Below, piece by piece: positions 1 through 29,203 of a stretch of 29,203 nt of DNA; the first letter of the stretch is position 1, and each line of letters opens with the position of its first letter. The position numbers and the translations under genes were made by a program. This stretch comes from a virus. Below the pieces are notes generated by a model, which was not told where the DNA came from, did no database searches, and saw only the letters and a list, made by a program, of their open reading frames with translations. The stretch spans positions 1 to 29,203 of IMG/VR virus record IMGVR_UViG_3300044712_000662. One strand, 5' to 3'.

Positions 1-2
1 GA

Positions 3-218
3 GACCAGGGCGCCGCATCGGCCACGGGAATCCAGGGCGCCGCATCGGCCACGGGAGACCAGGGCGCCGCATCGGCCACGGGATACCAGGGCGCCGCATC
101 GGCCACGGGAGACCAGGGCGCCGCATCGGCCACGGGAATCCGGGGCGCCGCATCGGCCACGGGAATCCGGGGCGCCGCATCGGCCACAGGAATCCGGGGC
201 GCCGCATCGGCCACGGGA
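3..218 (+). repeat. 27-bp tandem repeat array, eight units
   Basis: Eight uninterrupted 27-bp units start at 3, 30, 57, 84, 111, 138, 165 and 192, followed by a degenerate ninth. In the open frame each unit encodes nine residues, X-(Q/R)-G-A-A-S-A-T-G. The first codon alternates between GAC, ATC and TAC (Asp, Ile, Tyr) and the second between CAG and CGG. The rest is almost identical at DNA level; one unit has CACAGG in place of CACGGG. Near-perfect DNA identity implies recent expansion or slippage. The array probably continues left of the window. Confidence 0.95.
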
Positions 219-419
219 TACCAGGGCATAGCGATTGCCTGCGGAATATATGGGATGGCCAAAGCCTCGCTGGGGAATTGGATTGTCGTTTCCGAATGGA
301 AAGATGTTGGCGATCATTGGGAGCGCATCGCGGTGAAAAGCGCTCGTGTCGATGGGAAGAAAATCAAGCCCGATACCTTCTATCAACTCAAAGACGGCAA
401 GCTGCAGGAGGCGAAATAA
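3..419 (+). CDS. Repeat-containing phage protein, C-terminal part (DUF7666-like)
   Basis: The open frame enters from the left edge, so the start is missing. It holds eight copies of a Gly/Ala/Ser/Thr nine-residue repeat (GAASATG core), a transition (GIAIACGIYGMAKAS), then a compact C-terminal domain of about 50 residues containing VDGKKIKPDTFYQLKDGKL. From memory, this layout resembles phage and bacterial proteins annotated DUF7666, in which such repeats precede a short conserved tail. The spacing of Gly, Ala and small residues would suit a beta-roll or beta-solenoid, but that is inference and the function is unknown. The stop TAA overlaps the next ATG (TAATG at 417-421). Confidence 0.75.
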   Translation, partial: DQGAASATGIQGAASATGDQGAASATGYQGAASATGDQGAASATGIRGAASATGIRGAASATGIRGAASATGYQGIAIACGIYGMAKASLGNWIVVSEWKDVGDHWERIAVKSARVDGKKIKPDTFYQLKDGKLQEAK

Positions 420-535
420 TGCCCGCGTTCGTAATCGTGCTCATCGTCTACGGAGTGATCGCCATCCTGACCGCGATCTCGTTCTTCGGCTTCCGTGCCT
501 TCTCCCTCGCGCTCCCCACGGACGGCGAGCTATGA
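419..535 (+). CDS. Small single-span membrane protein (38 aa)
   Basis: The product begins MPAFVIVLIVYGVIAIL and is essentially one hydrophobic helix (about residues 3-28) with a short polar tail. The start is chosen at the ATG overlapping the previous stop (TAATG), with a GGAGGCG Shine-Dalgarno inside the upstream gene; the frame is also open further upstream, but that would only add polar, basic residues. It overlaps the next membrane gene by ATGA. The pairing of two tiny membrane genes could be a holin-like or spanin-like unit, but no family is recognised. Confidence 0.65.
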   Translation: MPAFVIVLIVYGVIAILTAISFFGFRAFSLALPTDGEL

Positions 536-771
536 GCGATCAGGTCATCGTCATGGGGCCTGGATATTGGGCCATCGTGATTTTCGGAATTGTGTTTTTC
601 GGTGGAATCGCTGCTTTTCTCATCATCTACGCGCTGACCCGCCTCGCGCGCTATGTCGGGTGGAAGCTTCTGGCCGCGTGGATCGCGTTCTTCGCCATCA
701 TCGCCCTCATAGGCCTGTCGATGTTCACCTCCTGCGAGCCGCTCCGGGCTTTCATGGCGAGGGGGTACTAA
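532..771 (+). CDS. Small membrane protein, two predicted spans (79 aa)
   Basis: Two strongly hydrophobic stretches are visible, about residues 11-35 (YWAIVIFGIVFFGGIAAFLII) and 45-65 (LLAAWIAFFAIIALIGL), separated by a basic loop (TRLARYVGWK). It starts at ATG 532, overlapping the stop of the preceding membrane gene, so the two are probably translationally coupled. Size and topology fit a class II holin, but lysis genes are not clearly clustered here (the transglycosylase lies 3.5 kb away), so holin is only a possibility. Confidence 0.7.
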   Translation: MSDQVIVMGPGYWAIVIFGIVFFGGIAAFLIIYALTRLARYVGWKLLAAWIAFFAIIALIGLSMFTSCEPLRAFMARGY

Positions 772-1109
772 TGCAGCGCCCCGACCCTGCCCGGGCTCCA
801 TACGCCGACCTCTTCACCTATCTTTTCGATCGCGTTGACGAGATCGCCGAAAAGGTGGATTCCGCAGTCGAGCGAAAATCCCTGACCATCGACGACCTGG
901 CTGCGCGCTATCACGTCTCGCGGTCCTCCATCTCCGAGCGGCCCTGGCGCATGCCTAACTTCGGCCGGGCCGACTTCGGCGAGGTCCCGCGCCGCTGGTG
1001 GCTGACGACCGTTGAGCGCTGGGAAGAGGTGCCCGAGGCCGACCGCCGGGAGCGCTGGGAATTGATGAGCGCGAAGGACAAGCAGCAGGCGCTGGGGGTG
1101 AGCGCGTGA
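771..1109 (+). CDS. Helix-turn-helix protein, excisionase/MerR-like (112 aa)
   Basis: Residues about 37-62 (LTIDDLAARYHVSRSSIS) have the pattern of a winged helix-turn-helix of the MerR/excisionase type: a Leu-rich first helix, a turn, and a Ser/Arg-rich recognition helix. A Trp/Arg-rich segment (RRWWLTTVERWEEVP) follows. It starts at ATG 771, sharing one base with the preceding TAA, and ends in a GTGA overlap with the next gene. It is likely DNA-binding; the target is unknown. In phages such proteins serve as excisionases, terminase small subunits or regulators. Confidence 0.6.
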   Translation: MQRPDPARAPYADLFTYLFDRVDEIAEKVDSAVERKSLTIDDLAARYHVSRSSISERPWRMPNFGRADFGEVPRRWWLTTVERWEEVPEADRRERWELMSAKDKQQALGVSA

Positions 1110-1567
1110 GGTCGCCATCGAAGCTATTCCTCATCGACGGGGTGGAGAAGATCGGGTATGCCGAGGCCGCGAAGGCCTGCGGTGTAAAGCTGGAATCCTT
1201 CGCCGTCTACATCAAACAGCGATTCGCCGGGACCTACGAAGTTGACATCCAGTACAAGGGTCACCGCGTGCAATGCAAGTCGGGGAAGTTGGCCACGGCC
1301 CCGCTTCTTCCTCCTCCTCCCGCGCCAGTCGTTGAGGAGCTACACCCCATCGACTCGATGCCCGAGGCGCTCAAGTCCGTGAAAGAAGAGATCCGCTTCC
1401 TGCGCGAGTGCCTCATCGGCCGGCTTCATAGCCTCGACGAAATCATGGAGCACGTTCGCTCGATCGAGAAGCGCGTCATTGAAGAGAAGCATGTGCGCGG
1501 ACGATATACCGACGATGCCGGGAACATGGAGTTTCCCGATTTCGTCCAGGCGGAGCGGCTCGGATGA
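1106..1567 (+). CDS. Hypothetical protein with C-terminal coiled coil (153 aa)
   Basis: It starts with GTG at 1106 overlapping the upstream TGA. The N-terminal 60 residues include a helix-turn-helix-like GYAEAAKACGVKLESFAVYIKQ, then a Pro-rich linker (LLPPPPAPV) and a charged helical segment (residues about 90-140) with coiled-coil spacing. It may act with the preceding DNA-binding protein, since their genes overlap. No family is recognised. Confidence 0.65.
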   Translation: MRSPSKLFLIDGVEKIGYAEAAKACGVKLESFAVYIKQRFAGTYEVDIQYKGHRVQCKSGKLATAPLLPPPPAPVVEELHPIDSMPEALKSVKEEIRFLRECLIGRLHSLDEIMEHVRSIEKRVIEEKHVRGRYTDDAGNMEFPDFVQAERLG

Positions 1568-1701
1568 TCGACCCGGCATTCGAGGAGCGCATGGCCGCGA
1601 TGGACGCGAAGATCGACGACCTCGAGTTCAGAGTCAAGGAATTGATAGCCAAATGGTTCCTGCTTTTGCAGGATGCCAAGCGATACACGAAGGGGAAATG
1701 A
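1564..1701 (+). CDS. Helical microprotein (45 aa)
   Basis: ATG at 1564 overlaps the previous TGA, and its own TGA (1699-1701) overlaps the next ATG, so it sits in a continuous coupled chain. The product MIDPAFEERMAAMDAKIDDL... is almost wholly amphipathic helix with heptad-like spacing, suggesting a short coiled coil. Support comes from the exact stop/start overlaps at both ends rather than from homology. Function unknown. Confidence 0.6.
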   Translation: MIDPAFEERMAAMDAKIDDLEFRVKELIAKWFLLLQDAKRYTKGK

Positions 1702-2099
1702 TGTCCGAGCTGATGAGGGCAACGAAAAAGAAGAGCGCGCCTGGCGCTTCCCGTATTCGCGTATCGAACAAGGATCTGCGGACCCTGGACGGTGTCGTTT
1801 TCGATTCCAAGGCTGAGATGAACCGTTTCGCCGAGCTCAAGATGATGGAGCGCGCCGGGATCATCAAGGACCTCAAATGCCAGGTAAAGTTCATCCTTCA
1901 AGAAAAGTTCAAGCATGAGAAATACGGGAACATCCGCGCGATCGAGTACATCGCCGATTTCAGCTACATCCAGATCATGAACGGGAAAACCGTGATTGAG
2001 GACTGCAAGGGCATGCTAACGGACAAGTATCTCATCAAGCGGAAGCTCTTCCTCTTCAAATACCCGGACATCGACTACCGAGAAATCCACGCCAAATAA
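1701..2099 (+). CDS. DUF1064 nuclease-like protein (132 aa)
   Basis: It matches the DUF1064 phage family: VVFDSKAEMNRFAELKMMERAGIIKDLKCQ at the start, then YIADFSYIQ and VIEDCKGMLTDKYLIKRKLFLFKYP. The Glu in FDSKAE, the Asp in IADF and the E-D-x-K element fit a PD-(D/E)XK or Holliday-junction-resolvase-like fold, so a DNA nuclease role in replication or recombination is likely. Two adjacent ATGs exist, at 1698 (overlapping the upstream stop) and 1701; the second has better spacing from the AAGGGG site at 1690-1695. Confidence 0.85.
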   Translation: MSELMRATKKKSAPGASRIRVSNKDLRTLDGVVFDSKAEMNRFAELKMMERAGIIKDLKCQVKFILQEKFKHEKYGNIRAIEYIADFSYIQIMNGKTVIEDCKGMLTDKYLIKRKLFLFKYPDIDYREIHAK

Positions 2100-2108
2100 G
2101 GAGGAAAT

Positions 2109-2501
2109 ATGATAAACGCAGGGCTCGACCAGATCATCATCATCGCCCTTCAACAGATGGAACTGGACAAAGCGAAGCTCGAAGTGGAGGAGTCGGGGCG
2201 CGAGGTCGCCGCGCTCCAGGGGGAAATCGCAGGGATCAAGGACATCATCTCCTACATCTCGGCCGAATTCCACGTCACCCAGGCCGCCATCGAATCGACT
2301 GGCGATGTCCCGTTCACCATCCCGGACCTAGACGAAAACGAGTTCGAGGTGCTCCGGCACGACGTCGAGGAAGACCGGAAGCGCCGCATCAAGGAATCGG
2401 AGAAGGCCGCGCGGGAGAAGCGTGAGTCGCTCGACTTCGGGGACGGGAACGCCGCGGGCGAGAACCTCGACCCCCTCGCCGAACCCAGCCAGGAGGCATA
2501 G
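2109..2501 (+). CDS. Hypothetical coiled-coil protein (130 aa)
   Basis: A strong AAGGAGGAA site lies just before ATG 2109. Residues about 14-50 (MELDKAKLEVEESGREVAAL) form a probable coiled coil. The rest is acidic and charged, ending in a low-complexity tail (GNAAGENLDPLAEPSQEA). There is no transmembrane segment or catalytic motif. It could be a scaffold or an assembly partner of the nuclease upstream. Family unknown. Confidence 0.7.
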   Translation: MINAGLDQIIIIALQQMELDKAKLEVEESGREVAALQGEIAGIKDIISYISAEFHVTQAAIESTGDVPFTIPDLDENEFEVLRHDVEEDRKRRIKESEKAAREKRESLDFGDGNAAGENLDPLAEPSQEA

Positions 2502-2504
2502 GGA

Positions 2505-2768
2505 ATGAACATCTTCGAGATCATCAAGCAGAAGTTCGCGCGCAAGCAGGCCACCGAGAAGCAGACCCCGCGCGTGAAAACCACCCCGCCGAAGAAGAAC
2601 CACCACCACCGCCGCGCTTCCTACTACCAGCGGGGCAGGACCGGAAAGGGAAAGGCCGGCAACAAGCTCGCCAAGAAGTGCGCGAAGCACCTCGCCCGCC
2701 GCCGGGTGTTCCAGTTCATCTCCGCCCGCAGGGGCCGGAAGTTGATCGCCGCATCGGGTAGGTGGTAG
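2505..2768 (+). CDS. Very basic Lys/Arg/His-rich protein (87 aa)
   Basis: An AGGAGG site precedes ATG 2505. After MNIFEIIKQKFARKQA the protein is dominated by Lys, Arg and His, including KKNHHHRRASYYQRGR and KKCAKHLARRR. Such composition suits nucleic-acid binding. Its neighbour at 2771 is similarly basic and ends just before an RNA-rich region, so an RNA-binding role is possible but unproved. No family is recognised. Confidence 0.65.
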   Translation: MNIFEIIKQKFARKQATEKQTPRVKTTPPKKNHHHRRASYYQRGRTGKGKAGNKLAKKCAKHLARRRVFQFISARRGRKLIAASGRW

Positions 2769-2770
2769 AC

Positions 2771-3136
2771 ATGGCGCGCAAGAGGAACTGGAAAGACAAG
2801 CGCGCCTGGATCGAGTCCGACGCGAAGAAGATGGCGCAGGCCTACGCCGACAAGAAGCCCTTCCTCACGCGCCTTCTCTGCATGATCTCGAAGAGGGCCC
2901 GCGCGAAGTGGGCGAAGAAGCGAGTCGCGCGGTACACCAAAGCGCTCAAGTTCTACCTCAACCGCGCCTCGCATTCCTGCTACAAGAAAACGCCCGAGGA
3001 TCTCCGCCAAGAGCGAGTGATTCACAACCATGTGCAGCGGCTCCGCGAGAAGGAGATCAGGGAGGGGAAGCGATATCCCGTGCGAATGAAACCTGCCACC
3101 GCAGGCGTACCGACCGCCGCGAGCGGAAAGAGGTAA
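2771..3136 (+). CDS. Very basic hypothetical protein (121 aa)
   Basis: It starts at ATG 2771, two bases after the upstream TAG, with only a weak GGTGG site; an in-frame GTG at 2762 would overlap the upstream stop. The protein is rich in Lys and Arg throughout (MARKRNWKDKRAW, SKRARAKWAKKRVARYTKALKF), mostly helical, with a disordered end (PATAGVPTAASGKR). It is paired with the similar 2505 gene. DNA or RNA binding is likely from charge alone. It is the last gene before more than 500 bases of structured noncoding sequence. Confidence 0.6.
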   Translation: MARKRNWKDKRAWIESDAKKMAQAYADKKPFLTRLLCMISKRARAKWAKKRVARYTKALKFYLNRASHSCYKKTPEDLRQERVIHNHVQRLREKEIREGKRYPVRMKPATAGVPTAASGKR

Positions 3137-3347
3137 GACGCGGACCGTGGCCCCGGGAAGACGGGGCGTCTAGGGGGTGCCCCGAAGCCGTGATGATCCG
3201 TGCATTGGTGATCATCTCGGTGGGGCGTGGATCGGCTCCTATCCACAGAAGGCCGTCGACTCGGCCTCGCCTCCAGTGTTTGGACGTAATGACCCGTAGG
3301 GGGAAACGGCCCAGGCTAGCCCGACCGGTGCTCGGGCCGATTTCCCG
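3137..3347 (+). other. Noncoding segment with dense hairpins
   Basis: There is no convincing gene here. Local inverted repeats are close together: GATGATC/GATCATC (3192-3198 with 3210-3216), GTGGAT/ATCCAC (3227-3232 with 3241-3246) and GGCCG/CGGCC (3251-3255 with 3262-3266). GGGGCG at 3222-3227 pairs with CGCCTC at 3268-3273, enclosing the last two hairpins in a small cloverleaf-like shape. The 3251-3266 hairpin resembles a T-arm with a six-base TCGACT loop. It could be a decayed tRNA, a structured leader or a noncoding RNA. The following 3450-3627 stretch holds two more short hairpins (GCCTC/GAGGC; CCGTGGA/TCCACGG) and no clear gene. Confidence 0.45.
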
Positions 3348-3449
3348 GGAAGCGTGGCTGAGAGGTTAAAGGCTGACGCAGATAGACTGGGTCGGTGATT
3401 CTGCGAATCAATACCGACGCAGCCGCGAGTTCGAATCCCGCCGCTTCCA
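3348..3449 (+). tRNA. tRNA-like element, type II (Ser/Leu class), abnormal anticodon arm
   Basis: A perfect 7-bp acceptor stem (GGAAGCG/CGCTTCC) with discriminator A, a serine-type D-arm (GGCTGAGAGGTTAAAGGC) and a T-arm with the TTCGAAT loop (stem 3425-3429/3437-3441, one A-C mismatch) are clear. The middle is not standard. GACGCAG (3375-3381) pairs with CTGGGTC (3387-3393) with one G-G mismatch and leaves only a five-base loop, ATAGA. A GATTC-TGC-GAATC hairpin follows inside GGT/ACC. Length is 102 bases, long even for type II. CTGGGTC can pair equally with a second GACGCAG at 3416-3422. The anticodon cannot be assigned; it may be a pseudo-tRNA or a tRNA mimic. Confidence 0.55.
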
Positions 3450-3627
3450 TAGCCTCGTTGAGGCGAAAGCCCGTGGAGTGGGTCCACGGCATGGCGCGCG
3501 TCCTTGGCCGGATCGTCGCGTTGGGAAGGATCGCCGTGCGCGAACACGGCAACGGCTTGCCCGTATGGGCGGCCAGGCGCGAGGGCATGCGCGCGAAAGA
3601 AAACCTGTGATTTGTGCGTTGAGAATT

Positions 3628-3657
3628 GCCGGGCGATGTCCCGCTCGGCTCATTTTT
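3628..3657 (+). terminator. Rho-independent terminator-like hairpin upstream of the lipoprotein gene
   Basis: GCCGGGCG (3628-3635) pairs with CGCTCGGC (3642-3649) over eight bases (one G-T pair) around loop ATGTCC, followed by TCATTTTT. It ends the structured RNA segment and lies two bases before the CGGAGGG ribosome-binding site of the lipoprotein gene, so it may instead act as an attenuator. A similar arrangement precedes the transglycosylase at 4272. Confidence 0.55.
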
Positions 3658-3669
3658 ACGGAGGGTCCA

Positions 3670-3984
3670 TTGAAGAGAATAGCTATCGCTTTGATTTTTT
3701 GCATGGCTTGTTTTTTACAGAGCTGCGCCGCGAAGGGAGACCCCGTCCCCGGGGTTAAAGCATCGAACGGAGATGATTTTTCGGTCGTTTTTCTTTTTGA
3801 ATACGATTCCGTGAAAATCTATCGATTCAATGATGCTGGCGAATGGCGATATTTCGCAACCGGAGACGGCTCCTTTATCCCCCAAAACCAAGCGCGCACT
3901 ACTACGACAAGCAACGGGAAAACCACTACCACGACAACAAAAAAGTGGAGCGATGGGGCGCAGTCCGTGAGGGGCGAAGAATAG
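3670..3984 (+). CDS. Small secreted lipoprotein (104 aa), TTG start
   Basis: The start is TTG at 3670, six bases after CGGAGGG; no ATG gives a better start. A short basic N-terminus, hydrophobic core and lipobox FLQSC (Cys19) mark a lipoprotein signal, so the mature protein should be lipid-anchored. The next segment, VVFLFEYDSVKIYRFNDAGEWRYFATGDG, resembles small DUF4884-like phage or bacterial proteins (tentative). A Thr-rich tract (TTTTSNGKTTTTTTKKW) follows. Possible roles include outer-membrane spanin or superinfection exclusion. The gene is less GC-rich than its neighbours. Confidence 0.75.
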   Translation: MKRIAIALIFCMACFLQSCAAKGDPVPGVKASNGDDFSVVFLFEYDSVKIYRFNDAGEWRYFATGDGSFIPQNQARTTTTSNGKTTTTTTKKWSDGAQSVRGEE

Positions 3985-3998
3985 AAAAAGTATATCCC

Positions 3999-4071
3999 GT
4001 GGGATTAGCTCAGAAGGTAGAGCATCGGACTTCCACTCCGATTGTCGCCGGTTCGATTCCGGCATCCCACT
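3999..4071 (+). tRNA. tRNA-Gly (anticodon UCC)
   Basis: A complete canonical cloverleaf of 73 bases: acceptor GTGGGAT/ATCCCAC, D-arm GCTC-AGAAGGTA-GAGC, anticodon stem TCGGA/TCCGA with loop CTTCCAC, variable TTGTC, T-arm GCCGG-TTCGATT-CCGGC, discriminator T. The anticodon is TCC at 4032-4034, reading GGA and related Gly codons. CCA is not encoded. It lies between the lipoprotein gene and a second, irregular tRNA-like element. Confidence 0.95.
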
Positions 4072-4074
4072 CTT

Positions 4075-4158
4075 GCTGGATGGGGATAGCCTAATGCCCC
4101 AAATGGTAAAGGCGGCGCTCGCGAAGCTGCCAATTCGGTTCGAATCCGAAGTCCAGCT
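4075..4158 (+). tRNA. tRNA-like element with extra D-region helix and abnormal anticodon arm
   Basis: The acceptor pairs 4075-4081 (GCTGGAT) with 4151-4157 (GTCCAGC). The T-arm is perfect: TTCGG, TTCGAAT loop, CCGAA (4134-4150). Between acceptor and D-arm lies an added helix, TGGGG (4081-4085) with CCCCA (4097-4101). The anticodon-region stem GGCGGC/GCTGCC (4111-4116 with 4126-4131) closes a nine-base loop, GCTCGCGAA. Forcing a seven-base loop CTCGCGA gives CGC (Ala) with a G-A mismatch; another fit gives TCG (Arg). It begins four bases after tRNA-Gly, so the two are probably co-transcribed. Confidence 0.55.
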
Positions 4159-4161
4159 ATT

Positions 4162-4249
4162 GCCCGGCGGTTGACGTCCAGAGGCCCGCGGTGCCGTTGC
4201 GCCGTGCCAGGGATGGCGTATCGACAGGAGAGCCTACTCACCGCCGGGC
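4162..4249 (+). ncRNA. Structured RNA element closed by a 10-bp helix, terminator-like
   Basis: GCCCGGCGGT (4162-4171) pairs perfectly with ACCGCCGGGC (4240-4249). Within it are hairpins CGGTGC-CGTT-GCGCCG (4189-4204) and GCCA-GGGA-TGGC (4206-4217). The closing helix is followed by TTTCTTTTCTTTC, so it could terminate the tRNA transcript. It also lies directly upstream of the transglycosylase ribosome-binding site, so it could be a leader element controlling that gene. It matches no riboswitch or ribozyme I recognise, and it lacks a T-loop motif, so it is not a tRNA. Confidence 0.5.
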
Positions 4250-4271
4250 TTTCTTTTCTTTCGGAGGGACC

Positions 4272-4751
4272 ATGAAGATTTGCGAAAAGATATTCGTCTG
4301 CCTCATCGCGGGGATTCTTGCGGTGACGCTCTCCGCCTCGGCGCGCGGCTTCATCTCTCTGCCCTTCACCCCATCCGTCCCGCGCATCGTGACCGTCTAC
4401 GACGTCGCGGTCGAGGGCACCATCGTGCCGGCAGAGCTCTTGCGGGCGATCGCGCGGCGCGAATCTGGGGAGAAAGATTTCGAGGTCGGAGATAATGGCC
4501 TTTCTATCGGGCGCTTCCAGCTTTACGAGGTCTATCACGCAGAGCGTGCGGCCGCGTGGGGGGAATACGACCCTCGGAACCCAGTGCAAGCGGGCAGGGT
4601 GGCGGCACTTTTTCTCCAGGATTGCATCATCGCCTATTCAGGAGACATCGTGCGCGGCATATGCGCTTATCGACAAGGCGTGAAAGGGGTCGAAGAGGAT
4701 GGCCCTACGGTTTGGTATTACGACCAGGTAATGGAGAGGATGAAAATATAA
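4272..4751 (+). CDS. Exported lysozyme-like / SLT-type transglycosylase (159 aa)
   Basis: A signal peptide (KICEKIFVCLIAGILAVTL, cleavage likely near SASA) precedes a small lysozyme-fold domain: AELLRAIARRESGEKDFEVGDNGLSIGRFQL, where Glu64 of RRESG is the expected catalytic residue and the G-L-S-I-G-R-F-Q segment follows as in SLT transglycosylases. A second helical part contains DPRNPVQAGRVAALFLQ and CAYRQG. It would cleave the glycan strands of peptidoglycan in the periplasm, as endolysin or virion-entry enzyme. Start ATG 4272 follows TCGGAGGGACC with ideal spacing. Its stop overlaps the next ATG. Confidence 0.85.
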   Translation: MKICEKIFVCLIAGILAVTLSASARGFISLPFTPSVPRIVTVYDVAVEGTIVPAELLRAIARRESGEKDFEVGDNGLSIGRFQLYEVYHAERAAAWGEYDPRNPVQAGRVAALFLQDCIIAYSGDIVRGICAYRQGVKGVEEDGPTVWYYDQVMERMKI

Positions 4752-7264
4752 TGGAGATCAAAAGCTTGGACTATCAAGACTTTCTGAAATCGAAGATCGT
4801 CATCGCGCCGGAGTCGGGATTCTCGATCGCGGAGGGCGACATTAACCCGATCCTCAAGCCGCACGAAAGGGACTCGGTAATCTGGATGATCCGCGGCGGC
4901 CGGCGCGCGCTCTTCTCCTCCTTCGGCCTGGGGAAAACGATCACCCAGCTCGAGGCACTGCGCATCATCATGGAGCGCGAGCCGGGGAAGGCGCTCATCG
5001 TGGCGCCGCTGGCCATCGTTCACGTCTTCCAGGACGACGCGGAAAAGCTCCTCGGCGGCATGGTCATCCGCTACGTCAAGACGCAAGCGGAGGTAGAGGA
5101 CGCTGAGGAGCGCATCCTCATCACGAATTACGAGCGCGTCAGGGACGGCGATATCCGTCCCGAGTACTTCACGGCCGCATCCCTCGACGAGGCGAGCGTA
5201 CTCCGATCCTACGGGTCGAAGACCTACCAGGAGTTCCTGGACAAGTTCCAGACGGTCAAGTACCGCTTCGTCGCCACGGCCACGCCGAGCCCGAACAAGT
5301 TCAAGGAACTGATCCATTACGCCGGGTTCCTCGGGATCATGGACACAGGGCAGGCCCTGACCCGCTTTTTCCACCGCGACTCCATCCAGGCGAATAACCT
5401 CACCCTCTACCCGCACAAGGAAAAGGAATTCTGGTTTTGGGTATCGACCTGGGCGCTCTTCATCACGAAGCCCTCGGACCTCGGATACTCGGATGAAGGA
5501 TACGAGCTCCCGCCCATGAAGGTGTTCTACCATGAGGTCAAGGTAGATCACTCCACGGCCGGAGCTGACGGTAACGGCCAGGAGAAGCTCTTCCGCGATG
5601 CGGCGCTCGGGCTCAAGGACGCGGCGAAGGAGAAGCGCGACTCGCTCGACGCGCGGATCGAGAAGATGCTCGAGATCGTCGGCGCCGCACCTGACGACCA
5701 TTTCATCCTCTGGCACGACCTTGAGGATGAGCGCCGAGCGGTCAAGAAGGCGATACCGGAAGCGGAGGAAGTCTACGGCTCGCAGGACCTGGAAGAGAAT
5801 ACCAGGATCACGCGCGCCTTCGAGGATGGAAAGATCAAGTACCTGGCCACAAAGCCTGATATATCCGGCCAGGGATGCAATTTCCAGAAGCATTGCCATA
5901 AGGCGATCTTCCTCGGCATCGGGTACAAGTTCAACGATTTTATCCAGGCCATACACCGAATCTACCGCTTCCTGCAATCCGAGCAGGTGGAAATCCATAT
6001 CATCTACGCCGAAAGCGAGCAAGCGGTTCTCCGCGTCCTGCAAGACAAATGGGAGCAGCATAACTACCTCGTCAACCAGATGACGCAAATAATGCGCCAG
6101 CATGGCCTGAACTCGACGAGCATCGCCGAGAAGCTGGCCCGGACCATCGGCGTGGAGCGCGAGGAGATCGCCGGGAAGAAGTTCACGGCCGTCTTCAACG
6201 ACAACGTTGTAGAGCTTCCGCGCCTGGCCGACAACTCGGTCGACCTCATCCATACCTCGATTCCATTCTCGAACCATTACGAGTACACGCCGACCTACAA
6301 CGATTTCGGGCACAACGAGGACAACGCGAAGTTCTTCGAGCAGATGGACTACCTGACGCCCGAGCTCCTTCGCGTCCTCAAGCCGGGCAGGGTAGCCGCG
6401 ATCCACGTCAAGGACCGGATCCTGTTCGGCAACGCGACCGGTACCGGCATGCCTACCGTCGATCCCTTCTCGGACCTGACGACGGCGCACTTTCTCAAGC
6501 ATGGGTTCCAGTTCATGGGGCGCATCACGGTCATTACCGACGTGGTGCGCGAGAATAATCAGACCTACCGCCTCGGCTGGACGGAACAGTGCAAGGACGG
6601 CACCAAGATGGGAATCGGCTGTCCGGAGTACGTCCTCCTCTTCCGCAAGCTGCCGAGCGACACGACGCGCGCCTACGCCGACGAGCCGGTCGTCAAGTCG
6701 AAGATCGACTACCCGCGCTCGCGCTGGCAGATCGATGCGCACGGATTCTGGCGTTCATCTGGCGACCGCCTCCTTGCCCTCGAGGAGCTGAAGGAGGCGC
6801 CCGTCTCGGCGTTGCAGGAGATGTACCGCCAGTACTCGCGAAAATCAGTCTACGACTACCATGAGCACATAGCCCTCGCGGAAGTGCTCGAGCAGGATGA
6901 CAAGCTCCCCAGCTCGTTCATGGTTGTCGCCCCCGGCTCCTGGTCTCCGGATGCCTGGGACGACATCAACCGCATGAGGACCTTGAACGGCGAGCAGGCG
7001 CGCAAGGAATTGACCATGCACATCTGCCCGCTTCAATTCGACATCGTGGAGCGGATCATCGAGCGGTATTCGTCCAAGGGCGAGCTGGTCCTCGATCCCT
7101 TCGGCGGGCTAATGACGGTACCATATATGGCCGTCAAGATGGGGCGCCGCGGCTACGGCATCGAGCTGAACCATGAGAGCTTCACCGATGGGGTCAGGTA
7201 CTTGAAGGGCATCGAGGAAATGATCGAGGCGCCCACCCTGTTCGACATGGAGATCGGCGCATGA
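4751..7264 (+). CDS. SNF2/DEAD-like helicase fused to DNA methyltransferase (837 aa)
   Basis: N-terminal helicase half (about 1-440): Walker A SSFGLGKT (56-63), motif II as DEAS (146-149) instead of DEAH, motif III TATPS (176-180), and motif VI QAIHRIYR (399-406). C-terminal beta-class methyltransferase half (about 475-837): catalytic motif IV as TSIPF (502-506), where most N4/N6 methyltransferases have TSPPY, and the SAM-binding motif DPFGG (782-786) ending in GYGIEL. The order IV then I fits PF01555-type adenine or N4-cytosine methyltransferases. It probably modifies phage DNA, with helicase-driven DNA tracking; anti-restriction is the usual reason. TAATG couples it to the transglycosylase gene. 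Confidence 0.9.
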   Translation: MEIKSLDYQDFLKSKIVIAPESGFSIAEGDINPILKPHERDSVIWMIRGGRRALFSSFGLGKTITQLEALRIIMEREPGKALIVAPLAIVHVFQDDAEKLLGGMVIRYVKTQAEVEDAEERILITNYERVRDGDIRPEYFTAASLDEASVLRSYGSKTYQEFLDKFQTVKYRFVATATPSPNKFKELIHYAGFLGIMDTGQALTRFFHRDSIQANNLTLYPHKEKEFWFWVSTWALFITKPSDLGYSDEGYELPPMKVFYHEVKVDHSTAGADGNGQEKLFRDAALGLKDAAKEKRDSLDARIEKMLEIVGAAPDDHFILWHDLEDERRAVKKAIPEAEEVYGSQDLEENTRITRAFEDGKIKYLATKPDISGQGCNFQKHCHKAIFLGIGYKFNDFIQAIHRIYRFLQSEQVEIHIIYAESEQAVLRVLQDKWEQHNYLVNQMTQIMRQHGLNSTSIAEKLARTIGVEREEIAGKKFTAVFNDNVVELPRLADNSVDLIHTSIPFSNHYEYTPTYNDFGHNEDNAKFFEQMDYLTPELLRVLKPGRVAAIHVKDRILFGNATGTGMPTVDPFSDLTTAHFLKHGFQFMGRITVITDVVRENNQTYRLGWTEQCKDGTKMGIGCPEYVLLFRKLPSDTTRAYADEPVVKSKIDYPRSRWQIDAHGFWRSSGDRLLALEELKEAPVSALQEMYRQYSRKSVYDYHEHIALAEVLEQDDKLPSSFMVVAPGSWSPDAWDDINRMRTLNGEQARKELTMHICPLQFDIVERIIERYSSKGELVLDPFGGLMTVPYMAVKMGRRGYGIELNHESFTDGVRYLKGIEEMIEAPTLFDMEIGA

Positions 7265-7422
7265 AGAAACCGACCTGCGGCACCTGCTCCCATCTCCCTC
7301 TCCACCTCCCGCCCTGGCTCGAGCGCGCGCGGGCCGAGGGCTGGACGGAGAGCGACGACGAGCTGCGGGCGAAGATCGAGGGCGTGGCGGGGTGCGTGTT
7401 GTGGGAGGTGAAACATGGGTAA
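7261..7422 (+). CDS. Cys-containing microprotein (53 aa)
   Basis: ATG 7261 overlaps the methyltransferase stop (ATGA), and its TAA lies within the first codons of the RNA ligase gene. It begins MKKPTCGTCSHL and has a later Cys in GVAGCVLW, so a CxxC and third Cys could bind zinc with His10 or His15. The middle (ERARAEGWTESDDELRAK) is a charged helix. No family is recognised; the position between two nucleic-acid enzymes suggests an accessory. Confidence 0.65.
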   Translation: MKKPTCGTCSHLPLHLPPWLERARAEGWTESDDELRAKIEGVAGCVLWEVKHG

Positions 7423-8329
7423 GAAGTTCGTCAAGTATCAGCATGTGGAGCGGTTCGGGACTGAAGAGGTCGAGAATATTGAGCTCGGCGTCTGTCACGT
7501 ATTTCCGAAGATCGACGGGACAAATGGAAGCGTATGGCTCGACGACGGAGAGATCAAGACCGGAAGTCGGAATCGAGAGCTTTCGATCGAAGCCGACAAC
7601 GCCGGATTCGATGCCGCGATCATTGCCGACGAGCGCGTCAAGACATACCTCGAAAAGCATCCCGACCATCGGCTATATGGGGAATGGCTCGTCCCTCATT
7701 CGCTCAAGACGTATCGCGATGACGCCTGGCGCAAGTTCTATATTTTCGACGTGTGCGTCGATTCGGCCGATGGCGCAGAGATGGAATATCTACCGTATTC
7801 GGTCTACAAGCCCATGCTCGAAGAGTTCAGCCTCGATTATATCCCGCTCATGGCCGAGGCGCGCAATGCTTCATTCGAGCAATTCATCGACATGCTCGAA
7901 AAAAACACATTCCTCGTCAAGGATGGGCTCGGAGCGGGGGAGGGGATAGTCATTAAAAACTATTCATACAAAAACAAGTACGGCCGCACGACGTGGGCGA
8001 AAATAGTCCGCTCGGAGTTCAAGGAAATTCACTCGAAGACTATGGGAGCGGCCATCGTCCAGGGTGACAAGATGGTCGAGGAGGAGATCGTCGCCCGCTT
8101 CTGCACGACAGCCCTCATCGAAAAGGAATTCGCCAAGATAGCCAACGAGTCCGGAGGATGGTCTTCGCGCTATATCCCACGGCTCCTTCAATCCGTATTC
8201 TATTCCCTCGTGTCCGAGGAGTCGTGGAACATTGTGAAGGAATACAAGCTCCCGAAGATCAACTACAAGACGCTGAATGCCCTCGTCATCGGGAAAATTA
8301 AGACGGAAAAAAAGGAAATATTCGCATGA
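7415..8329 (+). CDS. RNA ligase, T4 Rnl2-like (304 aa)
   Basis: Nucleotidyltransferase motifs of the Rnl2 family are in order: motif I PKIDGTNG, with Lys32 as the adenylated lysine; GSRNREL; motif III LYGEWLV; motif IIIa FYIFDV; motif IV GEGIVIKNY; motif V TTWAKIVRSEFKE. It would seal 3'-OH/5'-phosphate breaks in RNA using ATP. In T4-like phages RNA ligases repair tRNAs cut by host anticodon nucleases. A tRNA cluster lies about 3.3 kb upstream here, but no kinase/phosphatase partner is visible. ATG 7415 follows GGGAGG; the end overlaps the next gene by ATGA. Confidence 0.88.
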   Translation: MGKKFVKYQHVERFGTEEVENIELGVCHVFPKIDGTNGSVWLDDGEIKTGSRNRELSIEADNAGFDAAIIADERVKTYLEKHPDHRLYGEWLVPHSLKTYRDDAWRKFYIFDVCVDSADGAEMEYLPYSVYKPMLEEFSLDYIPLMAEARNASFEQFIDMLEKNTFLVKDGLGAGEGIVIKNYSYKNKYGRTTWAKIVRSEFKEIHSKTMGAAIVQGDKMVEEEIVARFCTTALIEKEFAKIANESGGWSSRYIPRLLQSVFYSLVSEESWNIVKEYKLPKINYKTLNALVIGKIKTEKKEIFA

Positions 8330-8568
8330 AAGATAAGGTGATATCGACCCGTGTCGAGGCCGAGGTGCGCGAAAAGCTGGACGCTATTTGCGAGGCGCTG
8401 GACCGTCCGCAGGCTTGGGTGATTTCGATTTTAATCCGTCAGGCCGACGTCCATCAGCTTCTAGGCCTTTCTTTAGGAGGAAGTTCAAAACCCAAGAAAG
8501 GGACCTATCTTGTTCCTGCGCAACAACTTCAAGAGCATCGCGTATCCCGTCATCGGGTTGGAAAGTAA
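8326..8568 (+). CDS. Ribbon-helix-helix DNA-binding protein (80 aa)
   Basis: Residues 1-40 (MKDKVISTRVEAEVREKLDA then CEALDRPQAWVISILIRQA) have the CopG/Arc pattern: a beta-strand with alternating residues (VISTRV), helix A, a turn around DRPQAW, and helix B. Such proteins dimerise and insert the strand into the major groove. ATG 8326 overlaps the RNA ligase stop, so it belongs to that operon. The tail (residues about 43-80) is weakly conserved-looking and lies antisense to the DNA-binding core of the minus-strand RHH gene at 8384-8581. Confidence 0.75.
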   Translation: MKDKVISTRVEAEVREKLDAICEALDRPQAWVISILIRQADVHQLLGLSLGGSSKPKKGTYLVPAQQLQEHRVSRHRVGK

Positions 8569-8581
8569 GTGTTCGTGCCAT
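8384..8581 (-). CDS. Ribbon-helix-helix repressor-like protein (65 aa), the only clear minus-strand gene
   Basis: Reading leftward from ATG at 8581-8579: MARTLTFQPDDGIRDALEVV then AQEQDRSLSWVLNFLLKKGL, another clear RHH fold (strand TLTF, helix A, RSLSW turn, helix B) with a basic, Pro-rich tail (RRPDGLKSKSPKPADG). The core (8450-8581) is opposite the tail of the plus-strand RHH gene, and its tail is opposite that gene's core, so the two converge and overlap by 185 bases. No Shine-Dalgarno is evident, and a TATATG -10-like box ends eight bases before the ATG, so the mRNA could be leaderless. It is likely a repressor acting on the adjacent operator region. Confidence 0.7.
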   Translation of the reverse strand: MARTLTFQPDDGIRDALEVVAQEQDRSLSWVLNFLLKKGLEADGRRPDGLKSKSPKPADGPAPRK

Positions 8582-8613
8582 GTACTTAACATATAAGAGG
8601 TTGAAAGAAAAAG
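8581..8613 (-). promoter_or_regulatory. Putative promoter of the minus-strand RHH gene (leaderless)
   Basis: On the minus strand TATATG (plus coordinates 8590-8595) sits eight bases before the ATG, and TTGCTT (8611-8616) is a weak -35 candidate with 15 bases between. Initiation 6-8 bases after the -10 would fall at the start codon, as for lambda cI from PRM. The -35 match is poor, so activation or a different box is possible. Confidence 0.4.
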
Positions 8614-8636
8614 CAAGATATTCAAAGCGATTCCCC

Positions 8637-8665
8637 TTGACTTACTTAAGAGCATGTAAGATAAT
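8637..8665 (+). promoter_or_regulatory. Strong sigma70-type promoter for the rightward operon
   Basis: TTGACT (8637-8642), a 17-base spacer and GATAAT (8660-8665) match the consensus with one mismatch in the -10 and two in the -35. It would transcribe the 8720 gene and the recombination and replication genes beyond. Repeats overlap both the spacer and the start region. Confidence 0.7.
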
Positions 8666-8685
8666 GTAAGAAGAGATAAGTAAGG
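8640..8685. promoter_or_regulatory. Operator cluster of TAAGT/ACTTA and ATGTAAGA repeats
   Basis: ACTTA occurs at 8640 and 8644 (the second within palindrome CTTAAG, 8645-8650) and TAAGT at 8677. ATGTAAGA is directly repeated at 8654-8661 and 8664-8671, exactly 10 bases apart, one helical turn. Outlying copies lie at 8584 (ACTTA) and 8566 (TAAGT), flanking the start of the minus-strand gene. Tandem sites about one turn apart suit cooperative RHH dimers. The sites overlap the 8637 promoter, so binding should repress it. Confidence 0.55.
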
Positions 8686-8719
8686 AGCCGGGAACAAACC
8701 CCGACCCGAAGGAGCTGCC

Positions 8720-8941
8720 ATGGATAGCGTACTGAACGATTTCGGAACCGACCTGCTCGCCCGCATCGAGAAGTCGAACGCCGAGCACTGCCAAGGCTGC
8801 CTGGCTCTCATCAACGACGAGCCGAAGGCGGTGCTCTTCTGCGTCCTGGGTGGGAACTGCAAGGAGCTCGACCGCGAGGTCGTGCTCGGGAACACGCGCG
8901 AAACCCCAGTGACGAGCCCGCGGGTACGGAGGGCGTCATGA
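8720..8941 (+). CDS. Hypothetical Cys-containing protein (73 aa), first gene of rightward operon
   Basis: GAAGGAG lies just before ATG 8720. The product begins MDSVLNDFGTDLLARIEKS and carries HCQGC and two more Cys (FCVLGGNC), enough for a possible zinc site. It is transcribed from the 8637 promoter. First genes after a phage switch are often regulators or host-takeover factors, but nothing here identifies one. Confidence 0.65.
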   Translation: MDSVLNDFGTDLLARIEKSNAEHCQGCLALINDEPKAVLFCVLGGNCKELDREVVLGNTRETPVTSPRVRRAS

Positions 8942-9135
8942 ACCGGTACGAGATCATCGAACGGGCACTCGACAACATAACCGTAAAGCAAGAAGCCTAC
9001 CGCCTCGGCATCGCCGCGGTCTCCACGGACCCGATGGACTGCATCGAGATGCGCGCCCTCCTGGACGCGTGCGCCGAAGAAGACCGGGACGATGCCCGCC
9101 GCTGGTTCGGCATGGGCCTCGTGGTCTCGGCGTAG
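8938..9135 (+). CDS. Hypothetical small helical protein (65 aa)
   Basis: ATG 8938 overlaps the preceding TGA. The sequence (MNRYEIIERALDNITVKQEA, ... MRALLDACAEEDRDDARRWF) is mostly charged amphipathic helix with two Cys. No family is recognised; translational coupling supports it as a gene. Confidence 0.6.
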   Translation: MNRYEIIERALDNITVKQEAYRLGIAAVSTDPMDCIEMRALLDACAEEDRDDARRWFGMGLVVSA

Positions 9136-9144
9136 GCGGAAGCC

Positions 9145-9228
9145 ATGATAGCCCTCGCACTCGGAGCCATGCTCCTGATCGCGGCCATCGCCGCCTACGT
9201 ATCGCTCAAGAAGGGGAAGATGATATGA
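9145..9228 (+). CDS. Single-span membrane microprotein (27 aa)
   Basis: ATG 9145 follows GGCGGAAGCC, and its TGA overlaps the next ATG. The product, MIALALGAMLLIAAIAAYVS plus a LKKGKMI tail, is one hydrophobic helix with a positive end, so an inner-membrane span with the Lys-rich tail in the cytoplasm. It is supported by perfect coupling to the next gene. Function unknown. Confidence 0.5.
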   Translation: MIALALGAMLLIAAIAAYVSLKKGKMI

Positions 9229-9482
9229 AAACGCCGGCCGAGTTCGAGATGAAATACAACGGGACCGAGATCACCGTCAAGGGTGCCTGGGACCACGACG
9301 AGGTGGACTTCTACGGCAACATCGAGATCATCATCGCCGGCCGCCCCCGGCACTCCTTCCTCTCGGAGGAGGCCTACGAGGACATCGAGGCCCGCGCGCG
9401 GCTCGAGTACAAGACCTGGCTCGAGGAAGAAGCCAAGCGCCGCAGCCTGGCCCTGGAGGACCGCCATGCCCTCCCTGCGTGA
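9225..9482 (+). CDS. Hypothetical protein (85 aa)
   Basis: It starts at ATG 9225, overlapping the upstream stop, with AAGGGGAAG before it. The N-terminal half looks like beta-strands (EMKYNGTEITVKGAWDHDEV, DFYGNIEIIIAG); the C-terminal half is a charged helix (SEEAYEDIEARARLEYKTWL). It overlaps the next gene by 17 bases. No family is recognised. Confidence 0.6.
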   Translation: MKTPAEFEMKYNGTEITVKGAWDHDEVDFYGNIEIIIAGRPRHSFLSEEAYEDIEARARLEYKTWLEEEAKRRSLALEDRHALPA

Positions 9483-9666
9483 CGAGTACCCGATCCTCTG
9501 CCGCCACTATTTCGCGGTCGGGTTCGTCCCTGGGCTCGCGACCGAGGGGCGGTCGATCGACGCCGTGGACAAGGCGGAGGCGCGGCGGAAGGCGGAGGGC
9601 ATCATCGTGCCGATGTTCCCGGAGCACGCCGACGTGGAAATCATGATCCAAGAGATCGTAGCCTAA
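9466..9666 (+). CDS. Hypothetical protein (66 aa)
   Basis: ATG 9466 is preceded by CTGGAGGA at good spacing, inside the end of the 9225 gene. The sequence RHYFAVGFVPGLATEGRSID then DAVDKAEARRKAEGIIVPMF has a small alpha/beta look. Upstream in-frame starts would lie antisense to nothing but within another gene, so the ribosome-binding site decides the start. No family is recognised. Confidence 0.6.
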   Translation: MPSLRDEYPILCRHYFAVGFVPGLATEGRSIDAVDKAEARRKAEGIIVPMFPEHADVEIMIQEIVA

Positions 9667-9677
9667 AGGAGAGAACG

Positions 9678-10355
9678 ATGCCATTGATTCACGAAGCCCT
9701 GGCCGCGATCGCCGCGGAAGTCCCATCGATCGAGAAGGGCAAGACCAACAAGCAGCAGGGGTTCGCCTACCGCGGGATCGACGACGTATACGCCGCGATC
9801 CATCCCCTTTTCACCAAGTACGGGGTTTTCTCCGTCCCGACCGTCGAGCAGGAGCGGAGCGAGGAGCGCCAGACGAAATCGGGCGGCGCGCTCATCTACC
9901 GGATCCTTACTGTACGATATGACTTCTACGCCAAGGATGGCTCTTGCGTGTCGGCCAAGGTGATAGGGGAGGGGATGGACTCGGGCGACAAGGCCGCGAA
10001 CAAGGCCATGGCCGTCGCGCACAAGTACGCCCTCCTTCAGGTCCTCTCGATTCCGATCGACGACATCGAGGACCCGGACGCGAACGCCCACGAAGTCAAG
10101 CCGAAGCAGGGGGATCGCCCTTCCGCGGCGCCTGAGAAGCCCCCAGTCAACGAGAACGAGAAAGCCTTCGCCGACCTTCGCGCTCGCATGAAGAAGGCCA
10201 TGGAGTCGGGATGCTTCTCCCCCAACGAACAGAAGGGATACGGGGCGAAGATCAAGGAGAAGGGCGGGATGCTCAATATCTCCGTGAAGGACTACGAGTT
10301 CATTGTCAAGTCAGCCGAGGCCGAGCAGGAGGCCAGGGAGAAGCTCGCGTCATGA
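9678..10355 (+). CDS. erf: ERF-family single-strand annealing protein (225 aa)
   Basis: The N-terminal 140 residues match the ERF family: LIHEALAAIAAEVPSIEKGK, then FAYRGIDDVYAAIHPLFTKYG, VRYDFYAKDGSCVSAKVIGE and GDKAANKAMAVAHKYALLQV. ERF proteins anneal complementary single strands in phage recombination. A linker with KPKQGDRPSAAPEKPPVN leads to a C-terminal helical domain. AAGGAGAG precedes ATG 9678. The next genes are a nuclease and SSB, the usual partners of an annealing protein. Confidence 0.92.
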   Translation: MPLIHEALAAIAAEVPSIEKGKTNKQQGFAYRGIDDVYAAIHPLFTKYGVFSVPTVEQERSEERQTKSGGALIYRILTVRYDFYAKDGSCVSAKVIGEGMDSGDKAANKAMAVAHKYALLQVLSIPIDDIEDPDANAHEVKPKQGDRPSAAPEKPPVNENEKAFADLRARMKKAMESGCFSPNEQKGYGAKIKEKGGMLNISVKDYEFIVKSAEAEQEAREKLAS

Positions 10356-11770
10356 AGCGTCTGGCGTACTTCTCGGAGCGGCACGAATACCATCTCGTAG
10401 ACGAGGACACGGGCGAATTCGAGCTCGTCCCCTCCGTCTCGACGATCGCGTCGGCCGTGACCGGGAAGGACGTCTCGCGCATCCCCCGCAGGTACCTAGA
10501 GGAGGCGACCCGGCGGGGAAAGGAAATCCACCGGGACGTCCAGGAGCGCACCTTCGCCACGCGCGAGGCCGTGTGGGTGAACCGCTCCATTGACCTGTCC
10601 GAGTACCGCTCCGAGGTCCTTGGCTGGGCGGAGGTCGCCGGGATGCCCGTCGCCGGGACATGCGACCTGATTTCCGATACCGAGATCCTGGACATCAAGA
10701 GCGAGGGCAAGAAGTCGGTTTTCTACTGGACCGTCCAGCTCTCGCTCTACGACACCATCTTCGGCGCCGGCCACGCGCTGAGCGTGCTCTGGGTCCCGAA
10801 GACTGGCGACTACAAGCAGATACCGATCACACCGCTCGCCGGCTGGAAGCTGCGCGAGGTCATCCAAGCCTACAAGGAGGGCAGGATTTTGAACGAAGCC
10901 ATTCTCACCCAGGGAGAGCCAGCCGATACGCTGGACCTCATCGTCTACAAGCAGGACCTCGGCGTCCTGACCACGAACGCTCGCGCCATCCTGGAAACCG
11001 TCAAGGCCAAGGTCGCCGGGTACAAGGCTGAGAACTACGGGCCCGACAACATCGCCGAGGCGAAGCGGGACAGGGCCGATCTGAACGCCGCTGCCAAGCG
11101 CCTAAACGACCGGAAAATCGAGCTGAAAAAAGACTTCATGAAACCTTTCGTCGAGTTCGAGGACATAATCGGCGAGGCGACCGAAGAGATCGGCAAGGCA
11201 TCGAAGGCCATCGACGAGATCGTCAAGGCCGACGAGAAGCGCGAGAAGGACGAGAAGCGGGAGGCCATCGAGGCCTTCTGGAGGGCCCAGGCCTTCGACC
11301 TCGTCACCTTCGACCGGATCTTCGACCCCTCCTGGCTGAACAAGACCGCCAAGATGAAGGACGTCGAGGCGGCGATCACGGCCCGCATCCAGAAGATCCG
11401 GGAAGACCTGGTCCTCCTCGACCGCCTGCCGTCCGAGGATAAGGACGCCGCCAAGGCCTTCTACCTCGACACCCTGAGCATCGAGAAGGCCTTCGCCCAG
11501 GCCGATCAGCTCCAGGCCAACCGCGACCGATTGGCGCGCGCCGAGGCCGCCAAGCGAGCGCCGGCAGCCGAGCCCACGCTGGAGCCCGACCAGGAGTCCA
11601 CTCCCGTAGCCCAGGCGCCCGAGGAGCCTATCGTCTTCAACCCGAAGGCCGACGAGACCGTCGAACGCGTGTTCCGCGTCCGATGCACGAAGCAGAAGCT
11701 CAACGAGCTGGCCTCCTTCCTGGCCGCCAACGGAATCGAGTTCGAGCGGATCGAGGAGAAGATAGCATGA
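10352..11770 (+). CDS. PD-(D/E)XK nuclease fused to DUF1351 coiled-coil domain (472 aa)
   Basis: The first about 190 residues resemble RecB/Cas4-type exonucleases: GKEIH (His60), GTCD (Asp105), ILDIKS (Asp114, Lys116) and VQLSLYD (Gln129). From about residue 215 the sequence follows DUF1351: KAKVAGYKAENYGPDNIAEA, then ADLNAAAKRLNDRKIELKKD and FMKPFVEFEDIIGEA, mostly coiled coil, ending in a disordered Pro-rich tract and a small alpha/beta tail. It should resect DNA ends to feed ERF. DUF1351 usually occurs as its own phage protein beside ERF, so this is a fusion. ATGA overlaps link it to erf and ssb. Confidence 0.8.
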   Translation: MKRLAYFSERHEYHLVDEDTGEFELVPSVSTIASAVTGKDVSRIPRRYLEEATRRGKEIHRDVQERTFATREAVWVNRSIDLSEYRSEVLGWAEVAGMPVAGTCDLISDTEILDIKSEGKKSVFYWTVQLSLYDTIFGAGHALSVLWVPKTGDYKQIPITPLAGWKLREVIQAYKEGRILNEAILTQGEPADTLDLIVYKQDLGVLTTNARAILETVKAKVAGYKAENYGPDNIAEAKRDRADLNAAAKRLNDRKIELKKDFMKPFVEFEDIIGEATEEIGKASKAIDEIVKADEKREKDEKREAIEAFWRAQAFDLVTFDRIFDPSWLNKTAKMKDVEAAITARIQKIREDLVLLDRLPSEDKDAAKAFYLDTLSIEKAFAQADQLQANRDRLARAEAAKRAPAAEPTLEPDQESTPVAQAPEEPIVFNPKADETVERVFRVRCTKQKLNELASFLAANGIEFERIEEKIA

Positions 11771-12231
11771 GCGTGGACATGAACAGCGTCACCATCATCG
11801 GCCGCCTCACCCGGGACGCCGAGCTCAAACATACTTCCGGCGGATTGGCAGTTTCCCGCTTCTCCATCGCCGTCAACCGCCGCAAGAAGAACGGCGACAA
11901 CTGGGAGGACGAGGCGTCCTTCATCGATGTCACCCTGTTCGGCAAGTCGGCCGAAAGTGTCAACCAATACCTCACCAAGGGCAAGCAGATCGCCATCAAG
12001 GGCGAGCTCCACCAGGACCGCTGGGAACAGGACGGCCAGGCGCGCTCCAAGGTCGGCATCATCGCGGAATCGGTCCAGCTCCTCGGGGGCGGCGAGAACG
12101 CGCGAGGCGGGGCGCAGACGGGCTCGGGCGGGGAATCACGCCAGGGACACGCGCCGGGCGCAGGGGCGGGGCAGGGAGGAGGCAGCGCGGGCGGTTCCCG
12201 CGACGACTTCGCGGACGACATTCCCTTCTGA
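11767..12231 (+). CDS. ssb: Single-stranded DNA-binding protein (154 aa)
   Basis: A typical OB-fold SSB: SVTIIGRLTRDAELKHTSGG, VSRFSIAVNRRKK, FIDVTLFGKSAESVNQYLTK and GELHQDRWEQDGQARSKVGI. A Gly-rich disordered linker ends in the acidic tip DDFADDIPF, which in bacterial SSB recruits partner proteins. It protects single-stranded DNA and coordinates replication and recombination. ATG 11767 overlaps the nuclease stop. Confidence 0.95.
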   Translation: MSVDMNSVTIIGRLTRDAELKHTSGGLAVSRFSIAVNRRKKNGDNWEDEASFIDVTLFGKSAESVNQYLTKGKQIAIKGELHQDRWEQDGQARSKVGIIAESVQLLGGGENARGGAQTGSGGESRQGHAPGAGAGQGGGSAGGSRDDFADDIPF

Positions 12232-12239
12232 GGTAGACC

Positions 12240-12737
12240 ATGCTCATTACGATACTTCCCGGCGATCAATACATGGTTCAATCGGCCGATGCCCCGGTCG
12301 TCGGGAAGGTCTATGAGCTCGAGGAGGCCGACGAGGGCACCGTACGGCAGGGCAAGGCCTTCCACGCCCTCGTCCAGGAGTACTGGCGCAGCGGGTGCGC
12401 GTCCTATCCGTCGAAGGGCTTCGAGGATTTCCGCAACAACATCAAGAAGCACCTCGGCGCCGGCTTCGAGGCCTTCGTCTACGCGGTCATCGAGGACGGG
12501 AGGCCAGTCATCAAGGACGCGAAGACCTACGAGGAGATCCCGGAGGAACTGCGCAAGGACCCCGAGAAGCGGCAGTTCATCCGCGGCCGGCTCAAGAGCT
12601 GGGCGGACTACACGAAGAAAGAGAGAACCAAGACGATCGACGACCTAATCCGCGAGATGGTCGAAGCGGGCGTCAACTCCAAGAAGTTCGGCGAAATAAT
12701 CGAAGGAATGAAGAAGGCAGAAAATGCGCGAACATAA
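12240..12737 (+). CDS. Hypothetical protein (165 aa)
   Basis: GAGGTAGACC precedes ATG 12240. A short beta-rich start (MLITILPGDQYMVQSADAPV) leads into a helical, charged protein with GKAFHALVQEYWRSGCASYP, HLGAGFEAFVYAVI and a C-terminal TKTIDDLIREMVEAGVNSKK. The end faintly recalls phage NinB/Orf-type recombination proteins, which also lie near ssb, but the resemblance is too weak to name it. It overlaps the YopX gene by 14 bases. Confidence 0.65.
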   Translation: MLITILPGDQYMVQSADAPVVGKVYELEEADEGTVRQGKAFHALVQEYWRSGCASYPSKGFEDFRNNIKKHLGAGFEAFVYAVIEDGRPVIKDAKTYEEIPEELRKDPEKRQFIRGRLKSWADYTKKERTKTIDDLIREMVEAGVNSKKFGEIIEGMKKAENART

Positions 12738-13113
12738 ATTCCGAGCCTGGGACCCGCAGTTCAACCGCTGGCTCCTCCCCGAGGACATCACCATCTGCGG
12801 CGATGGGACGGTCTATGTGGACCGACGCGGTGAGAACGGCGGCGACGTGATCGACACGGTGCAGCCGCCGAAGGTCGTCCTTGAGTCGTTCACGGGGCTC
12901 AAGGACAAGGATGGCCGCGAGATATACGAGGGCGATTTTTGTAGATTCTTCAGTGGCTCCATTCGCGAAATAATTTTTAATAATGGAGGCTTTGGATACA
13001 TTTCTTCGGGTGATTTTGTCGGCCTTGCGGGTCATCATCATTTCGATGAAATTATCATTTTTCTCGAAGTCGTCGGCAATATCTACGATACCCCGGAGCT
13101 GCTCAATGGGTAG
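12724..13113 (+). CDS. YopX-family protein (129 aa)
   Basis: It has the YopX pattern: start MREHKFRAWDPQFNRWLLPE, middle LESFTGLKDKDGREIYEGDF and end EVVGNIYDTPELL. YopX proteins are common in phages and mobile elements and form oligomeric rings of unknown function. From about 12937 to 13078 the DNA turns AT-rich (for example ATAATTTTTAATAATGG) while the first part is GC-rich, suggesting a recombination joint within the gene. Confidence 0.9.
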   Translation: MREHKFRAWDPQFNRWLLPEDITICGDGTVYVDRRGENGGDVIDTVQPPKVVLESFTGLKDKDGREIYEGDFCRFFSGSIREIIFNNGGFGYISSGDFVGLAGHHHFDEIIIFLEVVGNIYDTPELLNG

Positions 13114-13432
13114 CCTCCACCCCTCGCCCAGGATCAAGTTCGACGGCATCACCCGCGCCGGCATGGACCTCCTCGACCAGCGCTGGGCGATCTACTACCG
13201 CGACGGCGGCTTCTGCCAGACCTGCGGCGAGTTCGTCCCCTTCGACCAGGGCGAGATCGCCCATTGCATCGCGAACACGAAAGCCAACCGTCTCCGCTTC
13301 GGCGCGAAGGTGATCGACAGCCCCTTCAACAAGAAATGGACCCACCGCGGCCGATGCAACTCGGCGTGTAACTGCGGGAACCGGCCGGACGAGTGCCAGA
13401 AAATAATCGACCAAGTGGAGGAAAACATATGA
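13106..13432 (+). CDS. HNH-like zinc-binding endonuclease (108 aa)
   Basis: After RIKFDGITRAGMDLLDQRWA comes FCQTCGEFVPF (CxxC), then GEIAHCIANTKANRLRFG with the probable catalytic His, SPFNKKWTHRGRCNSACNC with the Asn and second Cys pair. This follows a compact HNH layout seen in small phage proteins. DNA cleavage is likely but the His-Asn-His triad is not fully certain. ATG 13106 lies inside the end of the YopX gene. Confidence 0.65.
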   Translation: MGSLHPSPRIKFDGITRAGMDLLDQRWAIYYRDGGFCQTCGEFVPFDQGEIAHCIANTKANRLRFGAKVIDSPFNKKWTHRGRCNSACNCGNRPDECQKIIDQVEENI

Positions 13433-13701
13433 TCGGCGACCTTCTCTCCCGCGCCTTCCGCCAGAAGTCCCCGGAGTACATCCGCTTCTCCCCGATTCCG
13501 CACGACGACCCGAACCTCTGCGCGAACTGCGATCGTCCGCACGACGAGCACCACCGGCACGGCGCATGTCCGCACTCGGATGGCTCTGGCTTCATGCTCG
13601 GGCAGCACTTCACGCGCAAGCGGACGCTGACCGAGTGCGATCTGTCCATCCTGGAGGACGAGGCGGTCGAGGTCGAGGAGATAGGGGAGGAAGCGCAATG
13701 A
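13429..13701 (+). CDS. Small protein with Cys/His cluster (90 aa)
   Basis: ATG 13429 overlaps the preceding TGA. A compact LCANCDRPHDEHHRHGACPH segment (residues about 31-50) has three Cys and several His, a likely zinc site. The N-terminus has a basic helix (LLSRAFRQKSPEYIRF) and the C-terminus is acidic (EDEAVEVEEIGEE). No family is recognised. Confidence 0.65.
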   Translation: MIGDLLSRAFRQKSPEYIRFSPIPHDDPNLCANCDRPHDEHHRHGACPHSDGSGFMLGQHFTRKRTLTECDLSILEDEAVEVEEIGEEAQ

Positions 13702-13904
13702 AAACCGTCGCTGAGATAATCCGAGCGCACCTGGACGAGATAGGGGCGGATGGGCTGATGCTTAATGGGAAGTCTGAATCTTTCTCCGCGAAAGAAACGC
13801 TAGCAGATTTTATAGCACTTAACGTGCGAGCTGTCCCCGCCTTCCGCCACGCTGACGGGTCGTATCATGCGGAGAAAGAGGATGGCAGAAATGCCCCTGC
13901 GTAA
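13698..13904 (+). CDS. Small hypothetical protein (68 aa), possibly frameshifted at its end
   Basis: GGGAGGAAG precedes ATG 13698, which overlaps the previous stop. The start MKTVAEIIRAHLDEIGADGL resembles small phage proteins that begin this way and end in a Cys-rich zinc-binding part (from memory, not a named family). Here the zinc part is absent from this frame but present in the -1 frame immediately after (13856-13990). Either the gene ends here or a frameshift separates its two halves. Confidence 0.6.
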   Translation: MKTVAEIIRAHLDEIGADGLMLNGKSESFSAKETLADFIALNVRAVPAFRHADGSYHAEKEDGRNAPA

Positions 13905-13990
13905 CCTGTAATTTATATGGGAAAACAATGGTTCCGTGTGAATGCCCAGGGCTTAAAGCTTGGCGTTTAAAACTGGAGGCGACGAGGTGA
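13856..13990 (+). pseudogene. Cys-rich open frame without a start codon, probable frameshifted tail of the 13698 gene
   Basis: In the -1 frame relative to the 13698 gene the segment reads GWQKCPCVTCNLYGKTMVP then CECPGLKAWRLKLEATR, with five Cys in CPC-x2-C and CEC arrangement plus an earlier Cys. It has no ATG, GTG or TTG before the ATG at 13928. Its TGA (13988-13990) overlaps the GTG of the next gene, the same coupling seen at most true gene junctions here, which argues it is translated. A sequence indel, programmed frameshift or real mutation could explain it. Confidence 0.45.
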
Positions 13991-14646
13991 GCGACATATT
14001 TTCTAAGCCAAAGCCCGCAGGTTGTAACGGTTATTGTTTAGGATGCGAATTACCTTGCTCCGTACATAATACCAAACCCACTACCGTCCAGAGCGCGGAG
14101 GAGATAGACGCCGCAGTCGTTTCCCTTCGTCGCTTATGGCTTGATCTTGAGCATACGATAGAGCACGACGCGTCGTGCTCTGATTGCTTTTTCGATGGAA
14201 ACGGAATGGCCAACGGAATAAGGGCGTGGCTCGAATCCCGCGACGCCGCCCAGCGCCAGGCAGGACGCGAGGAGCGTTGCGATAACTGCGCCCGGGATTC
14301 AGCAATCAACGCTTTTCGCATGGACGAGCTCGACGCCGTTATGCTCTCGACCGACAAATGGCTCGACGGTTCGGCACTCAAAAATAACCCCGCCACACGA
14401 GCGGCAGATGCGCGGGAAGTTGCGCTCAAGGCAATCGAAAAAGAACAGGCAAGGGCGGATAAGCTCGATCAGCGCTACGCTGCACTGGTTGAGAATGTGA
14501 AAGGGACATGCAAAGCAATTATCTATAGCATGGATCAAGCGGAAATGCGCGGGAATGACGAACGCCGTGAACATATCTTAACGAAAAACTATGCTGAACG
14601 GCTACTCAAGGCCCTGAGCGAACTGGACGAAGGGAGGAGGGGATGA
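13987..14646 (+). CDS. Hypothetical Cys-rich, helical protein (219 aa)
   Basis: The start is GTG 13987, seven bases after GGAGG; a TTG at 13960 is the longer alternative. The N-terminus has GCNGYCLGCELPCSVH (four Cys), with further pairs in CSDCFF and CDNCARD, so two or three zinc sites are plausible. The second half is charged helix (VALKAIEKEQARADKLDQRY) consistent with a coiled coil. No family is recognised. It is AT-richer than the recombination genes. Confidence 0.65.
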   Translation: MSDIFSKPKPAGCNGYCLGCELPCSVHNTKPTTVQSAEEIDAAVVSLRRLWLDLEHTIEHDASCSDCFFDGNGMANGIRAWLESRDAAQRQAGREERCDNCARDSAINAFRMDELDAVMLSTDKWLDGSALKNNPATRAADAREVALKAIEKEQARADKLDQRYAALVENVKGTCKAIIYSMDQAEMRGNDERREHILTKNYAERLLKALSELDEGRRG

Positions 14647-14879
14647 AGGAAATAGATTTTCGATGGCAAGTAAAAAGTGGCCGGTGTTTAACTCTCTGCC
14701 CATATCAACATATAACGAAAAAGCAAAAAGAAGAAACGGTTTTTTTAAATTACACGCCTAACCCGCCATATGTTTTTTCTGCCCATTGCCAGGATTGCGA
14801 ACATTTCCAAGGTAGGTCTGGTAATGGTGCAATAAACTGTTCATATGAAGACAAGGAGTCGCCCCATGCCGCAGACTGA
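14643..14879 (+). CDS. Small zinc-finger-like protein (78 aa)
   Basis: It starts at ATG 14643, overlapping the upstream stop, with GGGAGGAGG before it. Cys residues in SGRCLTLCPYQ, AHCQDCEHFQ and INCSYE give a likely treble-clef or zinc-ribbon arrangement. It is markedly less GC-rich than the flanking genes, suggesting recent acquisition. Function unknown. Confidence 0.65.
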   Translation: MKEIDFRWQVKSGRCLTLCPYQHITKKQKEETVFLNYTPNPPYVFSAHCQDCEHFQGRSGNGAINCSYEDKESPHAAD

Positions 14880-15111
14880 CCCGATGACGCTAAAACTTAC
14901 GCGATACCGCATCGATAACGAGGGAAGAGCAGATCATCGCAACGCTTCATATTATCTAGTGCAGGCCGTTGTTGCGGCAGATGCCCAGCGCGACCGCGAC
15001 CTCCTGACGAAGGCGGCGGAGAGGGTTCTTAATTTATTGGTAGCACCCGAAGGCCGAGAGAAAATCATACAAGCCATCCTCGCCCCGCTCGACGAGAAGG
15101 AGGGAAGCTAG
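14866..15111 (+). CDS. Hypothetical helical protein (81 aa)
   Basis: ATG 14866 is preceded by AAGGAG at ideal spacing; an in-frame ATG at 14845 lies before that site and is less likely. The sequence ASYYLVQAVVAADAQRDRDL then TKAAERVLNLLVAPEGREKI is helical. It overlaps the end of the zinc-finger-like gene by 14 bases. No family is recognised. Confidence 0.6.
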   Translation: MPQTDPMTLKLTRYRIDNEGRADHRNASYYLVQAVVAADAQRDRDLLTKAAERVLNLLVAPEGREKIIQAILAPLDEKEGS

Positions 15112-15348
15112 ATGATTTGGTTGAAAAGAGCGGCAGCTGCAATTTTAATAGGTTTTTTGATTTTTTGCTCATTCTGTTTTGTACTTCATGGCATTGAATG
15201 GAGCATTTCAGAAGGCGAGCGTTTCCAGGGGATCAGAACGGGTTTTCTGATAATGGTTTTTCTATTTGGAGGATTGGCCGCTGTATGTATCCAATCTCCA
15301 GAAGAAAAAAATAGCCGTGATTATTCTGATTATGGAGAAATGCCTTAA
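15112..15348 (+). CDS. Membrane protein, two spans (78 aa)
   Basis: ATG 15112 directly follows the upstream TAG, with AAGGAGGG before it. Hydrophobic stretches at about residues 8-27 (AAAILIGFLIFCSFCFVLHG) and 43-60 (GFLIMVFLFGGLAAVCI) are separated by a polar loop; the tail is charged. It could be a superinfection-exclusion or holin-like protein. AT-rich. No family is recognised. Confidence 0.65.
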   Translation: MIWLKRAAAAILIGFLIFCSFCFVLHGIEWSISEGERFQGIRTGFLIMVFLFGGLAAVCIQSPEEKNSRDYSDYGEMP

Positions 15349-15400
15349 ATATCAACGACAAAGAAGTCTATCCACACGAGCATAACCCAGGGAGGGGATG

Positions 15401-16261
15401 ATGGCCGACAGAAGAATGTTCGCAAAAACAATCATCGATAGCGATGCGTTTTGCGATATGCCGCACTCAACACAGAATTTATATTTCCATTTGTGCATGC
15501 GCGCTGACGACGACGGATTCATAAATAACCCCAAAAAAATACAACGGACCATCGGATGCTCGGACGATGACGCGCGGTTGCTTTGCGCAAAAAGCTTCAT
15601 CATCCCCTTCGATTCTGGCGTTATCGTCATCAAGCATTGGAGAATGCATAACGCTATCCGAAAAGATCGATACAAAACCACCGTATATCAGGATGAAAAA
15701 AACCAACTTGAAATAAAGCCAAATGGCGCATATACATACAAAAATGGTATACCATTTGGCAACCATTTGGCAACCAATTGTATACCGGAAGGCAACCAAT
15801 TGGAAACCCAGGTTAGGTTAGGTAAGGTTAAGAAAGATATAGTCGATTTAGGAAAATCGACGGGATCGAAAAAAGACTATTCGGAATCGTTCCTCGCCTT
15901 CTACGAATCCTACCCACGGAAGGAGGGGAAGAGCGCTGCGCAGAAAGTCTACAAGCGGGTCGTGAAGACCGAGATCGACCACGCCGCCCTGATGCGCGCC
16001 CTCGAGGCCTACAAATACCGCCTTCTGCAAGACCAGACCGAGACGAAGTTCACCAAGCTGCCCGGAACCTTCCTTGGATGCTTCGCCGACTACCTCGAGG
16101 AGCCGAAGGTCGAGACGCCGAAGAAGCGCGTCGAGGAGAAATGCGAGTGCTGCGGCGCCGAAGGCTGGATGCTCGACGACTTCTGCCGCAAGTGCCACCA
16201 CCAGCGCGGAACTCCCGTGACCGACGCGCAGATCGCGAAGGGGAAGCTCGCGAATGGATGA
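15401..16261 (+). CDS. Phage replisome organizer / helicase loader (286 aa)
   Basis: The N-terminus (ADRRMFAKTIIDSDAFCDMP, then LYFHLCMRADDDGFINNPKK) matches phage replisome organizer proteins, winged-helix origin binders. A linker around residues 105-160 is encoded by repeated DNA (see the iterons). The C-terminal part contains FLAFYESYPRKEGKSAAQKVYKR, a segment seen in phage replication and helicase-loader proteins, and a zinc ribbon CECCGAEGWMLDDFCRKCHH. It should recognise the origin and load DnaB, encoded next with an 8-base overlap. ATG 15401 is better spaced from GGAGGGG than 15398. DNA is AT-rich up to about 15890, then GC-rich. Confidence 0.85.
   Translation: MADRRMFAKTIIDSDAFCDMPHSTQNLYFHLCMRADDDGFINNPKKIQRTIGCSDDDARLLCAKSFIIPFDSGVIVIKHWRMHNAIRKDRYKTTVYQDEKNQLEIKPNGAYTYKNGIPFGNHLATNCIPEGNQLETQVRLGKVKKDIVDLGKSTGSKKDYSESFLAFYESYPRKEGKSAAQKVYKRVVKTEIDHAALMRALEAYKYRLLQDQTETKFTKLPGTFLGCFADYLEEPKVETPKKRVEEKCECCGAEGWMLDDFCRKCHHQRGTPVTDAQIAKGKLANG
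15718..15755. repeat. Inverted iteron copy and 12-bp palindrome upstream of the iteron array
   Basis: GCCAAATGGC at 15718-15727 is the reverse complement of the core of the iterons at 15751 and 15762 (GCCATTTGGC versus ACCATTTGGC). ATGGTATACCAT at 15744-15755 is a perfect 12-base palindrome leading into the first iteron. Both lie within the replisome organizer gene. Confidence 0.65.
15751..15816 (+). repeat. Six phased 11-bp iterons, probable replication origin
   Basis: Units beginning ACC start at 15751, 15762, 15773, 15784, 15795 and 15806, exactly 11 bases apart. The first two are identical (ACCATTTGGCA); the third and fifth share ACCAATTG. Eleven is not a multiple of three, so the period cannot come from protein sequence. 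Four 5-bp units (GGTTA, GGTTA, GGTAA, GGTTA) follow at 15811-15830. As in lambda O, the array sits in the linker region of the initiator gene, so it is likely where that protein binds. Confidence 0.75.
15842..15861. other. 8-bp perfect inverted repeat beside the iterons
   Basis: GTCGATTT (15842-15849) and AAATCGAC (15854-15861) flank AGGA. It follows the GGTTA repeats within an AT-rich stretch and may be part of the origin (a hairpin or protein site). It lies inside the replisome organizer gene. Confidence 0.6.
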
Positions 16262-17561
16262 CGCCGTCTTCCGCAACGAGCAGGCGGAGCGTCAGCTTCT
16301 CGGAGCGATTATGCTCGACAACTCGGCGCTCGACCAGGCGGGGATCGTGTCCGAGGAGGACCTGTACTTCCCGAAGAACCGCACCATCCTCCGGGCGATG
16401 CGTGCCCTGGACCGGAACAAGAACCCGATCGACCTCATTTCCGTCTTCGACCAGATCAAGGTCAACGGCGGGGGCGTGTCCCAGATCGACGTGGCGGTGC
16501 TGACCGATGGCGTGCCCTCCGCGGCGAATATCGATTACTACATCGGGCAGATCAAGGATTGCTCGATGCGGCGCCAGGCGTTCACGAAGGCGAAGGAGCT
16601 CGAGGCTGAGATCCGGGACCGGTCCATCCCGGCCAGCGAGATCATCTCGGTGAAGAATTCCGACATCCAGGGCATCCTGGACAACTCGGGGGCGAACGAA
16701 TACCGATCGACGAAGACCTTCGTACCGGAGTTCATCGACCGCCTGCAAGCCTTGTGCGCGGCGCCCGGGACCATGGACGGGATCAAGACGGGATTCGAGA
16801 ACATCGACAAGATCATCATCGGGCTACAGCCCACCGACTTCGTGGTCCTCGGTGCCCGGCCCTCGATTGGAAAGACGGCGCTCCAGCTCAACATCATGCT
16901 CAACATGGCCCTCGAAGCTGGGATACCTACGGGCATGTTCTCGATCGAGATGAGCCAGAAGTCGCTCACCTCGCGCATGGTGTCGTCGAGTACGGGGATC
17001 TGGGCGTCGAAGCTCCGGAGCGGCTTCCTGAGCGCTGGGGACCTCGACCGCATCTCCGACTTCACCGCACGGCTCTATGCGGCCAACCTGTTCATCGACG
17101 ACACCAGCGGGATATCGATCGACCAGCTCAAGATCCGGGCCCGGCGCATGGTCAAGCGGGACGGGGTGCGGGTGATCTTCATCGACCACTTCTCGCTCAT
17201 CCGCAGCTCGGACACGCGGAAGCAGCGCTGGGAGGTGTTCGCCCAGATCAGCCAGGACCTCAAGGCCCTCGCTAAGGAGCTCAAGACTCCCATCGTGCTC
17301 CTCTGCCAGCTCAAGCGGGACAGCGAGGGGAAGGAGCCGGGGCTGGCTGACCTACGGGAATCCGGGTCCCTGGAGCAGGATGCGGATATCGTGATGCTCA
17401 TGCATCGGAAGCGCCAAGTCGACCTCGAGGATACGTGCAAGGAAATACCGACCGATGTATTGGTCTCGAAGAACCGGGAGGGAGCGGGCGGACGATCGCA
17501 CTTGATCTTCAAGACGGAGACGGTGCGATTCGTGGACGACCTGGGGGAAAAGCGGCCTTAG
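16254..17561 (+). CDS. dnaB: Replicative DNA helicase DnaB (435 aa)
   Basis: The N-terminal domain has NEQAERQLLGAIMLDNSALD and the RecA-like C-terminal domain has Walker A GARPSIGKT (200-208), the SIEMSQKSLTSRM segment, Walker B VIFIDHFSLI and the LADLRESGSLEQDADIVMLM motif with the arginine finger region after it. Length and order match the DnaB family. It unwinds DNA ahead of the fork as a hexamer. AAGGGGAAG precedes ATG 16254, which overlaps the loader gene. Confidence 0.95.
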   Translation: MDDAVFRNEQAERQLLGAIMLDNSALDQAGIVSEEDLYFPKNRTILRAMRALDRNKNPIDLISVFDQIKVNGGGVSQIDVAVLTDGVPSAANIDYYIGQIKDCSMRRQAFTKAKELEAEIRDRSIPASEIISVKNSDIQGILDNSGANEYRSTKTFVPEFIDRLQALCAAPGTMDGIKTGFENIDKIIIGLQPTDFVVLGARPSIGKTALQLNIMLNMALEAGIPTGMFSIEMSQKSLTSRMVSSSTGIWASKLRSGFLSAGDLDRISDFTARLYAANLFIDDTSGISIDQLKIRARRMVKRDGVRVIFIDHFSLIRSSDTRKQRWEVFAQISQDLKALAKELKTPIVLLCQLKRDSEGKEPGLADLRESGSLEQDADIVMLMHRKRQVDLEDTCKEIPTDVLVSKNREGAGGRSHLIFKTETVRFVDDLGEKRP

Positions 17562-17780
17562 CATTCGGGATATATTTTGATTCTAAATGGATATTGCAAA
17601 AAACTTTTTCGGGGTGTAGGTTTAGAACGTGGGCAGCCACTAACGCGAATCCGAGGGCCCCATCCCTCTCTCGGACGAGCGGGCTAACCGCAAGCAACGG
17701 CCGGACGGTGTCCGGGACGACCTGGCGACAGGTACGCCGAAGGTATGCGCGGACCTCCAGAAGCCGCGCCCGGACGTTGC
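17562..17780 (+). promoter_or_regulatory. Leader region before the late operon
   Basis: This 219-base gap has no convincing gene. The first 70 bases are AT-rich; a weak promoter candidate is TTGCAA (17594-17599), 17 bases, TAGGTT (17617-17622). A 6-bp hairpin CCGGAC-GGT-GTCCGG lies at 17701-17715 and a weaker one (CCGAG/CTCGG) near 17651-17674. It is the natural place for the late promoter, and perhaps a packaging site, upstream of the terminase genes. Confidence 0.4.
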
Positions 17781-18227
17781 ATGAGCACGAAGGGAAGCAA
17801 GCCCTCCGCGAAGAACTCCAAGAAAACCATCGACTCAACCAAGGCAGGCGCGAAGCCTGCTAAAGGCGTTTCCAAGGCCAAGAATACCGCGACGAAGTCC
17901 GCTCAGAGCACGGAGAAAGCAGCTCCCGGGAAGCCGTGGGCCAAGGGTCAGTCCGGCAACCCGGGCGGCCGGCCGAAGCTTCCGGCGGGGCTCCGGGAGG
18001 CGGCGCAGGCCCTCTCGATCAAAGCGCTCGATGTCCTCGAGTCGATCATGTGCAATGAGGACGCCCAGGAATCCGCCCGGGTGAAGGCCGCCACGGCCAT
18101 CTGGGACAGGGGATGGGGGAAGCCGGAGCAGCCGATTGATGTCAATTCCTACAAGCCCATCGTCCTGAACCTCAACCCCGCCCTCCTGGCCGACGACCCG
18201 AACGCCGAGGTATCGCATGGCGATTAA
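17781..18227 (+). CDS. DUF5681-like protein, probable small terminase subunit (148 aa)
   Basis: A Lys/Ser/Ala-rich disordered start (MSTKGSKPSAKNSKKTIDST) leads to WAKGQSGNPGGRPKLPAGLR, the DUF5681 signature, and a helical domain with ALDVLESIMCNEDAQESARV. Position directly before the large terminase, with an 11-base overlap, suggests a small-terminase role in DNA recognition. ATG 17781 is chosen because the preceding in-frame ATG 17745 adds an unlikely Pro-rich stretch; neither has a strong ribosome-binding site. Confidence 0.7.
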   Translation: MSTKGSKPSAKNSKKTIDSTKAGAKPAKGVSKAKNTATKSAQSTEKAAPGKPWAKGQSGNPGGRPKLPAGLREAAQALSIKALDVLESIMCNEDAQESARVKAATAIWDRGWGKPEQPIDVNSYKPIVLNLNPALLADDPNAEVSHGD

Positions 18228-19482
18228 CGACCCCCGGCCCCTCGCCCACCAGGAGAAAATCGTCGTCGCCCCCCAGGTGTACCGGGACATCGGGGATTTC
18301 TTCCTCATCGCGGGCTACGGCTCAGGGAAGACCTGGGCGCTGGTCTGGCTGGTCCTGACGATCGCCTCGATGTACGAGGAGCCGGTCACGGTGGGGCTTT
18401 TCGGCCCGACGATCACGTTTATGGAAAAAAACCTCCTGAACGAGGTATTCGTGTTCTGCCACCAGAACAGCATCCAGTATCGGTACAACTCGCAGAAGTC
18501 GGTCCTCCTCCTGGGAAACGCCATTTTCTACATCATCGCGACCAGCCTCCCGAAGCTCATCTACGGCTACACCCTGCAGATTGGGATCTCGGACGAACAC
18601 GATGAGCTCCCCCAGGAGATCGCGGTCGAGGCGTACAAGGCGATTAAGGAGCGCTGCCGGAAGCCCCTCCCGGACGGCCGGGCGCCCTACGCCGTGTTCG
18701 CCACGACGGCCCAGGGCTACAAGGGCATGTACACGATCGTCGAGGATCTCCGGAAGAAAAAGCGGCCATTCTACCTCCTCCGCGCCAAGACGAAGGACAA
18801 CACCCATAACGACCCGAGCTACGTCGAAAACCTCTACGCGATCTACAACGAGAACGAGCGCCGGGCCTACCTCGAGGGCGAGTTCGTCAATCTGACCACC
18901 GGCCGCGTGTACGCCCAGTACGAGCCCGCGAAGGTCGATCTCCAGGAAGCGATCAAGATCGAGCCGAACGAGACTATCCATATCGGGCAGGACCTCAACT
19001 CCGGCTTCTCGAAGGGAACCGCCTACGTGGTGCGATCCGGCAAGGCCTACGCCGTGAAAACCTTCAGCTTCCCAGTGATCGGGGACGCGCCGCGCATCAT
19101 CCGGGCGGCTTTCCCGGTCAACCGGATCCTCTGGTACCCGGACGCGAGCGGCAAGGAGATCATGCAGGGGTACGTGTCCGAGATCCGGTCCCAGAACATC
19201 GAGCTGCGCATGGGCACGATCAACCCTCCGATCATCGAGCGCATCTTCTTCGTCAACAAGCTCATGGAACTTGGCCGCCTGCTCATCAGTCCCGACTGTG
19301 AGGACCTCAAGATGGCCCTCAAGGTGCGGCAGTTCGACAACACCGGCAAGCCCGAGAAGGGAAAGGGCGAGGCCGCTCCCGACCACATCTGCGATTCGAA
19401 CGAGTATGTCATCTGGCGCCTCGTCAGCTCGCTTCCGGAATTCTTCGATCTCTTCCAGGTCGGACATAGGGAGGCGGCGTAA
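18217..19482 (+). CDS. terL: Terminase large subunit (421 aa)
   Basis: ATPase domain: Walker A GYGSGKT (33-39), Walker B IGISDEHDE (Asp126, Glu127), and coupling-motif-like FATTAQG. Nuclease domain: GQDLNSGFSKGTAYV (first acidic residue), YPDASGKE and DHICDSNEYVIWR with later acidic residues. It packages DNA into the prohead and cuts concatemers. The stop shares one base with the portal gene ATG (TAATG). Confidence 0.93.
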   Translation: MAINDPRPLAHQEKIVVAPQVYRDIGDFFLIAGYGSGKTWALVWLVLTIASMYEEPVTVGLFGPTITFMEKNLLNEVFVFCHQNSIQYRYNSQKSVLLLGNAIFYIIATSLPKLIYGYTLQIGISDEHDELPQEIAVEAYKAIKERCRKPLPDGRAPYAVFATTAQGYKGMYTIVEDLRKKKRPFYLLRAKTKDNTHNDPSYVENLYAIYNENERRAYLEGEFVNLTTGRVYAQYEPAKVDLQEAIKIEPNETIHIGQDLNSGFSKGTAYVVRSGKAYAVKTFSFPVIGDAPRIIRAAFPVNRILWYPDASGKEIMQGYVSEIRSQNIELRMGTINPPIIERIFFVNKLMELGRLLISPDCEDLKMALKVRQFDNTGKPEKGKGEAAPDHICDSNEYVIWRLVSSLPEFFDLFQVGHREAA

Positions 19483-21092
19483 TGGGTTACCCGGAAAACT
19501 CGCTCTTCGACAAGATCGACAAGGCTTCGGGGAACTCCCTGTCCCGCTGCGAGGACGGAAGGGTCCGCGATTCTAAGGACCTGAAGCCGCTCTCGATGAG
19601 CGCCATTGCCGATGTCCGGCAGCTGGTCCTCGACTCGGTGCGCGCGGATATGGTGAAAGACCCGGGCAGATTCCAGTCCCTGGACGAGGCGCGCCACGAA
19701 ACGGGGAACCGCGTCAAGTCGATGCTCACCCAGGCCATGGATGGCTTCCAGAACGACATCACCGGCATCGGGACCGCCCTTGACCCCGCCATGTACAATA
19801 CTGCTTACGTGCCGATCTCCCTCACCCCGGACGAGGCGACGGGAATCTACGCATCTGGCGGCATCCCCGGGAAGATCATCGACAAGAAGGCCGAGGGCAT
19901 CATCCTGAACGGCTACACCTTCGACGGGCTCGAGCAGGACGAAGCCAAGGCGCTGCACGATTACGCGGAGGGGCTCGGCCTCAGCGCGGCGATCATCGAA
20001 GCGAACCGCGACGGGCTCATCTACGGCGGCTCCCTCTTGGTCCCGGCTTTCGCGATCGAGAACTCCCTCACATACCTGAAGAGCTTCGAAGAGCTGCTCA
20101 AGGATGGCATCCTCAAGCAGGGGAGCCTTAGGCGGTTCTGGACGGCCGACCGGTGGAATGCGGTCCTCGTCCCGGACTTCAACTTGAGCGCGGAATCGTA
20201 CATCAACCCGAAATCCTACTTCGTCCCCATGGCGGGGATCACTATCAAGACTTCGCGCATGGCTGTCATCCGCCCGAAGAAGCTGCCCTTCTGGGGCGTG
20301 ATCCGCCAGGTCGGCTGGGGGGTTTCGGATATCGAGAGCTGGATGCGCTCAGTCCTGGCCTACGAGATGGGGATCATGGCCATCCCGACGATGGCGCAGC
20401 AGATCAGCCTCATGTACCACCACATCCCCCTGGACGGCATCATCGCGCAGAACGGGGCGGGTTTCGCGAAGGACTTCGCCGAGAAGAATGCCGAGATGAT
20501 GCGGAACTGGTCCATCCTGAGCCCACGCACCCAGAACTCCCTGGGCGAGATCAAGATCCTCGATCGCACCTACACCGGGTACTGGGACCTGATCAAGATC
20601 CTCCAGGAGGACATTGGCGCCAAGTCCGAGATCTCGAACAACATCCTCTTCCACCAAAACCCGACCGGTTTCTCGGAGAACGAGAAAGACGTGACCATGA
20701 TGCAGTCCGAGGTCACCAAGCGCATCGCCAACAACATCGCCTCGCAGCTCAAGAACGTGGTCAAGATGCTGGTCGTCTCTTGCTTTGGGACCGATTCCCC
20801 GGCCTTCAAGAAAATCGAGAACATCAAGATCAACTTCAACCCGCCCCAGATGGTCACCAACGAGGAACGGATGGAGCAGGGGAAGGCCTTCGCTGAGATC
20901 CTGCGGAACCTCGTCTCCGAGGTCGGTATGCCAGCCAAGGAGGCCCTCGCCCTGGCCAGCTCCTGCATCCCCACCGTCAAGGTCCCGGATGAGGTCGTCA
21001 CGGCCATGGCAAACCTGGACAACGCCGATCCCGAGGGCGAAGCCCCCGCGGGCTCCGGGCTCCTGGGCGGGATTCTTGGAGGTCGGGCGTGA
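19482..21092 (+). CDS. Portal protein, DUF1073 family (536 aa)
   Basis: The protein carries DUF1073-type portal features: PDEATGIYASGGIPGKIIDK, then YGGSLLVPAF, LPFWGVIRQVGWGVSDIESW and SNNILFHQNPTGFSENEKDV, followed by helical segments and a Gly-rich end (GSGLLGGILGGRA). The dodecameric portal forms the DNA channel at one capsid vertex. Its position between TerL and the minor head protein is standard. Confidence 0.88.
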   Translation: MGYPENSLFDKIDKASGNSLSRCEDGRVRDSKDLKPLSMSAIADVRQLVLDSVRADMVKDPGRFQSLDEARHETGNRVKSMLTQAMDGFQNDITGIGTALDPAMYNTAYVPISLTPDEATGIYASGGIPGKIIDKKAEGIILNGYTFDGLEQDEAKALHDYAEGLGLSAAIIEANRDGLIYGGSLLVPAFAIENSLTYLKSFEELLKDGILKQGSLRRFWTADRWNAVLVPDFNLSAESYINPKSYFVPMAGITIKTSRMAVIRPKKLPFWGVIRQVGWGVSDIESWMRSVLAYEMGIMAIPTMAQQISLMYHHIPLDGIIAQNGAGFAKDFAEKNAEMMRNWSILSPRTQNSLGEIKILDRTYTGYWDLIKILQEDIGAKSEISNNILFHQNPTGFSENEKDVTMMQSEVTKRIANNIASQLKNVVKMLVVSCFGTDSPAFKKIENIKINFNPPQMVTNEERMEQGKAFAEILRNLVSEVGMPAKEALALASSCIPTVKVPDEVVTAMANLDNADPEGEAPAGSGLLGGILGGRA

Positions 21093-21907
21093 TCCGGCGC
21101 AACGGCTTCGTCTACAACGACAAGACCTCTGAGGCCCTGCAGGCCCAGCGGCGCGCCGGCGCCGTTTTCCCGTCCATGGACATCGTCGAGATGCTCGGCC
21201 GGATCGCGGAGAAGGAATTCCGCGCGGAGCTCGCCCTCCTGCGCAGCCAGTACGCCGGGGACAGCGCCTTCGTCGCGGACAACATCAGCCCGGAGAACCT
21301 CATCGACATCATCCGCCGGAAGCTCCGCCTCGCGCCCTCCGGGGATACGTCGCTCCGGAACCGGCTTCTTCGCGCCCTGGCCAAGGCCCAGCAGTCCTGG
21401 TTCAAAAGCCTTTTCTCGAGCTCGGACGCCGATCCCCGGTACAAGCTCCGCGTTTCCTACGGCCTCGACCGCGATGAGGTCTTCGTGGACAAGCTCGAGG
21501 AGGTCCAGCGCACCTACGTGGACCAGGCCATCCAGAAGATCAGCGAGGGCAAGAGCGCCATCCGCCAGAACTTCATCGAGGAATTCTCCAAGTACATCAG
21601 CGGGAAGGGGAACATCGAGACCGTGAACGAGCTCCTGAAGCAGGCACATGAGGAAGTAGGATCGTTCTCCCGCTTCTTCGCCCGGGACCAGATGCAGCGC
21701 TTCGACAAGTCGATGACTGATGCCTCGATGGCCCAGGCCGGGACGACCAAATTCAAGGTCCTTCCCGTGCGGGATGGCCGGACCCGAAAGACCCATCTCG
21801 CCCTCCGTGGGAAGATATTCGACGTGGCAAACCCGCCAGCGGAGCTCGACGAGTACAACTGCCGGTGCCGCAAGGTCCCGGTTTTCGCTGACCTGGAGGC
21901 TGTATGA
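21089..21907 (+). CDS. Minor head protein, Mu F / SPP1 gp7-like (272 aa)
   Basis: The start is GTG 21089 with GGAGGT upstream and a GTGA overlap with the portal gene. A helical N-terminus is followed by the conserved core FFARDQMQRFDKSMTDASMA, KVLPVRDGRTRKTHLALRGK and the Cys-containing end EYNCRCRKVPVF, as in PF04233. It is a minor head component probably involved in DNA ejection or head assembly. Confidence 0.88.
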   Translation: MIRRNGFVYNDKTSEALQAQRRAGAVFPSMDIVEMLGRIAEKEFRAELALLRSQYAGDSAFVADNISPENLIDIIRRKLRLAPSGDTSLRNRLLRALAKAQQSWFKSLFSSSDADPRYKLRVSYGLDRDEVFVDKLEEVQRTYVDQAIQKISEGKSAIRQNFIEEFSKYISGKGNIETVNELLKQAHEEVGSFSRFFARDQMQRFDKSMTDASMAQAGTTKFKVLPVRDGRTRKTHLALRGKIFDVANPPAELDEYNCRCRKVPVFADLEAV

Positions 21908-23217
21908 AAGAGCGCATCGCCAAGGACGTCATCATCGCACGGTCGGGAATCTACGAGTACTCGCGCGGGGAGCTTGCGGGGCTGGGGCTCCGGGAAATCC
22001 CGAAGGTCTACGACGGGATCGACGTGTTCAAGGTCTACCGCCCGGCCTCAGTCCTCATGGCGGCCCACGACAAGTTCACCAAGCTGCCGATCACCCGCGA
22101 GCACGTCGCATGGATCAACCCCAAGAACTACCGCGACCACGTCATCGGGTGGACGGGCGATTCCAGCGTCATGATCCCGAGTGACGACAAGAACGAGGTC
22201 GTGATCAAGTCTTCGGTGAACCTCCTGGACGCCGAGGGGATCGCGGCCTATGACTCCGGGATCCGCGAGGTCTCCCCGGGATACTCCGGGCATTTCGTCT
22301 GGAAGGAGGGAGCGTACCAGGATAGGGAATACCAGATCGTCATGGATTCGGTATCCGAAGTGAACCATTTGGCGTTAACCGTTCAGGGCCGAGGTGGCCC
22401 CGACGTAAAAATCGCAGATTCGAGGTGCGATATGAAGCTGAAAGAAAAAGCGAAGAAATTCGCGTCGGGGCTCTGGCATGCGGCCAAGAAGCTTGCCGCC
22501 GGCGTAAAGGACTCCGACCTGGGCGCGTTCCGCGCTAAGGTCGATGACCTCGTCGGAAACAGATCGACGCTCGACGACTCCGAAATCCAGAAGAGGGTCG
22601 AAGAGCTCAAGGGCTTTCTGGCCGACTTACCTGAGTCTGAAGAGAAGGGCACGCTCGAGCGCGTCCTCGAGGACTTCGGTGTAGGCCTCAAAGACCAGGA
22701 CGACGCTACCGCCGCCCAGGCCGGGAAGATGGTTGCTGACCTCTTCGAGAAGCTGGACGGGGACGCGATGTCCGACGTCTCCGGGAAGGAAGAGCCTCCC
22801 GCCAAGGACGGGGCCCCCGAGGGCGACAAGCCCAAAGAGGAGCCCAAGGAAGAGCCGAAGCCCGCGGAAGCCGCCGGCGGAAGCGGGGCCGACCCGACCA
22901 CGCCGAAGACGCCCGAGGACAAGAAGCCCGAGGACGGCGCCCCGGTCGCCGAGGCCCACAAGGAGCCGGACGGGGACGAGCCCCTCACGGCCGAAGAGGT
23001 CAAAGCGGTTCGCGCTCTCCTGTCCCAGGGGAAGGGCGCCGCGGACGGCTGCAAGGTCGGCGACAGCGAGCCGCCCAAGCCCGAAGACAAGCCTGCCGGC
23101 GACGGCAAGGCGGACGACTCCGTCGGAGCGTTCAGGACCAGCGTAGAAACCACGAAGGCCGGAGAGGGCCTCGTATCGTTCCTCGATTCCAGGTGGAACA
23201 AGAAGGGAGGTAAGTAA
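21904..23217 (+). CDS. DUF2213 prohead protease fused to scaffold domain (437 aa)
   Basis: Residues 1-165 match DUF2213: GIYEYSRGELAGLGLREIPK, then LPITREHVAWINPKNY, GIREVSPGYSGHFVWK and SVSEVNHLALTVQGRGGPDV. This family is thought to process capsid precursors. The rest is charged helix and a Pro/Glu/Lys-rich linker (KPKEEPKEEPKPAEAAGG), typical of a scaffold. An internal ATG at 22432 with GAGGTG upstream could give the scaffold alone (261 aa), like lambda C/Nu3. It overlaps the minor head gene by ATGA. Confidence 0.85.
   Translation: MKERIAKDVIIARSGIYEYSRGELAGLGLREIPKVYDGIDVFKVYRPASVLMAAHDKFTKLPITREHVAWINPKNYRDHVIGWTGDSSVMIPSDDKNEVVIKSSVNLLDAEGIAAYDSGIREVSPGYSGHFVWKEGAYQDREYQIVMDSVSEVNHLALTVQGRGGPDVKIADSRCDMKLKEKAKKFASGLWHAAKKLAAGVKDSDLGAFRAKVDDLVGNRSTLDDSEIQKRVEELKGFLADLPESEEKGTLERVLEDFGVGLKDQDDATAAQAGKMVADLFEKLDGDAMSDVSGKEEPPAKDGAPEGDKPKEEPKEEPKPAEAAGGSGADPTTPKTPEDKKPEDGAPVAEAHKEPDGDEPLTAEEVKAVRALLSQGKGAADGCKVGDSEPPKPEDKPAGDGKADDSVGAFRTSVETTKAGEGLVSFLDSRWNKKGGK
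22422..22434 (+). promoter_or_regulatory. Internal ribosome-binding site and start for a separate scaffold product
   Basis: GAGGTG (22422-22427), four bases and ATG (22432-22434) lie in frame within the protease-scaffold gene, exactly where the protease domain ends. The product would begin MKLKEKAKKFASGLWHAAKK. Nested scaffold starts are known in lambda-like phages; here the evidence is position and sequence only. Confidence 0.5.
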
Positions 23218-23219
23218 CC

Positions 23220-24230
23220 ATGCAGGTAACCACCAACATTCCCCGCTTTACGGGAGTCTCGTATCGCGGCAAAGCGCCCATAAACGGATACCCCGCCGGG
23301 CCGAAAGAAATGCGCCTCACCGTGGGCGGCATTTTCGATTCCAGCAAGACCGAGAACATCGGGAACGAGGCCTATTTCGGCCGCGTCGTCTCGGCGGATG
23401 CGGCCGCGCCGCACAACTTCTATATCGGAGCCGGCGGCGACGTCCACACGGGCATCGTGCTCTTCGATGAGGCGATCGCCCAGAACCAGCCCGCGGGTTC
23501 GGACCACTACATCGCCGACACCCCGATGACCGTGCTCCGCAAGGGCCCCGTGGCCTACTCCTCCTGGAGGAAGACCGCCACCAGCGCCATCGATCCCGTG
23601 ATCGGTTGCGAGGTCATCTACAACGACACCACCGGCGAGGTCCAGTTCCTCGCCTCCGGCTCAGCCCCCTCCGGCTGGACCATTGCCCCCGCGGCTGTCC
23701 TGGACGTGTCCGACAGCGGCGATTCCGTCATCCTGTTCTGGGACTTCCCCGCCGGGTCCGTGGACGTGGCCGCCCTTTCCAGCTCCGTCTCCGCCCTGAG
23801 CGCCAAGATCGACGCCGCCGCCAATCTGGCCGGCAAGCCCTTCCGCAAGACCGTCACCCTCACCTCTGCCGCGGGCGCGACCCCCGTGCACGTGCTGACC
23901 GCTGCCGAAGTCGGAGCCGGGAACAAGGTTTTCATCGACGACTTCGACATCTCTGTCAACGGGACCGTCGCCTGGACCGACACCACCGGAACCGTGGTCA
24001 ACATCCAGGACACCGCGGACACTCCCGTCGTCGCCGCCGCCATCGCCAAGGCCCAGCTCACCAGCCAGGCCCAGCTCGGCAAGCATTCGACCGGCGTCAC
24101 CCTGGGGACCGCCATCCGCACCGGCGTCGGCCTGACCGCCGCCAAAGGCCTCGATGTCGCGGCCGATCACAACTTCGCTGCCGGAAGCGACATGACCATC
24201 ACCATCGTCGGCTTCATCGCGGCCGCGTAA
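23220..24230 (+). CDS. Structural protein, probable capsid decoration/cement (336 aa)
   Basis: GGGAGGTAAGTAACC precedes ATG 23220. The N-terminal part (PRFTGVSYRGKAPINGYPAG, then GPVAYSSWRKTATS and TGEVQFLASGSAPSGW) resembles phage cement or decoration proteins that lie just before the major capsid gene. The C-terminal third is Ala/Thr/Val-rich beta structure (LTSAAGATPVHVLTAAEVGA). It probably coats the capsid. Family assignment is by context and general look. Confidence 0.7.
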   Translation: MQVTTNIPRFTGVSYRGKAPINGYPAGPKEMRLTVGGIFDSSKTENIGNEAYFGRVVSADAAAPHNFYIGAGGDVHTGIVLFDEAIAQNQPAGSDHYIADTPMTVLRKGPVAYSSWRKTATSAIDPVIGCEVIYNDTTGEVQFLASGSAPSGWTIAPAAVLDVSDSGDSVILFWDFPAGSVDVAALSSSVSALSAKIDAAANLAGKPFRKTVTLTSAAGATPVHVLTAAEVGAGNKVFIDDFDISVNGTVAWTDTTGTVVNIQDTADTPVVAAAIAKAQLTSQAQLGKHSTGVTLGTAIRTGVGLTAAKGLDVAADHNFAAGSDMTITIVGFIAAA

Positions 24231-24241
24231 AGGAGGGGACC

Positions 24242-25603
24242 ATGAACATCGATCCCAAGCTCAAGTCCTTCATGGACAAGGTCTTCCAGGTGGTGAAGAT
24301 GGCGAATCCGCTCGCCTACCAGAACCTGGAGAACATGCTCTTCGACATCGGACCCTCGGCCAACCCGCGCTACGGCGCCGGCCCCGGGGCCATGTCCCCC
24401 GTGTTCGTCGGAGATTCCTACCTCAAGGGCAGGGTCTACGAGCCCGGGCAGCAGGGCATCTCTGCCGCCCTGGACGCCGTGTTCAAGCAGAATCCGGACG
24501 GCGTGGCCACGCGCTTCGTCTACAACTCGAGGACGCAGAAGTACGACCAGGAAGCCGTGATCCGCAAGGTAGCGGGGTTCGTCGGCGACGCCGTCGACCT
24601 CATCAGCTCCCAGCTGCTCTCCCCGAACCAGGCCTCCTGGTTCGCGAAGCCGTTCATGGAGCCGCTCACCTGGTCCATCTTCGAGGAGCTCGTGAACGAG
24701 CAGCCCGGCGTCAACGGACCCTGGGCCACCGTCATGAACCTCCCGCTCGCCGCTTACGGTGGCGGATTCGGCATGATCGGCAACGCCGGCGCCCCGAACA
24801 ACACCATCAGCGACGACGTGAACGTCCAGACTGGCCTCATGTCCACGCAGATCATCAATCTCGCCGTGACCTACTCGCTGACCGTCGAAGAGCTCGAGCG
24901 CGCTAAGACCGAGAGCTCGGTTCCCTATGCGGGACAGCTCATCAGCCAGAAGCAGAAGTACGCCAACTGGGTCCTCAGCATCATCACCGCCGCCCTGGGC
25001 TACTACGGCAACAGCTCGACCGACACCGAGGGCCTCCTCACCGTGAACGGCGCCTCCGCCTTCTCCGGGACCTCCCTGGCCGACATCATCGCCGGATCCA
25101 GCACTCACAAGGGCCAGCTGGCCTACGAGCAGCTCGCGACCCTCGTCAACTCCTTCCTCACCGGCAGCCAGAACAAGTTCACCAAGGTCGACATCACCAT
25201 GTCCCCCTACGCGCTGAACTGGTACAACTCCCTGAACTACAGCGAGACCTACAACCCCGAGACCCCGGCCCAGATCTTCGAGAAGAACTTCAACGCCGGC
25301 CTCGGCAAGGGCAAGCAGAAGGTGACCTTCAACTTCCGCTCGGACCCGCTGCTCAACTCCAGCGCCGTGAACCCGTTCAACCCCCTGGCCCACGACTACC
25401 TCCTCCTCTCCTCGCCCGAGATCTCCACCGGCGTGGACAACGAGGTCGAGCCGCTCCTTCCCTTCGGCATCCCGCTGAAGGACTTCGTTTTCCCGGTGAC
25501 CCCCGGCCAGTACGGCCAGCAGTTCAAGACCCTCCGGCGCGTCGCCGGCGTCATCTGCCCGTACACCCCGGCGATCGCCGCCTACTATGGATTCGGAGCG
25601 TAA
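24242..25603 (+). CDS. Major capsid protein (453 aa)
   Basis: A very strong AAAGGAGGGG site precedes ATG 24242, suiting the most abundant virion protein. The sequence is well-mixed alpha/beta without charged linkers: DPKLKSFMDKVFQVVKMANP, PLTWSIFEELVNEQPGVNGP and KDFVFPVTPGQYGQQFKTLR. Its position after the protease/scaffold and decoration genes, and its length, fit an HK97-fold capsid protein of the kind paired with DUF2213. Confidence 0.85.
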   Translation: MNIDPKLKSFMDKVFQVVKMANPLAYQNLENMLFDIGPSANPRYGAGPGAMSPVFVGDSYLKGRVYEPGQQGISAALDAVFKQNPDGVATRFVYNSRTQKYDQEAVIRKVAGFVGDAVDLISSQLLSPNQASWFAKPFMEPLTWSIFEELVNEQPGVNGPWATVMNLPLAAYGGGFGMIGNAGAPNNTISDDVNVQTGLMSTQIINLAVTYSLTVEELERAKTESSVPYAGQLISQKQKYANWVLSIITAALGYYGNSSTDTEGLLTVNGASAFSGTSLADIIAGSSTHKGQLAYEQLATLVNSFLTGSQNKFTKVDITMSPYALNWYNSLNYSETYNPETPAQIFEKNFNAGLGKGKQKVTFNFRSDPLLNSSAVNPFNPLAHDYLLLSSPEISTGVDNEVEPLLPFGIPLKDFVFPVTPGQYGQQFKTLRRVAGVICPYTPAIAAYYGFGA

Positions 25604-25606
25604 TCG

Positions 25607-26032
25607 ATGGCCAAGCAGGCAAAGACGATCGAAGAAGACAAGATCATCCAGTCTTTCCTCCCGCACCAGTTCACCCTGAGCTGGCCGGGAGGGAAGATCG
25701 ACCTGCCCTCGAAGAAGTCGGCGCCGAAGAACATCGCGTTCATCGGCCCGGCTGCTTTCGAGTACTTCTCCCGCGAGAGGTACGAGGATGGCGACAAGAA
25801 CGCCATCTCCGGAAAGGTGTTCAAGGAATTCCTCGAGGCGAAGATGATCCGGATCCTGGACAAAGTCCCCTCCGGATACCTGAACGCCACCGAGCGGATC
25901 GCCCAGGAGCAGGAGCGCGCGAACGAGGCCGTGAAGGCCCTCGAGGCCCTCAAGGCCGACAACGCCGCGCTGCAGGCTGAGAACGAGACGCTCAAGGCCC
26001 AGATCATCGATCTGGGGGGAAAGGTCAAATGA
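25607..26032 (+). CDS. Hypothetical structural protein with C-terminal coiled coil (141 aa)
   Basis: ATG 25607 lies three bases after the capsid gene stop. Residues 18-75 look globular (LPHQFTLSWPGGKIDLPSKK, PAAFEYFSRERYEDGDKNAI); residues about 95-138 form a clear coiled coil (ERANEAVKALEALKADNAAL). It overlaps the next gene by ATGA. The position suggests a head-completion or connector role. Family unknown. Confidence 0.7.
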   Translation: MAKQAKTIEEDKIIQSFLPHQFTLSWPGGKIDLPSKKSAPKNIAFIGPAAFEYFSRERYEDGDKNAISGKVFKEFLEAKMIRILDKVPSGYLNATERIAQEQERANEAVKALEALKADNAALQAENETLKAQIIDLGGKVK

Positions 26033-26427
26033 TCACGGCCGCGGATTTCGCCTACTGGAAAAACTTCGATCTCACCGAGGTGAAGGACGCCGACGTGTCG
26101 GCCGCCATCCTGACGGTGAACGCCCAGTGGACCGGGGCGCTTTCCTTCTGGGCAGCGCTGTCGGCCGAAATCCGCGCCGCAAAGCGCCTGGCTCTCGAGA
26201 ACCTTCTCGTGGCCTGGCATCTCGCCAATTTCTTCCCGGGCGCCGTCCGAGGCGTAATGGCTTCGGGCGGTATGCCCGTTTCTTCCAAGAGCATCGGGGG
26301 GACGTCCCTGTCATTCGACCTCGCGCAGGTCCAGGACTCCCTGAAGGTGCTCAATTCCAACACCTTCGGCATTCAGGCTCTCCAGATGATCCTGAGCGCG
26401 CCGGAAAGGTTCGGCATCTATGGTTGA
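26029..26427 (+). CDS. DUF4054 head-tail adaptor (132 aa)
   Basis: It follows the DUF4054 layout: start MITAADFAYWKNFDLTEVKD, a helical middle with RLALENLLVAWHLANFF, and the conserved GMPVSSKSIGGTSLSFDL turn. These proteins form the adaptor ring below the portal. It overlaps its neighbours on both sides. Confidence 0.78.
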   Translation: MITAADFAYWKNFDLTEVKDADVSAAILTVNAQWTGALSFWAALSAEIRAAKRLALENLLVAWHLANFFPGAVRGVMASGGMPVSSKSIGGTSLSFDLAQVQDSLKVLNSNTFGIQALQMILSAPERFGIYG

Positions 26428-26932
26428 TGTGACCGTTCGCACCACCCGCCATCAAATCCTCAAGGCACCGAAGTCGGTGATCATTAAGGTCGGCATTTTA
26501 GGTGGTCGGATTCACGCCCCGAAGGCCAAGGGGAAAAAATCCACAGAGCCGGTACCCATGGCGAAGCTCATCGCATGGCTGGAAGCCGGATTCGCGTTCA
26601 AGGCGCGGAATGGGAAAAAGATCACGGTCCCCCCTCGCCCCATCCTCGCTCCTGGAATCGAGAAAGGGTGGGAAGGAATACAGAAGGGGTTCAAGCAGCT
26701 CTCGGCCGCGCTCATAGAAGGCGGAACCGGAGACGCGGAAATCGCGAAGGTCGCGAGTTTTACGGTCGGGAAGATCCAGGAATACGTCGACGGGGATCTC
26801 CCCGGAATCGCCCCAAACGCGGAATCGACGATCAAGAACAAGGGAACGAGCGCGGGCGCCGGCGGGAACACCCCTATGATCGATACCGGCGAGCTCGTCG
26901 CGGCGCTGACCTACGCCTCGGAGAAGTCCTAA
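26420..26932 (+). CDS. HK97 gp10-like neck/tail-completion protein (170 aa)
   Basis: The features VIIKVGILGGRIHAPKAKGK, LIAWLEAGFAFKARNGKKIT, VPPRPILAPGIEKGWEGIQK and GNTPMIDTGELVAALTY are typical of gp10/Mu gpG-type neck proteins: a metal-free alpha/beta fold with PPRPI and a C-terminal TGEL segment. It would join head and tail. ATG 26420 overlaps the adaptor gene by eight bases. Confidence 0.75.
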   Translation: MVDVTVRTTRHQILKAPKSVIIKVGILGGRIHAPKAKGKKSTEPVPMAKLIAWLEAGFAFKARNGKKITVPPRPILAPGIEKGWEGIQKGFKQLSAALIEGGTGDAEIAKVASFTVGKIQEYVDGDLPGIAPNAESTIKNKGTSAGAGGNTPMIDTGELVAALTYASEKS

Positions 26933-27339
26933 TGGGCGTCTACGGGGAAATGCTGCTGGCCTTTCCGGAGCAGATCCGGAGCTTCCTGCTTTTCGACGCG
27001 GAAGCAGGGCTGAACGATGGATACGGCCCGCGGCAGAACATCGTGAAGGCGAACGGTGTCATCCAGACGTCGACGAGCACGGTGAAGGATGAGAACGGCA
27101 ACCTCGTCCGGTCGGTTCACTACCGGCTCTGGACGAAAACAAAATTCCCCGATGCGATCGGCAGCATGGGGCGGTTCGTGGATTTCGGAGGGATCGTCTA
27201 CCGGGTCATGTCCGAATCGGACTGGCCGACTGAGGGCGGATTCTACTTCCACGACCTCGAAAAGGTGATAGGCACGGCACCCGGGAAGGCCTCAGTGCCG
27301 GCCGACGCATGGGAAACCGGGGAGGGGAATTTCGGATGA
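26932..27339 (+). CDS. Hypothetical head-tail connector protein (135 aa)
   Basis: ATG 26932 shares one base with the preceding TAA. The sequence is beta-rich (GVIQTSTSTVKDENGNLVRS, SMGRFVDFGGIVYRVMSESD) with a short N-terminal helix (MLLAFPEQIRSFLLF). It lies between two neck-type genes, so a connector or stopper role is likely. It ends in an ATGA overlap. The family is not recognised with certainty. Confidence 0.65.
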   Translation: MGVYGEMLLAFPEQIRSFLLFDAEAGLNDGYGPRQNIVKANGVIQTSTSTVKDENGNLVRSVHYRLWTKTKFPDAIGSMGRFVDFGGIVYRVMSESDWPTEGGFYFHDLEKVIGTAPGKASVPADAWETGEGNFG

Positions 27340-27827
27340 CCTCGAGCGAGTTCCGGTCATTCCTAGTAGCGATTTTCAAGCTTCCCTTGGCGCGCGTCGT
27401 CCCGCTCCAGGGAAACTGGTGGAACCCGCAGGATGGGAACCTCGCGGAGAACTGGATCGGGTTCAAGCTCGAGTCCGCGAACCCGCGGATCAAGCCGTTC
27501 TACCGGGAGGACGAAGACGGAGCGGTTTCCTCGGCGCATTGCGAGGTTCCTGTCCGGCTGCAGATCGTGGGGAAGCAGGCCGAGGTGATGGCGCAGAGCA
27601 TCATCAACTGGCCGAACCGGATGGACGTGCTGGACGCGCTCGAAGCGCTTGGCGCGCAGCCGATCCTCGAAGGATTTGGGAAATACACGGTGACGGATTT
27701 CTTCCAAGAGGGAGGGAACACCGTATGGGCATACAACGTAACGTTCCGGCTGATCGAGGAAATCCAGGCCGAGACGACGCAGGTCCAGATATTGACTTCG
27801 GAAATGGGAGGTAGCTTGAATGGCTAA
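27336..27827 (+). CDS. Probable tail terminator (LIC_12616/gp12-like) (163 aa)
   Basis: GGAGGGG precedes ATG 27336. The globular sequence (PLQGNWWNPQDGNLAENWIG, EVPVRLQIVGKQAEVMAQSI, VWAYNVTFRLIEEIQ) and the position just before the sheath gene match phage neck terminator proteins that cap the tail. It overlaps the sheath gene by eight bases. Confidence 0.6.
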   Translation: MTSSEFRSFLVAIFKLPLARVVPLQGNWWNPQDGNLAENWIGFKLESANPRIKPFYREDEDGAVSSAHCEVPVRLQIVGKQAEVMAQSIINWPNRMDVLDALEALGAQPILEGFGKYTVTDFFQEGGNTVWAYNVTFRLIEEIQAETTQVQILTSEMGGSLNG

Positions 27828-28911
27828 CGATTACGAGGGCAGCATTGCCCAGAACAAGATCAAGTACACCGTAGCGGTGACGAATGAGGTAGTCGTCGGC
27901 GACCTCTTCCAGTCGGTGGTGATCTTCGTCAAAACGGCTGACGCATCGGCGAACTTCGTGGACGCGCCCAGCGTCGGGGAATACCAGCTCGCGACCGCTT
28001 CCAATTTCGCGGACGTCGTGAAGGGCGATCTCCTGGTCTGGCTCACGGATTTCTACTCGAACAACGCCATCTCGAAGGTCTACCTCGTGGTCTTCGATGG
28101 CACGACCCTGAACACCGGTCTCGCGGCCTCCTTGGCGCTCTACCGGACCTTCGGCTTCTTCAAGCTCCTATTCTCGGAGACGCCGGCGGATCAGGTGACC
28201 TTCGCCACGGTCATGGCCACCGATACCGAATTCAGCCAGGCTTGGATCGGAACCAACGACGCCACCTGCTTGAATAAGTCCTCGACCACGTCCCTGGCCT
28301 ACCTCCTTGCGCACGCAAACCTCAAGCCGCACCTGGAGTACTACGCCGGCGACCACAACAGCGCGATGGTGCAGCTCGGCATCAGCCTGGCGACCCTCAA
28401 CCTCTCCGGCTTCGCCGTCGGGAACAGCCTGGACTACAAGGCCGTCTCGACCATCGGCGGATCGGGGACCGACGGGGCCAACCTTTCGGCGACGGACGCC
28501 GCCGCCCTCGAGGACCAGAACGTCGGATACTGGGCGACCATCGGCAACAACACCGGGCAGGTCGCGCAGTTCGGCGGCCGGCTGCTCGACGGGAGCCTCG
28601 CGGGCGCGGATTGGTGGGTGAAGTTCTTCTCCTACGTCTGCTCGGTCCAGGGCGCGACCTACCTCACCCAGCCCGGCGTGAATCACTACCGCAACGACGA
28701 GACCTATCAGGCCCTCCTGGCGATCATGGCCGGCGTGGTTCAGCCTTTCGTCCAGATGGGCAAGATCGGCGACTTCAAGATCACGGCGCCCAAGTTCTCG
28801 AAGCTGGCGAACACGGGCGATTCGTTCATCGTCCCGAATGCCTGGTCGGCCGCCTACAACGACAACGTTCGCGAGGTGACGATCCAGGGCAATCTCACCG
28901 TCGTGGTGTAA
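27820..28911 (+). CDS. Contractile tail sheath protein, DUF3383-like (363 aa)
   Basis: GGGAGGTAG precedes ATG 27820. The N-terminal part (EVVVGDLFQSVVIFVKTADA, then NNAISKVYLVVFDGTTLNTG) and the C-terminal domain (VNHYRNDETYQALLAIMAGV, NAWSAAYNDNVREVTIQGNL) resemble the DUF3383 sheath-like proteins of small myoviruses. It marks the virus as contractile-tailed. The tube gene follows, as expected. Confidence 0.8.
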   Translation: MANDYEGSIAQNKIKYTVAVTNEVVVGDLFQSVVIFVKTADASANFVDAPSVGEYQLATASNFADVVKGDLLVWLTDFYSNNAISKVYLVVFDGTTLNTGLAASLALYRTFGFFKLLFSETPADQVTFATVMATDTEFSQAWIGTNDATCLNKSSTTSLAYLLAHANLKPHLEYYAGDHNSAMVQLGISLATLNLSGFAVGNSLDYKAVSTIGGSGTDGANLSATDAAALEDQNVGYWATIGNNTGQVAQFGGRLLDGSLAGADWWVKFFSYVCSVQGATYLTQPGVNHYRNDETYQALLAIMAGVVQPFVQMGKIGDFKITAPKFSKLANTGDSFIVPNAWSAAYNDNVREVTIQGNLTVVV

Positions 28912-28921
28912 GGAGAAGATC

Positions 28922-29203
28922 ATGGCAGGAAAGCACACGATACAGTCGGTCGGCGGCCAGACCGTCACCATCCAGCATCCCCTCGTGGCCGGCGGTGCCG
29001 CGATCTCGCTGAAGGGGTTCAAGCTCGAGGAAAACTTCCTCGACTCGAACCAGCTCATCGACAACGTGAAGCGCGTCGTCCTCTCCAACGGAGATACCGC
29101 GGCGCTCACGAACAACATCACGGCCGGCGACCTGACGATCAACGCCGTCCGCGTCTCGGATAACTACCTAGACGGCGACGTCATCCTCATCGCCCAGATG
29201 CTA
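28922..29203 (+). CDS. Tail tube protein, DUF3277-like (N-terminal 94 aa, cut by window end)
   Basis: AAGGAGAAGATC precedes ATG 28922, and the frame is open to the right edge. The start (MAGKHTIQSVGGQTVTIQHP, then RVVLSNGDTAALTNNITAGD) and the position directly after the sheath fit the DUF3277 tube family. The tube forms the inner tail channel. The missing C-terminus limits certainty. Confidence 0.75.
   Translation, partial: MAGKHTIQSVGGQTVTIQHPLVAGGAAISLKGFKLEENFLDSNQLIDNVKRVVLSNGDTAALTNNITAGDLTINAVRVSDNYLDGDVILIAQML

Follow-up and report, generated by a model that had tools for sequence, protein, structure and literature searches.

Introduction

Some phages carry their replication origin within the gene of their own initiator. 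Rep2009 of phage Tuc2009 and ORF13 of phage TP901-1 bind repeat-rich regions in their own genes, and these regions serve as the phage origin (PMC8965321). The GenBank record of Tuc2009, one of the lactococcal P335 phages, has the feature 'Rep; orf16; contains origin of replication'. The linker DNA of this gene reads ggcaaccaagt gtcaaccattc cgcaaccaaat gacaaccaaat, then aggataggataggagaggttaggttaggtaagg, and that of r1t ORF11 reads ggaaccgaaat ggaaccgaaac ggaaccaactt, then cagataagaatagattagataag. In phage lambda the iterons of ori-lambda also lie inside the initiator gene, O, adjoining an AT-rich stretch.

Related arrangements are described in plasmids and bacteria. In pSK41-type RepA_N plasmids the origin is located centrally within rep, and the initiator is structurally like DnaD (PMC5703833). 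In the RK2 oriV/TrfA type, Rep binds double-stranded iterons and, in the repeated DUE, one of the two strands in single-stranded form, and none of the DUE repeats is dispensable (PMC4081077). In Bacillus subtilis oriC, repeated TAG-like triplets lie by duplex sites and DnaD binds the complementary strand (PMC10201434, PMC10721633); the DnaD recognition element has two or more 5'-TnnT-3' motifs in the strand that DnaD binds (PMC10201434).

The DNA analysed here, referred to as the window, comprises 29,203 nucleotides of a virus record (IMG/VR record IMGVR_UViG_3300044712_000662), and all coordinates are those of this stretch. The analysis places a likely origin in an uncultivated phage of approximately 60% GC and ties it to a family in which an origin has been mapped experimentally.

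The rep gene, its product and its neighbours

The gene, the predicted domains of its product and the adjoining helicase gene were located as follows:
15398-16261, plus strand: rep, replisome organizer / DnaD-like helicase loader, 287 aa (PHROG and tblastn)
15413-15742, plus strand: N-terminal domain, residues ~6-115, presumed iteron-binding winged helix (AlphaFold2)
15758-15862, plus strand: disordered linker, residues 121-155, pLDDT < 50 (AlphaFold2)
15884-16102, plus strand: C-terminal helical domain, residues 163-235, presumed helicase or loader contact (AlphaFold2)
16254-17561, plus strand: DnaB-type replicative helicase gene, overlapping the 3' end of rep (Pfam)

The rep product matched PHROG 5708 ('DnaD-like helicase loader', E 5e-74) and PHROG 8489 (E 3e-72), and its assignment to PHROG 5708 makes it a replisome organizer of the Tuc2009/r1t type. 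By tblastn it was similar to the organizers of Tuc2009, ul36, M102 and other phages (35.6% over 90% for Tuc2009 Rep), while a Pfam scan of the rep product gave no match. The genomes carrying the nearest organizers were mostly Firmicutes. SSB and Erf-like genes (Pfam/PHROG) lie upstream of rep, and the product of the downstream gene matched Pfam DnaB_C (E 8e-78) and the DnaB N-terminal domain (E 3e-18). In its GC content of approximately 60% and in this helicase gene the window phage differs from Tuc2009, where the ORF after rep is annotated as a putative topoisomerase; in r1t, a DnaC-like loader gene follows ORF11.

In the AlphaFold2 model, made with 44 homologues, pLDDT was mostly 75-96 across residues 11-115. 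VIA-align of the N-terminal domain returned mostly winged-helix proteins, with Z up to 6.1 and without a clear winner, and the RepA-type initiators 5kbj, 4pql, 4pta and 4pt7 (Z 5.2-5.7) were tied with unrelated winged-helix proteins. A PDB profile search with the rep product gave no significant match, and its best Foldseek match was no better than E 0.25. With Foldseek E values of at least 0.25 and tied VIA-align rows, the assignment of an initiator fold via structure search was dropped. Initiator structures of the pSK41 RepA_N type were among the fold matches at a level not above background. Within rep, the GC content is approximately 0.33-0.55 up to approximately 15.9 kb and 0.55-0.70 thereafter, as if the N-terminal domain and the origin together formed a cassette that had been joined to a host-like C-terminal part just past the TAG array.

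Iterons of 11 bp in the linker-coding DNA

The repeats of the window map onto the DNA encoding the predicted disordered linker of rep. The elements identified were:
15719-15729, plus strand: outlying iteron-like unit CCAAATGGCGC, 33 bp before 15752, in 11-bp register
15742-15757, no strand: 16-bp perfect palindrome AAATGGTATACCATTT
15752-15806, plus strand: iteron array CCATTTGGCAA, CCATTTGGCAA, CCAATTGTATA, CCGGAAGGCAA, CCAATTGGAAA, in exact 11-bp steps (TRF, shuffles)
15807-15811, plus strand: junction CC-CAG, from iterons to TAG array (relatives; the window conforms)
15809-15836, plus strand: short 5-bp TAG array, CAG GTTAG GTTAG GTAAG, then degenerate GTTAAGAAAG (TRF, shuffles, relatives)
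15842-15861, no strand: 8-bp inverted repeat with a 4-nt loop, GTCGATTT/AAATCGAC, arms 15842-15849 and 15854-15861

The original prediction, made from the letters alone, had listed six ACC-starting 11-mers at exact 11-base steps, and all are present: ACCATTTGGCA at 15751 and again at 15762, ACCAATTGTAT at 15773, ACCGGAAGGCA at 15784, ACCAATTGGAA at 15795 and ACCCAGGTTAG at 15806. The sixth has only ACC in common with the others and is already part of the 5-bp array. The best 11-bp block found by TRF was 15751-15780. The five iteron units gave 45 of 55 majority matches. This value was not reached in any of 2000 synonymous-codon shuffles, which keep the protein and its codons, or in any of 1000 first-order Markov sequences. 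For the window, a run statistic for period 11, computed separately, had p = 0.0024. The palindrome described beside them as 12 bp long extends to 16 bp. The 'inverted copy' of the core described at 15718 is present, and it can just as well be read as a direct copy, CCAAATGGCGC at 15719, which stands 33 bases (3 x 11) ahead of 15752 and matches the iteron of relatives on the same strand.

The array 15752-15806 has the class and register seen in relatives, and thus the linker-coding part of rep contains 11-bp direct repeats of the Tuc2009/r1t class. As in the window, the Tuc2009 gene encodes a homologous organizer and holds this iteron class followed by a 5-bp array at the same gene position; the window iterons are more degenerate past the second unit, and the window TAG array is shorter. 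In r1t ORF11, GGAACCGAAAT iterons at 11 bp are followed by CAGATAAGAATAGATTAGATAAG, with seven units at 5 nt, and the iteron sequence is another one. The same 11-bp class and 5-bp array are found in both phages, so the repeat sequence and 11-bp phase, which had been put down as unrecognised, are not new. The comparison with lambda O that had also been drawn is fair as an analogy only; repeat length and sequence differ, and kinship is not implied.

That an 11-base period does not follow codons had been taken as a sign of selection on the DNA. This argument is weak alone, because an 11-bp repeat also gives an 11-residue protein repeat (NGIPFGNHLAT/NCIPEGNQLET); the DNA-level constraint follows instead from the shuffles and the relatives. 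The repeats might be a protein feature, the repetitive linker (GNQLAT..., RLGK/SIGK) being kept for the protein, and the 11-residue repeat and a linker composition alike among relatives speak for this. The explanation is very hard to credit against repeat signals above those of synonymous shuffles, an extreme codon choice, and modules located in the non-coding DNA of three relatives whose organizer is without linker repeats (the latter two are described below).

The 5-bp TAG array and other elements of the window

In the 5-bp array, TRF found period 5 with 4.2 copies (15810-15830), and period 5 in the window exceeded the synonymous shuffles with p = 0.0004, so the four 5-bp repeats first described there are real. 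The array lies in the fixed register past the iterons and is short, with three strict WAG (T/A-A-G) triplets in step, which is below the four-unit cut-off used for the family.

Several other elements were considered. The 8-bp inverted repeat past the array exists as originally described and is weakly supported in relatives, where a stem of at least 8 bp was observed in 11 of 77, compared with approximately 4% of random sequences of similar composition; with an enrichment this mild, a conserved hairpin was dropped. A G-quadruplex in GGTTAGGTTAGGTAAGG was rejected because relatives with TATAG/GATAG units have no GG runs. The TnnT motif of the DnaD recognition element is absent, on both strands, from the in-step units CAGGTTAGGTTAGGTAAGG (GTTAG/GTAAG). 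The array was also distinct from a DnaA-trio/BUS element, as the steps in the rep family are 5 or 6 nt rather than the contiguous 3 nt of B. subtilis DnaA-trios, and the adjoining sites are 11-bp iterons. The cumulative GC skew across the window made no clear turn at 15.8 kb and is not usable as origin evidence. The proposed origin region was among the less stable stretches of the window and not the least stable, and promoter and terminator scans of the window gave nothing bearing on the origin question.

Judged on sequence and homology, positions 15719-15842 very probably form the phage origin and the putative binding site of the organizer, embedded in the initiator gene. The in-gene iteron origin of the original prediction is supported by the homology of rep to Tuc2009 Rep, whose gene holds the origin. 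This is an origin type that is known already, the Tuc2009/r1t-type in-gene origin, that of Tuc2009 having been mapped experimentally in rep.

Conservation of the TAG array in relatives

Protein similarity yielded 94 non-redundant rep homologues, which were counted as equal despite shared descent. In 72 of the 94, at least four WAG triplets at 5- or 6-nt steps were present right after the iterons, nearly always at codons 125-170; several homologues were without an array. For 50 of the 94, the WAG array was above all 100 synonymous shuffles of its own ORF, and none exceeded its shuffles at the control steps of 4 and 7. In relatives, iterons and array stand a fixed distance apart: counted from the first NAG, C occupied position -24 in 47, position -13 in 47 and position -2 in 49 of 51 relatives, and the window conforms.

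Codon use was compared in 51 arrays with 5-nt steps, 450 units in total, in which the coding strand had 2.9% C. Between the arrays and the rest of the same genes, AGT made up 93% of Ser codons versus 18%, ATA 90% versus 29%, TTA 92% versus 16% and GGT 91% versus 26%, and GAT and AAG codons also departed sharply. Where the frame permits, the XAG triplet was TAG in 118 of 140 and in 115 of 145 units (233/285 together). A pure TTAGG repeat would place a TAG stop at every third unit, and in the stop frame TAG was found in 0 of 165 units, the first base being A, C or G in all 165. The genetic code makes this zero unavoidable, and the preference for T in the other two frames is itself partly forced, because A in one of these frames often makes a TAA stop.

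This composition bears on two other readings of the array. One is that it is simply a thermodynamically weak, flexible DUE with an incidental repeat pattern; its TpA steps and low GC inside a 60% GC window are what such an element would present. AT-richness fails to give strict 5/6 steps, 2.9% C, a fixed trinucleotide and an extreme codon choice, and this reading is therefore considered unlikely. The chief rival is that the array consists of primase start sites, at which the first primers are laid after helicase loading. It arises because 5'-TAG on the coding strand corresponds to 5'-CTA on the opposite one, and most of the firmicute DnaG primases that have been studied prefer to start at the trinucleotide CTA; the Staphylococcus aureus and Geobacillus stearothermophilus enzymes start preferentially at 5'-d(CTA) (PMC5204125). 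The presence of rep relatives in Firmicutes genomes and the favouring of TAG wherever the frame permits are in line with it. Priming, however, requires neither a strict 5- or 6-nt spacing nor a fixed iteron register, the AAG units that are common in the arrays give CTT, and the Clostridioides difficile primase prefers CCC (PMC5204125). Primase sites are accordingly also an improbable explanation.

Variants of the array were observed in some homologues. L045 and L031 avoid TAG in another way, with CAG or GAG in place of AAG in the stop frame. In the rep linkers of L062, L065 and L074 the coding strand of the 5-bp array has CTAAC/TAAAC, a TAG array apparently inverted with respect to the iterons. 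An association of the array step (5 or 6) with the N-terminal more than the C-terminal domain was dropped, as the step agreement of nearest neighbours (134/140 for the N-terminal versus 85/123 for the C-terminal domain) no longer differed after identity binning.

A literature search returned no description of the TAG array; the original TP901-1 and r1t papers were outside this search and may describe 5-bp repeats. The novelty of the TAG module is uncertain, and it looks like an under-appreciated part of the origin.

DNA-only scans and relocated modules

When IMG/VR was scanned on DNA only for six 5-nt units, the matches listed were simple repeats and organizer-like genes. Among these listed matches, the best upstream period was 11 in 43 of 53 coding matches, and the iteron sequences were diverse (TGGCAACCAAA, TGTATACAAAA, GAGTCATGATG, TGGACAACCAA and others). 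The corresponding scan with 6-nt units gave, among the matches listed, many initiator genes with upstream 11-bp repeats. The array carriers among the matches listed were spread over several initiator families of PHROG, among them DnaD-like loaders, O-like proteins and primosomal proteins. Arrays spelling DKDKDK may have a protein-level cause.

Absence of the repeats from relatives with a conserved organizer had been named as evidence that would speak against the origin. Such relatives do occur, yet three of the five virus records concerned carry the repeats elsewhere. In L148, a 57-kb contig, the organizer (L360) has no in-gene repeats, and a non-coding stretch 13 kb from its gene (L148:8725-8852) contains approximately seven 11-bp iterons, ACACAG and uninterrupted TTAGA units. 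The L046 contig has 11-bp iterons in non-coding DNA and, after them, CTCAG and a TAG array with 6-nt steps (L366; p = 0.0005), and the L017 contig has a smaller non-coding version (L367; p = 0.004), of which the array alone could be chance. The three phages with repeat-less organizers thus have intergenic iterons and array in the same order and with the CAG junction. This joint relocation indicates that the two modules travel together, and in the clearest case, L148, the stop-avoiding interruption is gone outside the gene. No relocated modules were found in the virus records L018 (a fragment) and L054, and a search of bacterial genomes for the strict TTAG pattern gave none either.

Repression of its own gene by an initiator is common and in-gene repeats could block transcription, so the iterons might be an autoregulatory or copy-control operator of rep and not an origin. 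The relocated modules are kilobases away from rep (13 kb for L148/L360), and the repeats within the Tuc2009 gene act as the origin (PMC8965321), which leaves the operator explanation highly improbable.

L148:8725-8852 together with L360 is a candidate minimal test system. In L167 and L188, non-coding 11-bp repeats (GGTTTCCAACA / GGTTTCCGTCC; GAGTTAATCCA) followed by uniform TAAG arrays were also observed, and no PHROG 5708 protein was found in these two records.

Proposed mechanism

The organizer is proposed to act as follows. Its N-terminal domain would bind the 11-bp iterons, which would all face the same side of the helix, 11 bp being approximately one turn, and the resulting initiator complex would abut the coding-strand 5-bp TAG array in fixed register. 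Binding would melt the TAG stretch, repeated contacts along one exposed strand would keep it open, and the C-terminal domain would recruit the DnaB-type helicase encoded by the adjoining gene. The TAG array may well be a strand-opening or single-strand-capture element. This is inferred from the RK2-type precedent of iterons plus DUE, which has the same two-module logic; RK2 differs in having 13-mers, not 5-6-mers, and different initiator proteins, and its oriV is not known to overlap an initiator gene. In TP901-1 ORF13, as in the window, in-gene repeats serve as the origin (PMC8965321), with a different initiator protein and without a TAG array; the array is thus not needed by all in-gene origins.

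It is proposed that the linker peptide of rep is a coding cost, or by-product, of carrying the origin elements in the DNA. For phages more widely, the chances appear even that many initiator genes hold a two-part origin, in which freely varying 11-bp iterons are combined with a near-fixed 5-/6-nt TAG array on one exposed strand, the array being kept across initiator families, moving with the iterons and being interrupted only at would-be TAG stops. If so, low-complexity initiator linkers (RLGKDRLGK, SIDKNSIDK, perhaps DKDKDK) would be the shadow of a conserved DNA opening or capture element that differs in step from DnaA-trios and from plasmid 13-mers. The signature of 11-bp iterons, CAG junction and 5-/6-nt TAG array locates origins in many kinds of phages, inside or outside the initiator gene. 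The comparison also opens the way in which an initiator with no ATPase domain melts DNA and hands over a helicase to a concrete mutational test on small phages of laboratory lactococci.

Other features of the record

Two further features were observed in the window. At the start of the record (4-227), TRF found 8.3 copies of the 27-bp unit ACCAGGGCGCCGCATCGGCCACGGGAA. A long ORF at 4556-7264, the true start of which is probably further in, matches DNA methyltransferase families as well as a family of phage DNA helicases (PHROG), and may encode a helicase-methyltransferase fusion.
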